In this document: in pieces, positions 1 to 64,000 of the stretch | How the letters are laid out: each line of letters begins with the position of its first letter | Numbering within the stretch: the stretch's first letter is position 1 | NCBI GenBank assembly: GCA_034620365.1 | Contig: JAQGEQ010000363.1 | Span: 310,001-374,000 of the forward strand | Source of the DNA: Pegea sp. RAD2-039 | Taxonomy: Eukaryota; Chordata; Thaliacea; Salpida; Salpidae | Reading direction: 5' to 3' | Length of the DNA: 64,000 nt | Position numbers and translations under genes: made by a program | The notes under the pieces: model-generated | What the model saw: only the letters and a program-made list of their open reading frames with translations | Told to the model about the DNA's origin: nothing | The model's database searches: none

Positions 1-3000
1 GGTGACCAATTGATACATTCTCCACGATTGGAAACTTGGTTGCAAACAGAGGATTTGTGTGAACATAGAGTGTAAGGACACAGGCAACTGCATCTTCTAT
101 CTATATGAGAACTGCTGGTCAGATCATTGTCCAATAGCTTGTGTCGACAATAAAGACCTTCAAATGAAGTTTGAGCTGAAGTATCAACTTTGAAAAAAGA
201 GTTTCTAGCTGACTTATGAGAACCAGCTTCTGACACTATGGATGTAAAACTGGTGATTTTGTGTCGCTTACTCTCTTCTAAACTTTCTTTACTCTTCATT
301 AAGACATTTTTTTCAACCTCCGTTTGCTGCTTGTCGGAACCTGCTAACAGATCTCTGGCTCCTTTTAAAGCGTCTATTAATGCATTTAGCTGACATAAAT
401 CGATGATATTTTTCAGACTTCCTCCTCCAACCTTCTCAGAGCTCTCTTGTTTGGAGATCGACTGAGTGGGCGAGTCCCCTAATGAGCTTTGTTGTGAACT
501 GGAACTTGGTGAGGTCACCACTGCGTTTTGTCGCCGAGGTTTGACGTCATTGGAAACTGAAGTCATCATTTGATCCTTAGTCAAGAGACCATCTGTAAAG
601 GTCAGACTTTTACGCGGACTTGGTATAGAAGTGGTTTGGAGATCAATCAGATTATGACGACTTGAACTGCTGCCTAGATGACAGGTAGATGGGACATTTC
701 TGCGTGGCCTGTCTACCACTGTCTCATTTCCACTTTCTAAACTTTGGGTTTTTCTATACAAAATAGGAGCTGTGAAAGACCCGGACCTTTTTTGAGTCAC
801 ATTGGATTCGGGCAGAGACCTAAAGTTGGCTGCTTTTCGAGATCCAGCTTCAAGTCTTGGTAATGGAGATCGAAGAGTCTGTGAACTGAGGAGCTCATCG
901 AAGTTACTTGTTGATAAAGTCCTTCGGAAGAAGAAGCTAGAACCTAATGACGATTGTTGATCAGATTTATCTTCATCTTCATTCCAGTTCGGTTCTTCCA
1001 TGTCTTCTGGATAGATTGGAATAGAAGATGTTGCTCCTTCTAGCATCAGCCTTTCTTCATCATTCTCAGCAATCTTTTCTTCAGTTAATGAGCTATCATC
1101 TTCATCTTCATCGTCGTCATCATCGTAATAGTTCGACCCGTGAACCGCATACACACATTTGTCCTCAGTTTGTATATTGTGTTCCTTTTTGTCTTCGTTA
1201 CTACTTTGTTTTTCCACAAAAGGTTTGAAGAGATGGGGAGGTCTTTTATCATTTGTTGCTTTAAGATCAAGGTCTTCTACTTCTTCTTCTTGACTCTTTT
1301 CGTCTTCATCTTCTGTGGATCTCTCATATGCCTCAGTCTTTTTTAAAGATGCAAATTTGCATGAAGAGGATTTCAACTCGAATTCTAAATCATCACAACT
1401 CTCCGAGATTACATCTGATGGTTGATCTTCTAATTGGGAATCAACTGTAGATTGATTCGCTTTAATCACTTTTTCTGCAAAGTAATTAAATTTAGAGAAA
1501 AAGAATAACTCATAGATGTCAGGAACCACCATTCAGATCTTTCTGCTTATCAAACATTCCAGCATCAGTTTGTTTCTTGTTTAGCGAGATATTTTCTTCG
1601 TCGTAATGCTTACTCCGAAAATTAGCTTCTTCTATTTCTACATTTGGATCATCTTTTTTAATTTCTTTTATTAATTCATCTGTAGATTGTACAACATTTT
1701 CATATTCTTTATTTCACGCTGCGGTTTTACCTTGACGTGGTGAGCTTTCATTTCGATTAGCTTCAATTTTATTTTTTGAGACTTCTTCAAATTGTTCTCT
1801 TTCTGGAAAGTTTTTCAAAATGTCTTCCTCTTCATCTAGAATTAACAAAAGATGAAAATACTTAACTTTGTGGCAACTTTACAGAACAATTTATTAAACA
1901 CAAAACAAAATCAAAGAAGTTGTTTGTCGTTAAACATTTTATACAAATATCAGCTAAAAAGTTATCAGAAAAAATTAGTTTTGTTCTAAAGATTCCATGA
2001 GCAGAATTATTTTCTAAAATAACGATGAGTGGAAATAATTCAAATAAAATTTAAACATCGAAGTTTTCTTTGAAAAATACGATAATTTTAAAACAATGTA
2101 AGTTAAGATGAAGGTAAAACAGTTTTCATATTTTTTCAATGTTATTTTTTATTACATGAAAAACCATAATCTTTGTTGCTAGATGACATAAAATTGTTTC
2201 CTGTAATTAATCAAACTTAATTTTATTGAATTTTAAAGCTTAGAATAAATAATTAAAAACTTTTAAGTAGTTAGTCTCTATTTACTCTAATGTAAATAAT
2301 TTTCAGGATAAAATAAACTTGTACTTGTTAACTGAAAAAATAATTCAAGTTGTGGTTTTCCTGACAACTCTTATTCCAATTAGAAATAATATAATTTGCT
2401 CAACTTTTTCAATGATAACTAATTCCTTTTACACAACGATAAATCTGTTTCAAATTATTTCTCTAATGCTTTTAAAGACTTAAGCCTTCATAGCAGTCAT
2501 GAAGCTTATGAATAAATAATCACCTAGAGTTACGATTTTCAACATTAAAACAAGTTATTTTTGTTTAAAAAAAAAAACAAACTTTTTTTCTGTCTAATTA
2601 TCTTAAATTGTAATTTTCATTGATTTATAAAATCACTAAATCTAAAGCTCACTTTTTTCTACAGAACTTTCCGTGTTTTCCTTTTTCTTGACTTCCTACA
2701 ATAAAAAATAATATTTTAACCGCAAATATACAATATGTTGAAATAGAAGTTAAATTACATCAGCAGTTGAAGATCGAAAAAACCTCAGACCTTTAATCTT
2801 TCTCCAAAAGATTTCTGTATAATTTTATTCATAAAATTTTGCTCCAGTTCTGATCTTTGAAAAGCAGATTTGAAATGAATTTTCTTCGCTTCATCTCGAT
2901 CTTCCACTCCATCAACAGTATCATCAAGAGAAGAGTTAAAATCCCAAGAAGACGGAAGAAGATCAGAATCAACTGGGAATGATTCTCCATCAGTGAGAGT

Positions 3001-4453
3001 CACTATAAGCTTCGGAATACGCTGAGATATTTCACAAGATGACTTGACCGCGTGGTTTTGTTCATTTTCTTCCATTTGTTTTCTCAGCTCTAATTGGACT
3101 GATTTGTCCAGGGTTAGTCTGCGTACTAATGCCTCGGACAAGGACATCTCATTTGATCTCGTATTCTTCCATTCATGAAGTTTTTGATTAGTGCAATTTT
3201 TTTTTGACTCCATTTTTTCTAGTGACAGGTTTTAGTGTTAACGAGAGTTAGTTGGTTTATTGATAGCGTTACCTTGCTTGTTGCTGTCTTCTTTAGCTTC
3301 TTCTGTTTGGTTTTTACGAAATAAATAGGAAAAAACGGCTGGGAAAGTTTTTCGTCGTGTAAAGCTTCGAGTTGAGTTTTCTATTCTTCGAAAAGAAGTC
3401 TGAAATTTTATTTGATGAAAATAAATTCGAACTATTTGAAAAAGAAACCTGAGCATCTAGGTCACTAGTACTTCTTTTCAAATTTGGTTTCTTTAAATTT
3501 TCAATTTCACCAAAACTCTGAAAAAATGCTTCTTCAATTTTCTAAGTTAAGTTAACTGTGATAAAATTTCATCTTTAAAATTCAGTTAATATCTATCTCA
3601 TAAACTCTCTGTCAAAAAGCATTAAATCTTAAATTCTAAAATCTTAAAAGAAAAAATTAGTTCCGAAAAATCACTTGACAATTTAATAAACTCTCTAAAA
3701 GTCAAAGTTACTTTTTCGATATCATTTGGTGATGACGGTAATGAAACTGATGTTGGTAAAGATGTATCTTCACATTCTTTATATAAGATAGTTTCAGGTC
3801 TCTTATTTATCTTAAGAAATTTTTCTTCATTCTGTTTATTATCTACATTTATCTAAATTTAGTTTTATAAACCAAAAAAATGAAAAAATGAAAGCAGTGA
3901 ATGATTGACTTACGTTTCTTTATACTATTTTCTTTCAGATCTTCTTCACAAAACTGCAGCTGATTATTTTCGGACTTCAAATTCGAAAACCTTTTAGAAA
4001 TATTCATTAAACAATTACCTAAATTTATAATATTTTTATTTTTGTAGAATTTATAAAAGCTTATGTTTGAAATAGGATTGCAAGTCTTCAGTTATAGAGT
4101 TATCTGGTTAGAAATTATTAAAAAGTTTTAAAAAGATGAAAGTTAAACTCAAAATAGAATTATAAAGATAATTTATTTGAAGTCAATATTACTTTATCAA
4201 TAACAATGTTTCTCTAAAGCAACCTTAAACGAATGAAAGATACAAGAAAAATCGTAGAATGTTGTGAGCAACAGCAAACCCACATTTTCTCCGTTGTTTT
4301 TCCTTCATACTCTAACTGCTTTGCCCGAGCAGCAACTTGTAAGATCGCAGTTTTTTCTTCTGTGCTTAAATGACTCAAATCTACACCAAACAATTCATCT
4401 GAATAAATCCTGCTCTTTTCACTATGATCAAGAACTCCTCCGATATGAAGCAT
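1..4453 (-). CDS. Long disordered acidic/Ser-rich protein, possible Rab-effector N-terminus (partial, runs off left edge)
   Basis: Not recognised with certainty. The start ATG is at 4453, with an in-frame stop four codons upstream. Exons that join in phase: 3914-4018, 3712-3842, 3449-3541, 3273-3399, 2791-3218, 2653-2695, 1731-1835, 1530-1679 and 1-1474. The last is open for about 490 codons to the window edge. The link between the first exon (about 4280-4453) and 4018 is unresolved. Residues 24-49 read DLSHLSTEEKTAILQVAARA, then KQLE, like the Rab-binding helix of RIM, rabphilin or synaptotagmin-like proteins. No FYVE finger follows. The rest is low-complexity: Lys/Glu-rich segments, a run of Asp/Glu near 1095-1130, Ser-rich stretches, and a Cys-rich patch at the edge (RRCSCLCPYTLC). 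A tag RSTSDLD lies in exon 3449-3541. The introns at 1475-1529, 1680-1730 and 3219-3272 are 51-55 nt. C2 or PDZ domains expected of Rab effectors would lie left of the window. The coding call is firm; the family is a guess. Confidence 0.7.
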
Positions 4454-4800
4454 TTCAATTTCAGCTCATTTTGAAAACAAAAATAATAAAATAAATCAAA
4501 TTACTGAAAGATGAAAAATATCTAAAAAAAAGGCTTTTTTACCAATTCTTCAAATGCCAACTGTTGTACAAAAATAGCTCTCTTGCAACAAAAATGTTTT
4601 TAAACCTCTGAATTAAATAAAAAGAAGCAATCACAAACGTTACTACTTTTTCCTTTAGTGCTGCCTTGTTATGAGAGTTTATCAGCTAAAGTAAGCGTTG
4701 AGAGTGTTCAAGCCTAGGCTGTCTTCATGAATTATGCACGACTTGATGCTCTACTAGAAATGATGACAAAGGCCTCACGTCACCATAATGACTAAAATTT
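4454..4800 (-). promoter_or_regulatory. Likely 5' flank of the left-edge gene
   Basis: This stretch lies directly upstream of the ATG at 4453. A possible non-coding first exon ends near 4541, where the minus strand reads ATTG|GTAAAAAAG. Around 4690-4790 base composition rises above the surroundings, and a CACGTCA half-CRE lies near 4776. No TATA box or start site can be fixed by eye. Confidence 0.3.
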
Positions 4801-7800
4801 ACGTTAATTGAAGAATAAATAATCAGTTCAATTATTTGGGTTCTGTGTCTCTCTATGATAAACAATGTTGATGTAAAATAATTTTTTTGTTTTTATTTGT
4901 CCTAAAATATGATCTACCATCTCTTGGTATAATTGATTGAAAACTTTAAATAAGGTGTCCCTGATAACAATCCAGAGTTTCTTTTATTTTTGTTCCTAAC
5001 TTTTAAAAACATTTTATCTTGATTTTAATTTATGTTATTATTATTTTAGTTTATTACCACAAGGTTGGAATTATTTATTGCAATAAAAGTATCTATTCAG
5101 GAAAATCTAAAAAGATAAATTTGGTTGAGCTGAAGTTTCGTTTTATGAATATCTTATAAGGCTACTTTAATATGAGTTTTTAATCGATAAGTTTAATAAA
5201 AGTAAACAAAAACAAATAGGTCAACTCTATAATATGACAACTCAATAGTAAAAATTAAACTTGTTTAGAAATATTTCTATCAGACTCAACTTCCTAGCAG
5301 AAATAGTTTGTTCGCGATTCCATTAGTCACAATATTATTTATGATCAGTTTTCTTAGAACTTCCTTATTGTATCTTCAGATTATATCCTTGACTTTAATA
5401 AATCCTTTCAACCAAAGCCAAAAATCAGAAAATTTGAATACTGCCTGTTACTTATCAATATTAATCACAAAAGCTACATTTTTTTTATCAAATTCTTTAA
5501 ATTAGTTTAGGTATTAAATACTTATATATTTTTATTGCATAAATAAGTTTTAATAAAACTAATTTATATCAATAAAGTTGGTATTAAACTATAAATCATT
5601 TTTCATAAAGTTTTTCAAAGTGAATTACCAAAAGTTTATTGGACTTTGAATATTTATTTATATGAATTTTTTGTGCATCTTTTTACAAATATACAGAGCC
5701 GGTAAAATGTTTAATATCTTATGAAATTATGTACAACTCTAGCACGAGTTTATTTGATTCCATTTCAGCAGCACTGCTAGTGGTAAATTTTATTGGGCTT
5801 CATATTAGTTTTGTAAGTTTTCTGCTCTTCGAAATTATTAAACAATTTTACTTTTAAATGCCTTGTTCAAAAAACAACATTCAAAGTATAGATTTAAAAA
5901 AATCTAAACATTAGATTAGCTTTTAAAGTTAAAAATTAAAAACTTTAATCCTGTGGTATCTTAAAGAGCAACTTGAAGAGTTTTTAAAATTTAATTTTAG
6001 ATTATATCTGGTGGATGAAAAGAAGTTATTTTGTATTCTCTACAAAATGTCAACTTTAAATCAATTTTTTTCTTCTTTTATTTAAACTATTTTGTCTTTT
6101 CTCTCAAAAATGACTTTTAAATTCAATTTTTTTTAAATGATTCAATCTGAAGGAGAAGAATTATTGCTTTCAAACAGTTTTCTCGAATAATTATACTTTC
6201 AAATAGTATATTAACTGTTGGTTTGCAAAATCTTCCAGAAAGTATAATAAATTATTTTAATTAAATTATTTCAGATTGTTTAATAAACATTAATAATTGT
6301 ACAAACTTCTTTTGCTATCACAAAAAAGTAATAGAGCTAAAATTGAAAATCAATTGATCAAATTTAGATCATTGTAAGAATAGCTCTGAGTAACGACCTT
6401 TAGTTCATAAATTTGTGTTTCAAACTAATGTTGAAGCTCTTGGAGATGTGTTTGACCCACGCAAATGTTAGTTTTTCAAAAAATTAGAAGTTCAACATTT
6501 ATTGAAATTAGTATTGATAGTATTGTAGTTGAATGTTTATTCTTCTATTTAATGAATAATACAAAAGCATAAAAACTTTGATAAGATTTTAGTTGTTTGA
6601 TATAATATTAAAGCAAGCTGTCATTTTTAATAATATATCTAAATAAAATATCAAAGAATATGATTACCATTTTTACTGGGGAATAGCTGCTAGTTTATTT
6701 CAACAAAAAGTTCTCAAATTTAAAGTGATCAATTTTAAAAGACTTTTGCAAAATCAGTAGTTAAAAAAAATACAAATCTAGTAGAATTTAAGTTATATAA
6801 AACTCATCAGAATTTTTTTAAATTAAATAAAACTATAACTACTCAAAGATAAGCATCTTCTGTTGTTATATAAATATGTAAGCAAACAAAAACTTGTAAC
6901 CACTACAAATGAATTTATAAATTTTTCTTGATAACAAGTTCAAAATAAGAAGTATTTAAAATTTGGGGTGAAAATAAAATAAAAAACATTTTTGATCCTA
7001 CTTTTCACCCTAGCCTTGCCATAATTTTTTAAAACTATTTTATTAAAAATGAATATAAAGGAACAATATAAATAATTTGCTATCTTATTTCACGGTTTTA
7101 TTGACTTCATATATTAAATAAACAGAGTATAAAAATGCAAACAGAATAAAAAGGTCTTGTTAGATTACTTTCAAAAATATGGTGATAAAAACATTTAAAA
7201 CAAATTTTTAACTATAACTAATTACATTTATATTTAAAAGCTTCTTATTTAACTCAACAGTTAGCCAATTAAAAGTCGTTTCACGTGAATAAAAATAGAT
7301 TAAATAAACAAACTCATTTGTAAGCCGCTTATTTCTAAACCAATCTATGTTTAATTGATCTGAATATAGATGAAATATACATTCCACTTGAAAGTTTTTG
7401 TGATAACAAAAAAGTCTTTGAATGTTGTTGGAGATGTTTTCTAGTTCACCAATAAGGTCTTCTAAATGATTAGTTACCAGAAAACATAACTTTATTAACT
7501 AATAATTATCATTGATAATTTATATTTTGAATCTTATGGTTTCCTTCATGTCTTGGCTGGATCTTTTTCATTTGATTATCTCTATTAAACTGATTTAAGA
7601 ATCACCAGCAGGAATTACAGAGATGTAATTTTTATTAAGGAATTGTCTTCTCAGTATGAAATCACTTTTAATATACTTAATAACAATTATTTTGTTAATT
7701 AGGTTATAGTTAGGTGAATATAATTTCTGCTTGTTACATCTATTACTTTTACTTTTAAAAGCTGTTGTCAGTAGAGCTCAAAAGTTTGGGATAATTGTTT

Positions 7801-10086
7801 ATTGATTAATTCAATCAAATCGAAGAGTTTAACAGAAAACTATTTGTAGATCAGAATCTACAGATGTACACAAGAGAATAAGTTGATGTAGAACTAAAAC
7901 AGGCTTAATCATTCGGTTATAAAGATGTAAATAATTAGGATTTCAAAGTCTTTAAAATTATTCTAGATATCTTACAGCTCATCTCTATAAATTGTAAATA
8001 ATTGTTACGTGAAATGATAAAATAAGAAAATTGCTGAAAATCCATTTACGTATAAAACCACTTACAACAAATTTCCTTTTTATTTTCCAAACAAATTATT
8101 TAGCTTCGATTTTAATTTTTAATTTTATTTCTTCAACTGAAAGATTAAATAAATTTGATATTTTTGTCAAAAGTAAGACTAATTTTGCAAATAAAACCAA
8201 TTTTATTTTGAATTTAGTTTATAGAAGATATTCTATATCTTTTGACTCTGACTATATCCTTCATTTGATCAAATTTCTATTTTTTATGTAATTTTTCTCA
8301 TAAAATTTGACTTAATACATTTGAATACTTTAATTTTTATCTGATTTAAATCTAAGAAGTAATTCTTTAAAAAATAAAAAATGGTTTGGTTAATAAATGA
8401 GGTAAACATTTTGTTCACTATTTTAGATAATTATTACTTTTGAAATATTTATCAATATAACTTTTTAAATCTATTCTATAAATAATTTTAGAGTCATTTA
8501 TATTGATAAAGATAAAGTAATATCGAGATATCCCTAATATCTTGAAAAATAAGCTCAGGAATTATTGATATTTCTGATTTTGTATTCTTTTGGTTTTCTG
8601 TAATTGTCTTATTTGATTTTTACAACTCTCTTTTTGATACAAACCAGAAAAATAAATTTGCAAAAAAGCAGTAAAGCTAGTTTGACAAATAGAGTTTTAA
8701 GTGCAAAATAAACGACTTGTTTTAGGAAGGAAGCATTTTAGGTGCTTGGTCGACTATCACAGTGTATATGTTTAATATTTTGACTTTACAAACAAACTTC
8801 ACTCAGTGAGATAGAAAAAATAAAAGTTGTTGTCGCTTTCTCATGTCAGGTTTAATAAAATAATGTTTGTTTGTTTTACTTATTTCAGCTTTACTTATTT
8901 TTTTATTAAAATCAATTATTCAAATGCTAAGAATTCTCTTTATCAATTCAAAGTCTGCTAAAATGAGAAATACTTATGAATATCCTTATACTGATTTGTA
9001 GTTTAATCAAAGTTTAAAATCTGCAGATTTAATATCTTCAGACTTTTTATCTACTAGTAAATTGAAAAATAATTACATAATTCATTTATTCTTGATTTTA
9101 TTGATAGCATGCTCGTTGTAACATACAGTAACAACTGAATTCAACTGTAGTTAATGCTTTTCTATTTTTTCAAATAAGCTTTCTCTATATTTATTACATT
9201 TAAACAATCAAAAACTGCATTGTATTTATTTCATTTAAATTATAAAACTATTTGTATTTTAGATAACATAAGAAGTTTTTGGTGTTATTCTTATTGCTAA
9301 ATAAAAACTTCAAACGATTTTGATAAATAAGTTTTTGAGAAATAAGTCACATCTTTTGAAGTAAAAATGTTTAATTACTTGCAAGTGTTGATAGATAAAC
9401 ATTTTAAGCTTTGTGTAATTTGGATCCACTAATTATATGAGTTTTCAGAAGATTTTATAAAAGATTTCTACTGAAAGATTGTAAATTGTAGCCTTAAGTT
9501 AAAAGATTATTTACGAGTTGCTAGATAGACTACTTAGAAAAACTAAATTTATTGCAATTTAAAAGAAAGTTAAAAAGTTAAATAATCTATAAAACCAATT
9601 CCAATTTAGATGTTTATTTTTTATACTGTTGAATATTGCAAAACTTCTTCTGTAAAGACTTTGACTGTTTGATTTATGGTGAAAACCTTTTTTCATTAAA
9701 TTATTTAATAATGTTTTTGATATAAGGCTGAAAATGTTATCTAAATATTATTATTATTTCTGAGGCTTTGATTTTTCTCTACTAGATTGTCTTTTGTTAG
9801 ATTCAATAGCCAAATGTTAATATAAGAAGAACTATATTATGATAAAACTAAAATAACATTTCAATTACCAAAAAGAAACTTATAAAGATCTTTTTTAAAA
9901 CTGGGATCACTTTCCAGTTTTGCGTCGTTGAAAAACTTGGTGTTTGAAAGATTATTGAAATAGAAGCAAAAATAACTTTTTGATTTTAAATTTATTTAGT
10001 TAAATGAACTAGTAACTAAAAGTTATGAATGTGTGTTTTTTGCAGCTAATTTAATCTATCGATAAATTCCTAATAACGTTTCAATT
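4801..10086. other. AT-rich intergenic region, no gene seen
   Basis: About 5.3 kb of A/T-dominated sequence between the left-edge gene and the first claudin. Short open frames such as 5308-5505 (+) and 8031-8291 (+) have AT-driven compositions (Phe, Leu, Ile, Asn, Lys) and no family resemblance, so I treat them as chance. No tRNA, transposase or long tandem array was seen. It presumably contains the claudin promoter close to 10087. Confidence 0.5.
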
Positions 10087-12209
10087 ATGGCTAATAATGG
10101 TCTGCAAGGTGTTGGAATGGTACTTGGAATAATTGGAGTTGCTTTGTCATTTGCTGCAACTGCCTTGCCATACTGGAGGCAAAGTGATAAATCTTCAAAT
10201 GATCTTGAAAATGTCATTGAAACTCATGAAGGTTAGACCTCACTAAGATTTTTAGTGACTTTTTATAAATTCATTTATTTATTTACAATAAACGCACCTT
10301 TCGCTAACAAACATTCTCGCAAATAATATAGATTTTCATATAATTAAGATGGAAATATAAAAAAAGTAGATAGATGTACGATTATATTGGAAAGTTTCCA
10401 ATCTATATAATTAATTTTTAAAACCAGATGTATTTCCTCTAAGAGGTTGTAAGTAACAAACGGTTTATCACCAACCAATCTCATTAAGAAGTTTCGGTTA
10501 TTAGATGTTGTCTTGCGTTTGACTTTACTGTAGACTAGTATTTCTAAAAACCGAATTAGTAAACTCATTTGGTTCTACAGAAGTAACTGAACAAATCTGC
10601 AGACCCAGATGGGGTTCTTAATGTTTAGTTTATTGTTGATTTGTATATTATATTAGTGGAAGCAAGTTTACAGATATATAAGCAAGCTTGAAAATAAGAT
10701 TAAATCAGGGTTTAGCACGAAGTTTTAAACTGATTTTTGATAAAATTAACTTAATAAGTTTTGGCTTGAGCAGAAATTTAAATGTTAATAAGGTTATCAT
10801 ATACCTTCTTTCATCATGATAAAATTTCTTTTAGTAAAGTATGAAAATAGGTTGGATCTATCTTATATAAAAGCTAATTAGGTTCAAAAGATCGATTTTA
10901 TGCTTTTTGGTAGAGTGTACTTAAAACTAATCTGTTTTTAACAACGAGTCACGAAAAACTTGGCCCAATGATAGTCAGCTAGTCTTTCCAAAATGAAGTT
11001 AAATGAAGTCACAAAAATGTTAACATCTTTTCATAATTTTTTACTTCTTGAAATCATTATTTTAATTTGCTTTTAGGCAACAGGAACTAAAGATTCTTAA
11101 ATAAAAGTTCGAAGTATAAATACTGAAATATAATTCCAAAAAGTAAAACTAACAACAAAACTTTTCATCTATTTCATTAAATGATGAAAAGTTTATAAAA
11201 TAAATTTATCTTATTACAAAATTTCGATATTTTAGGTTTTTGCAAATGTTTAGGTTTTTTTTTGAAAGAAGAAAATGTCAAATGGTTTCCAAGAAATTTA
11301 TTTTTAAATATTTCTAGAATTGTTTAAACAAACTACAAGCTGATTTTGACAATACTTTGTAAGCAATGTTTTATTTTTCTACTAGGCTTGTGGAGCAAAT
11401 GCTTTTCACAAATGTTAGGACAATGGCGTTGCGACGCTTTCGAAAACGCGTTTCTTGGTCTTCCTCCAGAAGTAATTGTAAGTACAAAGTACTCACTTGC
11501 GCCACCATGCGTCTAATTTCTTACAATTTTTTAGGTCTCGCGGTATACGACAATTGGTTCGTTAATTTCGTCGTTTGTTGGTCTGCTGGTTTCATTTATT
11601 GCATTAAAATGCATTAGTGTGATGTCTGAAAATCCAGGTGCAAAAAAAATCTGTGGGATGATTTCTGGAATATCCTGGATAACTTCCAGTGTATTGATCA
11701 TTGGAGCAACTTCTTATTACGCCAATTTGGTGAGTTTCTCCTTTTATCATCAGTTACTTTGAATAAATTCTTTTGAAAACATTGAATGTTATGACAATAA
11801 TTCATAAGCTAACGTTTTCAATACATTCTATACAATCTTTTATATTTATAAAATAACAAAGTCATCGTTAACAATAACGTTCTATTTTTATTAAAAACAA
11901 ATTTCTTCACATGACACAAAATCAAATTGTCAATTCTAGACCATCAAGATTTACCAAAAATGTTCGATGAACACTTTTAGCTCTCGTGGGAACTGTCTTG
12001 TGCTCGATAACTGTATTTTCCTGGGTTGGGGCTCGGGAGTCCTATTAGTTTTAGGAGGAGTTTTTATGATCTTGGGAAGTATTACTGTTAATGAAGACGA
12101 ATATAAGGATTCTCGTGCTTATAATCGCTACTCTCAAGTAAAAAGATCAGTTTCAAATAGATGGCAAAGAGTGTTGAAGACTAGAGAAGATGATAACACA
12201 TATGTGTGA
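10087..12209 (+). CDS. Claudin family four-span membrane protein A
   Basis: A cell-junction claudin of 233 residues in four exons: 10087-10231, 11386-11477, 11535-11729 and 11940-12209, all in phase with GT-AG introns. The signature of the first extracellular loop is clear: W30, then GLW (W51), C54 and C64, matching W-GLW-x2-C-x9-C. There are four hydrophobic spans: one N-terminal, two in the third exon and one in the fourth. The cytoplasmic tail is basic and ends in TYV, the C-terminal YV that vertebrate claudins use to bind ZO-type PDZ domains. The first Met follows a non-coding leader. Intron 1 (1154 nt) holds a copy of a dispersed repeat. The neighbour at 15616 is a tandem paralogue with identical lengths for exons 2 and 3. 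Claudin membership is firm; barrier versus pore function cannot be told. Confidence 0.93.
10269..10331 (-). repeat. Dispersed short repeat, copy 1 (in claudin A intron 1)
   Basis: The minus strand reads TTATTTGCGAGAATGTTTG, then TTAGCGAAAGGTGC, then a TTTATTGTAAATAAATAAAT tail. It lacks the CTCTTTTNAGGCACC part present in the other three copies (20958-21030, 60845-60918, 62549-62631). It ends in a TAAA-type microsatellite, as SINE or LINE 3' ends often do. Confidence 0.6.
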
Positions 12210-15200
12210 TAAAGATCGGATGATGCCAGTGATGTAAAATCCAATTTTGTGAATATATATTAAGAATGAAGACTCGATTTTTACAGCTTTTTGTTTTATA
12301 TTTAAAAATGTTTAATAGTAAAATGTAAAATAAATCAAAAAAATTAGCATATTAAACATAAATCAGAAAAAGTGACAAATAAAGTGGAAGAAATTTGTGA
12401 AAATTTTCGATGATTTGATATCAAAGTTGTTTTGAAATGAATAATTGGAATTTAAGAAAAAAATTTTGTATCTTAACTTCAAATTATCGATAAGAGCAAC
12501 AAAACACTTTTGAAAGAAAAACTATTTTATGATTTCAATTTTATGATCAAACTTGTAAACAACTCAAAGATAAAAAACTTCAAATTTAATTTCGTTGAAT
12601 ATAAAAGAATTGAAAGTTTGAAAAAAAGGTAATATGAGAAGTCCAAACAGATCCTGAAGATGTAGCTTTTTCATATCTTTCATCCAGTGTGATACTAACT
12701 GAAGTTAGTTTGTAAACTAAAAGTAATTAAATTAGAAGAAAGAAAAATACGTTTTTTGTAGATTTGTGATTTACAGTAAAGAACGTAACAATGTTTGACG
12801 ACAAATTAAACTCAGAAAAATTGAACTAATCTCCTTAAGATTTGTTCATTCAATCAAAATTAAAGGTATATATTACGTCATTACCGACGTAAGTAGATTT
12901 GAAGTGGTGACGTAATGATAAACGAATTTATGAATCAGCTTAGCGTAATTATCGTCACAAATATTCAGTTTCCAACAGATTATTTTATTGGATATCGGTT
13001 TACAAGTAAAGAGACTCCTTATCGGTGTTCCATTCATCGTGTTTCTTGATGTTATGAGAAAAATATGTGAGTAATATGAAACACAACTAGAAAGAAAACT
13101 TTATTATAAAATGAAGTAGAAATGATATCATTAATTTCTTTTTAAATAAACTAAATTAAAAAGAAGTTTAACTAATTAAAAGTTATTTTCTGTACTTGAA
13201 AACCCAGAGTGGGACTCCTATAAATGTCTTGTGATCAATTATGTAAAAGAAGATATAGTTGAGAGTGATATAAGTGGTTATCAAGTTACAGTAAATACCT
13301 AAAGAAAAACGTCAAATATATTTTGCAAAATGAGGAACTAATTCATAAAACTTTAAATTAAATTGTAAAGTAATTATTTCGTAAAAATATATTTATTTTT
13401 CATCAACATATATTTTAGGAGCTTAAAAATGAAAATTACAGAAAATGTATTATCAGTTTGAAGTAAAAGAAAATATATGATGACGCAGATATTCTGAGAT
13501 ATCCAGAAAGAAAATCTTAATTTTATAAACAAAACATCTGGAGTTATTGAAGACGTTTTGTAAAAAAAATTCCTTATCTAATTCATTGCTCCAAAACTTT
13601 TTAAAATTATAACAAAAGTTATCTTAAATAATTAAATCATTTTTTTTAAACTAGTGTTTATGAGAGTACATTGTTACAATGTATTTATTATCCTTTAATA
13701 AAAATTAGAAAATAGTTTTCTGATTAAACTATAAATCAATTAGAAGAAAATCCTAATTAAGTATCAAATAAATTTATAAAATTTGATTAATTAACTGACT
13801 AATTTTTTAATAATGATCTTAGAATGATTTTTGAACATTTTTTATCACAATAAGATAATTGAAGAATAGATATTTACCATATAGTTATGTTTTTTTGCTA
13901 TTTTTAAGCATCGGTTTAAAGGCAAAACTGCTAGAGCGTAAATACAACAAGATATCTTTCTTCTTTTTTACTAAAGTCTCATCTCAGCCAACGATTGAGA
14001 AATTGAACAGGGCGTAGTCTAAAGGACATCTTTTGTAGTTGGTTACTCCTGTGAATAGCTTCCTGAAATAAATTGTTTTGAAAACTTACAGATGTTACAG
14101 AATATGTTTTATTATACGAATTAATCTGTCTGAATTATTTCCGTTAAAAAAATTGATTTAAAATGTAACAGAATTGTTGATAAAATTTAAAGTAATGAAT
14201 TTTTTTGAGTTACAAATAAAAAGTGAAGAGGTAAGAGACCTTATAGCCATTTTGGTTGATAAAGTGAGTCAGTATCAAATTTTATCTTTGGAAAATTATT
14301 TCTGAGTTGATTATAGATTTAATCAAATTTTTCATAAATATTTTAAATTAAATTTTATTCGTATTAAAGTATTAAAGGATGAAGATAATTTCTTGAGTTT
14401 TTTTTTGAAAAGTTTTAGTTAACTTGACCAGTTTAAAAAAAATCTTCAATCTCTAACAACAAGCCCTTCAGTGAAGTAGCTCTTTAAAGCTTGCTGTATT
14501 TTAAAGGCATTCCCGCTTATTCATTTTGTTTGAAAGGCTGTTTAACGAGGATGAAGCTCAAAAGCTCTGACTTTACTTTCTGTAGATTTATCATGTGGCG
14601 TTGATCTAATTAGAAAAAGTCAAACAGAGCTATTCAATAAGTCATTTTTGTTGAGTTTTTTTTTCATTCAGTTAATTTGACAAGCAGCTTAGTAAGTACA
14701 TCAAAGTCATTTATTTTTTTAATGAATTGTTGCAAGATTATAAAATAAGTCTGTAAAACTTGTTATTAAAATTCACTATTTTGAAATGAAGTTTAGATTG
14801 TTAAAAGATGATACTTTTACGGTCGTTAACTCCCCTTGAAAAAGTTGCCTTTCTATAAAATTTGTTAAAAGTCATTTTGATGTTTTTGTTCTGATTTTTT
14901 TTAAACTTCAATGAAGATCATTAGAGTAAATTTTTTTAAGAGGTTTGTCCTCTTCAAGCTACTAAGAGTACTTGTCTTTTCATTTTTCTTGTCAAGTTTT
15001 TACTTTTTTAGATTTTTTTTTTGTAATTTAGCGGTAGCAGCAAATGAAAACTCATTTTTATTTTCTTCAGTAACAATCAGACCATAAAGTAAAAAATTTT
15101 AAGCTTCATTTAGTTCTTTCAGCTTTTTTGTTATCTATTTCTTGCACTGAAAAACTCTTCAATATTCAAAATTTAGCTTTAAAAGTAAAACAACTTGGAA

Positions 15201-15615
15201 AAAAAATTGCTGAAAAATTTCATGATGTTTACTAATATCCGATTTATAAATAAAACATTTAAAGACATAAATATAAATCCAGCCAATTTTGATTCTTAGT
15301 AATTTGATTTAATGGGAGATTTAAAAGTTGATGTTTAGATATAACCAATTACATGCGTTGGAATAAAAACTAAATTCAATTTTCTGAAAATTTATGTTGA
15401 TCAGAGGCTCTCAAAACTTCGAATTGCTCATTTGCAACTCTTCTTGTTTCAGTTATACTTACTCTTGTTGAAAACTGTTAAAGATTTCAACGTAATCTTT
15501 TGATGAACAACTTCCTTTGGATGGAAACAAAATTAACGAACATTTGTAAAATTATTTTTCAGGAAATTTTAAAATCTTGATAATAATTTCGTTGTTTGAA
15601 ATAATATAAACAAAT
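12210..15615. other. Intergenic region between the tandem claudins
   Basis: About 3.4 kb, mostly AT-rich, with no supported gene. A more complex patch at about 12860-13050 contains three ACGTCA/ACGTAA-type half CREs (TTACGTCATTA, CCGACGTAAG, GTGACGTAATG) and could be a regulatory element for either claudin. The rest shows only poly-A/T runs. Confidence 0.45.
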
Positions 15616-16519
15616 ATGAACGGAGCCATACAGACTGGAGGCTTTGTTCTTGGCTTACTTGGCTTCATTCTCAATACAGTTGCCATTTTCTTACCGGATT
15701 GGAGAGCCAATGACAAAAGACTTGAAATTATTGAAGCAATCTTCAGACATCAAGGTGTTTATAAAAGAATCAACAAATTTAACAAAAAAATTTTTAATTA
15801 AAAATAAAGTTTAATCGATTTACTTGTCCAGGACTTTGGGCACGTTGTCTGTCACAAGCTACTGGACAGTGGCACTGTGATGACTGGGACGCCAAAATTT
15901 TAGGACTACCAGTTGAGTTACAAGTAAGTGCCCCAGACTTTCAGAACTTCAGGATAATACGATCTGTGTCCAGGTTGGAAGATGGTTGGCAGTGATATGT
16001 TTGATTTGTGGAATTGTCGCGCTTTGTGCATCTATTATTGGGCTTGAGTGTTCATTGTGTCTTAAAGATGAAGGATTGACGAAGAGTCGGATAAGTAAGA
16101 CTGCTGCTTGTTGCTGGATTGCTTCTGCATTATGGATGGGCGCTGCTGTTTCTTTTTATGCTTATCGAGTAAGAACTCATTTCATTTTTAGCTAAAAGAT
16201 CTTTGATTCTAGAATCAACTTTAATTTGATTCTTGTTTAGATCGTGAATGAATACAATCAAGCTACATTACTTTCTACTTCCTCTGCAACAAATGTTTGG
16301 GTTTTCGGAAACTCACTTTTCTTCGGTTGGGCTGGGATGTTTGTTGGAGCGGTTGGAGGTGTTATCATGCTTTGTGGAAGTTCATATGATGGAGAAGAAC
16401 AAGAAGGTTACTTAACTCGAGGAATAGGTCGAGGAGTACGTAGAATGAGGGAGTCTTTTCGAGATAGCTACCGTGCTATTAGACCAAGACCTCATAATAA
16501 AGATGTAGATTATGTGTAG
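15616..16519 (+). CDS. Claudin family four-span membrane protein B
   Basis: Tandem paralogue of the claudin at 10087, 234 residues, in four exons: 15616-15754, 15832-15923, 15974-16168 and 16241-16519. The loop signature is W29, GLW (W49), C52 and C62. There are four hydrophobic spans; the second is cysteine-rich. The tail is Arg-rich and ends in DYV, a PDZ-binding terminus as in vertebrate claudins. Exons 2 and 3 have exactly the lengths (92 and 195 nt) and phases of claudin A, so the intron positions predate the duplication. Introns are compact (77, 50 and 72 nt), unlike the 1.15 kb first intron of A. An ORF that reads through exon 1 into intron 1 is stopped soon after; the splice to GLW is required for the signature. 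Confidence 0.93.
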
Positions 16520-17300
16520 AGCTGATTTTTTCTATCTATCTGCTTTGACTTCAATTTAATTTCATTTAAGCAAATCAATTTTTTAACTTTTTATTTGGAG
16601 GAAGTGTTTGTAAAAAAAATTACTTTTGTGTCTCCTTCCATTAAAGCACTTTTTAGTGCCAAAGCTAATTTTAAATCTTTTTTTTTTCATTTGTAAATAT
16701 TTGTAAATAACAAATTAATTTTAGATGAAATATATTTGCAGTCATCAAACAAACCATTTTTTCTGCTTTTTAATTCTTCATTTATTATACACAAAATGGA
16801 ATATAACTTCTTTAGATTTTCATTATTTAGTAATTACGATATTATAAGACTAATTTCTTCAATTTAAAAACATTTTCTTCATCTATTTCTTCACAACAAA
16901 TTTCAATTTCGTCAAATAAAGTTTTTTAAAGGCTAATATTTGATTTACTTTACAGATGAAATGTTAAAACGATTAAGTTGAAGTTTGAAATTATTTGCTG
17001 AACTTTTAGCTACTAATTAATGATGTAGATAAAGAATTGAATTTTTAATTCAGCTGAAAGTATTTTTAAAGTTGTATTTTGTTATGAATTTAAGTGATAC
17101 AAAAAGAAAATTATCTAATGCTCTTCTATACACTGACTTTGTCATCAGAATTTACTCCCTGTTTTCATGACTTTATTTTAATAACATTTTTTTTGTGTCA
17201 CAATAAAATTGAAGAAATTTTTACAAATTTTAGCAACAAAATATAAAAAAGAATTGTTCAAAACATTTTTCTCAAAAGTATTGAGAAGAAAATGGAAGAA
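16520..17300. other. Intergenic spacer between converging genes (claudin B and CEP76)
   Basis: About 780 nt of AT-rich sequence shared as 3' flank by a plus-strand and a minus-strand gene. AATAAA-like signals occur on both strands, for example AATAAAG near 16916 on plus, but poly(A) sites cannot be assigned. Nothing else was seen. Confidence 0.5.
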
Positions 17301-20300
17301 TTACAAAACTGAACGATATTTACAAGCAAGCATTAACCACGTGACTACAATATCATCCGGAAAGACACAAACATAAGCACGAAGAGCCAGTCTCACCACA
17401 TCTCCACGGCATTCAATAATATCCGAACACACATTACTCCTAGAATCAAAACAAACGGCAGTTTTGAGGTGGAAAAGTAGTTTTTTCTGCTGCTGCTGGA
17501 TTTAAACTAGATTCTATCTTTTGTTATATATGAAGCTAATCATTGAGAAGCATTCAAGCGTGACGAGAGAACTAAATGAGATTTTTGAAAATTTCTGTTT
17601 TTCTAATTTTTGAATTTATGAAAACAAATTTTGGAAATCTGTTTTGAATGTGTGTCTTTGTGCGGTTCAAATTATTGATTAAATTGATGGAATTTTTGTT
17701 TTCAGTTTTTAGTTAATAATTTCTTTAATTAATTCACAAAAATATTTTCGAATATATTTTGAAAGTGACAAAAAAAATTGTAAATTTTCTGATTGAAGAT
17801 GAAACTAACTTGAGGCAGGTAGAAAATATTCTACTGACGTTGTGATGATGAAATTGAATAGGGAAACCTTTAAAAGTGTGCCCTTCAGGAACGTTCCGCC
17901 TGACTGCATCTTGAAATTCACTATTACCAATATTGGCGACTGAAGAGCAACGTTCAACTTCATAACTCCAAAGAGCAGATGAGAGGAGGAAAGAGAGATC
18001 TTCATCCCATTCACAACTCAATCTCATCTCCTAAACGAGAAGTAAACGAGTCTGGGAGTTTTTATCGATTCTAATCATGTGATCATGTACACTCCTTAAA
18101 TACTAGGATTTAGAAACACGTGATTTCAGCATCAACTGAAATGACGTCATTTCGAGACCGTCTCGCTTCACTGGTTTTAAGAATAATGAATTGAAGACTA
18201 ATATGAGAAAATATTTCAGATAAATTTGAAGATTACTTTTCGATGAGTTGAAATTTTCTTCATGAGATCATGTTCTAGAGAATTACTGATTAAGATCGGA
18301 TCAAAAAAAGGAGTAGTTAACGGAGGTAAAGGTCTGCAGATGTTCGGATAAATTGAGATTGATTTAATGGCATCAAAAGTCATCCTCTTCCATGAAGCTT
18401 GATTGCTGAAGTTGAAGTGACATGTCTCCACTAAATCTAGCGGTTGGCAGTTGGCGTAGAAAGATCTGTGATTGTAGACACATCCTAGAGTAGAAAAAGT
18501 GTTTTAAGAGGATATTGGATGTTGATTTGTTACTAAAGACCTATTGATTTAAAATTGTATTTGTTTTCAGGTTGATTCTTTATTGGAGGATCATTTGGAT
18601 TAATGATGTGATGAGGATACCTGAAAAAGATTTTTACAAAAGATACATTTGATGATTTGATTCAGTTTACAAACCTGACTCCAAGAACTGAATCAATAAA
18701 GTAAACAGAATTATCAGTATAAGATAACATCACCCATGTATAAGCTGCTCCATTATCTTTGACACCAACACACACATAAGCATCTAAACCAAACCCAAGT
18801 AACAAGCTACATAACAGGTTACTGTGGTCTTGATGGTCACCCTAGTTCACAAACAACAGTTTCATCAGATTCTAATATTCGAATCTTTTTCTTTAACGAA
18901 TCGAGAAAAGTTGATTTTGTTCGAGTCACAAATTTTTTTATAAAAAGTTGGAATGAGAAAAGAGAGGCATGCTACAAAACTGACCTTTTTAGCTGTTAGA
19001 AACGCGTGAGTACTTAACCACTGCTCACTACGTGTTGAAATGCCGACTACACAATGCTTTTCATATGGAAACGCGCTAACAAACCTATAAAAGTTTCAAT
19101 TAATATCTCGTGGTTGGTGTGGGAACCAGAGATAAGTGGTTTAACCCCAAAAAAGTTGATAAAAAATCATTTTCCTCATTCACCTCATTGCCATTTTAGG
19201 TGAAGAAATGATACGATTTGGACGTAGGGGTTCTACGTAGCAACAAACAGATCTATTTACACCGGTTTCATCCTGTTGAAATGACATTTTTGTTATCCTA
19301 AAGATACAAGAGATGATGACGTCATCACCAGTAGCTACACAATACAAATGATTAATCATGAGATGCTTGTCACGTGACACATGTTTAAATGTTCAAAAAA
19401 CGAAGATAAGAGAAATGATTATTAAATTTGTACAAGAAGTTTGCAAGAAGCGAAGAATTTGGAGATGTTGTTTGGCATCGAGCAATCGATGCTTGATTAA
19501 TGAAGCATTTCATAGCAAGTTTCGTAAATTTCTTGTCAATAGAATTTGTTTGCAGCAAAAAAACCTCAAATATCAAAATAGAATTGCAGAAGTGAGCAAA
19601 TCAACAACTGATCTTAAACATCATCACTTCTTTCACCTGAGCAAAGATCTTGACCGTGCGGCTCTTGTGTTCCTCCCTGATCTCCAAATACTCTTTCCAC
19701 CATTGTTTGGCGTACACCAGAAACAATCTTTCGCGTTCTGCTGCCCTCTGGTGTTCGAGACGTAACTGAGCATCGACCACTTGCGACGGTATGGAGAGCG
19801 AAGGACTTCGAGGAACAATTTCCATTCGAACATCGAGAACACCAACTGGGACTTTACACTCCGATCCTACAGATCTTATATCAATCTCAGACTCAAGTGG
19901 ATGCAGGATCTCACCGACTCCCATTAACTCCAATCGTGACGTAATTGCTGTCTTCCCGCAATTAAGAGTCTTCCTCCATTCAAGAGAATAGGAAGAGACA
20001 AGAGAGATGCATCCGTCTGCGTCATGTTTGGTCAACACTAAATGAATAGGATCACAAAATGACAACAAAGTCTCTTTACTCATCAACTGGCACCCGCCAC
20101 CTAGTGGTATCAGTTTAGTTTTAATCTCTGGGTAATTTTTGCGTCTCACCGTGTTCGTTGCTACGCAACTCGAAGAGGAATCCATCACGAATGTTGGGTT
20201 CCACAGAAACTGGAACTGGTTTAGAAGAGAAGCGCTGAGATCGGAAATGAAGATTAAGATGAAAGAAAGAGTCATTCAGTTTGCCGTCAAAAGCTGTAAG

Positions 20301-21481
20301 ATGTTCAATGAACGCTTTTCCTCCTAAGATTTGAAGATAAAGATACCTCCGAGTAGGATCTACTGCCACTGTAACATGAAAAGTGGTTGCTAGGTGATAA
20401 GATTCTTTGATTCATTTTTGCTGGAGTCAGTTTTTACTCATTTATCTTGAAGAGTTTTTTTGATTGAAAGATTGTAACATGAATCATATAAGATAAGAAA
20501 TTTAGAAGAAAACCTTTTTCAATAATTTCAGCTTTCATCACATCTTCATTAATATTTGTATGAGTGGCTTCTTTTGTCGGTTCTAAATAAACTGGTGACT
20601 GTAGTCTCAATTTTTTTAGAATATCTTCAACAACACCTTTTCTGCAGAGTTCTGCCATGATATCATCTTCAGTAATCTGAGAATTATATCATTTTATCTT
20701 TTAGAAAATCTAAACTAAGTAAACAAGATTAATCTCTCATTTCAAGTTTCTTATATCACTAATTTTAATTTAAAAGTTTTAAATTTTATAAAAATAAAAA
20801 ATAAATTTTATTATAACAAATTGTTGCATGTTCAAAAACTATTTATGAAAATAAATTTTTTAATAAATTAACTAATTTTCTAATTGTTTTTGTCCATTAC
20901 CTCTAATAAGTTTGAAAACTATAAAATACATCTATATAAAATTTACAAGTTTTGTCGACAAATACTTATTTGTGTTATCGAGAGGTGGTCTTTTAAGGCA
21001 CCCTTTTTGTGCTTACTATAATAAATATAAAACAAAGAATAAAAAACTAACTTGTTGTTTATCAACATTTTTACTTCGATTAAGATTATTAATATTCTTT
21101 GAAACTGTTTCTTTGATTTTTTCATGAATATTAACCTGAAGATTAAAATATATATTATATATAAATAAAGTAATATATTCACAATAATATTACAAGTTAT
21201 CAAATATAAATATTTGAAAACTTGAATTAAACAAATTCTCATCTGATGTTGAAATTGATACCATAAAAAGTTTTTATTGTTATTTGGGTTTTAGACATTA
21301 TTCAAATTAATAAACTTGTTGTATATGAAGCCAATTTTAGTTAAATTTAATTTAAAGTTTTCAATAGATAATTTTTTTATAAGATAAACCAAATATTAAG
21401 TGTTGATAATGAAGATACCTGAGTAAGTTGGTCATGAATTACTTGTTTTAGTTCAGCTTTCTTTTCTGGTGGAATTGACAT
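17301..21481 (-). CDS. CEP76: Centrosomal protein CEP76, complete
   Basis: CEP76 limits centriole reduplication; vertebrate versions are about 659 residues and this model gives 662. Thirteen in-phase exons: 21419-21481, 21052-21135, 20514-20676, 20150-20368, 19915-20100, 19637-19866, 19184-19272, 18985-19084, 18675-18841, 18541-18620, 18237-18484, 17810-18030, 17301-17439. Segments that match the human protein as I remember it: DPTRRYLYLQILGGKAF (start of the C2-like domain), RLFLVYAKQWW, the transglutaminase-like core, EFQDAVRRNVPEGHTFKGFP, and the last residues ACKYRSVL. The introns at 20101-20149 and 19867-19914 are 49 and 48 nt. In the core, the family GDCEDH reads GDHQDH (His381 for Cys) and HAWV reads YTWV (Tyr412 for His), so the residues equivalent to a catalytic Cys/His pair are gone. 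Identification is very firm. Confidence 0.96.
18142..18149. promoter_or_regulatory. CRE palindrome TGACGTCA (CEP76 intron)
   Basis: Perfect 8-bp CREB/ATF-type site inside the longer palindrome AAATGACGTCATTT, in the intron between CEP76 exons 11 and 12. It is one of at least ten copies in the window; whether it binds anything is unknown. Confidence 0.4.
19317..19324. promoter_or_regulatory. CRE palindrome TGACGTCA with nearby GTCACGTGAC (CEP76 intron)
   Basis: GATGACGTCATC, a 12-bp palindrome, lies in the CEP76 intron 19273-19636. A perfect E-box palindrome GTCACGTGAC follows at 19369-19378. The intron may carry a small regulatory cluster; this is inference from motifs only. Confidence 0.35.
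20093..20107 (-). promoter_or_regulatory. CTCF-like motif overlapping a CEP76 splice acceptor
   Basis: The minus strand reads CCACTAGGTGGCGGG, which fits the remembered CTCF core (CCASYAGRKGGCRS). Its TAG is the splice acceptor of the 49-nt intron 20101-20149. Similar motifs occur at 47289 and 53392. CTCF is absent from some animal lineages, so function is unproven. Confidence 0.35.
20958..21030 (+). repeat. Dispersed short repeat, copy 2 (in CEP76 intron 2)
   Basis: It reads ACTTATTTGTGTTATCGAG, then AGGTGGTCTTTTAAGGCACC, ending in ATAATAAATATAAAA. It is the most diverged of the copies with the full GGTGC...GCACC hairpin region. It sits in sense orientation to the window, antisense to CEP76. 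Confidence 0.6.
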
Positions 21482-22925
21482 TTCCAAAAACTATTTAAAA
21501 ACCAAATATAAAGCAATTCAACTAGAAAATAGAAACATTTTTAAATAATTTAATAATACAATGAGTACAAAATAAACTGTGTGAGAAGTTTTAAAGAAAA
21601 TTAAAAATACCTTTATAAAGAAAATAGAAAATCCAAATGAAAATGTTTTCAAAACAAATTTAACATTAATAACAGTTTTCAAACGAACAATTTAAACGGA
21701 AAAGCTTTTTAAAATTTCCTCGCTGGGAAATACCCTAATAAAGTGAACTTTTTATTTTTTAAATTATTTATGAAAAAATTATTTTATACAACAGATTAAT
21801 ATTGCTAAAAGCTTTTAATTATTTACTTGATTTAAAATCTGTAAGGTTTTTCAAAGAAATTGCTTTTATTTGATCAACAATATTCCAATTTGATTGCGTA
21901 TGCATTTCTGTAAGAAAAACAGATGTAGTAAATTAAAAAAAGTAAACTTACTAGACTATATTCAATTCACTTTCATCAGAAAGATGGAGTTAGTTTTGAA
22001 AAAGTTTTTTTTATATAATAAATGATTTATTGTTCTTGTTAACAAAAATGTTTCTTATATGATTAGTTTATTAAGTTATTACTAGTTTCTATCAGATAAC
22101 ATTTGATTCTAATATGATTGGAGAGCACTTACACCTCTATCATCCATGTTCAACATTCTATTTTATTTACTGAACAAAGATTTATTCATTCTCCGATTAC
22201 TGTAATTTTTTATGCGATTCTCTCGTTTTGAACTTTAAATGGTCTTTTAACAGATTATTACGATTCTTGTTTTTATGGTTATTTATTTATTTAGTATTTA
22301 TTTATTCTATTTAGACAGTTCAGTTTAAATGATTTATATTTTATGAATATCAATTTAAATGTTATAAAATTTAGTTTTTGTATATTTTTGAAATCCTGAT
22401 TCCAAATATTTGTATATACATTTTTAGTTACATGTGTAAGCAAATAGTTTAAATTAATATTACAAATATGAATATATATAAAAATAAGTTTATTAAACGA
22501 ATTGCACAGTTAACAATTTTGAATTAATGTCTACATATGCTGGTTAAAGGCTCTGTAATCAAGGATGAACTCATAAAGATAAGTAAAAGATTAACAATAC
22601 GTAAAGATGAAAAGATATTCTTTTATTTACACAAAATTAATAAAACGCGAGAGCACAATTAATACAAGATCAAAAAAATATCCTTTTTGTTGTTAGAACT
22701 TTCAAATTCTATAGCAAAACTGGCAAAAGTCTTATTAATATTAATACTATTTATTATAAAGAAAATTACTTAAATTATATGTCAATTTTCAGGAATTGCA
22801 ATAAAATATTTACCAAAGTTATACATGATGCAAAGTAAATATATAAAATGAATAAAAAATTTAATAATGCTTCTCATATCCAACTCATAAGCTTTTACAT
22901 TCTAAAATAGTTTTCCTTCTACTAT
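21482..22925. other. Intergenic, CEP76 5' flank to metalloproteinase 3' flank
   Basis: About 1.4 kb, AT-rich. It contains the CEP76 promoter side (next to 21481) and the 3' flank of the minus-strand metalloproteinase. The part from about 22752 to 22925 is similar to 34395-34570, as part of a duplicated block. No gene seen. Confidence 0.5.
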
Positions 22926-25900
22926 TTAGCAAACTCTACTAATACTTCCAATTGTACTGGTCTTGAAGATATGGTACTTAGTGATAAAATAATCTTCTGA
23001 AATCAAAAATTGATTTATTTTTAAATATCTTTTTAAAAGAATTTAATTAGTAATGCAACAACAAAAAGTTATGACAATTTTATGACATCGTTTTAGGGAA
23101 TTTAAACAATTGTTTCTACAAAGTTAATTCTAGTCATAAGTTTACCAAAGTCACCTGAATGCCAACGAAATGCTGCTGTAATCTCTTCATCAGTATGACT
23201 CCATCCCTTCCAACGACCTCTAATCCGTTTACCTTTTACCTTTGGTTCATACATATTATACTCATCAAGCAACGAATATCTATTTTCTGAGTTCAAATAA
23301 AAAGCCTTTAAAATTGTGAATTTTTCTTTAACGATAAAATGAAGAAAGCTAAAATCTGACATACTTTTTAATAAATAAAATTTATCGTCTTCTCCCAAAA
23401 TAACTGCTGAGTTTTTTTTAGGCAATCCAAACTGTTTTTTCAAGTGACACGGACCAACTTCATGTTTATTGCCAAAAAATCTCCACATGAATTTTTCTAT
23501 TAGTAGGCAGTGCCTTGTGTTTAAGATTTTACAAATTAAATATCAAACAAATGTTTTACTTTTAAAAAGATAGGTTCTGTGGGAAGCTGATGAATAAACC
23601 GCCCCACTAATAGGACCTGCAACATCTTTCCAAAACGAACTTATAGTTCTTTCCTCTTGCTGTTGTCCATTATCATCAAATGTAAAAAAGTAATGTCCTT
23701 GAAAGATATAGACTAGTGACTTTCCATTATCTTTTCAAGACATGGGTCATTAGTTTCATAAATATCATAGCTTAAGTCGCTAACCATAAAAAGCTGCATC
23801 AATAGAATACTGGCGAAGACGGTTGCAAATTTCTTCAAGTTTATTTCTCCGCGTACCTAAGAAATTGTCTATGGTTATTAATCTGCTGACTAATTATCGT
23901 TATCACCATATAATCTTTCAATAGCTTTAATTTCATCTCCAAAAAATTGAAGATCGTCCATTTGTTCGTTGTATATTGGATACATTAAACTCTCTTCTTC
24001 ATTTGATAAAAATAATCCTAATGCATGACCTATAGCATTAATCATGACAACCACCACATGGTTTTCTAAAAATTTCATTTTATCATAATATAAAGTTCAA
24101 GTAAATTTTTCTTGCAAAAAAATCTAAAAATAAATCAACAAACTATTTACCGTTGCATGTAATTAGATTGTCTTCATATATGAATATTTCTCCGTCTTTA
24201 GGAAGGTAAGCTGATGCAAATACTAGAAGAAAAGTTGAAGTATTACAAACGAGTTTATTTAGGTGATTGAATATAAAAAAGTATTTTGTAGTTTGCTTAC
24301 AAAAAAACAATTTGAATATAACTTTTAACAGCAGCCTACTACAAACAATTTGATTATTAAATTGATTTATTTCAACAAACTTTAAACTATTCATAAGGCA
24401 AAGCTTACAATTTTTGTAATGGTCTCTTGAATGATTTAAATATTGGTAATCTTCCCATACTTTGAAGACTATTTTGATATTGGTATCAACAGAACAATCA
24501 ACTCTTGTAAAATCCAGTATAGATACGTCTGTCCAACGATCAAAAGCTCTAAAATTCAACGAATAACTAGTGATTAAGTAAAATTGTTAATTTGAAGATT
24601 AAGTTCAATACGTTTTTACAATTTTACTAAAACTTAAAGCTGAGTTTTGCTTTTAAGCTCTGTGTTTAATGACTGAGAATGCTTCTGTGGGAAAACTAAA
24701 CGGAAAGAGTTCAAATATCCTCTTAAGTAGACCGTCATATAAAGAGTGCTTGTGACACAAACTAAAGTTTAGATTCATAAAGTTCATTCTGTTAATTACA
24801 ATTAGATGTATGCTCAAACATTGTTTTTATATATGACTGGACTACATATTATTTTAGTTTAAAGTTTACAAATTCATAATTTCATAAACAAAGAGAAGAA
24901 TAAATATTCAAAAGATCACAGTGTAAATAATAGATTGTCAACAAATAATTAAATTAAATTGTGTAACGTAAAAATAAACAGAAAAAACAAATTAGAAACT
25001 ATTTAGCTAAACAAATATAAAGAACAGAAAACAGAGACAAAGAGAAATGTTTAAAGGAAACCGTCTTATATCATAACAATATCTAATTAAAACCACTTCA
25101 CTTTCATGTAAGCGACCTTGCCAATAACTCTTCGATTTTTCTGCGGGAAAAATAATGTGGAGAACGTTTTATACAGTATGTGATATGATTGGTATCCCAT
25201 TTTACATCTTCAACTAAAACAACACACAGCATATTCTTATAATTTTGATTTCATATTCAACAGTTTAGAATAAAACTTAAAATCGTGTACTTGTTTTTAT
25301 ATATCGTTTATTTCGGACGTATTTTCTGTTTTTGGTAGGCTCACTTATTTCGTCTGTTCTGCGGTTAATATCTTTGAATAAAAAGTATCAAAATTACATT
25401 AAAAAAACTAAGATGAAATTTTCTTAATATTAGAAAAAACTTCAAACTACCAGTTATTCAAAAACACTGAAAAATAAAAACTGAATTTTCAACAAACATT
25501 CACCATTGGTTGAAGGAAAAACTTTTCTAGGTTTACAGTTTGTAGATGTCATCAGCATCATTGTTTCATAATTTAAAATCCCGAAATCTTGTAATCCGTT
25601 CAAATATTGCCATTTACTAAATTGTACAGCAAAGTAGTTAATCAATTTAAACAAACTACATTTACGACTTACCTCAAAACTTCTTTAAAAGTCATGTTTG
25701 AATAGAAAAAGCTTTTGTCAGACAAAGCGGCGAAGTTTTCCAGACAAATCTAGTGATGAAATGTAAACCAATTATTATTTTTAAATTTTATTATAAGAAA
25801 AATACCTCAGCTTTAACCAAATTTAATTTATTTACAAAATTATTTGCATCTTGTGTAAATATTTGATTTTGCCCATTCAGCTGCAGAAAACTGAACACCT

Positions 25901-25964
25901 TTGAAGGAGATATGACGAATAAAACGGCAACAAGTCTCAACCAGCTCATATCTGCATATTTCAT
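22926..25964 (-). CDS. Matrix metalloproteinase-like protein lacking the catalytic zinc site
   Basis: Secreted MMP-fold protein of 491 residues, a normal MMP length. Thirteen exons join in phase: 25806-25964, 25673-25749, 25504-25616, 25291-25371, 25117-25213, 24409-24548, 24151-24222, 23907-24065, 23785-23856, 23560-23730, 23365-23496, 23155-23286, 22926-22996. Order: signal peptide (residues 1-25), propeptide with YLNGLQDFGILNYET, cysteine-switch region TNCKPRKV (C106, but not PRCGxPD), furin-type site RNKR at 136-139, catalytic fold (VKWDTNHITYCI, ARAFDRWTDVSILDFT), then four hemopexin blades (DAAFYDNGKSLVYIFQG, AAFRWHS) ending in Cys. The zinc motif HExxHxxGxxH reads NAIGHALGLFL (residues 256-266): one of three His remains and the Glu is Ala. 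The structural-zinc segment is also changed (FASAY for AHAF). The Met-turn LMYP persists. No in-frame stop or frame break remains once 50-78 nt introns are placed, so an inactive but maintained protein is likelier than a dead gene. Confidence 0.88.
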
Positions 25965-27903
25965 CAAAATATTTCAAAATTCTGCAAGTATAAAGTTAAA
26001 ACTAACTGTTAAAAACTAGTAATATTAATACTAGACAACTTTAAGAACACATTAGTTAGTTTTTAGTTGATACAGCAGACTTATATATGCTATATAATAT
26101 AATTAATTTGGTAATAAAACCCTTATAATTGCATGCACAACAGGCTAGTAAAAACTCAAGGAAATATTCGATGCAAATAGTTATAAATAAAATCATTAAA
26201 TTAAACATTGCCAATTTTACGAAAAAAATTTAAGGTTAAATATTCTGATTTAATTTTATTAAAAGCTTTCAGGTGTTTGCAAACTTTTTAATTGCTTATT
26301 TACAGTTCATAAATCAAAAATACAACGCAATAAATGTTTCTGTTAATAAATACTTCAAAGTAATACCCGAAATATATTTTTACTCATGGTATTACGCGTC
26401 TAGTTTCTACAACAACTTTTTCATTTTCATAAGATTTTAGAAAGTACATGAATTTAAAACTAGTTGATATGTTTTAAAATGAATAATGCAATACTGATAA
26501 ATGATCATTTTATGTTCTTTATTGAATTTCATAACTTATCGATATTAGTGTGGAAAATAATAGGCATAACTATTTTGAAGCTGGCAGTAAAGATAATTAA
26601 CTGAGTGACAAATAAATTTCTTTACAATAAAAACATTTTACACTAACGAATATACGAATATTTCAAAGACAAAAAACCTTCTAGCTATCATTGATATAAT
26701 TCTAATAATAAGTTCACTTTTAACGGCCAAAATATCCAGTCTAAAGTTTACTTTTTTAAACGTTTTAATCCTGAAAAATCAGTTTACTTAAGTTGGTTTC
26801 AAATGAAAATTAATAAGCTCACAAAAGCTTTTGATAGATTAATTAAACTCTAATTTCCTATCAAGTTCTATTTATTAGTTTTTTTTTGTTTGTTTGAAAC
26901 ATTCTCTTTTTACTTGTTAAATATTAACAATTTAATTTTGATTCGTTGGTTTGTTTTTGTGGGTATTTGAATTAATAAAGTAATTTTTGTTTGTTTTGTA
27001 ATTTGATTTATTTAAACTATCAAACCAAGTTTGCAAACATTTGGGTTTTACATAAAATTTACTTTTTACTTATCAATAGTTAACAGTTTTAAATAGCAAG
27101 ATATCACACGTGTTAAAAAGAACCTTATGAATATAAAACCTATAATTTTCCTTAAAATACATTTATTTAGTAAAACCAGATATTAAGAAACTAAAGTTTA
27201 CAAATCAAAATGTTGTTTTATTAGAAGAGGAAATTTTAACTTAAATAATCAGACAGTAAATGAGTCAATAAAAATATTTGTCTGGAATAAATTATAAAAT
27301 CGAAATTATGTGTTAAATAACTTATTAAACATAATAATTATTTGTTATTTAAACCAACTTCTTTTTACAATTTCAAAATTGTTTGAAAACTAAAAAAATG
27401 ATAGTTAAAAAATATTTTATTCGATTTAAAAAACTGATAAAAGATTTTTCTATATTTATTTGTAATTTTACTGGAAGCACACAAAAATCTGAGTAAGCAG
27501 TAAAGATGAAAATTAGACAATTGAAGGAAAAAATATTTTCTTTAAATATTCTTAGAGCACAAAATGTCCCAACCTAAAACAAACTTTTCTCAAATCTCTA
27601 AAAAATGTCAATTTGAAATCAACCAAATGACTTTATTTTAAATGTTTTTAAAGAAAATAGTTTTCTGCATAACTAACAAGAAAGTTGAGAAGGTATGGTT
27701 CAAGTATTTAGACAGCTGTTAAACTGCAACAAACAATATTTAAAGCATAAAACCAAAAACGTAGAAACTTATAATCAACAACATTTCTCTTTTTATTATT
27801 TGTTGAATCAGTTAAATGAAATATCAATTTTATTTACAGGAATATACAAGTAGAAGAGTACAAGAAGATCTTGTTATTGGAAGAAGAGATGATAACAAGT
27901 AAA
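25965..27903. other. Intergenic, metalloproteinase promoter side to POLDIP3 3' flank
   Basis: About 1.9 kb of AT-rich sequence. The metalloproteinase promoter should lie just above 25964 and the POLDIP3 3' untranslated region just below 27904. No ORF with family resemblance, no RNA gene and no repeat was recognised. Confidence 0.5.
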
Positions 27904-30736
27904 TTAAACTTCAACCACGAATGAAACGGGTCTTAAGTTTGATCTTGTATTAGGACCTGTATTAAACAAAGCTTTCTGTAGAATATCAACCCCCAGATCA
28001 TAAGAGTTAGAACCAGAAAGATTACTTCGGACTCCTATATCAGACATCCAGCTGCAAGTAATGTTTTGTTAGAAGCTGTTGAGTAGAAATTAAAAGAATT
28101 AAAACTAAATGACAGAGATGCAAACATTTTTGTTTACTTATCGATTTTATACAAAACAATTCAATTCTTTATCTGTTATTATCATTTATTGAGATTATAT
28201 CATCAAATATTAGTTGTTGATTCTAATTAACGATAGTTAAGTACAAATAAATTAAGAGTTGGCTGAATGTTTGAACAGTTGGCAACCTGTATCGTGCTTT
28301 ACTCAAAGTATCTTCTCTTCTCTTTATAAGTTCCAGTCTCATCGGTTGACCTTTTATAAAAACACAAAAGTATTTTTATTGTCACAAACATTTACAACGA
28401 CATTTATTATTTATGAAAAAAATCTTCACACAAAAAATAACGATACTTTCAACTATCTTCACAACTATTCAAACCAACCATCTAACTCTCGCCCATCATA
28501 TTTCACAAAAGAAGCTACTGCATCGACATTTCTCACAAATATAACTTTCATTCTTCCAAAGCCCAGTTTCGTCACTTCTTTGATAGGTCCAAGGACACAG
28601 AAAAGCTCCTACCAACACAAGGAGTTTTTTTAAAATGATGATAGAAATTTGACGAGTTAATTGGCAAGCTCACCAAGACATCGTCACGTGACACATCAGG
28701 ATGAAGGTTAGAAACTATAACTTTAGTTCCCTCTAACGGACTACAACAACTTGAAACATTAGCTTGGGTTTTATAGCTCTGTATAAACAATTTTTATCAT
28801 TTCTATATCAAATTAAATTTCTATTTCAACATCAATTTGATTATTAATATAATTTTAAAAATATTAGATAATTACATTAAGTGATTGTCTCAAATCATCA
28901 TATGATCCTTGACTGGATGCTGCAGCTTTTAATATTGATTTGAATTTACTTTGATAGGGTTTAAATCTTACATCTCTACTCAAACGAGTCATCTCTAAAA
29001 TACAAAAACGTTTGTTTGACTTGAACCTAACGAGTGTGAAACACAAAGAAGTCACCTGTTGACTTGTGAAAGCTCTCTGGATACAAGTGGTTTGGTAACT
29101 ATAGAAAAATAATTCAGTTTAAAATGAACAAATTGTTAATTAGTTTAAGATTTACTTGAGCACTTTGGTGTGGTAAACGGTAAGCTATTTGGTTTACATT
29201 TGAGTAATTTGGAATAGATGAAAATGTGTTTGTTGGAATATTTGAAGATTTCTTATTCAAATTTGCATAATCATTTTTAACAGCAATTCGTAACTGCGAG
29301 TCTTTCATGGTGACTTTTGGTTTAACTGTTTTCTGCTAAAAAAAATTATTAAAAGATTATTTTTGATGCACAATCAGTAAAGAAAACCTTTTCTTATTTA
29401 TCGTGTCTCAAACTCTAAGAACATTTAATTTTGTATAAATAAATAATAAGTATTTGAAATGAAACCTGTGTGTCCTCATTAAATTGATTATTATCATGAC
29501 GATTTGAAACAACAAACTTCCAATCTTTCAACGATTCAGAATGCTTACTGAGTGGTTTCATGTTATTGGTATTAAACTAAAAGAAAATAGAAGTTGAACA
29601 TTGAACTAAGATGAAGTGATCAGCGCTTGCTTACTTGTTCGTATCCAACATCACTTCTATTTATCTGATATTTATCAAATTGTTCAAACCTTGAGTTTGG
29701 TTGTTGATAAACATTAGTCGATTTCAGTTTGATATCTCGGTTCAGTTGGCTTTTATCTGAAATGGAAAGAATCTTTAAAAAATCAGACAAATGAATAAAA
29801 ATATATAAACCTGATGTTCGCTTCACATCTGTTAAATATGTTTGAGACTTCTTCTTCTAATAAAAAACTTTTTTTAAATATTTCCATCAACATTATTTTC
29901 AATTTAAAAAATGTATTCTAATAATCTTTAAAAAGCAGTCTTCTAGTAAGGTTTACTTGTTAAACAAACGTTTAATTTCACACAAATACAATAATTATTA
30001 TTATACAGTATCATAATGTTTTGTGTCTACTATAAGAGCTGTATAATTTGTCAGTCATAGTCATTAATTGAATAGAAATTAGAAAAAAAATAGATTAATA
30101 ATATTCAATTACAACTTACAACATGATTTTCATAACTATATGAAGAGTTAATGCACTTCAATTGTCCTACAACAGAAGATTTTTGAGAAGTAGAAAATGT
30201 GTTTGTAGGAATATTTGAAGATTTCTTATTCAAATTCACATAATCATTTCTAACAGCAATTGTCAACTGTGAGTCCTTCATTGTGACTTTTGGTTTAATG
30301 GTCCTCTAAAAAAAATAATTTATTGCAAATAAACATATAAAATTATTATATCAAAGTCAAAACAAATGCATTATCTTTATTATAAACAAATATGTATAAT
30401 TTAAATCAATCTAAATTGAAAAAAAAGCAAACCTGTCCATTAGTTACACACACAAATCCTATATTTCTAGAGTCTAAGTGATTCTTTTCACTTTTATTAT
30501 TTCCAACAATTTTATTTCTTTTGGCATATTCATTTGTAATAGTTTTCCGTGGTTCAGTACTCTTTTCTTTTGCAGGTAATAATGGCTTTGAAAGTAAGCT
30601 ATTATTCATTTTTTTCCTTTTATTAGAAAGTATTTTCTGCCTTGCATCAAATGGTATTTGATTATGATCATTTTTAAGATTAATAAACTTTCTTTCCATT
30701 TTATGAAAAGAACTCTTCTCTAATCCAGTCAGTTTT
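27904..30736 (-). CDS. POLDIP3: POLDIP3/SKAR mRNA-export RRM protein (first exon not found)
   Basis: POLDIP3 (SKAR, PDIP46) is a nuclear RNA-binding adaptor linking the TREX export complex and S6K1. Twelve exons in phase: 30433-30736, 30120-30305, 29811-29856, 29635-29756, 29466-29576, 29156-29335, 29056-29098, 28876-28994, 28674-28778, 28479-28608, 28287-28350, 27904-28051 (about 519 codons). Diagnostic stretches: PFDARQKI near the N-terminus, SPLEGTKVIVSNLHP plus ELFCVLGPIKEV (RRM, almost identical to the human counterpart), the GQPMRLEL exon, and C-terminal DLGVDILQKALF. The exon at 30120-30305 and the exon at 29156-29335 share PKVTMKDSQL and NLNKKSSNIPTNTF, an internal tandem duplication. 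The first listed exon starts in phase 2, so an upstream start exon carrying the expected MADISLDELI-like UAP56-binding peptide is missing from my model. An internal ATG at 30699 is an alternative start. Confidence 0.9.
28683..28692. promoter_or_regulatory. E-box palindrome GTCACGTGAC in the POLDIP3 RRM exon
   Basis: Perfect 10-bp palindrome of USF/TFEB type, here inside coding sequence (codons for SRDD). Two further exact copies occur in the window, at 19369 and 42883. In this copy the sequence is constrained by protein, so the motif may be coincidental. Confidence 0.25.
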
Positions 30737-32673
30737 CTAGTCACAAAAAAAATAATTTAGATTTAAAATATTTTATAACAATCATAAAAAACTTAGAATA
30801 TATTTCTATAAAGTGAAGTTAGCATAAATATGATATAATTAACTTTGTATTATTCATTTTTTGCAGCCATGCCTTATACAAATGATAAATATGAAAAGAT
30901 AATTTTTATAATAGATATATAAATATAAGTAAAATGAAATTAAATAATTTTTTGTGAAATAAAACAACAACAAAATTTAATTAAATCACAAAAATTTTAA
31001 AAAATATTATTAAAGTTCTTATATCTTTTTAAGAAACTAAATAAAATTAATATTTAAGCTTTTAGTTTTGGATAATTTATAAATTAAATAATATTTAATT
31101 TTTTTTTAAATAATTTTAAAAATGTAAAAGCTTGTTTTAATATCTTGATAACTAATAACTTTTATTTAATTTCTTAACCATTTCTTTTATTTATAATATA
31201 TATTATAGAATGAATATTTCTATACAGAATTCTAAGTGTTTTAAATGGAAATAAATAATACAAAAAAGTGATTATTATAGGATAAATTATGTTCATATAT
31301 TTTAAAAACAAAAATATATAATCAATATTTAATATAGCTGCAAACATTCTTTTACTATATCTTACCAATATAATATAGAAATAAAATATTTCTCAGTATG
31401 CAAATAGCTAACAGAATCTAATGTACAATAATGTTATGTATAAGAGCTGTAATAAAATGAAATTTGTTTTTCCTGCTTTTTAGAAGCAAAGATTAGATTT
31501 CAGGGTTAAGTATAATTTGGCTTTTTGTTAAAAATATATCTTGATGCAAAGATTAAAAAACTGATGATAGATATATATAGGAAACGATAGAAGGCCTAGA
31601 ATTCTTAATTAATTATTTTCTATAAACGTCACCTTGTAATTAAGCAAATATTTATGATTTTTACGAGTGTATTATTAAGTAGGGTATAAATCTTGATTCC
31701 TCTTGAGTCAGGCATAGAATTCATTGTCAAAGATATTCTAAAAATTTAAGCTGGTATATTGCTACCTAAAACCCACATTTAAAAAAATCTTGCATATTTA
31801 TTTGTAATTTGTCAATATTCAGATCGAAACTATTCTAAGTTGTTTAAATAATTTCTAGAGTCATACAAGGTATTTTTAGTTCTAAACAAAGATCATATCC
31901 ATTAAAAAAGAATTTGTAACTTGTTTAAATTTTGCTATAACTAAAAATAATTGTTACTTACGGACATTAATTCTAAAAAATGTTTATTCTATAACTATTT
32001 AAAATTTTCTAATCACCTAAAAATTAAGTGCTTACCTTTTTTGAGGATCTGAAAATACTTATGACTGATTTTGTTTTTTAAAAGGATGTACACGATCAAC
32101 GAACTGGACTATTAGTTAGATCGATTAGCTGCTAATCTAAATATGTTCTTTACATGGGAGCTTGCTACAATACGCCACGATCTTAAAGTGTAGAAAATGT
32201 ACTTTACTGCTTCACAGGGCTATAGGAGTAAACTCAGACAGAAAACCTACAATTCAGTGACCTTGACGTGACTGTCCCGGGTCACGAGGCCGTGTGACTG
32301 AACAGTAGATAAAGAGTAAGGACAGTTCAGTACACGCTACTCTTCACTTCAATCCATTTTCATGCCTATTCAGGAAGGAAGTAAAGATGTCAACTTTTTT
32401 CCATCTACAGCTTCGGCTTACGAGGTTCAGTTAAAATAAAGCGCTACTAATACGTACTTACGTACATTTATTATTTACTTACAAGCTCAAGAAACAAGTA
32501 TACAACAAAGAATGTACAATAACATAAATAATTAAAGTAACAATAACAGCAAATGTATCAACAATATCATGAAACAAGCTGTTGTTTAGTTCTCATTTGT
32601 TTGTAAAAAAAATAGGAAACAAAAACTGTTATTTTCAATCTCCATTTTAAAAAAAGTAAAATCAGTCAGATCT
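30737..32673. other. POLDIP3 5' region and CRIPT 3' flank
   Basis: About 1.9 kb. The lower part (30740-31960) is AT-rich and probably POLDIP3 intron 1. On the minus strand small GT-bounded pieces at about 31957 (AATTAATGTCC|GTAAGT) and 32035 (CAG|ATCCTCAAAAAAG|GTAAG) look like start or leader exons but do not fit the next exon phase. The block 32100-32420 is clearly richer in G+C and is the best candidate for the POLDIP3 promoter or leader. Confidence 0.4.
32100..32420. promoter_or_regulatory. Complex, less AT-rich block, probable POLDIP3 promoter/leader
   Basis: Compared with the flanks this 320-nt block has mixed composition, including CCTTGACGTGACTGTCCCGG and a potential stem GTCAC...GTGAC around 32281-32299. 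No ORF of note runs through it and no tRNA cloverleaf was recognised. Its position, between the end of CRIPT and the first recognised POLDIP3 exon on the same strand, suggests a promoter; this is inferred from position and composition. Confidence 0.35.
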
Positions 32674-32979
32674 TCAGCAAGTTGATTGCTTCAAATTCGT
32701 TGTATTAACCATCTTTTTTCCACACATTGCACAAATTCCTTTGACAAAAGCACATCCTTGACAGAAATAAGCACCTGATTGGTGAATCAAGCTTTTACAG
32801 ACTCGACATTTTTTAAATTTTCCACTACTGTAAGGATTAAACCGATTCTTTGATTGCGTCAATAATTTATTTTCATTCAATTTACGACCACCTCCTTCAG
32901 TGATGTTTCTAGCTCCTGCTTTCCAGGGATCAGGAGTAATAACTTTGCTGAGCTTGTGTTGACATTTTTCACAAACCAT
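32674..32979 (-). CDS. CRIPT: CRIPT, cysteine-rich PDZ-binding protein
   Basis: Small zinc-binding protein, 101 residues from the Met at 32979, as in other animals. A Met two codons upstream (32985) is possible but the family starts MVCEKC. CRIPT is known as a PSD-95-binding protein and as part of the minor spliceosome. Four CxxC knuckles are present: CEKC, CRVC, CQGC and CAMC. The hallmark block GARNITEGGGRKLNENK is conserved. There is no intron. The human C-terminus QTSV is replaced by QSTC, which still has Ser at position -2 but ends in Cys rather than Val, so PDZ-domain binding may differ. It lies upstream of POLDIP3 on the same strand, with its 3' end facing that gene's promoter. Identification is firm. 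Confidence 0.96.
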   Translation of the reverse strand: MVCEKCQHKLSKVITPDPWKAGARNITEGGGRKLNENKLLTQSKNRFNPYSSGKFKKCRVCKSLIHQSGAYFCQGCAFVKGICAMCGKKMVNTTNLKQSTC

Positions 32980-35900
32980 AATCAATAGTTAGAAATGATT
33001 AATTTGTTGAAACTGTTAAGAGCTAAAAGTTAAAAATGGATAAAAGTTAAATTAAATGTTTTTTGTAAAAATTGATTATTTTAACTTACTTTTGTTTCAT
33101 AGAAATCTAACAATAATATAATTAGAGTTAAATTATATATATAAAAGAATTATATATATATATAAGAATATAAAATAAATATAAGATATTTAACATAAAA
33201 ATCGCAAAAAATAATCTTTTAAAAAAAGGATAAATATCATAAAAATGTCTTTCTTTTTCATACAATCAACAGATTTTCAGCTTGTTTAGATTAATATAAA
33301 TAATAACTTGAAATATAAATAATAAATTTTAATGTAAATCAACAAAAGTAATAAAAGTTTTAACTTTTTAATAAATAAATTAAATAAATGAAGTATGCAA
33401 AAAAAAGTTAAATAAATCTAAAAAGTAATACTAAATTTATAGAGTAGCAAATTGAAATACCCATTTTAATACATATATATATATCCAGAAATATAAATAA
33501 TGATAAATAATTAAACTTTTATTATCCTTTAAAATGAAAAAAATCATTATGTTAAGCTATTAGTGATAAATAGTTTATTACAAAATAGAAAAGATTAAGA
33601 CTTAATAAAAAATTGAATTTTTAAAAGCATCAAACAACTCAAAACATAATATTTAACAAATAAAGTTATTTTATAAATAAAACCTCATTATAAAAGTGGT
33701 TAATAATTAAAACCAAATAATAACTTTTCACAATAATCTAAAACTAAGAATGATTTTCAAACTAAAACATAATTTCATTTTGCAATAGCTTACTATAATT
33801 ATTCAATAAATAAAATTAAGTTGATTTTATTAATTTAGCAAAATATTAAACAACTTAAAACTGCATTACATTATTGAAAAATATATTTAACTTATTGTAA
33901 TACAAATTTATTTATATCTTCAGAAATAATCACTAAGAAAAGTTTGATACTTAAAAAAACATTGAGTTAAATAAATAAATATACTCTAAATAAATCAGAA
34001 TAATCAAATTCCATCCTAAACACTTCTAGAAAAAAAAATAACTTACAACTTAATTCACAGAACAACAGAAAATACCTTATTATCAACGCAGAAAACTAAT
34101 AAAAAATGAATACTACTAAAATGGCTGAAATAAAAAAATTAACAAGAAATAGTAAATAAACACATTATACAACATTTAGCACTTAAAAAATTAGCTGAAA
34201 TACAGATAAGAAAGTTTTTTGACTACTAAAATTTCATTACTAATATCTTTTTCAATAATCAAACGTTAATTTTGAATATAAGAATTGATGTGGGAAGAGA
34301 AACTTGCTATAATTTTTCGATTTTATCATTTAATGATTTCATATTATTCTTCAGACAGTGAAAAGTTTAAGAGGACCCTATAAAGATTATATTATTTGTA
34401 ATAAAGAAAATTACTTAAATTACATGTTAATTTTCAAGAATTGCAACAAAATGTTTACCAAAGTTGTACATGATACAAAGCCAATTTAAAAAATAAATAC
34501 AAAAATTTGATAAAGCTTCTCATATCCAATTTATAAACTTTTTCACACTAAAATATTTTTCTCTCTATGACTTACCAAACTCTACCAATATTTCGAATTG
34601 TGATGACTTTGAGGATATAGTACTTAGTGGTAAAATAGTTAGCTAAGGTTGATTTTGATCTCAAGAAGTAGAATTTTTAGATAATTTATTCTACATTTCG
34701 TGCTTTACTGCACGCTGATACAACATAACCACTCTTTAGCACCTTCTACCACCAAGTAAATGCTTGTATGTAGGGCAACATTTTCTCGTTTTAAACATTT
34801 TGCTGAAAGCTTAAACAATGACATGTAACTTTATTTTAGTTTTTGTCTTTATGTGAAATAGAACCAAGGTTGCTGGCTTACAGAGTTATCATTTTCAATT
34901 ACTTTGGAACTAAAAGCAAACTTTAACATTAAAGTTACATTTTTATCCTAGCCGTTTTATTCGTATTTAATATTTTTCTCTTCACTAAGCATGTTAGCTA
35001 TAAGTGCCAAAAAGCATGCATCCTTATATGAATTTAATTGAAGTGCTCTTTGGATAAAATTTGTTGAAAAATCTCTAATCTTTTATAATCATTGTTAGCT
35101 ATTTCCGTTGAAAGTAGATAACTAAATTTATTTGTGAAATAAGTTGATAAATATTGTTAATCTTAAGTTTCCAATTCTTACTAGTATTTGTTACATTTTT
35201 ATAACTCTATCTACTTAAAATATAAAAAAAAACTTCTAACTTTTTAAGGCTAAAAGTGAATTATTTTTTCTACAATAGAGGACAAATTACTTTTAGTTTT
35301 GCTTGCTTATTAGAGTAATAAGAACTTTTATTTGTATTACTAGCGATGATGCTTGTAAGTTCAAAATACAAGAAATTCAGAAAAAAATCAGTTTGGCTTT
35401 CTTTGGCTCTTTGATTTAGAAATACGAACTTTGCTATGTTGACGACTTGCTTTTAACTACAAGTTAACTCAATTTTTAAATCATTTGTAGTTTTTTTAAA
35501 CTACAGCAAACTTAATCTTCGTTGGAATTAACGAAAAAAACTTTTAGAGCTATAACAATTCTATTTAATCTACTTTCTCGACTTCTGTTAATCCGATCAT
35601 TTTCTTAACAAAGATAAGCTGTCAGATGCAATTGAACTAACCTATAGTGTTTTGACTTTAATTCTTTCTAAAATTTTCAAACATTTTAAGCTCTTCACTA
35701 CTTTACAAATCACAAAATTCAATCTCTACCAGGTCAACTATTACACATCTCAAAATAAGCTTCTTGGTAGGCGACTTCTGAATCTCTTAGTATAAACAGC
35801 ACCATTAGTTTATTTGTTATCAACAGATACTTAGTTACTACAAACAAATCAAAATATTCTCAAATTTGTTTAGTTCTTATACTACTTGGCTTTAAATATT

Positions 35901-38900
35901 ATATTGATAGAAATTTTTATAAGAGCTTGTTTCACAAACAAAAATTATCGTTCGCTCAAGATGTCTTTAATCTGATAAAACCTGAGTGCGCTAACTTTAA
36001 AATTTGTTTTAAAGTCGCCAAAATATTTAGTCAATTAAATTAATTTTCACTTAAATATTTATTTTATGGAAAGACTAATTTCAAGTAGTAATAATAATGA
36101 TAAGTAATGAGCTTTTTAGAGTCAAGTTAAACTTTAATAGTTTGACAACTAATAAAAACTAAAAAATTATTTCTTAAATTGACTTGCACAGCTCTAAAAT
36201 ACTATTAATATTATTATGATATTATTAATATTAATACTATTATGATAAAACCTTCTAAAAATACTAATGTCTTATCATCGCCTTTATGAAAAGTTAAAAA
36301 GTCTTATAAAAATCTTTTTTATTCTTTGGAAACGTCAACTAGAACATTTTTAAACTAAAATAAATCGTTTCAAATCACTTCAAAAGAAAGTAGATAAGTA
36401 TTTCAAGAATATTTTTATCTCAGAAATATAAATTAATTACAACTAGCTTCTGTCAAAGCTAAATCGATTTCTTATTTAAGGATTTAAATCAAGTAATATG
36501 AAAGTTTAATTATAATTTTTCAAGTTGTCTGTTTACTTAAACTTAATCAAATACTCAAGTAAAACAGTTTGTAAATAAACTGACTAAACAAAAAAGTGTT
36601 TTTGAAGTTTTTGGCTGCATCGTAAATTTAGTAAAACTTTTAGTACAAAAGCTCTCAGATATTTAAAAAATCAAAAAAAAATGTTAAAACCCAAAAACTT
36701 AAAATCGTAATCCAATATAACATTACTTAATTCTATAAAACTACTAATTAAATTTTAGGTTGTAAAATGTTTACGTTTAGATAATCATAATGATCAAAAT
36801 TTGTTATTTATTTATAGTTTTGAAAAAAACCAGTGACAAGGAACTTACAAACTTTAGAACTTGTGACTTCAGTAAAAAATTTTCTCTGGAGTCACATTTC
36901 TGGTATTAATTTGAAGTAGCTTTATTTTTTTAATTGGAGTAAATGCGATATAAAAGGAAGAGTTTACATCGATCGATACTTAATCTTAGATAGAATTACT
37001 GATTAAATTCATCTTGTATGACCGGTATATTCAAAAATGTTTTGATCTAGTAAAGTTATAAGAATTTTTTTGTAGAAACTTATTGATTTCATTTTTCTTT
37101 TTTTATCTAGCAAATATATATTATTTCTTATAGTTTTGAATATTATTGAAAATTATTTTAATAATTAGTTTTTATCAGATTTTCTCGCTACAAACTTACT
37201 TGTGCTAATTTATCAAGATTTATGTAGTAGTTTGTAGCAAAATATAAACCAATTGTGAGAGAAATTTTACATTTATCGTGTCTAAAAGCTAGATAATGTT
37301 TTTTATTAAATGTTAATGGTAAAAAATCAACTATTTTTGTCAATTATCAATTATTTGGCCAGTAAGTTCAGAAGACAACTTATCTAAGATTTTTGATTTG
37401 ATTCCTTTACATTTGAAAATCTACTGTAGTGTTTGATCCTTATAAAAATTAGAATTCAATATTTCAATCTTTTCAAAGTGAATAGTTTATATTTATTTTA
37501 AAACTAGTCAAAATAAGTATAAAAGATTATCTTGCTAGATAATGATCTTATGTTGTTTACAAATAATAATATCTACATCAGATTTGACAATTGTAACATT
37601 CAGAAAGTCTCTAATGTTATATTCAAGACTATTCTTATTTTCAAAACATAATTATGATAAAGTTGCATCATTTTTCTTTAAAGATTTTTAAAAGAAGATT
37701 ATAAAAAACTATCTTAATGTGGTAGGACTAAAAATGTTTTTATTTGCAACTGAATACATTCTAATAGCTTGATGGATAGTCAAATCCTATTGCTTTAAAC
37801 TTTCTATTAATATTGATTAAATAGTAGAGCTTTTAACCTATTATCAGGATACAGAAAATTACTTTTGATTGTTAAAAAAGTTTCTTTTAAAGTAAAACTA
37901 TCTCTCAAATTAGATATTAACTCAAACAAATTAACAAAAAAATTTCAAAACTTCTAAAAGTTACTTTTTCTAAATTTCTAAGATTTTTCAAATATTTAAA
38001 AGTAATTATTATTAATGTTTTTTGCCCATTAAAGTATATAATTAAAGGGTAAAAATTAATTAAGTTTAATTTAGTTTTTTATGAACTGATATATAACATT
38101 AGTGAGAAGATAATAAAAATTGAAACTAATTTATTTCAGTTCTCAGTAACTTCTAAGCTATAATATAAATTTATTTTTTACTTTTCTTTTTAAAGTAAGA
38201 AAGAAAGCAAATGAACAGACTAAAGTTTAGAATTCCTAAAAGTTCGTTTTAAGTAGAGTTGTACATATCTCATTTGCAAAAAGTAAACGAAAAAGTAGAA
38301 TTTAAAAATTTGGTATCGTCTTAAGTAACAGTATAAAATATTTATGATAAGAATGGACTTGTAAACCATGTTACTTAAGTGTGTTGCTTTCTTGAAGTTG
38401 TATGCAAGGTGGCAAAAATATTACAGTGATATGCACACGTTGGACAACTCGTTAAGCAAACCTTTTAGTAGTATCTGTTCTGCTAAGATAATTCAGCATG
38501 AAATTAGTAAATAAACAGAGTTATGTCAGAATTGTAAAACTTTAACAACAGTTAAATTAAAGCATAATATCTTAGTAATCATGATTTTTATAACTTTTTT
38601 ATCAACAACGCCTTGATAAAATATATTTTCTACTTAAATAAAAACTAGCAACCAGTAGCCTAGAGAATAAACTCAAATAATAGTTTGAAAATGTCTTTGT
38701 CAATTTAAAATCAAACCTGATTTAATGAAGTAAACCCGAAAGTCTTTCATTTTTACGTCAAATATTTTTTTTGAATTTAATTCTTAATTTCACAAAGAAT
38801 TTAAAAGAAACCAAATAAAAGCTTTTTATATGTGAGATTTGTTTAACATAAATTGTTCTTCATCAAAATTTAGACCAAACTTGTTTTCAATTTTAACGCA

Positions 38901-39384
38901 TTGAAATTACTCATAACAACAATAAGACAAAATAAAATTAATAATTTGAAATTTGATTATATTAGTTTTATCATTTGGTTGTAATTTCAGCTATATTAAC
39001 TATGTTAGAGTAAATAATTATTTGCATGTCAATTTTATTACAAAGAATACGACATAAAGTTCAGAAAACTTTATAAAAACTTCAGTTACAGAAAGAAATA
39101 AGAATTTTCAAATCATAATTTCCAACAAATCTTCATCAATTAGAAAATCTTACTTTGAAGGAAATTTGTATAATATTTTATTTTATTAATATTTCTATTT
39201 AATTTTAATCATTTTATTTCTTTTATAAATAAATCTTCTTAAAAATCAACTTCAAAGCGAATTTATAAACAAAAAACTTGAGATTTTAAAAATCATTTAT
39301 TAAATTTTTTTGATTAATCAAAATAAATCATCCAAACTAAACATCTTCTACGCTCTACCAAGTCCAACTGACGAAATCAAATCT
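32980..39384. other. AT-rich intergenic region
   Basis: About 6.4 kb. It includes the CRIPT 5' flank, TA-rich microsatellite-like tracts at about 33134-33185 and 33472-33482, and an AT palindromic stretch at about 36200-36245 (ATATTATTAATATTAATA). The only recognisable coding relic is the duplicated metalloproteinase last exon at 34572-34642. No other gene supported. Confidence 0.5.
34395..34645 (-). pseudogene. Relic copy of the metalloproteinase last exon plus 3' flank
   Basis: The block resembles 22752-22996 over its whole length, in the same orientation, with an estimated 75% identity. The exon part, 34572-34642, has exactly the 71-nt length, entry phase, acceptor position (TTAG) and stop position of the real last exon. 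It translates to NYFTTKYYILKVITIRNIGRVW, against DYFITKYHIFKTSTIGSISRVC. The C-terminal hemopexin Cys has become Trp. No upstream metalloproteinase exon was found between 34650 and 36000, so this looks like the remnant of a lost paralogue or a partial duplication. It lies 5' of the intact gene, so it cannot be an alternative last exon of it. Confidence 0.7.
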
Positions 39385-39563
39385 TTAAACGAGAGCTCCT
39401 AATGCAGATTTGATGTTATCAACAGATATGTCCAACTCTGACCGGAATTGACTTAATTTGAGCTGGCAGTAGATAGACAAAAAATCAATCCGCCGACCTG
39501 TATTCATTAACTCATCACATAGCTTCAAATCGTAAACATTGTTTTGCCACTTTCGATTAGCTG
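39385..39563 (-). CDS. Exon-like ORF of unknown identity
   Basis: About 59 codons ending in TAA. They open right after a plausible splice acceptor (minus strand TTTACATTATCAG or, 3 nt on, CAG), and an in-frame stop lies just upstream. The translation has balanced, protein-like composition, unlike the AT-driven chance ORFs around it: NRKWQNNVYDLKLCDELMN, then GRRIDFLSIYCQLKLSQFR, then a tail ending IKSALGALV. I do not recognise the family. No convincing upstream exon was found between 39565 and 40100. It could be the last exon of a small minus-strand gene head-to-head with IGSF9, a relic, or chance. Confidence 0.35.
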
Positions 39564-40143
39564 CTGATAATGTAAATCAACAGTTGACTGAAAAGAGTTT
39601 TTATTGCTGTTCCACGACAGGTTACAGTCACTAGTATTAGGATAAAAACGAGAGAAAGAGAAGAAGAAGACTTTATCTGCAGTTGTTAATAGTTCAGTAA
39701 AGTAATTTTGATTTCATAAACTTCAATAACAGCTTGTAACAACATGCTGATGTTTGTTTCAGAACTTGTTTTTCCAATCAATTTGGTTTTGTTTGAACTT
39801 ATTTTAGGTTTATTATAAATTTTTGGTATAAATTGTTGAAGTTTTAGAAAGTAATAATAGTTTTATCAGTTAAAATATGTAAAGTAAGCCTCGTAAGTTA
39901 ATTGTAGTTAAATAATTTAGAAGTAGATTTGACAAAATTTCACCAACTTCTAATCCAGTGTTTACAGATGCTTTTTTGTTAACTAAATAACAATTGTCTA
40001 AAAGTAGTTTAACAAAAATGAGATAAAAATCTTTTTTAGCAACAAAGTTGAAATTTACAACAAGTCACTGAGTTGACACATTGTCAATGATTTTCATCGG
40101 GATTTAAATCTTTTAAAAATAAAGAAGAGAGTTGAATACGGAG
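39564..40143 (+). promoter_or_regulatory. Probable promoter/5' UTR of IGSF9
   Basis: Immediately upstream of the signal-peptide exon at 40144. The segment 39600-39700 is less AT-rich than its surroundings and ends in purine-rich runs (GAGAGAAAGAGAAGAAGAAG). No TATA element could be fixed. The call rests on position. Confidence 0.3.
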
Positions 40144-43100
40144 ATGTTACGGACAAAAATCTGCTTCTTAATTGCTTTACTCATCTTCATAAAAGGTATT
40201 TTTAATTTACTTCATGAATTATTCGACCTTCTTGAGGTTGTTATTCATTAACTATAAACGGTTTTAAAAACCTCTAAATATTATGAATCAAGCTTAATGA
40301 AACCATTATGGCGTTCTTCAAGAAACAACCCACTTAAAAAACGCTCCGTTAAAAGATTTTATTAAATTCTTTTTAAGGTGGATAAGATAGGCGATATAAT
40401 TGAGCTGATGCACACAAATTTCTAGTTTCCATTTTGAAAATATAAATTAAATTTTGATTCAAAGTTATCTGATAAAAGTATTAAACTATAATTGAAGTAA
40501 TAATCACTGAAAATATCAATTTAAAGTCCTTAAAGTGAAATATATTCCAAAAACAAAACAACAAGAAGCCAATAAAAGTTGTTTTGAAATTTCTCGGTTA
40601 CCAGAAGATATTTTAAAGTAAACACATACTTCTTTTTGTCCAGTTGTTACTACGTCATTTCTATTTTGGAAAGCCAAACCTCTAAATTTTAAATAAAGTA
40701 TCTTAATTTAAAGTTTGTTTATGATATCAGCAATTATTCCAGATTTTAATGGCTAATATATATGATGCACAAGTTTATCTCTTATAAATAATTGATGAGG
40801 TATATTTTGACTCCACTTTAGCATTCATTTATTAAAAAAAACTACTTTGTAATTTTTAAATGAAAATTTTCGCTTTGATAGTGAAATGTGATTTACCATG
40901 TAATAGATAAATGGAATATTTAAAGTTTTAATTACTAATCAATAAACTATTAGACAGGAGAAATAAAGACTTGATAAAAACCTTAATAGGATTATGTCAT
41001 TTAAGATCTATTAAAATAGTAAATTAATCATCACATTATATAAGATTAACAGAAAATTTAAGGAATTTAATGGTTTATTCTGATTATTTATTTTTGTTAA
41101 AAAGATTCTGACACTAACATATTTTTATTAAATTTAAAATTACTTTTTGAAAATGAGATGGAATTTCAATAAAAAATTCTGTTTATTAATTTGGAAGAAT
41201 TTTTGTTGTTAAAAAATTTGTGATTGTTGATTTTAAGTACTAAAAATCCGGATAAAAAGTTATTTTCATTTGTAGAAAAGTAAAAGAAAAACTTTTCTAA
41301 AAAATAAAAGTAAAAACAGAACCTTTTCACTGTTAAATAATCAGATTTAAATTTGTTTATTTGTTGTTAAAGTTTCAAACTTTCTTAGCTTCAATTATTA
41401 TTATTTTATGATAGAAATAGAGTTTTCATGAAATTTAATTCTACTTAATTGAGTCTCAAAGTTGGAAGTCACAAAAGAAAATTATTTTACACATAATTAT
41501 TTTACTACATTATAATGTCGATAAAAGCCTTGACTTTTTATTTGAAAATAAATCAATTTAATCTAAATTAATCAATAATTAACTTTTAATAAACAGAAAA
41601 CCTATTTGCTCATTTATTTTTCATTTCTTTTTCTATATTAGACAAATATCCAATTTGAATTTTCATTAAAATCAAAATTTGACAATTTATTATTTAAACA
41701 AATAAATCATTTTTCTGATAAATGTCTCTTTTCAAGTCTTTTTTGATCCCTTATAAAGTAAAATGACAAAATGTCTACTAATTAAAGACGGTTTAAACAA
41801 AATCTTTTCATCTTCCTTCGATTTTATTGATAATTGGACAAGGCAAAGAACTTTTTGGATATAAATGCATATAATCGATTAAAAAGTTTGACTGGTTTCT
41901 TTTTTTTACAATTTACTAAAAGCTTAAAAAAAATTTTGAACAAATTTTTGCATCTACTCATAAAAAGTTGTAAAAAATCACTTTGTTAACAAACATATTC
42001 TTTCTGTTTATTTATCAAATATTTATGAGTGACTTGATAGTTCAAATAATTTTAATGAAAAGTTAAATTGAATTTGAGCTTCAATTGAGGGAGTTTGATC
42101 TGATTTCAAATGAAAATAAGCCGTAAAGTTAAATTTTATTGATATAAGGCGGCAAATAAATGAAAAAAATATTTTTTAAAATCACCATTACATAAGTGAA
42201 TCACAAAACTGATATCTGTATGGAACTGATCTTTTTTTTAATTTATCTATCAAAAGTTTTATTGTCTTCACTAAAATGGAAATATCAATAAAAAGATTTA
42301 TCATAGAAAATAATGAATAAATTGTTCAATTTGAGTCAATCCTCAATAAAGAAAAACATTTTTATCTAAAGTTTTGTTGAGTTAGAAAAATTAATTTTTA
42401 AAATTCTTTTTGTAATAAGTAATTTTATATCTAAAAATGATTTAACTTTCATCAATTTGATAAAAGATTTATTTATTTCCGATTTATTTCAATTTCATTA
42501 AATATTTATAACAGTTTTTAATTCGATTTTGTATTTAAAAGTGTATTAGCAAAATAAAATTGATTAACTCAATAACCATCGACAAGTTTATGTAAATAAA
42601 ACCCATCAAACCTTCAAACCATACAGTAAAAGTCAACAAACGACAATCTGTTGATTTTATCATATTCCATAAACCAATAAAAAGCACTAGAGTTTATGAA
42701 ACAGTAAAAAAACAAGCGACTAAAAAATTAATAACTTCTGCCAAATATTGATGATTTAACGGAGTCTAATGAAGTAAAAACAATCATGCGTAGAGAAGAG
42801 TTGTAGGTTTTGAGTTAACCCTCATCATTTTACACTCATGAACTTCCTTTAACTACTCTTCTTCGTCACCTTGAGTCAAATTGTCACGTGACATACATGC
42901 TCATTGAAGCGTATCGATAGATTGAAGAAAAATTAATTTTCTTTTTGTTAATATGATTTTGTTAGATCAACTTTATCTACTGGAACAGAAAATTACTAAT
43001 TATTTACAAGTAGTGTTGACTGATGTTTGTTCAGCTCACTAATTATATTGTTCGATCTAAACAACTTTTATTCAAATAATTTGAAATAATTTCTGAACAG

Positions 43101-46100
43101 ACTTTTCCATGTTCAATTTTTTTTTATTGATGAGTATTGAACATGTTTAAACAAAATCTTTTTTGATTTTCTGTATCAAATGGAGCAATTGTGTTTTGTA
43201 GAAATCAATCTTTTGTTACAAACATTTCTAAAGAAGTTTACCAGATACAATAAACTTTTTTAAGTTCTTACAATATTTCATGTTTTGATATCAACTTTTA
43301 CAAAAGTTTTCAAATCAAGTCATTTTTTAACTTTATTTTCTTCCAAAGTCTTTTACAGACGGAATAATCAAGCTTCAAATAAATGTTTAATGGAATGCTT
43401 TTTCTTGTAACTATATCATTTGTCTTTAAAATTTTACATCAATAATGCATTGGTCTTCAGGTAAACATCAAAACCAACAAGAAAATGTTCAACAAAAAAC
43501 GTTTTGACTCAGTTAAAGTTTTAATTTTACTTTTCCAGAAGCAAAAATACTCAGCTTATGTTTTTTTTAAACATTTTTATCTCGTGCATGTTACGTCATT
43601 ATCTCGGTTTCCGCTTCATCTTAAAGTAGAATCTCAAATAGAGGATCCTTAATATTATTGAATATTGAAATGATATGATGTGTAACATAATAAACCTATA
43701 TTGAGAAACATTTTGAAGTTAGTTACAGCGTTAATGTTGCTAGGTAATTGATGACGTCATTCTGTGAGTTTGTTCTCTTATTTGTTTGTAAAATGGTTGT
43801 ATGTTGTTTCTATTTTGGGTAACAGCCAAGAATAACTAACAAAAGAAATTTAATTTGTTTGCAAGTTTAGTGTAAATAAAACTGAAAAATATTCCTCAAA
43901 TTGAATTTTTCACTTTTTTTTTTTTGAGATTTTTTAAACTTGAAACAATCAATTGAAATGTTTCTAGCTACAAAAATCTTTTTGGTAAAAATTGAAAAAA
44001 GTTGTGCCTTGAAACAAATTTGCAGTTTTTCTTTTCAATTGCAAAGCATTCACGCAATTACAGATTCCATAAAATAAATTTGTTTCAGATAATTTCAAAA
44101 CATCGAATCTTTAAAAACTCTTTTTTTCAAGTTCAAAAAGATTCTTGTTAAAAAAAGGCAATTTTTTTGATAACTTTCATATTATTTAAATAATTTTTTT
44201 TTTAAACTAGCAGAAATTTGTAATTAGTTAATCTTCTTCAAATCTTTTATTTAGCGCGGTCTGTTGAAATCATGTCTGTAGAATTCATCAATGTCAGTAT
44301 GTGGTCGATTTATATTGATTAAAACAAAGGTATTTATGCCAAAAAAAAACAAAATTTATTTGAATTTTCTGTTAATACTGTACTGCCAGTCAATTGAAAA
44401 ACGAAACATGTCTTATAGTAATTGTCGTTCTTTAAAACTTTATCAATAGTTAAATGTTATATGAATAGTTTTACAAATTCTGTGAATCACCTGAAGTATG
44501 AATAAGGTTATCTGTCAAATGACCGGCTTCTGAATATGTCTTTCAGCGTTTTAATAACCTTTCAACATTTGAATTTATTATTTTTACTTTTATTGATTTG
44601 AATTCAGTAATGAAAAAAATTTTTTTATCATTTTTGAATTATTAAGGAACTGGATTATTTGTAAAAATACAAATCTTTTAATTTCAACAATATCTCAGAT
44701 GTACTTATATTTTAAAAGTTTAGAAAAGTTTTAATTCCTTTTGTATTCAATTCAATTATAATTTCAAAAAAAAGATTTTTTGTTATATTCTGACAGAATA
44801 TTTATGGAAGCAAAGTCAGCACATGAACTCGAAGTTTTATTACGAGCATCTTAGATTAACTTCAATCTTACTAAAGTCCATATAAAAACGAAAAAAATTT
44901 CTTTATCATCTGAAGTTTATAGCAGTAAATTATTTTCTGAAAATTTAAAAATGAAGCAACTGTACAATAGAAGTTCGCTATTCAACTTCACTTTAAAAAA
45001 AACCAATATATTACAGATAAAAAGATATTTTTGTACAAAAATTTTTGAAACAAAGATAATCAAATTAGAAAAAAAAAATTGAATATTAGTTTGCTTTATA
45101 ATTCAAACCCAATAAAACTAGATAGTTTATATTTAATTCTAATAATTAAGTTGGTGCTTTCACACCTTGGTGTGACAAATTTTCTATTTTATTAAATCTA
45201 TGAAGGGTTCAGTTTATTACAACAACTATAAATTTTTAAATTTTGCTTAAAAAATTCTGATGTCATTTTAAAGATTTCAAAGTTCTTTTCTTTTATTGTT
45301 AAAAAAACTGTTTTAACAGTTTGTCAAAAACTTCATAATCTGATAGTGTTTACTCGTTCAATAGTTTTATTTGTTCATTGACAGACTAGCTTAAGTTTTA
45401 TTTGTTTTTATTTTGTGCCTAATCTCTAAATAACATTGAGTTTAAAGAAGAACTTGAAAAACTAAATGTCAATTCTAGTTTTCATTCAACTAAAAAAAAA
45501 CCAACAGCAAAATTTCAGACAAAAGTTGAAGCTAATTTAAACAATTTCAAAAAAAGGGAATCGAAATGATATTGATAAAACTTAAAGATTTAAATAATAT
45601 TTTCATATATACGTAACTATACAAAAAATTGTTTGGTTATCTAATCACTTAAATACTTAAATATAAAGATTGTTATTTTTAGATGATAATCAAGCAAATG
45701 GACTAGAATCTACAGTTTATGTTGAAAAGGGGACAACTGCTTTGATTAGCATCAGCAAAATTGCTCTGAATAAATCACTAGCATATGCTGTTGAGTGTCG
45801 TAAAAAAGATCACCTTTATCCAATATATATCAAGATAGGGAAATACCCACCACGGGTAACCAAAACTTTCAAAGGTATGTTGAATATAAACTATTTATTT
45901 ATGGTTGAATATCTTCAGATTGTTAGAATTGAGTTTTAGAATATGAAATTCTGTTTAGATTAAAAATAATGTTTGTTTATTTGACTGAAACTTTTGTTAA
46001 TAATAAATGATTTTCAGCTTAAAGAATAAAATACATAATAAATGTCAGGTATAAAATTGAAAATGATTTTATGTTTTAATAAAAATAAATAAAAAGATAA

Positions 46101-49100
46101 TATTAATAAAATACTAATAACTTCAATCTAACTTAAGTTTATATTCAATAAATTCAAAACTTTATTTCATTTAAAAAAATAAATTGATATTATTTTAAAA
46201 CTTATTTGAGTTTAAATGAAATAAATGTTGCACAATTCTATGTTTATTAAAATTATTCAAAAATGTCTTTTTTTCTTTTAAGTTTCAAAGATGTTTAAAA
46301 AACTATTTATTAAAAAAATTCTCATCAGTCGACAGTTTAAAAAAACTTTTGAATTAAATTTCATAAAAGTATAAAAAGAGATAAAGCTTCAAAAAAAAAA
46401 TCCAAAAAATGATTCCTAAATTTTTACCATTTTCATGCTTATCATTGACTCAGCCTTGGAGCAAATACAAACAGAATTTCCGGGTGGGAAGAAAGGTATG
46501 ATGGATGTTTAATGAATGTCATCGAAGATTCGAAAGATTATATTTATCAAAGATTCTTTAAGATTCGAATTTTTCAGGAAGAGTCAAATTTTACTTCAAT
46601 AATTCGACTTTGAGTATCCGTGAGGTGACTATTGATGATGAAGGTCTGTACAGTTGCATCCACCTAATCATTGATGGATCAGTCAGCGAAGAAGAAACAA
46701 AAGAAGAACCTAAAAGATTATGGCATCAATTAGTAGTCACAGGTTTGAGATGTTTGGATTTTTAGTGTAAACATACGACAAGTTAAAATATATTTATCTT
46801 CTTCTGGAAGAGCAATTTATTACTTTTAGAATAGCTGATAATTAATTAAAAACTTTATTTTAAATATTAAATTCAAATAGACTTATTAATATTATTTATT
46901 TACCTTATAAGAAAAAAATTAAGTTACTGGCGTTTGATTTGAAACTTAAACTTTAAGAGTTGTATTATTTGTATGATAATTATATACAAGAAATAGATTG
47001 CATATACGATAGCAATTGTTTGAAGTTTGAAGTTATTTTGATATAAAACTTAAAATGGTCACTTGCTTCAAATCTTCATTTACTTTTTTTAATATCTCCA
47101 ACTCATTAATTTGGAACTCTTTTATAAAACTTTTTGATCAGAAACTAAAAACCAAAAATTCTGATTTCTAATTTAACTGAATATTTGCGGGTTAGGTTTG
47201 CTTACAAAAAGACTTACTTGTTAGTGAGAAATCCTTCAAATAACTTCATCGTATTACAAAAGAAATCATGAAGGCGGAATCCGGCTTTCCGCTAGGTGGC
47301 GGTCTCGAACTTTTGAAATCCAAATGGAAAATAGAATTACGAATAAAGAAGAAATTAAGAGTATCAGATCTTATGAGTATAAAATCTTTTCATTTCGTTT
47401 TATTTGTTCAAACTGAAGTTACTCTGAACAGATAAGTTGTTCTAAGAAATTGAAACTATTTAAAAATTATCAAAATTGGCAGAATTAAGTCTAACATCTT
47501 TGTAGTTGTAGATTTTTATTCTAATTTTAGATCTTACAGTTTTTTCATTTGATTGAAGTTTTTTGAAATCATTCATTTAGAAAAATTAGATAGATTAAGA
47601 TGAAAGTAAAACTTAATTTCAAAATGAATTAATTTAACCAAAATTAATTAAAATCGAAATTTATTCGATATTTTAAATATCATATTTTACAATAGACTTA
47701 ATATACTTAAGAATGATAAAACTCTAACTTTAAAAGTTATCTTAATATTCTAAGTTAAATACCAGATTAATTGTTTAGATTTTTAAAACAGAAGTTCTAA
47801 AAATACTTGAAAATTATATGTCGATTAATAATTATAATTAGTTAATAAAAAATCGATAGAATGATTTATCTTTTAATTAAGTTTTTACAACTAACTTTAT
47901 AAGTTAAATGAGTTTTAATTTGGCACTTGGTAAAATTTTTAATAAAGTCCTGACGATAACAATTTCGTTTAGAACAAAATGGAACTCTTCTAAAAATTAA
48001 GTTTTCAGTAAATCAAAATTTGATGTAAAAAAATTAAATTAATTTTGCTCCTGGTCGCGTCATGTAAAAATTTTGAAAAACTCGTTTTTAAGGAGTTTTT
48101 TCACTCAGACTACTGAGTAACATTTGATTTTTAAAGAACTGAATTTCTTAAAAACAGTTAAATTCACATATTATAGTTTATTTTTAGTTAGCAACTTTGA
48201 TATAAAATATTTACATCGATAAGTCTTAAAAAATATATTAAATCAATATATTATAGATATTATATTCATTCTATTTAGCTTTTAAAAAATTTGTTTATCA
48301 TAAAATGCTGAAAAATGTTTGAAAAACTAAGAAAGAATTTTGTATTAAACAAGTTTCAACAATATTGCTTGCTCATAATATTAGTAACCACTGTTGAACC
48401 TTCGCAATTTGGTAAGTTTTATTTTTATTCATTAGATATCAAAACAAATAGAATAAATCAGTTTTATTCTGGAATTATCTTGATAAATATATAATTATAC
48501 TTTTTATTATTTAATTATTATAAATTTATTATGTGGTTGCTAGATATATGCTCCATACTTAAGTTAAACGTAATAAGTTAATATATTCCAATTTAAACTT
48601 GAAACCTTATCTCTAAGTTAAGTTTTTGCAACAGTTAAGAAACAAGTACAATGAATAATTTACAAGTCAATTTAATTTTATTGTTTTACACGAAACCAAC
48701 AGATAATTTTACTTTACATTTAAACTTATTTTATACAGTAGCCATTTCACTGAAATATTTTATTTGTATTCATGACAATTTTGTTTAGATTTTTTCAAAG
48801 TTTGAGTTGTACAAAATGTACTTTTGATAAATCTTTACCGAGTTGTTTTTCGGATAAAATTATTCTATAAAAAAATAGAGAAGACTATACTTGATTTAGC
48901 AGAAATAATCAAATTTTTACTGAATTTTTCTATTTATATCTTCTAAAATTAAATATCATAATTGAATAATGTTCTGATTTCAGTTTAACCTAATTTTTGG
49001 CAGTTGATATTTATGCAATAATATTGCGGCTTTATAAAATCAATTTGTGTGTTTAATTAGAAGATAATAATCTAATTTTAAAGGTCAAGTACTTTTAATT

Positions 49101-52100
49101 GAACATTTTTTGTTAATGTTTCAAAATTAATTTAATTAATTATTTTATCACAAAAAATCCTGAGAAGAATTTGAACATTTTGGCCTTTTTATCTTTTATG
49201 AGGTTGATAATAATGTAAACAAGCTACTAAAAAGCAATCAATCATTGGAAGTTGATAATAATTTAGCTTTGATTTAGATATCGTCTTCTGACTGAAGACA
49301 AGTTTATTTGATTTAATAGAATTTAAAGATAGAATAAAAAAGATTATTTTTTAAGTTACATTAAAGATGTGATTAAAATAGAAATAAATTTTCTGTTGTT
49401 AAATTTTTTAAATATATTTATTAATTACAAATTTTTGCTTATCAGAATTTCCTGCTTTCATGAGAACTCCTCCAAGCATGATGATTCGACAACTTGGTGA
49501 CCAATTAAAACTTAGTTGTTCTGTCATTGGACGACCTATGCCACGTGTGACATGGCAAAAAGACGGCTGGCCGTTACTAACCATCAACTCAAATGTAAAA
49601 GCATTTTTTCTTCAAACTTTAAATCAAAATTCTAATCGAAACTTTAGTGTCTTCAAATCTATTTTAGGATATCAAAACTTTGTTTAGTTAAATAAAAAGC
49701 AGACAAAAGTATAAATTCAAATGTAGATAATTGCTTTTGGTAGGTGGGTTGTTTAAGTTATTAAATATTCATGAAAGGATTTTTGTACAATGTTTCTTTT
49801 TCATTTACTAAAGTAATTCAGATCCTTCATTTGGGTGCTCCTTATAAAATCCCTTTAGTAAGTCCCACAAACTTCAGACTGTCGTCTTAAGTAAGTTATA
49901 AATCAAAATCATGATTTAAACGCTTAAATACTAGAATACTGTAGCAATTTATCATTTACACAGAAAGTAAAAATAACTTTGATTGAGGTTTGGCGTATTT
50001 GGTTTAGTCTGGAATACATTTGATGTGAAAAAGATCAAAAATTTTATGTTTTCGGAAATGTTTTGAAACAAATATTGTTTTGGTGAACAAAATGTCTTTT
50101 TTTCAAATTTGTTTCTTTTGTTCATGAAAGTTTAAAGATTGAATTTACAAGAGAAGAATTACAAGAATGATTTAAAATGTTGTAAATATTTTATTTACTT
50201 GCAAAATTACTAAGTATTTCATGAACAAGCAGTTGACTTTTATAAAATTCTCACTAAACAGTAATCATATATTAACTTTAAAATTTTATTTTTTAGGGCT
50301 AACTCTTCCTTAAACGATAATTAAAACTCTGAATAATTTACACAAAGAGTACAGATGAGAAAATAAAGTATCTTCTTCATTATCAAGTCATTTAACAACT
50401 TATCTATAAAATTAGATTTATTAAATATTTTATAAGAAGTTCAAATCACCATCATTTGTCAGCGAATGAATTAATTTGTCATTTTTAACTTTAATTTGTA
50501 ATTTTTCGTCTGACTGAACTGACAGCATAAGATTCCAGCCAACAATTTTACTAATTTATTATTTACTTTGATCTCTTATACCACCTTCCTTATTTTTCCA
50601 ACTGTTGTTTTTAATTACTACTCCATCATATACTAACCAAAAGTTTATTCCAAATTAACTTCATCTTATGAAAATCATTTATAAAAATTTTCACTTAAGT
50701 TTTCGCTAAAGATCTTCAATTATTGCAGAATGATTGGAGGATAACAGATGAAACATTGACGATAATAAGACTGAAACGAAGTGATAGAGGCGATTATGTT
50801 TGTCGCGGTAGGAACTCTATTGGTATAGTCGAACACAAGACAACAGTATTTATTGAAGGTCTGTATTGATGAAGAGTTTTTATTTTTTTAGGAGGTATAC
50901 TGATTAATTTACAATCTAATGTTTGATTTAGTGTTTCAAGATTGCGATTTTTGTTTAATGTTGATTATAAAAGATTAACTTTTAGTTGTTTTTAGTGAAA
51001 AAACATTTAAGAATGAGTAAAAATGTGAAAGATAATCCAGATTTTATTGATTCAATCGATCTTCAGTTGATTCTATTTTGTTATTCTAAATATCTTCTAC
51101 TTTTGCAGCTCCTGTGATAATCACTTCCCCTCCAAGGAATCTTACTACTAAAGAAGGTTTAGAAGCTTATTTTACTTGTAGAGCTAGCGGTTATCCCTCA
51201 AATATAACTTACACGTAAGTTATATAATCCTTAAAACTTCCAATCAAAAGTAAACATCCTTAGCTGGCTCTTCAATGATCAAGAGATCTCCCATCATAAG
51301 ACTATGAACAAACATTTCAAAGTGGTTGATGGAAGTTTGATTTTCAAGTCTGTTCGGAAAGAAGACACAAACTCAAAGATAACCTGTATTTCCTCAAACG
51401 GTCTCAATCCTTCAGCCAACGCTTCAAGTTACCTTACAGTCCAATGTGAGTTCTTAATCCAGCCACTTGATGGCGCTACAGCGAGTTGAAAACATTAATA
51501 TTGGTTTTAGTTTGGGTTTTTCCCCCATTTCTCTCCTCTACAGATATTAAATTTTCATCTTACTCGGATTGAGGAACAAATCGGATTAAAGTATCAACAT
51601 TTTGTTGATGTAAATTAAACTAAATTCAGTAACCTTCACATTTACTTTTAAAGTGTAAAACTCGAACGAATTTTCGAAATAAAAATATCTTAATAAAAAT
51701 AGTTTACTTCTATTACGCCAACATACAACTGATGACGTCACAGACGCTGCTCGAGTCATTGCGCATCAGAAGATCGTTTATGGAGGACTAAATCTTCCAC
51801 TAACAGTGAGCTGCAAGTCTGAAGCAGAACCTCCTACATCCACTATCACGTGGAAGAAAGGAGATCAACCGATCGCGAGTTACGAGAAGGTTGTTGTGAC
51901 GTCATGATGACGTCATCACTGACACGTGCAGCTTGCAGACGAATCGGGTTTATGTAAATGAGCACGGAGAGCTTCAATTCCGTCGAGTACTCCTCCAGGA
52001 TGAGCTTTTTTACTCCTGTACTCCTTACAACATCATTGGGACACATGGAGAGTCTCCTAAGATGGAACTATTGGTCCGTCCACCTCCTAGAATGGTCCAA

Positions 52101-55100
52101 AAACCCCGTGAAGAAGTCCGGGTCCAAGCAGGACAACCTTTTAACGCTTCTTGTAGTGGAAAAGGAGATCCTACTCCGAAAGTTTACTGGGAACAGGTTT
52201 GGGAGTAATCTAGAGGTAGGGATCTTTCTTTAAAGATTTCTCGATATTTCAGGAAGTTCTTGATTCTAATAAGATGAAGAAGATCTTCATCCGTAGATCT
52301 GTCGGAAGATCTTTGGTTGTCGGAAGATCGATGAAGATCGACAATGGAAGATGGAGATGTGTTGTTAACAATCAAATCACTTCAATCATTTCTTATATGA
52401 GAGTGTTAGTACTCGGTGAGACAAAATGTCGTTTTGACAAATTGGCACAACAATTCTCTCTGTAAAAAACTTCTCAAATAATTTTAAGTTTTTAAATCTG
52501 AAAGGAACCACTCCACATGTACCAACTAATATATCAGTGACGACAACTACTGATACTGCTACCATCTCTTGGGTGCCAGGTTTTGACGGTGGACTTCGTC
52601 AACACTTCCTTATTTGGTAATATTTCTTTTAATTTATTTATTTTGGTCTGTCGTTAAAAATGTTGTTGAAAGTTTGTTCAAATATAAATTAAATAATTTC
52701 AAAAATTGAAAAAAAGTTCTGATTATTGTTAAAACTCATAATTAATAGATTAATTAACGGTTTTTACAATAATGAATTTCTAATAAAACATATTTGTAAA
52801 GATTAAACTTTAATAGTTTTGTTTCAAATGTGTTAAAGTTACTTAAATTTTATCAGAGAACACATCTACTAAATCATTTTTGTTCAAATACTGACCTTTT
52901 AGAACAACCTATAAATAGGATCAAGTGAAAAAAATCTCATAAAAAAGATTAAATAGTTTAAACGTCAAACATAGACTTAAATATCTTCCAATTTCAACAA
53001 AATTTTCGACAAATATTTTTATTTCAGCCGTTTTCAATAATGTTGCTTTTCTAGAATAGATCAATACAAGATTTTTTTTTATCTCTTCTTGCTTTCCAGG
53101 TATAGAAGATCTGGGGGTGATGAATACGAATGGTTGACTTTATTCTCAAATGGCAAAAAAAGATCAGAAACACTTCATGATCTTCGACCTGAGAGTATTT
53201 ACGAGTTTCTAATCCTTCCAACTAACTCAAGGGGATCTGGTAACTTCAGTCGGACAGTTATCGCTCAAACAAAAGGTCTTCTTCGTTCTTGATTACATGA
53301 AGACACAACCAGTCCAGAATTAATGACGTAAAGACATTTATGTTGCAGCCACCCCGGTCACCAACAGTCAAATACCGACACACGAGTATATAGCGCCACC
53401 TGGTGGTCTAAATTTCTCTCTAACAAGTCAAGGACTCGTTCAGTTGAAATGGAACTCGAATCAGACATCGAAGTCGATTTTAATTGGTTTAATCATCGAG
53501 TTTAAGCATACAAATGCATCTGGACGATTCAACTTGAAGAGCAAATGGGAGAGTTTTGCGATGGTCAATAGCAGTAGGAATACTTACATCATAACCAAGG
53601 ATAGAATATTTCGAAATCATTTTTATAAGTTTCGAATATTTGGTGTTTATCACGGATTTGAAACTTATTCATTACCCAGCGAGCCTGTCCTAGTCAACAC
53701 GTCAGGTGGGCCACATCTTGTTGTCATGGCTTCAAAATCATTTTTATTTTTTAACAGGTTTTACTAAGTATCCTTTCTATGTAGCGCCCACTAGCGACGA
53801 ACGTGTAGCGATAATTTCAGGGATTATTTGTGGTGTTTTGATGATGATCATTGCAGTAGTTTGTTGTTTTGTTTGTTGTTATTTGCACCACAGATCTAAT
53901 CGAGGTACTTTAATTTTTATCTATGATTATGTTTAAAGTTTTTTCTTATTATTTTCAGAAATATGACTTGTAACTAAATTGTTGCTTAGTTCATTCATGT
54001 AAATAAATGGTTTAAGTCACAATTAGTAACATGAATTAGATTTATTAAATCTAATTACAACTTAAGCATATAATTTACACCTAATTTATAGAAATGTAAA
54101 TCTTTTTTAAGTTTAAATTACGAATAAATCGATAGAAATTGTGTATAGATTTTCACAGCGTGTAAACTGTGCAAATAATGGCGTTTTACAGAAGTTCCCT
54201 AAATTATTCGTTCTATTTTACCAACACTTTAAAAGTCTGATATTAAACCACTTTAAGCAAAGATAGAACATAACTTATTTTTAGATTATTATTCATGAGA
54301 ATCACTCACTAATATAGAATATTGATAAGAGAAAAATCTAAAATAAACTAGCAACAAATATAAAAGAAAAATCTAAAATAAACTAGCAACAAATATAAAA
54401 GAAAGAAAATAATTTTACAGCTTTTTACCAGATGCTGTTTTTGTTTTGTTTTAACCTCAAGTCACCAAAACAACTTGAAGTTTATTCAAGAATAACAATT
54501 TGATAAATTTATATGATCTTTTTACTTTCAGATTCTAGATATAAGCACAAAGTAAACGAGTCAGACTACAAAAAGTAAGTGATTTCTAACGATTCTATTT
54601 CTGTAGATACTTGTTGAGAATAAAATACATAAATTATTCAGACGTAGAAAATTCAAATTGCCAAATTATCAAGAATTTCATGTTATTGTATTTAAAATAT
54701 TTAACATGTAAAAACTGTTGCTTATGTCTTTTAGCTGTTACTAACTAAGTAACATTAAATATTTATATTCAGCGTTTTGTAGTATTTAAATGAATGAACT
54801 TCCGTCAGTAACTACTCTGATGATTTGCAGTCTGCAAAGCAAATTTATTTTAGTTTACAATCTTTGAAAATAGCTTAAGTGAATATTTTTCCTATTTGTT
54901 TTGTAGTCTAATGATTGGTCTCAATCTGTTATGTTTTTAAGTCAAGATTTCAAGGCTAGGTATCTTTAAATAACTAAGAAAAGTAAAGAGTAATTTATCA
55001 GAGTAAATATGATTCTATAGTGATTAGCTTTTTCTTATTTTCTCTGACTTTGGTTTTTGAAATTCAATTTTTAAACTACCAAGTTATTGAATTTTTATGA

Positions 55101-58100
55101 GTTTGTTAAACAAAGAAGTTTATCAGACAAATCGTTTCAAAAAACTTTCTCTTTGATTTTTTATTATTTTAATACTGACGGTTGATTCAATAATTATTTT
55201 TGCTTTATTGATCAATAAGTTTAGAGTCTTTTCTCTAACTCAATAGCCTAAAAATAATTTCAATTTTTATTACTTAAAAACTGGTCAGTATTTACATCAA
55301 GTAGTAAGTTGTTAATTTCTATTTTCATTCAATATCAAAGACCAATGCAAGATCTGTATTTCATTAATAATATTCAACAGTTTATTGAGCAAAGTTTATT
55401 GAAATAAAAACTCAACTAGAAAACTTGTTACTGCAGAATAATAATTTCTAGTTTTTCAAATTCAGAAAAAGTTTTATCAAAATATTTTTCAATAAACTTT
55501 TGTTTTGAATTTACAAAGAAGTAAAATATGTTTTCAATGAATAAATTTGAAATCAAGTCTGATCTTTGATGTTTATCTTTTTTCAAAAACAATTTTTGTA
55601 AACGATGATTCAACATTTCACATTTAAATAATTCAGTTACAAAAAACATACAAAATTGACTACAAACTCTTTATACTCTTTTAGAACATAAAATGAATTT
55701 TTCAGTAAGAAAAAATCTACCAAACATTCAGTTAGTAACTATTTCCATTCAGCATTAGTTACCAGATGGTTAGCGCAAAACTAACAGATAACTCTTCTTA
55801 TTAAAAGAGGTTCAGGCTGCAACAAAGGTAGTAGTTAAAGACGATAAAATTTGGATATGACGGGTTTAAGTTGAGAATAAAAAGGGCGCCAAAAGTTATC
55901 AACGGTTGCTATTAACGACGCTAAACCTGATAAGAAAGTTATCGGAGAAGGTTTAGATAAGCAAAACAAGTTAAGTGTTGATAGATAGGTTTGAGATTTT
56001 GTTGTGTGGCTCCGACACTATTTTATTTGATAGTTAAAATTGTGAGCTTTTTTATTTAGTAGTTGATTTACTGCTGATCATAGTTAAGTTTGCTAATAAC
56101 AACTAAAGCAAAAATTGATGGATAAACAAAATTTTATTGCATTTCTGTTGTTTATTTATTTCCAATATTTCATTTGAAACGATTTATGTCATTTCTACAA
56201 ATATTTTGAAATTATCAGCTACGTCAAAACTGTTGGAATATCAAATGTTTTTACTACGTGATAAAAAGTTGGTAATTTCCTACTTAAAGAATTTATCAAA
56301 TATTCAAATGAAAAGTAATTTAATCTAGTTGTAATCATTAAATATTTAAGTTAGATGTATTACAAAAATAAAACATGATTTAAATCGTCTTAAAACCGAA
56401 CTTTCTATTTTAGACTTAAAATCAATGATTTATTTGATAGCTAAATTATTCATTTAATAAGAATTAAAATAACTAAACCAAAAGTCTTTAAACTAACAAT
56501 TTATGAAAATTGCAAAAGAGCTAGACTTAAGGATTTTTAATTAAATTAACTTTTGTTTATAAATAAATATTGTTAGTAGCAAAGCTTAAACAACTCGGTC
56601 TATGATACTAATTTTAGATACTTTTTCGTCCAAAAGCTGATATCAAATAATATTTTAGCAAGTAAATGAAATAATTCATAATATTTCTTAAATTCTGAAA
56701 ACTACTTTAACGTTAAAAATGAAGTTAAGATGAAATCGATAAATAGTTAAATCCCTTTTGGGTTTACAGCCTCATGTGACTAAGAAAAGAAATTTTTAAT
56801 TCAGCATTTCTAATTTCTAAGAGATTTAGTGGCCGGTAGCACTTTGAACTATCCTTCAAACGCGTAAACACTTCATTGCAACTTAAAAATTACTTTTAAT
56901 TTTTCTTGTTTTTTTGGCTTTTTAAGAAGATAATAGAATAGTTCAAAAGGTCGTGACTCGCTTTTACCAATTTCAAACAGACTTATTTTATTGTTAACGT
57001 AAACTTTTTGTCTTCAATGATTATCAAATTTAGTCATATTACGGGCGATTGCCTTTGCTCAAGTCAGTTACTTATGAAATATTCTAAAAGTATAAGGTTG
57101 CTTAAGAGGTGTAAGCAAATTTTTTAAGTATTTTGTTCCAAAGTTTTTTTAGTCATAAAAAAAGCACAACTGTTTTGCAAATTAGTTTATGTTTTTTTAA
57201 AATCTTGTACTGTAAGAAGGTTAATTGTAGTCAGTTTTTTAGAATTTCACTTTGTTTATTATTTTGAATATCAAAAGTCAAAGTAAATTGATTTTTTTTT
57301 TTTTGTAACTTGTCATGAAAATAGCTATAAATATACTTATGATCAATAAATTTTGACTAAAGCGTATTACTCATAAATCAATTTAATAGTAGTTTATAAA
57401 ATTTTCAAAATAGTTTTTTAACATTTTTCTAACGTTGATTTGAGTATATTTTTTATAAGACCGTTTTTGGGTATATTTTTCTCTTAAATTTTAAAAATCG
57501 TTACAAAAATTGTGAAATGACTAAATTTTCTGCCATACTTATGTAATTAGCCAAGAAATTATTTTTTAACTGAAAGTTTTGAGTATAATTTTTTGAAAAT
57601 ATGACATGTAGCTTATAGATAGGTGTAAATTTACTGATGACATATACATTTTAAAAGTTGTTTAATCATCGAATTATTTTTTCTGCTGTCATAAACTAAT
57701 CTTTTTAATCATTGAAAAGTTTCTACAAATATTTAGGTCTTCAATTTAATAGTTTCATTATTTTGATTTTCAATTATGCCATTAAAGTTTAAGAAGCTTA
57801 AAAGGTAAAATGTTCAGCTGAAAATTGTTTATTTTTTTATTTAGTCAAAAATATATCGATAAACTTTAAATAAGTTCATGTTTTACAGTTTTAGACAGAT
57901 AGAAAAAAAAATTGAATAAATTTGTACGTTAAGCTCTTTTCAAAATTGTAAAAATATATTTTTTTTTAGTATTCTAACTTTCCGGAAAAAAGCTCAAATT
58001 TGGAATGATTCTGATGAAAATTTGGAAACATTAAATTCAGATCGTAAAAATGGTAATTTCGTTGAAGTCACGAAATAAATATTTAAATTTTTGTAACTGA

Positions 58101-60057
58101 ATGCTTCTGTAGATTCATCAAATCATAACAATGGAAAAATCAAGGATCATAAAGTTGGGATGTTTCCAAGATTAAAAAAGAAGTTTTCTATGAATCGAGG
58201 CAACAGTACTATTCATAAAAAGAATTTATTAAAAGCAACTACGAGTAAAAGTGACAACTTCAGTGAAGGTATTTTGAAGGTTACTTTCCATCAATTATTT
58301 ATTGATTCTAAAACTCAGCAGATTCTTCAAAAAAACTCTCAATCATTCACCGATCAGCTGACGGAAGATTTCGACCATCTTCTAAAAGCTCCTCCTATCA
58401 ATCAAATGCTCTCAATTCATCCGCAGCAGAAAAAACCGCGATTCTTCGAAGACATTCTACGATAGTAACCACCAAGGATACCGGAATCTCATCTCATCGT
58501 CCAATCAGCGACTGTTATGGAGAAATTCGAGCGCAGACTTTACTTTATGCCGGATTAAACAGCGGAACGATCCAAGAAGAAGAGGAAGAGCTAATAGAAG
58601 ATGGAGGATACGAGATTGATTGTAGTAGAAGCGATATTGAAGTTCGATGTCTTTCAAAGAAGAACTCTTCGATGATTAATCAAAGTATCCGACATTCGAT
58701 GAGACCGATGAGAGACTACGAATCTGTGAAACTGGATTTTCCGAAAGCACATTACATTAGTTTAAAAGAATTGTCCAATCACCAAGCTCCATTTCGATTC
58801 AACTCCCGACTCTATCTTGATTCTCCTCCACCAATCAATCGATGGAGACATTTGGAAAATGTGTACGGGACCTGGTCCAAACGGTCTCAGACACGTGATA
58901 GACAGACCATAGATCGACAAAGGACATGGACCACTCGTCCACATCTCCTAGAACCTCTTCAACGTACTGACCCACAAGCTAGTAGTGATGTGGTAAAAGT
59001 GAATGACGTGAAGTTAGAGGACAGCACCTTGAAACCATCTGTCATCAACTCGTCTAACTCGATGCCTTCTATTTTACCTCAACCAACTAACAAGTGTGAC
59101 GTCATTTCCGCCCAGCCACGTCGCTCCGTATCCGGTGATAATCTATCAGAAGTGATGTCATCAAAGGAAAAGACTTCAAGTGATGAAGTCGAGAAGTTGG
59201 AAGATGAGGATCAGTCGGATTTCAATTCTCTTCCAACTTCTCGTCAAAATCAAGATCTTTCTGATCCGAAAACGACGCGGATTCTTAATGACGTCACATC
59301 GTCGTCTAGTGGATATGAAAGTCGCAACGCTTCTGCTTCGTCGTCATCTGAGTCTTCGGCGTCTCAGTTACGTCATGCTACGCTTCACTGCGCCGAGATT
59401 CCATCTTTGCTTCGACCAGCTTCGTTGTCACTCAAGTGTGACGGGACACGTGATAGACTCGAAGAAGTGAAAAGAAGCACGACAAAGCTGGATGCTCTTC
59501 ACTTGATGCATCCAGAGAACCTCAGGTTGATCCTCGTTGATGAAAGGAGTCTTTTCGAATCTTGAGATTTTTTTCAGCAAAAGAGATACGTCATCAGTTG
59601 ATGATAAATATGAGTGGGATTTGGAAAACGCGATCAAGTCCGACATCTTGGACGCTCTTCATAATTACAGATCACACAAAAACCTCACTCCTCAAGTCAA
59701 GCTCAATAATATAAGTTTGGATTCAAGTCCAGCTCCTAGAGAAGATCCTAATCTTGCTCGTGATCCTTTTGTAAGTTTCATTTCTAAATTCTGATTAATT
59801 TTTGAGTTTCTAATTCAGATCGATGAAAGATGTTCGGAAAACAGTGAAGAAGATGAAAGTTATTCGAAGGAGAGTATGGAAAAAAGGTGCTTCCCCGTTT
59901 CTTGTTAAAAGTTCAATTTTATGATTTACTTCGAGTAATTGAGTTTACTGATGTTTAATTGAATCTCTAATCTCTTTACAGATGTGCTGCTCTGAAAAAG
60001 GAGTATCGTCAATATAAATATTTCCAGAAGTTTAACGTCGATACTACAAACTGTTGA
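40144..60057 (+). CDS. IGSF9: IGSF9/Turtle-type neuronal adhesion receptor, complete
   Basis: Type I receptor of 1409 residues; the family guides dendrite branching, axon tiling and synapse maturation. Twenty-three in-phase exons: 40144-40195, 45683-45874, 46454-46495, 46578-46742, 48385-48411, 49446-49594, 50729-50858, 51109-51214, 51264-51445, 51744-51889, 51939-52196, 52253-52415, 52505-52616, 53100-53275, 53349-53705, 53758-53904, 54532-54574, 57970-58052, 58113-58268, 58319-59525, 59578-59770, 59819-59886, 59982-60057. Order: signal peptide (1-17), five Ig domains (about 20-538), two FN3 (538-750), membrane span (about 769-795), Ser-rich cytoplasmic tail. Diagnostic matches to human IGSF9 as remembered: FYSCTPYNIIGTHGESP, ISWVPGFDGG, and tail motifs TSSVDDKYEWD and RCAALKKEY. 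Five Ig plus two FN3 excludes Robo (three FN3). The tail ends in NC, not a usual PDZ ligand. The 27-nt exon 48385-48411 is the least certain. Confidence 0.94.
42883..42892. promoter_or_regulatory. E-box palindrome GTCACGTGAC in IGSF9 intron 1
   Basis: Exact 10-bp palindrome of USF/TFEB type in a compositionally complex patch (42600-42910) of an otherwise AT-rich intron. Being non-coding, it is the copy likeliest to be regulatory. Confidence 0.4.
43736..43759. promoter_or_regulatory. RFX-like X-box next to a CRE palindrome
   Basis: GTTGCTAGGTAAT (43736-43748) is one base from the RFX half-site consensus on its right arm. TGACGTCA follows at 43752-43759, three bases on. X-box plus CRE is a known composite arrangement (for example in MHC class II promoters). 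A similar GTTGCTAGGTGAT occurs at about 20385 in a CEP76 intron. Confidence 0.3.
47289..47303 (+). promoter_or_regulatory. CTCF-like motif in an IGSF9 intron
   Basis: CCGCTAGGTGGCGGT lies in a short GC-rich island (about 47270-47315) inside the AT-rich intron between exons 4 and 5. It differs from the CTCF core by G for A at position 3. It is non-coding and isolated, so it is the best candidate of the three such motifs for a real binding site. Confidence 0.4.
51733..51740. promoter_or_regulatory. CRE palindrome TGACGTCA at an IGSF9 splice acceptor
   Basis: The palindrome ends three bases before the exon that starts at 51744; the acceptor reads GACGTCACAG. It lies in the intron but within the acceptor region, so it may be sequence context rather than a regulatory site. 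Confidence 0.25.
51890..51938 (+). other. 49-nt IGSF9 mini-intron with two CRE palindromes and an E-box
   Basis: The intron contains TGACGTCA twice (51897-51904 and 51908-51915) and ACACGTGC, and ends TTGCAG. It joins GAGAAG to ACGAATCGG in phase 0, restoring the Ig4 domain up to YSCTPYN. About a third of the intron is made of the two palindromes, an unusual density. Confidence 0.7.
53392..53406 (-). promoter_or_regulatory. CTCF-like motif inside IGSF9 coding exon 15
   Basis: The minus strand reads CCACCAGGTGGCGCT, a full match to the CTCF core as I remember it. It encodes IAPPGG in the linker before FN3-2, so protein constraint alone could explain it. A weaker relative (TCGCTAGTGGGCGC, minus strand) lies near 53785. 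Confidence 0.3.
54331..54400 (+). repeat. Perfect 2 x 35-bp tandem duplication in an IGSF9 intron
   Basis: The unit begins GAAAAATCTAAAATAAACTA and ends AAATATAAAA; the second copy starts at 54366 with no mismatch seen. This suggests a very recent duplication. It lies in the intron 53905-54531. Confidence 0.85.
54575..57969 (+). other. IGSF9 intron 17 (3.4 kb)
   Basis: Separates the juxtamembrane exon from the cytoplasmic tail exons. Mostly AT-rich. A more complex island at about 55740-55990 (AGGGCGCCAAAAGTTATC and neighbours) is a possible regulatory element. The ORFs at 55428-55649 (-) and 56137-56328 (+) look like chance. Confidence 0.5.
59097..59104. promoter_or_regulatory. TGACGTCA within IGSF9 coding sequence
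   Basis: Encodes part of CDVIS in the cytoplasmic tail. A second coding copy lies at 59289-59296 (part of NDVTS), and a third coding copy at 542-549 in the left-edge gene. Recorded because the octamer is over-represented in exons as well as introns. Confidence 0.25.
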
Positions 60058-60844
60058 ATTTGCTGCTCTAACTGACTTTTTTCTTTAAAATTCTGGATTT
60101 TATGTTTTTTATTTGTGTGATTCAAGATTGTAAGTTGAAAATAAAAAAAAATGATTATTAAAATTTACTTTTGGTAATTTAAATAAGTCTGGAATTAGTT
60201 TCTGGCAAACAGAATTAGTTCAAATTTGAAAACTTTTTTATTTGAAACAACACACAAGAACATTTTAGTCAGAAATTGAATTTTATTCACTTGTAAAAAA
60301 ATCTATTTCCAAAAAACTTGTGGAGCTTGGTAAGATTCATTTTGGTTGTTGACTACACAAGAAGAAATAGCTCTATAAGGATCCTAATTTACGAGGAGTT
60401 GTAACTCTGGTATGATGTCTTTCCATGGATTTCAAGCACAGCAGTCAAATTTTACCTTCTAGCAAATATTTTAATTAGTAAATTCTTACCCAACACTAAA
60501 AAAATTGATTTGGTTTTGACCTACAATTAATTAAAAATAATTTGTTGCTTTGATCTGATATGTACAAGATATCTTCTTATGTAATAGAAGGTTGAATCTT
60601 AATCGTTAAACTTAAGGATGTCGACTATTTGTAGATTTATGGCTTAAGTTCAAATCAATATTGTGAGTTAAACGAAATTGATAGAAAAAAAATAGGAAAA
60701 AAAGACTTAAATCAAATTGATGTTTATTTCAGTTTCTGATATTTTTAACTAAAAAGTATTTATTTTTTGTAAAATACAAGATTCAAACGAGAAGTAACTG
60801 ACTGAAGGTGGGTTTACTAAAATGTTGTAAAAGTAACAAGTATT

Positions 60845-60918
60845 TTTATTACAATAAGCGAGAAGGAGGCTGCCTGAAAAGAGCACCTCTCACTAACACA
60901 CATTCTCACAAATAATAC
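60845..60918 (-). repeat. Dispersed short repeat, copy 3
   Basis: The minus strand reads TATTTGTGAGAATGTGTGTT, then AGTGAGAGGTGCTCTTTTC, then AGGCAGCCTCC, then CTTATTGTAATAAAAATA. It is very close to copy 4, in opposite orientation and about 1.7 kb away. Confidence 0.75.
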
Positions 60919-62548
60919 TCAAAACTTGTGGTATACTTGAACAAAAATTGCAAAAAAAGCTTTCGAAAAATTTGTTAATTTGAATTTAAATAATTAATCT
61001 AAATCTTTAAAGCAAGAAATAGGAACAAATAACTATATAAAAGACAACTTAGTAGCATCTTTAACTACTAAACACAGAAAATAAAAAGACACTTATCGGT
61101 GAGTGTTGTATAAGAAATAGAGGAAATTAAAATCAAAAAGAAAAATAATACTTTGCAAACCTGGTGACGTCACGATAATCACTTTCTTTTTCCAAGCATC
61201 AAGTTAATTTGGTTTATTAAACTAAAAACCTTTTTAATTGACAAATCAGTCGGCAAATCAGAATATATAATCTGGACTTTTTATTAAAAAGTTTAAAAAG
61301 CATATTATCAAAATCAATTATTAAACCAATAACAGATTTCAGCAAGCAATTACACCAGAGTTAATACAAGTTTGTTTGTATTTAAACTATCAAATTATTT
61401 AAATATTTTTTAGATTATCAAATCACTGTATTTGAGGTTTACAAAATTGTCAGCAAGTTTCCTCAGTTTTAAATATAAATTAAAAGAATCAGTAATCCAT
61501 CTTAATGTTTACAATTTCAATGTAAGAATTGTTATATATTAGTAAACAAAAATCTCAAATAAAATTAATATAAACAACAGTGATGATAATTATTTGAAAA
61601 AAGCTTTATTCAATCGTAAAAACGGAAAGTAACAAAGGCAAACACGAGAAGTAATCCTATTGTCAGTTACATACTCGTTTAGTATTCATGTTGATTTTAT
61701 ATTCCAATAAGGCTTTTAATTACTTTCATGTTTCTATACTCTTCCAACAACTCATGAGGTTCTATTACATTAGGTCAACAATTACTCATTTCTTCACCGC
61801 CTTAGATTTGTAAGCAAATTTCCAATAATACTATTTAACTTTTAAATTTACATTTTACTTGTAAATGGCTTTAATGCGGAATTAACTTTTGAACTTTATT
61901 TTCTGTACTGACTGCTACTATTTCACCATCTAGACTCAACAATTTGTAGTTTCCTTTGCGGATAGGAAACAACTTATGAAAGAAGATGTGTATAAGGAAG
62001 AAATACAAATAATAAGAAAATATTTTTTATAGTTTTATTATCAACTGCCGATCTCTTTATTTGTAATTAAAATGTTGATTTAAAGGATAAGTTTCTCGAA
62101 TCAAAAAATTAAAAAGCTTCTTAACAATATATAACTTTACAAAACATTAGCTATGTAAATATTGTCAAACATTAAAAGCAAGTAGTTGAAAAAAACAAAT
62201 TTAAACTCAATTTATGAAATTTTTAAATGTCACTTAATTCAATTTTTTCAGTAATTAAACTAAAAAGCATTTATTTTCAATTTGGGTTTTTAAATAATCT
62301 ATCCTATTACACATAATATATTTGCATAAAAGCAAATAATAAAAAGTTTTCAAAGCAAGGCCTATTTATCCTGTATTTTGAAATATGTAATACGTATTTA
62401 ATGATGATTTTACTTGCAAAGGAAATTCAAACTTTCACAAGGTGTTTTGTTAAAATAAAAAAGTATTCAGTTTAGAAAGTTTAGGAAGCCTTTTGTTATA
62501 CGCTCGAAAAATGTTCTTTAATTTTTTTGTTATTATTATTAAAGATCT

Positions 62549-62631
62549 AATTTGTGAGAATGTGTGTTAGCGAGAGGTGCTCTCTTTAGGCACCCTCCTT
62601 CACATTTATTGTAATAAATAAATAAATAAAT
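62549..62631 (+). repeat. Dispersed short repeat, copy 4 (best preserved)
   Basis: It reads AATTTGTGAGAATGTGTGTT, then AGCGAGAGGTGCTCTCTTT, then AGGCACCCTCC, then TTATTGTAATAAATAAATAA. The GAGGTGC...GCACCCTC arms could pair as a bulged hairpin. The TAAA-type tail suggests the 3' end of a SINE or non-LTR LINE; no upstream LINE coding sequence was recognised here. Confidence 0.75.
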
Positions 62632-63237
62632 TATCTATTTTTGTTGAATTTAAACTAGATTTATTAAAAATAGTTCAAAATTCTTATTTGTGTAAATTTT
62701 GTTGACTAGTTTTGTTCAATATCAACCAAACTCTTTTCAATACAAAGTATTTTTTCAAATAGCTGTTTTAGCCTGCGCGAAAGGGGGTTTCCCGACCCTG
62801 TAGAAGTCGACGTAATCATTACAATTTAAAATATCCGATATCTGATTTGTTTATTATTTAATTTTACATTAATTTGATCTGTTTACAATTATTTAGTTTA
62901 TCACTTTTATTAATTTATTTCTTTGTTAATTTACTGGTTTTGTATTTATGCTTATTTTTTCAAGGTATTAGCAATTAGAAAGTATTTTATTAATAATAAA
63001 CAACTTACTTAACAATTTACTTAACTTAAACTAAAATCAAAATACTATTTAATTAATATCTAAATTGTTTTTTTTTAGTTAATGAAATATTTATTTTTGA
63101 ATTTTCCTTTTCATTTATTATTGTTTTTTGTTATTAATGTTTATATTGTTTTTAATAACATTATCATCTTTAAAACTAATTATTTTGCAGAATTTATAAA
63201 AAGTCTTAGTTGCTTATTTCTGTAAGCTGATTTAAAT

Positions 63238-63657
63238 ATGAATGACGGATTTATTTTGATTGTTTCAATTGGAAATACATTTTTCCTCATTTTTCTTTCA
63301 GTATATTTTGTATCCTTCAAATATTTTAAAACAGTTTTTAAAGTATTTAAGCAACTTATTTAAAGTAATGATTAATATTGTATTTAATCTTTATTAGTAG
63401 TTATTTTGATATATAAAATATATTTTCTTGTATTAAAACTTCTTTAAAGATTTTCTTTAACAATAAATTTTTAAGTTGATTACACTTTCTGACCTAGAAT
63501 GTGATTATCTCAATGCTTCCACATGTTGCAAAAGAATGAACAAATACATTGTAGCAGAAGTTGTTTCAGTTTGTCTCAACCTTATTTTTATGATGCTTAA
63601 TAAAAGTTTATTTAAATTTCTTTTTCAACTTCCACTGGCCCTATATTTGATTAACAG
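63238..63657 (+). CDS. CNIH4: Cornichon homologue 4, first two exons (partial, gene continues past right edge)
   Basis: Cornichons are ER-export cargo receptors that load membrane proteins into COPII vesicles; CNIH4 acts on GPCRs in mammals. Exon 1 is 63238-63309 (M start, hydrophobic, ending FLIFLSVYF). Exon 2 is 63476-63657, opening LITLSDLECDYLNASTCC and ending in phase 2 at LINR. The CNIH4 hallmark ITLSDLECDY is kept, and the order FLSVYF + ITLSDL across the splice matches human CNIH4. Hydrophobic segments in exon 2 (LIFMMLNKSLFKFLF) correspond to a membrane span. No further exon was seen before 64000, so the remaining half lies outside the window. CNIH1-3 are excluded by the ITLSDLECDY motif. 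Confidence 0.9.
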
Positions 63658-64000
63658 GTTTTTTAAATTCTTTTTTGTCTTTATTATGAGATATTAAATA
63701 AGTTTTATGCTCTTTTGTTTTAATGATCATTTAAAAATATCTAAATCAGCTGTAAGTAGCTGTTTTTGTTAAATAAATATTTTATTTGTTTTCATTGATT
63801 ATTATCAATCATAAAACATGATATTTTAAAGCATCAGTATAAATTTAATTTATGAAGTTAATTTTTACGAAGAAAATGTGAATATTTCAACATAAATAGT
63901 TTATCTTTGAATATACTTGAAGACATAGCTAAAAGATTATATATTGTGTAAAATTATATTATTTTTAGACTCAGCTTTTGATCAATTTAGTTTCTATTAT
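63658..64000 (+). other. Intron 2 of cornichon-4, to window edge
   Basis: AT-rich, starts with GTTTTTTAAATTC after the donor at 63657. No exon or other feature seen. Confidence 0.5.

Follow-up and report, generated by a model that had tools for sequence, protein, structure and literature searches.

A matrix metalloproteinase gene with an intact reading frame and dismantled metal sites, a candidate secreted pseudoprotease

Catalysis by matrix metalloproteinases (MMPs) requires the Glu and three His residues of the motif HExxHxxGxxH. MMPs have also long been suspected of non-proteolytic roles exerted through the hemopexin domain, which have been hard to separate from catalysis. The archetypal secreted, furin-activated MMPs (MMP-1; PDB IDs: 2clt and 1su3) share with the protein described here a signal-like N-terminus, a propeptide Cys, a furin-type site, a full-length matrixin match, the Met-turn, and a hemopexin domain with cysteines at its ends. 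Unlike MMP-1, this protein has replacements at the catalytic Glu, two of the three catalytic-zinc His, the three structural-zinc His, and the calcium residues, and it has lost the context of the cysteine switch and has a short hinge and a short last blade.

Metalloproteases with substituted sites are a known kind. In the available sections of PMC3650047, broken motifs are reported in some members of approximately half of the HExxH domain families, among which the inactive ADAMs are the best studied; section 6 of this source names reprolysins, CLCAs, BSPs, M2, and M54, and not hemopexin-bearing matrixins. The inactive ADAMs and other zincins described there resemble our protein in combining a metalloprotease fold with a substituted HExxH and a presumed decoy or accessory role, although our protein has lost structural-zinc and calcium residues as well. 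The accessible text on echinoderm (PMC8467561) and planarian (PMC3566077) MMPs describes an altered PRCGxPD switch, as in our protein, but a conserved zinc motif. Among the matches listed for inactive MMPs and pseudoproteases in the open-access literature, titles and abstract openings named no natural full-length MMP pseudoenzyme, and the available part of PMC1867822 held nothing on inactive MMPs. We place our protein, as a predicted member, with the metzincin pseudoproteases and not with the active MMPs.

The gene lies in a 64-kb stretch of DNA, hereafter the window, with a G+C content of 26.9%. Thirteen exons on the minus strand (25964..22926) joined in phase into 491 codons and a stop, reproducing the MMP proposed in the initial annotation, and the interval singled out there, 23907..24065, was exactly exon 8. 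The features were as follows.

22926..25964, minus strand: candidate MMP pseudoprotease gene of 13 exons encoding 491 aa; the ATG begins at 25964 and the stop codon ends at 22926; hand-made model
25806..25964, minus strand: exon 1, start codon, a hydrophobic stretch resembling a signal peptide (residues 8–19, 25943..25908), beginning of the propeptide
25673..25749, minus strand: exon 2, propeptide
25504..25616, minus strand: exon 3, end of the propeptide, with Cys106 in the altered cysteine switch (TNCKPRKV, 25543..25520)
25291..25371, minus strand: exon 4, furin-type site RNKR at 25315..25304
25117..25213, minus strand: exon 5, beginning of the matrixin domain
24409..24548, minus strand: exon 6, matrixin core; 140 bp, equal in length to the exon of sister L026; Asp209 in place of the first structural-zinc His
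24151..24222, minus strand: exon 7, structural zinc/calcium segment; FASAY at 24220..24206; two His replaced by Ser226 and Phe236, Asp by Tyr238, and Glu by Asn241
23907..24065, minus strand: exon 8, with the zinc-helix remnant NAIGHALGLFL at 24039..24007 and the Met-turn LMYP at 23988..23977; its 159 bp equal the length in both sisters
23785..23856, minus strand: exon 9, short hinge and beginning of the hemopexin domain (Cys310)
23560..23730, minus strand: exon 10, hemopexin domain
23365..23496, minus strand: exon 11, hemopexin domain
23155..23286, minus strand: exon 12, hemopexin domain
22926..22996, minus strand: exon 13, last blade in shortened form, Cys491 as the final residue (its codon ending at 22929), stop

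Exon boundaries were picked by hand on the three-frame translation. A splice-aware aligner fed with the 491-aa protein gave the same boundaries, which shows only that the model is self-consistent, because the aligner received the modelled protein itself. Some splice donors were weak (e.g., GTCGCT and GTACAC). The gene showed none of the marks of a pseudogene: no stop occurred in 491 codons, the frame was intact, and all 12 introns were GT..AG.

The 491-aa protein matched the whole Pfam Peptidase_M10 profile (positions 1–159 of 159; residues 148–300) with 85 bits (E 6.5e-24), above the curated cut-off of 24 bits, and this whole-domain match marks it by sequence as a matrixin. The Hemopexin profile was matched with 35.7 bits at a loose cut-off (E 1), and the best match among solved structures was interstitial collagenase (MMP-1; 2clt; E 7.4e-18), which we take to be the human enzyme. 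Both domains of the initial annotation were recovered by profile. Of its four hemopexin blades, the domain itself stood, but only two Pfam stretches were matched and the last blade was shorter than in the sister genes L026 and L027. The hemopexin domain bears a cysteine at each end, Cys310 and Cys491, which may form a disulphide. By hydropathy scan only, the highest windows ran from residues 8–11 onward. The furin-type site RNKR occupies residues 136–139. The hydrophobic N-terminus, the propeptide, and the RNKR site suggest that the protein is secreted and processed by furin.

The position of HExxHxxGxxH reads NAIGHALGLFL (residues 256–266), in which the catalytic Glu is replaced by Ala257, the first catalytic His by Asn256, and the third by Leu266. 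Since the Glu and two His are absent, the protein should not cut peptide bonds. The losses extend to the structural-zinc site, where the three His residues are replaced by Asp209, Ser226 (within FASAY, residues 224–228), and Phe236, and to the calcium residues, where Asp has become Tyr238 and Glu has become Asn241; these structural-zinc and calcium positions are named after those generally given for MMP structures. The fourth structural-ligand column (Asp in MMP-1) holds Gln, although this column also varies among the other loci, and one calcium-loop Asp is perhaps retained, depending on the alignment used. The dismantled zinc site, the altered FASAY segment, and the persisting Met-turn (LMYP, residues 273–276) of the initial annotation were all borne out. 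Its altered cysteine switch held for the context, PRCGxPD having become TNCKPRKV (residues 104–111), but the switch cysteine itself, Cys106, remains.

To compare these losses with the rest of the domain, we took the 28 columns common to at least 10 of 11 rows (MMP-1 and ten of the genome's 22 other M10 loci, each represented by its matrixin domain) as near-invariant. The window protein retains 13 of these 28 positions, and His260 is the only one of nine near-invariant metal or catalytic residues still present. With the columns sorted into metal and other by general MMP structure after the residues were known, retention was 12/19 for the other, structural positions and 1/9 for the metal or catalytic ones (Fisher p 0.016); moving the calcium-loop Gly into the metal set gave 12/18 and 1/10 (p 0.006). 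Change is nonetheless spread across the whole protein, beyond the active site.

A profile search over the 105.7-Mb genome, which lists the best candidates and could miss a more degraded MMP, gave at least 50 exon matches in 23 M10 loci, including the window gene. Among the matches listed, HExxHxxGxxH was intact in 21 of the 22 other loci, and the nearest relatives of the window gene were two motif-intact genes on the same contig, L026 and L027, which lie approximately 8–9 kb from each other and approximately 560 kb from the window gene. These two genes and the single exception to the motif are located as follows.

C21:886001-895000: L026, sister MMP with HEFGHALGLAH
C21:895001-904500: L027, sister MMP with HEFGHSLGLAH
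G000:C6:1284001-1293500, near 4886, minus strand: L031, M10 gene with HEIGHSLGLRD, in which Asp stands as the third zinc ligand and the rest of the motif is intact

The search for an active paralogue suggested by the initial annotation thus yielded two sisters with HEFGH[AS]LGLAH, which are presumably active by their sequence. In a full-length tree of eight rows, comprising six of the 22 other loci (L026, L027, L028, L029, L031, and L032), the window gene formed a clade with L026 and L027 (98/98), within which the two sisters paired (91/90) with the window gene outside. The end branch of the window gene was 1.79 changes per site, against 0.57 and 0.15 for the sisters, the stem of the pair being 0.3. 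In a catalytic-domain tree of 12 rows, which covered 10 of the other loci (all 22 except L030, L033, L034, L037, L039–L041, L043, and L045–L048), the window branch was 3.3 against 0.44 and 0.33, and the placement of the window gene was unsure; in a hemopexin-domain tree of six rows, it was 1.5 against 0.55 and 0.21. Overall, identity to the sisters was 25–36% by domain (0.25 and 0.34 in the hemopexin domain, 0.32 and 0.31 in the catalytic domain). Special conservation of the propeller is unsupported because hemopexin identity was no better than catalytic identity, despite the shorter branch (1.5 vs 3.3, from differing row sets).

The exon layout and intron phases of the sisters are like those of the window gene. 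Compared with L026, 11 of 12 introns had a counterpart of equal phase no more than 8 alignment columns away, which for seven of them lay in the identical column, and the first intron differed; compared with L027, 10 of 11 modelled introns agreed in phase and the last disagreed. The paralogue models are computed, uncurated, and rough at their ends. Because its introns match those of L026 in position and phase, the window gene is, on this evidence, an old DNA-level duplicate of the L026/L027 lineage; a retrocopy was ruled out by the introns common to the window gene and the sisters. Unlike the window gene, the sisters have kept the PRCGVED switch and the LAHAFFP and HFDE segments, and they sit on shorter branches.

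The same search recovered a family that we take to be gelatinase-like with fibronectin type II sequence. Five near-identical copies (L036, L037, L045, L046, and L047; C80) extend over approximately 36 kb and show no stop in the 62-codon stretch examined. Three further copies of this family (L039–L041; C128 and C36) are degraded and likewise contain fibronectin type II-like sequence. In addition, L029 and L030 (C59, at approximately 491 and 516 kb) have opposite orientations, a separation of approximately 24 kb, and zinc-helix regions that are identical in translation, and are either an inverted duplicate or an assembly doubling. L044 (G000:C3:2484001-2493500, minus strand, approximately 5400–4730) has hemopexin repeats and no recoverable matrixin domain within the 9.5 kb read, and was rejected as a second dead MMP because a hemopexin match was all that was recovered.

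To evaluate whether the gene is decaying or maintained, we simulated neutral drift from L026 (512 codons) and L027 (461 codons) with 300 runs per distance, using the living sisters as ancestors, the gene's intron base frequencies, a kappa of 2, and no indels. At a distance of 0.05, stop-free runs numbered 0/300 from L026 and 2/300 from L027. At a distance of 0.3, where 49% of residues were retained, the mean number of stops was 24 (L026) and 21 (L027), with minima of 13 and 10, and where 33% were retained the fewest stops were 21 and 16. By a binomial 5% bound, drift that leaves at most one of the nine metal residues needs a retention of approximately 0.43 or less, a level reached between the two simulated distances of 0.3 and 0.5; at both of these every run had at least 10 stops, whereas the window gene has none in 491 codons; simulated retention is an average over all residues under a single kappa and a single base composition. 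A chance open frame was ruled out by the Pfam E-value and by the at least 22 stops per run in near-saturated simulated sequences. In our judgement, synonymous sites should be saturated against L026 and L027 at 25–36% protein identity.

The degraded copies L039, L040, and L041 offered a comparison within the genome. They have 1, 1, and 2 stops, respectively, in the 62-codon stretch that is open in the five related copies, are identical to L036 at 48, 47, and 42 of 62 residues, and all read HEIGHTIGLEH; since one stop is common to all three, they are not three independent cases. These decaying copies have stops with an intact motif, the reverse of the window gene, which has an open frame with a lost motif. 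Indirectly, and from one genome, these data suggest that the protein was kept while the metal sites were given up, and we infer maintenance of the gene by selection.

We therefore consider it fairly likely, with clear room for doubt, that the gene encodes a secreted, furin-processed MMP pseudoprotease that arose as a DNA duplicate of the L026/L027 lineage, had its metal sites dismantled, and was kept folded, most likely for binding. Duplication at the DNA level from the lineage of the two motif-intact MMPs would have been followed by loss of the catalytic-zinc, structural-zinc, and most calcium residues with retention of a folded protein, which would be secreted and then cleaved at RNKR. The hemopexin propeller and the zinc-poor matrixin domain could then occupy matrix, cell-surface, or partner sites. 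Binding is the likeliest role because the hemopexin domain is retained, and the protein probably acts as a binding protein and not as an enzyme, although this role is itself a guess, as is any target or partner. In its simplest form, this role would be competition with the sisters, or cooperation with them by guidance. If true, a natural MMP that keeps the fold marks without the chemistry, in a genome with two sisters whose motif is intact, would allow a direct test of non-proteolytic MMP roles, and it raises the question of whether a matrixin can still fold once structural zinc and calcium are lost.

A recently inactivated gene, which was a fast-evolving active MMP until lately and has not yet gained a stop, could account for the long branch over the entire protein, the shortened last blade, and the lost hinge, and degraded MMP copies do occur in this genome. 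Against such decay stand the loss of eight of nine near-invariant metal or catalytic residues, the retention that drift to this state would need together with the stops in every simulated run there, and the GT-AG ends of all 12 introns, and we regard it as improbable. The intact frame on a long branch, the metal-focused losses, and the reverse pattern in the degraded copies favour a pseudoenzyme over a decaying gene, which gives the initial annotation indirect support on this point. An artefact of the gene model or assembly that masks a normal zinc-helix exon is harder still to credit. The model was made by hand from sequence and some donors are weak, but none of the six reading frames across the 64-kb window contains HExxHxxG (an intron interrupting the motif would hide it), exon 8 agrees in length and phase with its counterpart in each sister, and the introns flanking it are only 85 and 50 bp. 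Six HExxH- or HQxxH-type strings occur in the window and none inside the gene, and on these grounds a hidden zinc exon was ruled out.

Within the favoured reading of a retained binding protein, more specific roles are each less certain. By analogy, a decoy or dominant-negative competitor of L026 and L027 for common substrates or inhibitors is conceivable, if on balance doubtful: the domain and exon layout is the same as in the sisters, and the accessible sections of PMC3650047 propose decoy or accessory roles for inactive ADAMs, but a hemopexin identity of just 0.25–0.34 means that common ligands with the sisters are not assured. Slightly more tentative is the broader proposal of a matrixin without catalytic-zinc, structural-zinc, and calcium sites, selected as a metal-free or metal-poor fold and serving as a non-enzymatic partner of the two active sisters. 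A protein serving matrix structure or adhesion, uninvolved in regulating proteolysis, would fit the retention of the fold marks, including Cys310 and Cys491, without the active site; it seems unlikely, as the propeptide and furin-type RNKR, unneeded in such a protein, persist. The initial annotation suggested that the protein perhaps acts through its hemopexin domain as a decoy or matrix-binding protein, and this domain is kept. The net charge of the hemopexin domain was +11 in the window protein, +14 in L027, and +3 in L026, and basic charge does not single out this domain because the motif-intact L027 is more basic. A search of the genome for TIMPs gave no match, and the controls were likewise without any match.

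The window holds other coding sequence around the MMP gene. Downstream of it on the same strand, positions 19601-20275 (minus) matched the CEP76 C2 domain with 72.1 bits. On the plus strand, positions 49412-59565 contain frames that we take to be Ig-like and fibronectin III-like, a hydrophobic stretch, and a 417-aa frame, with one weak fn3 match below the cut-off, and the whole presumably has the look of a Robo-type receptor. A 104-aa frame with cysteine pairs at 32674-32988 (minus strand) resembles, in our estimation, CRIPT.
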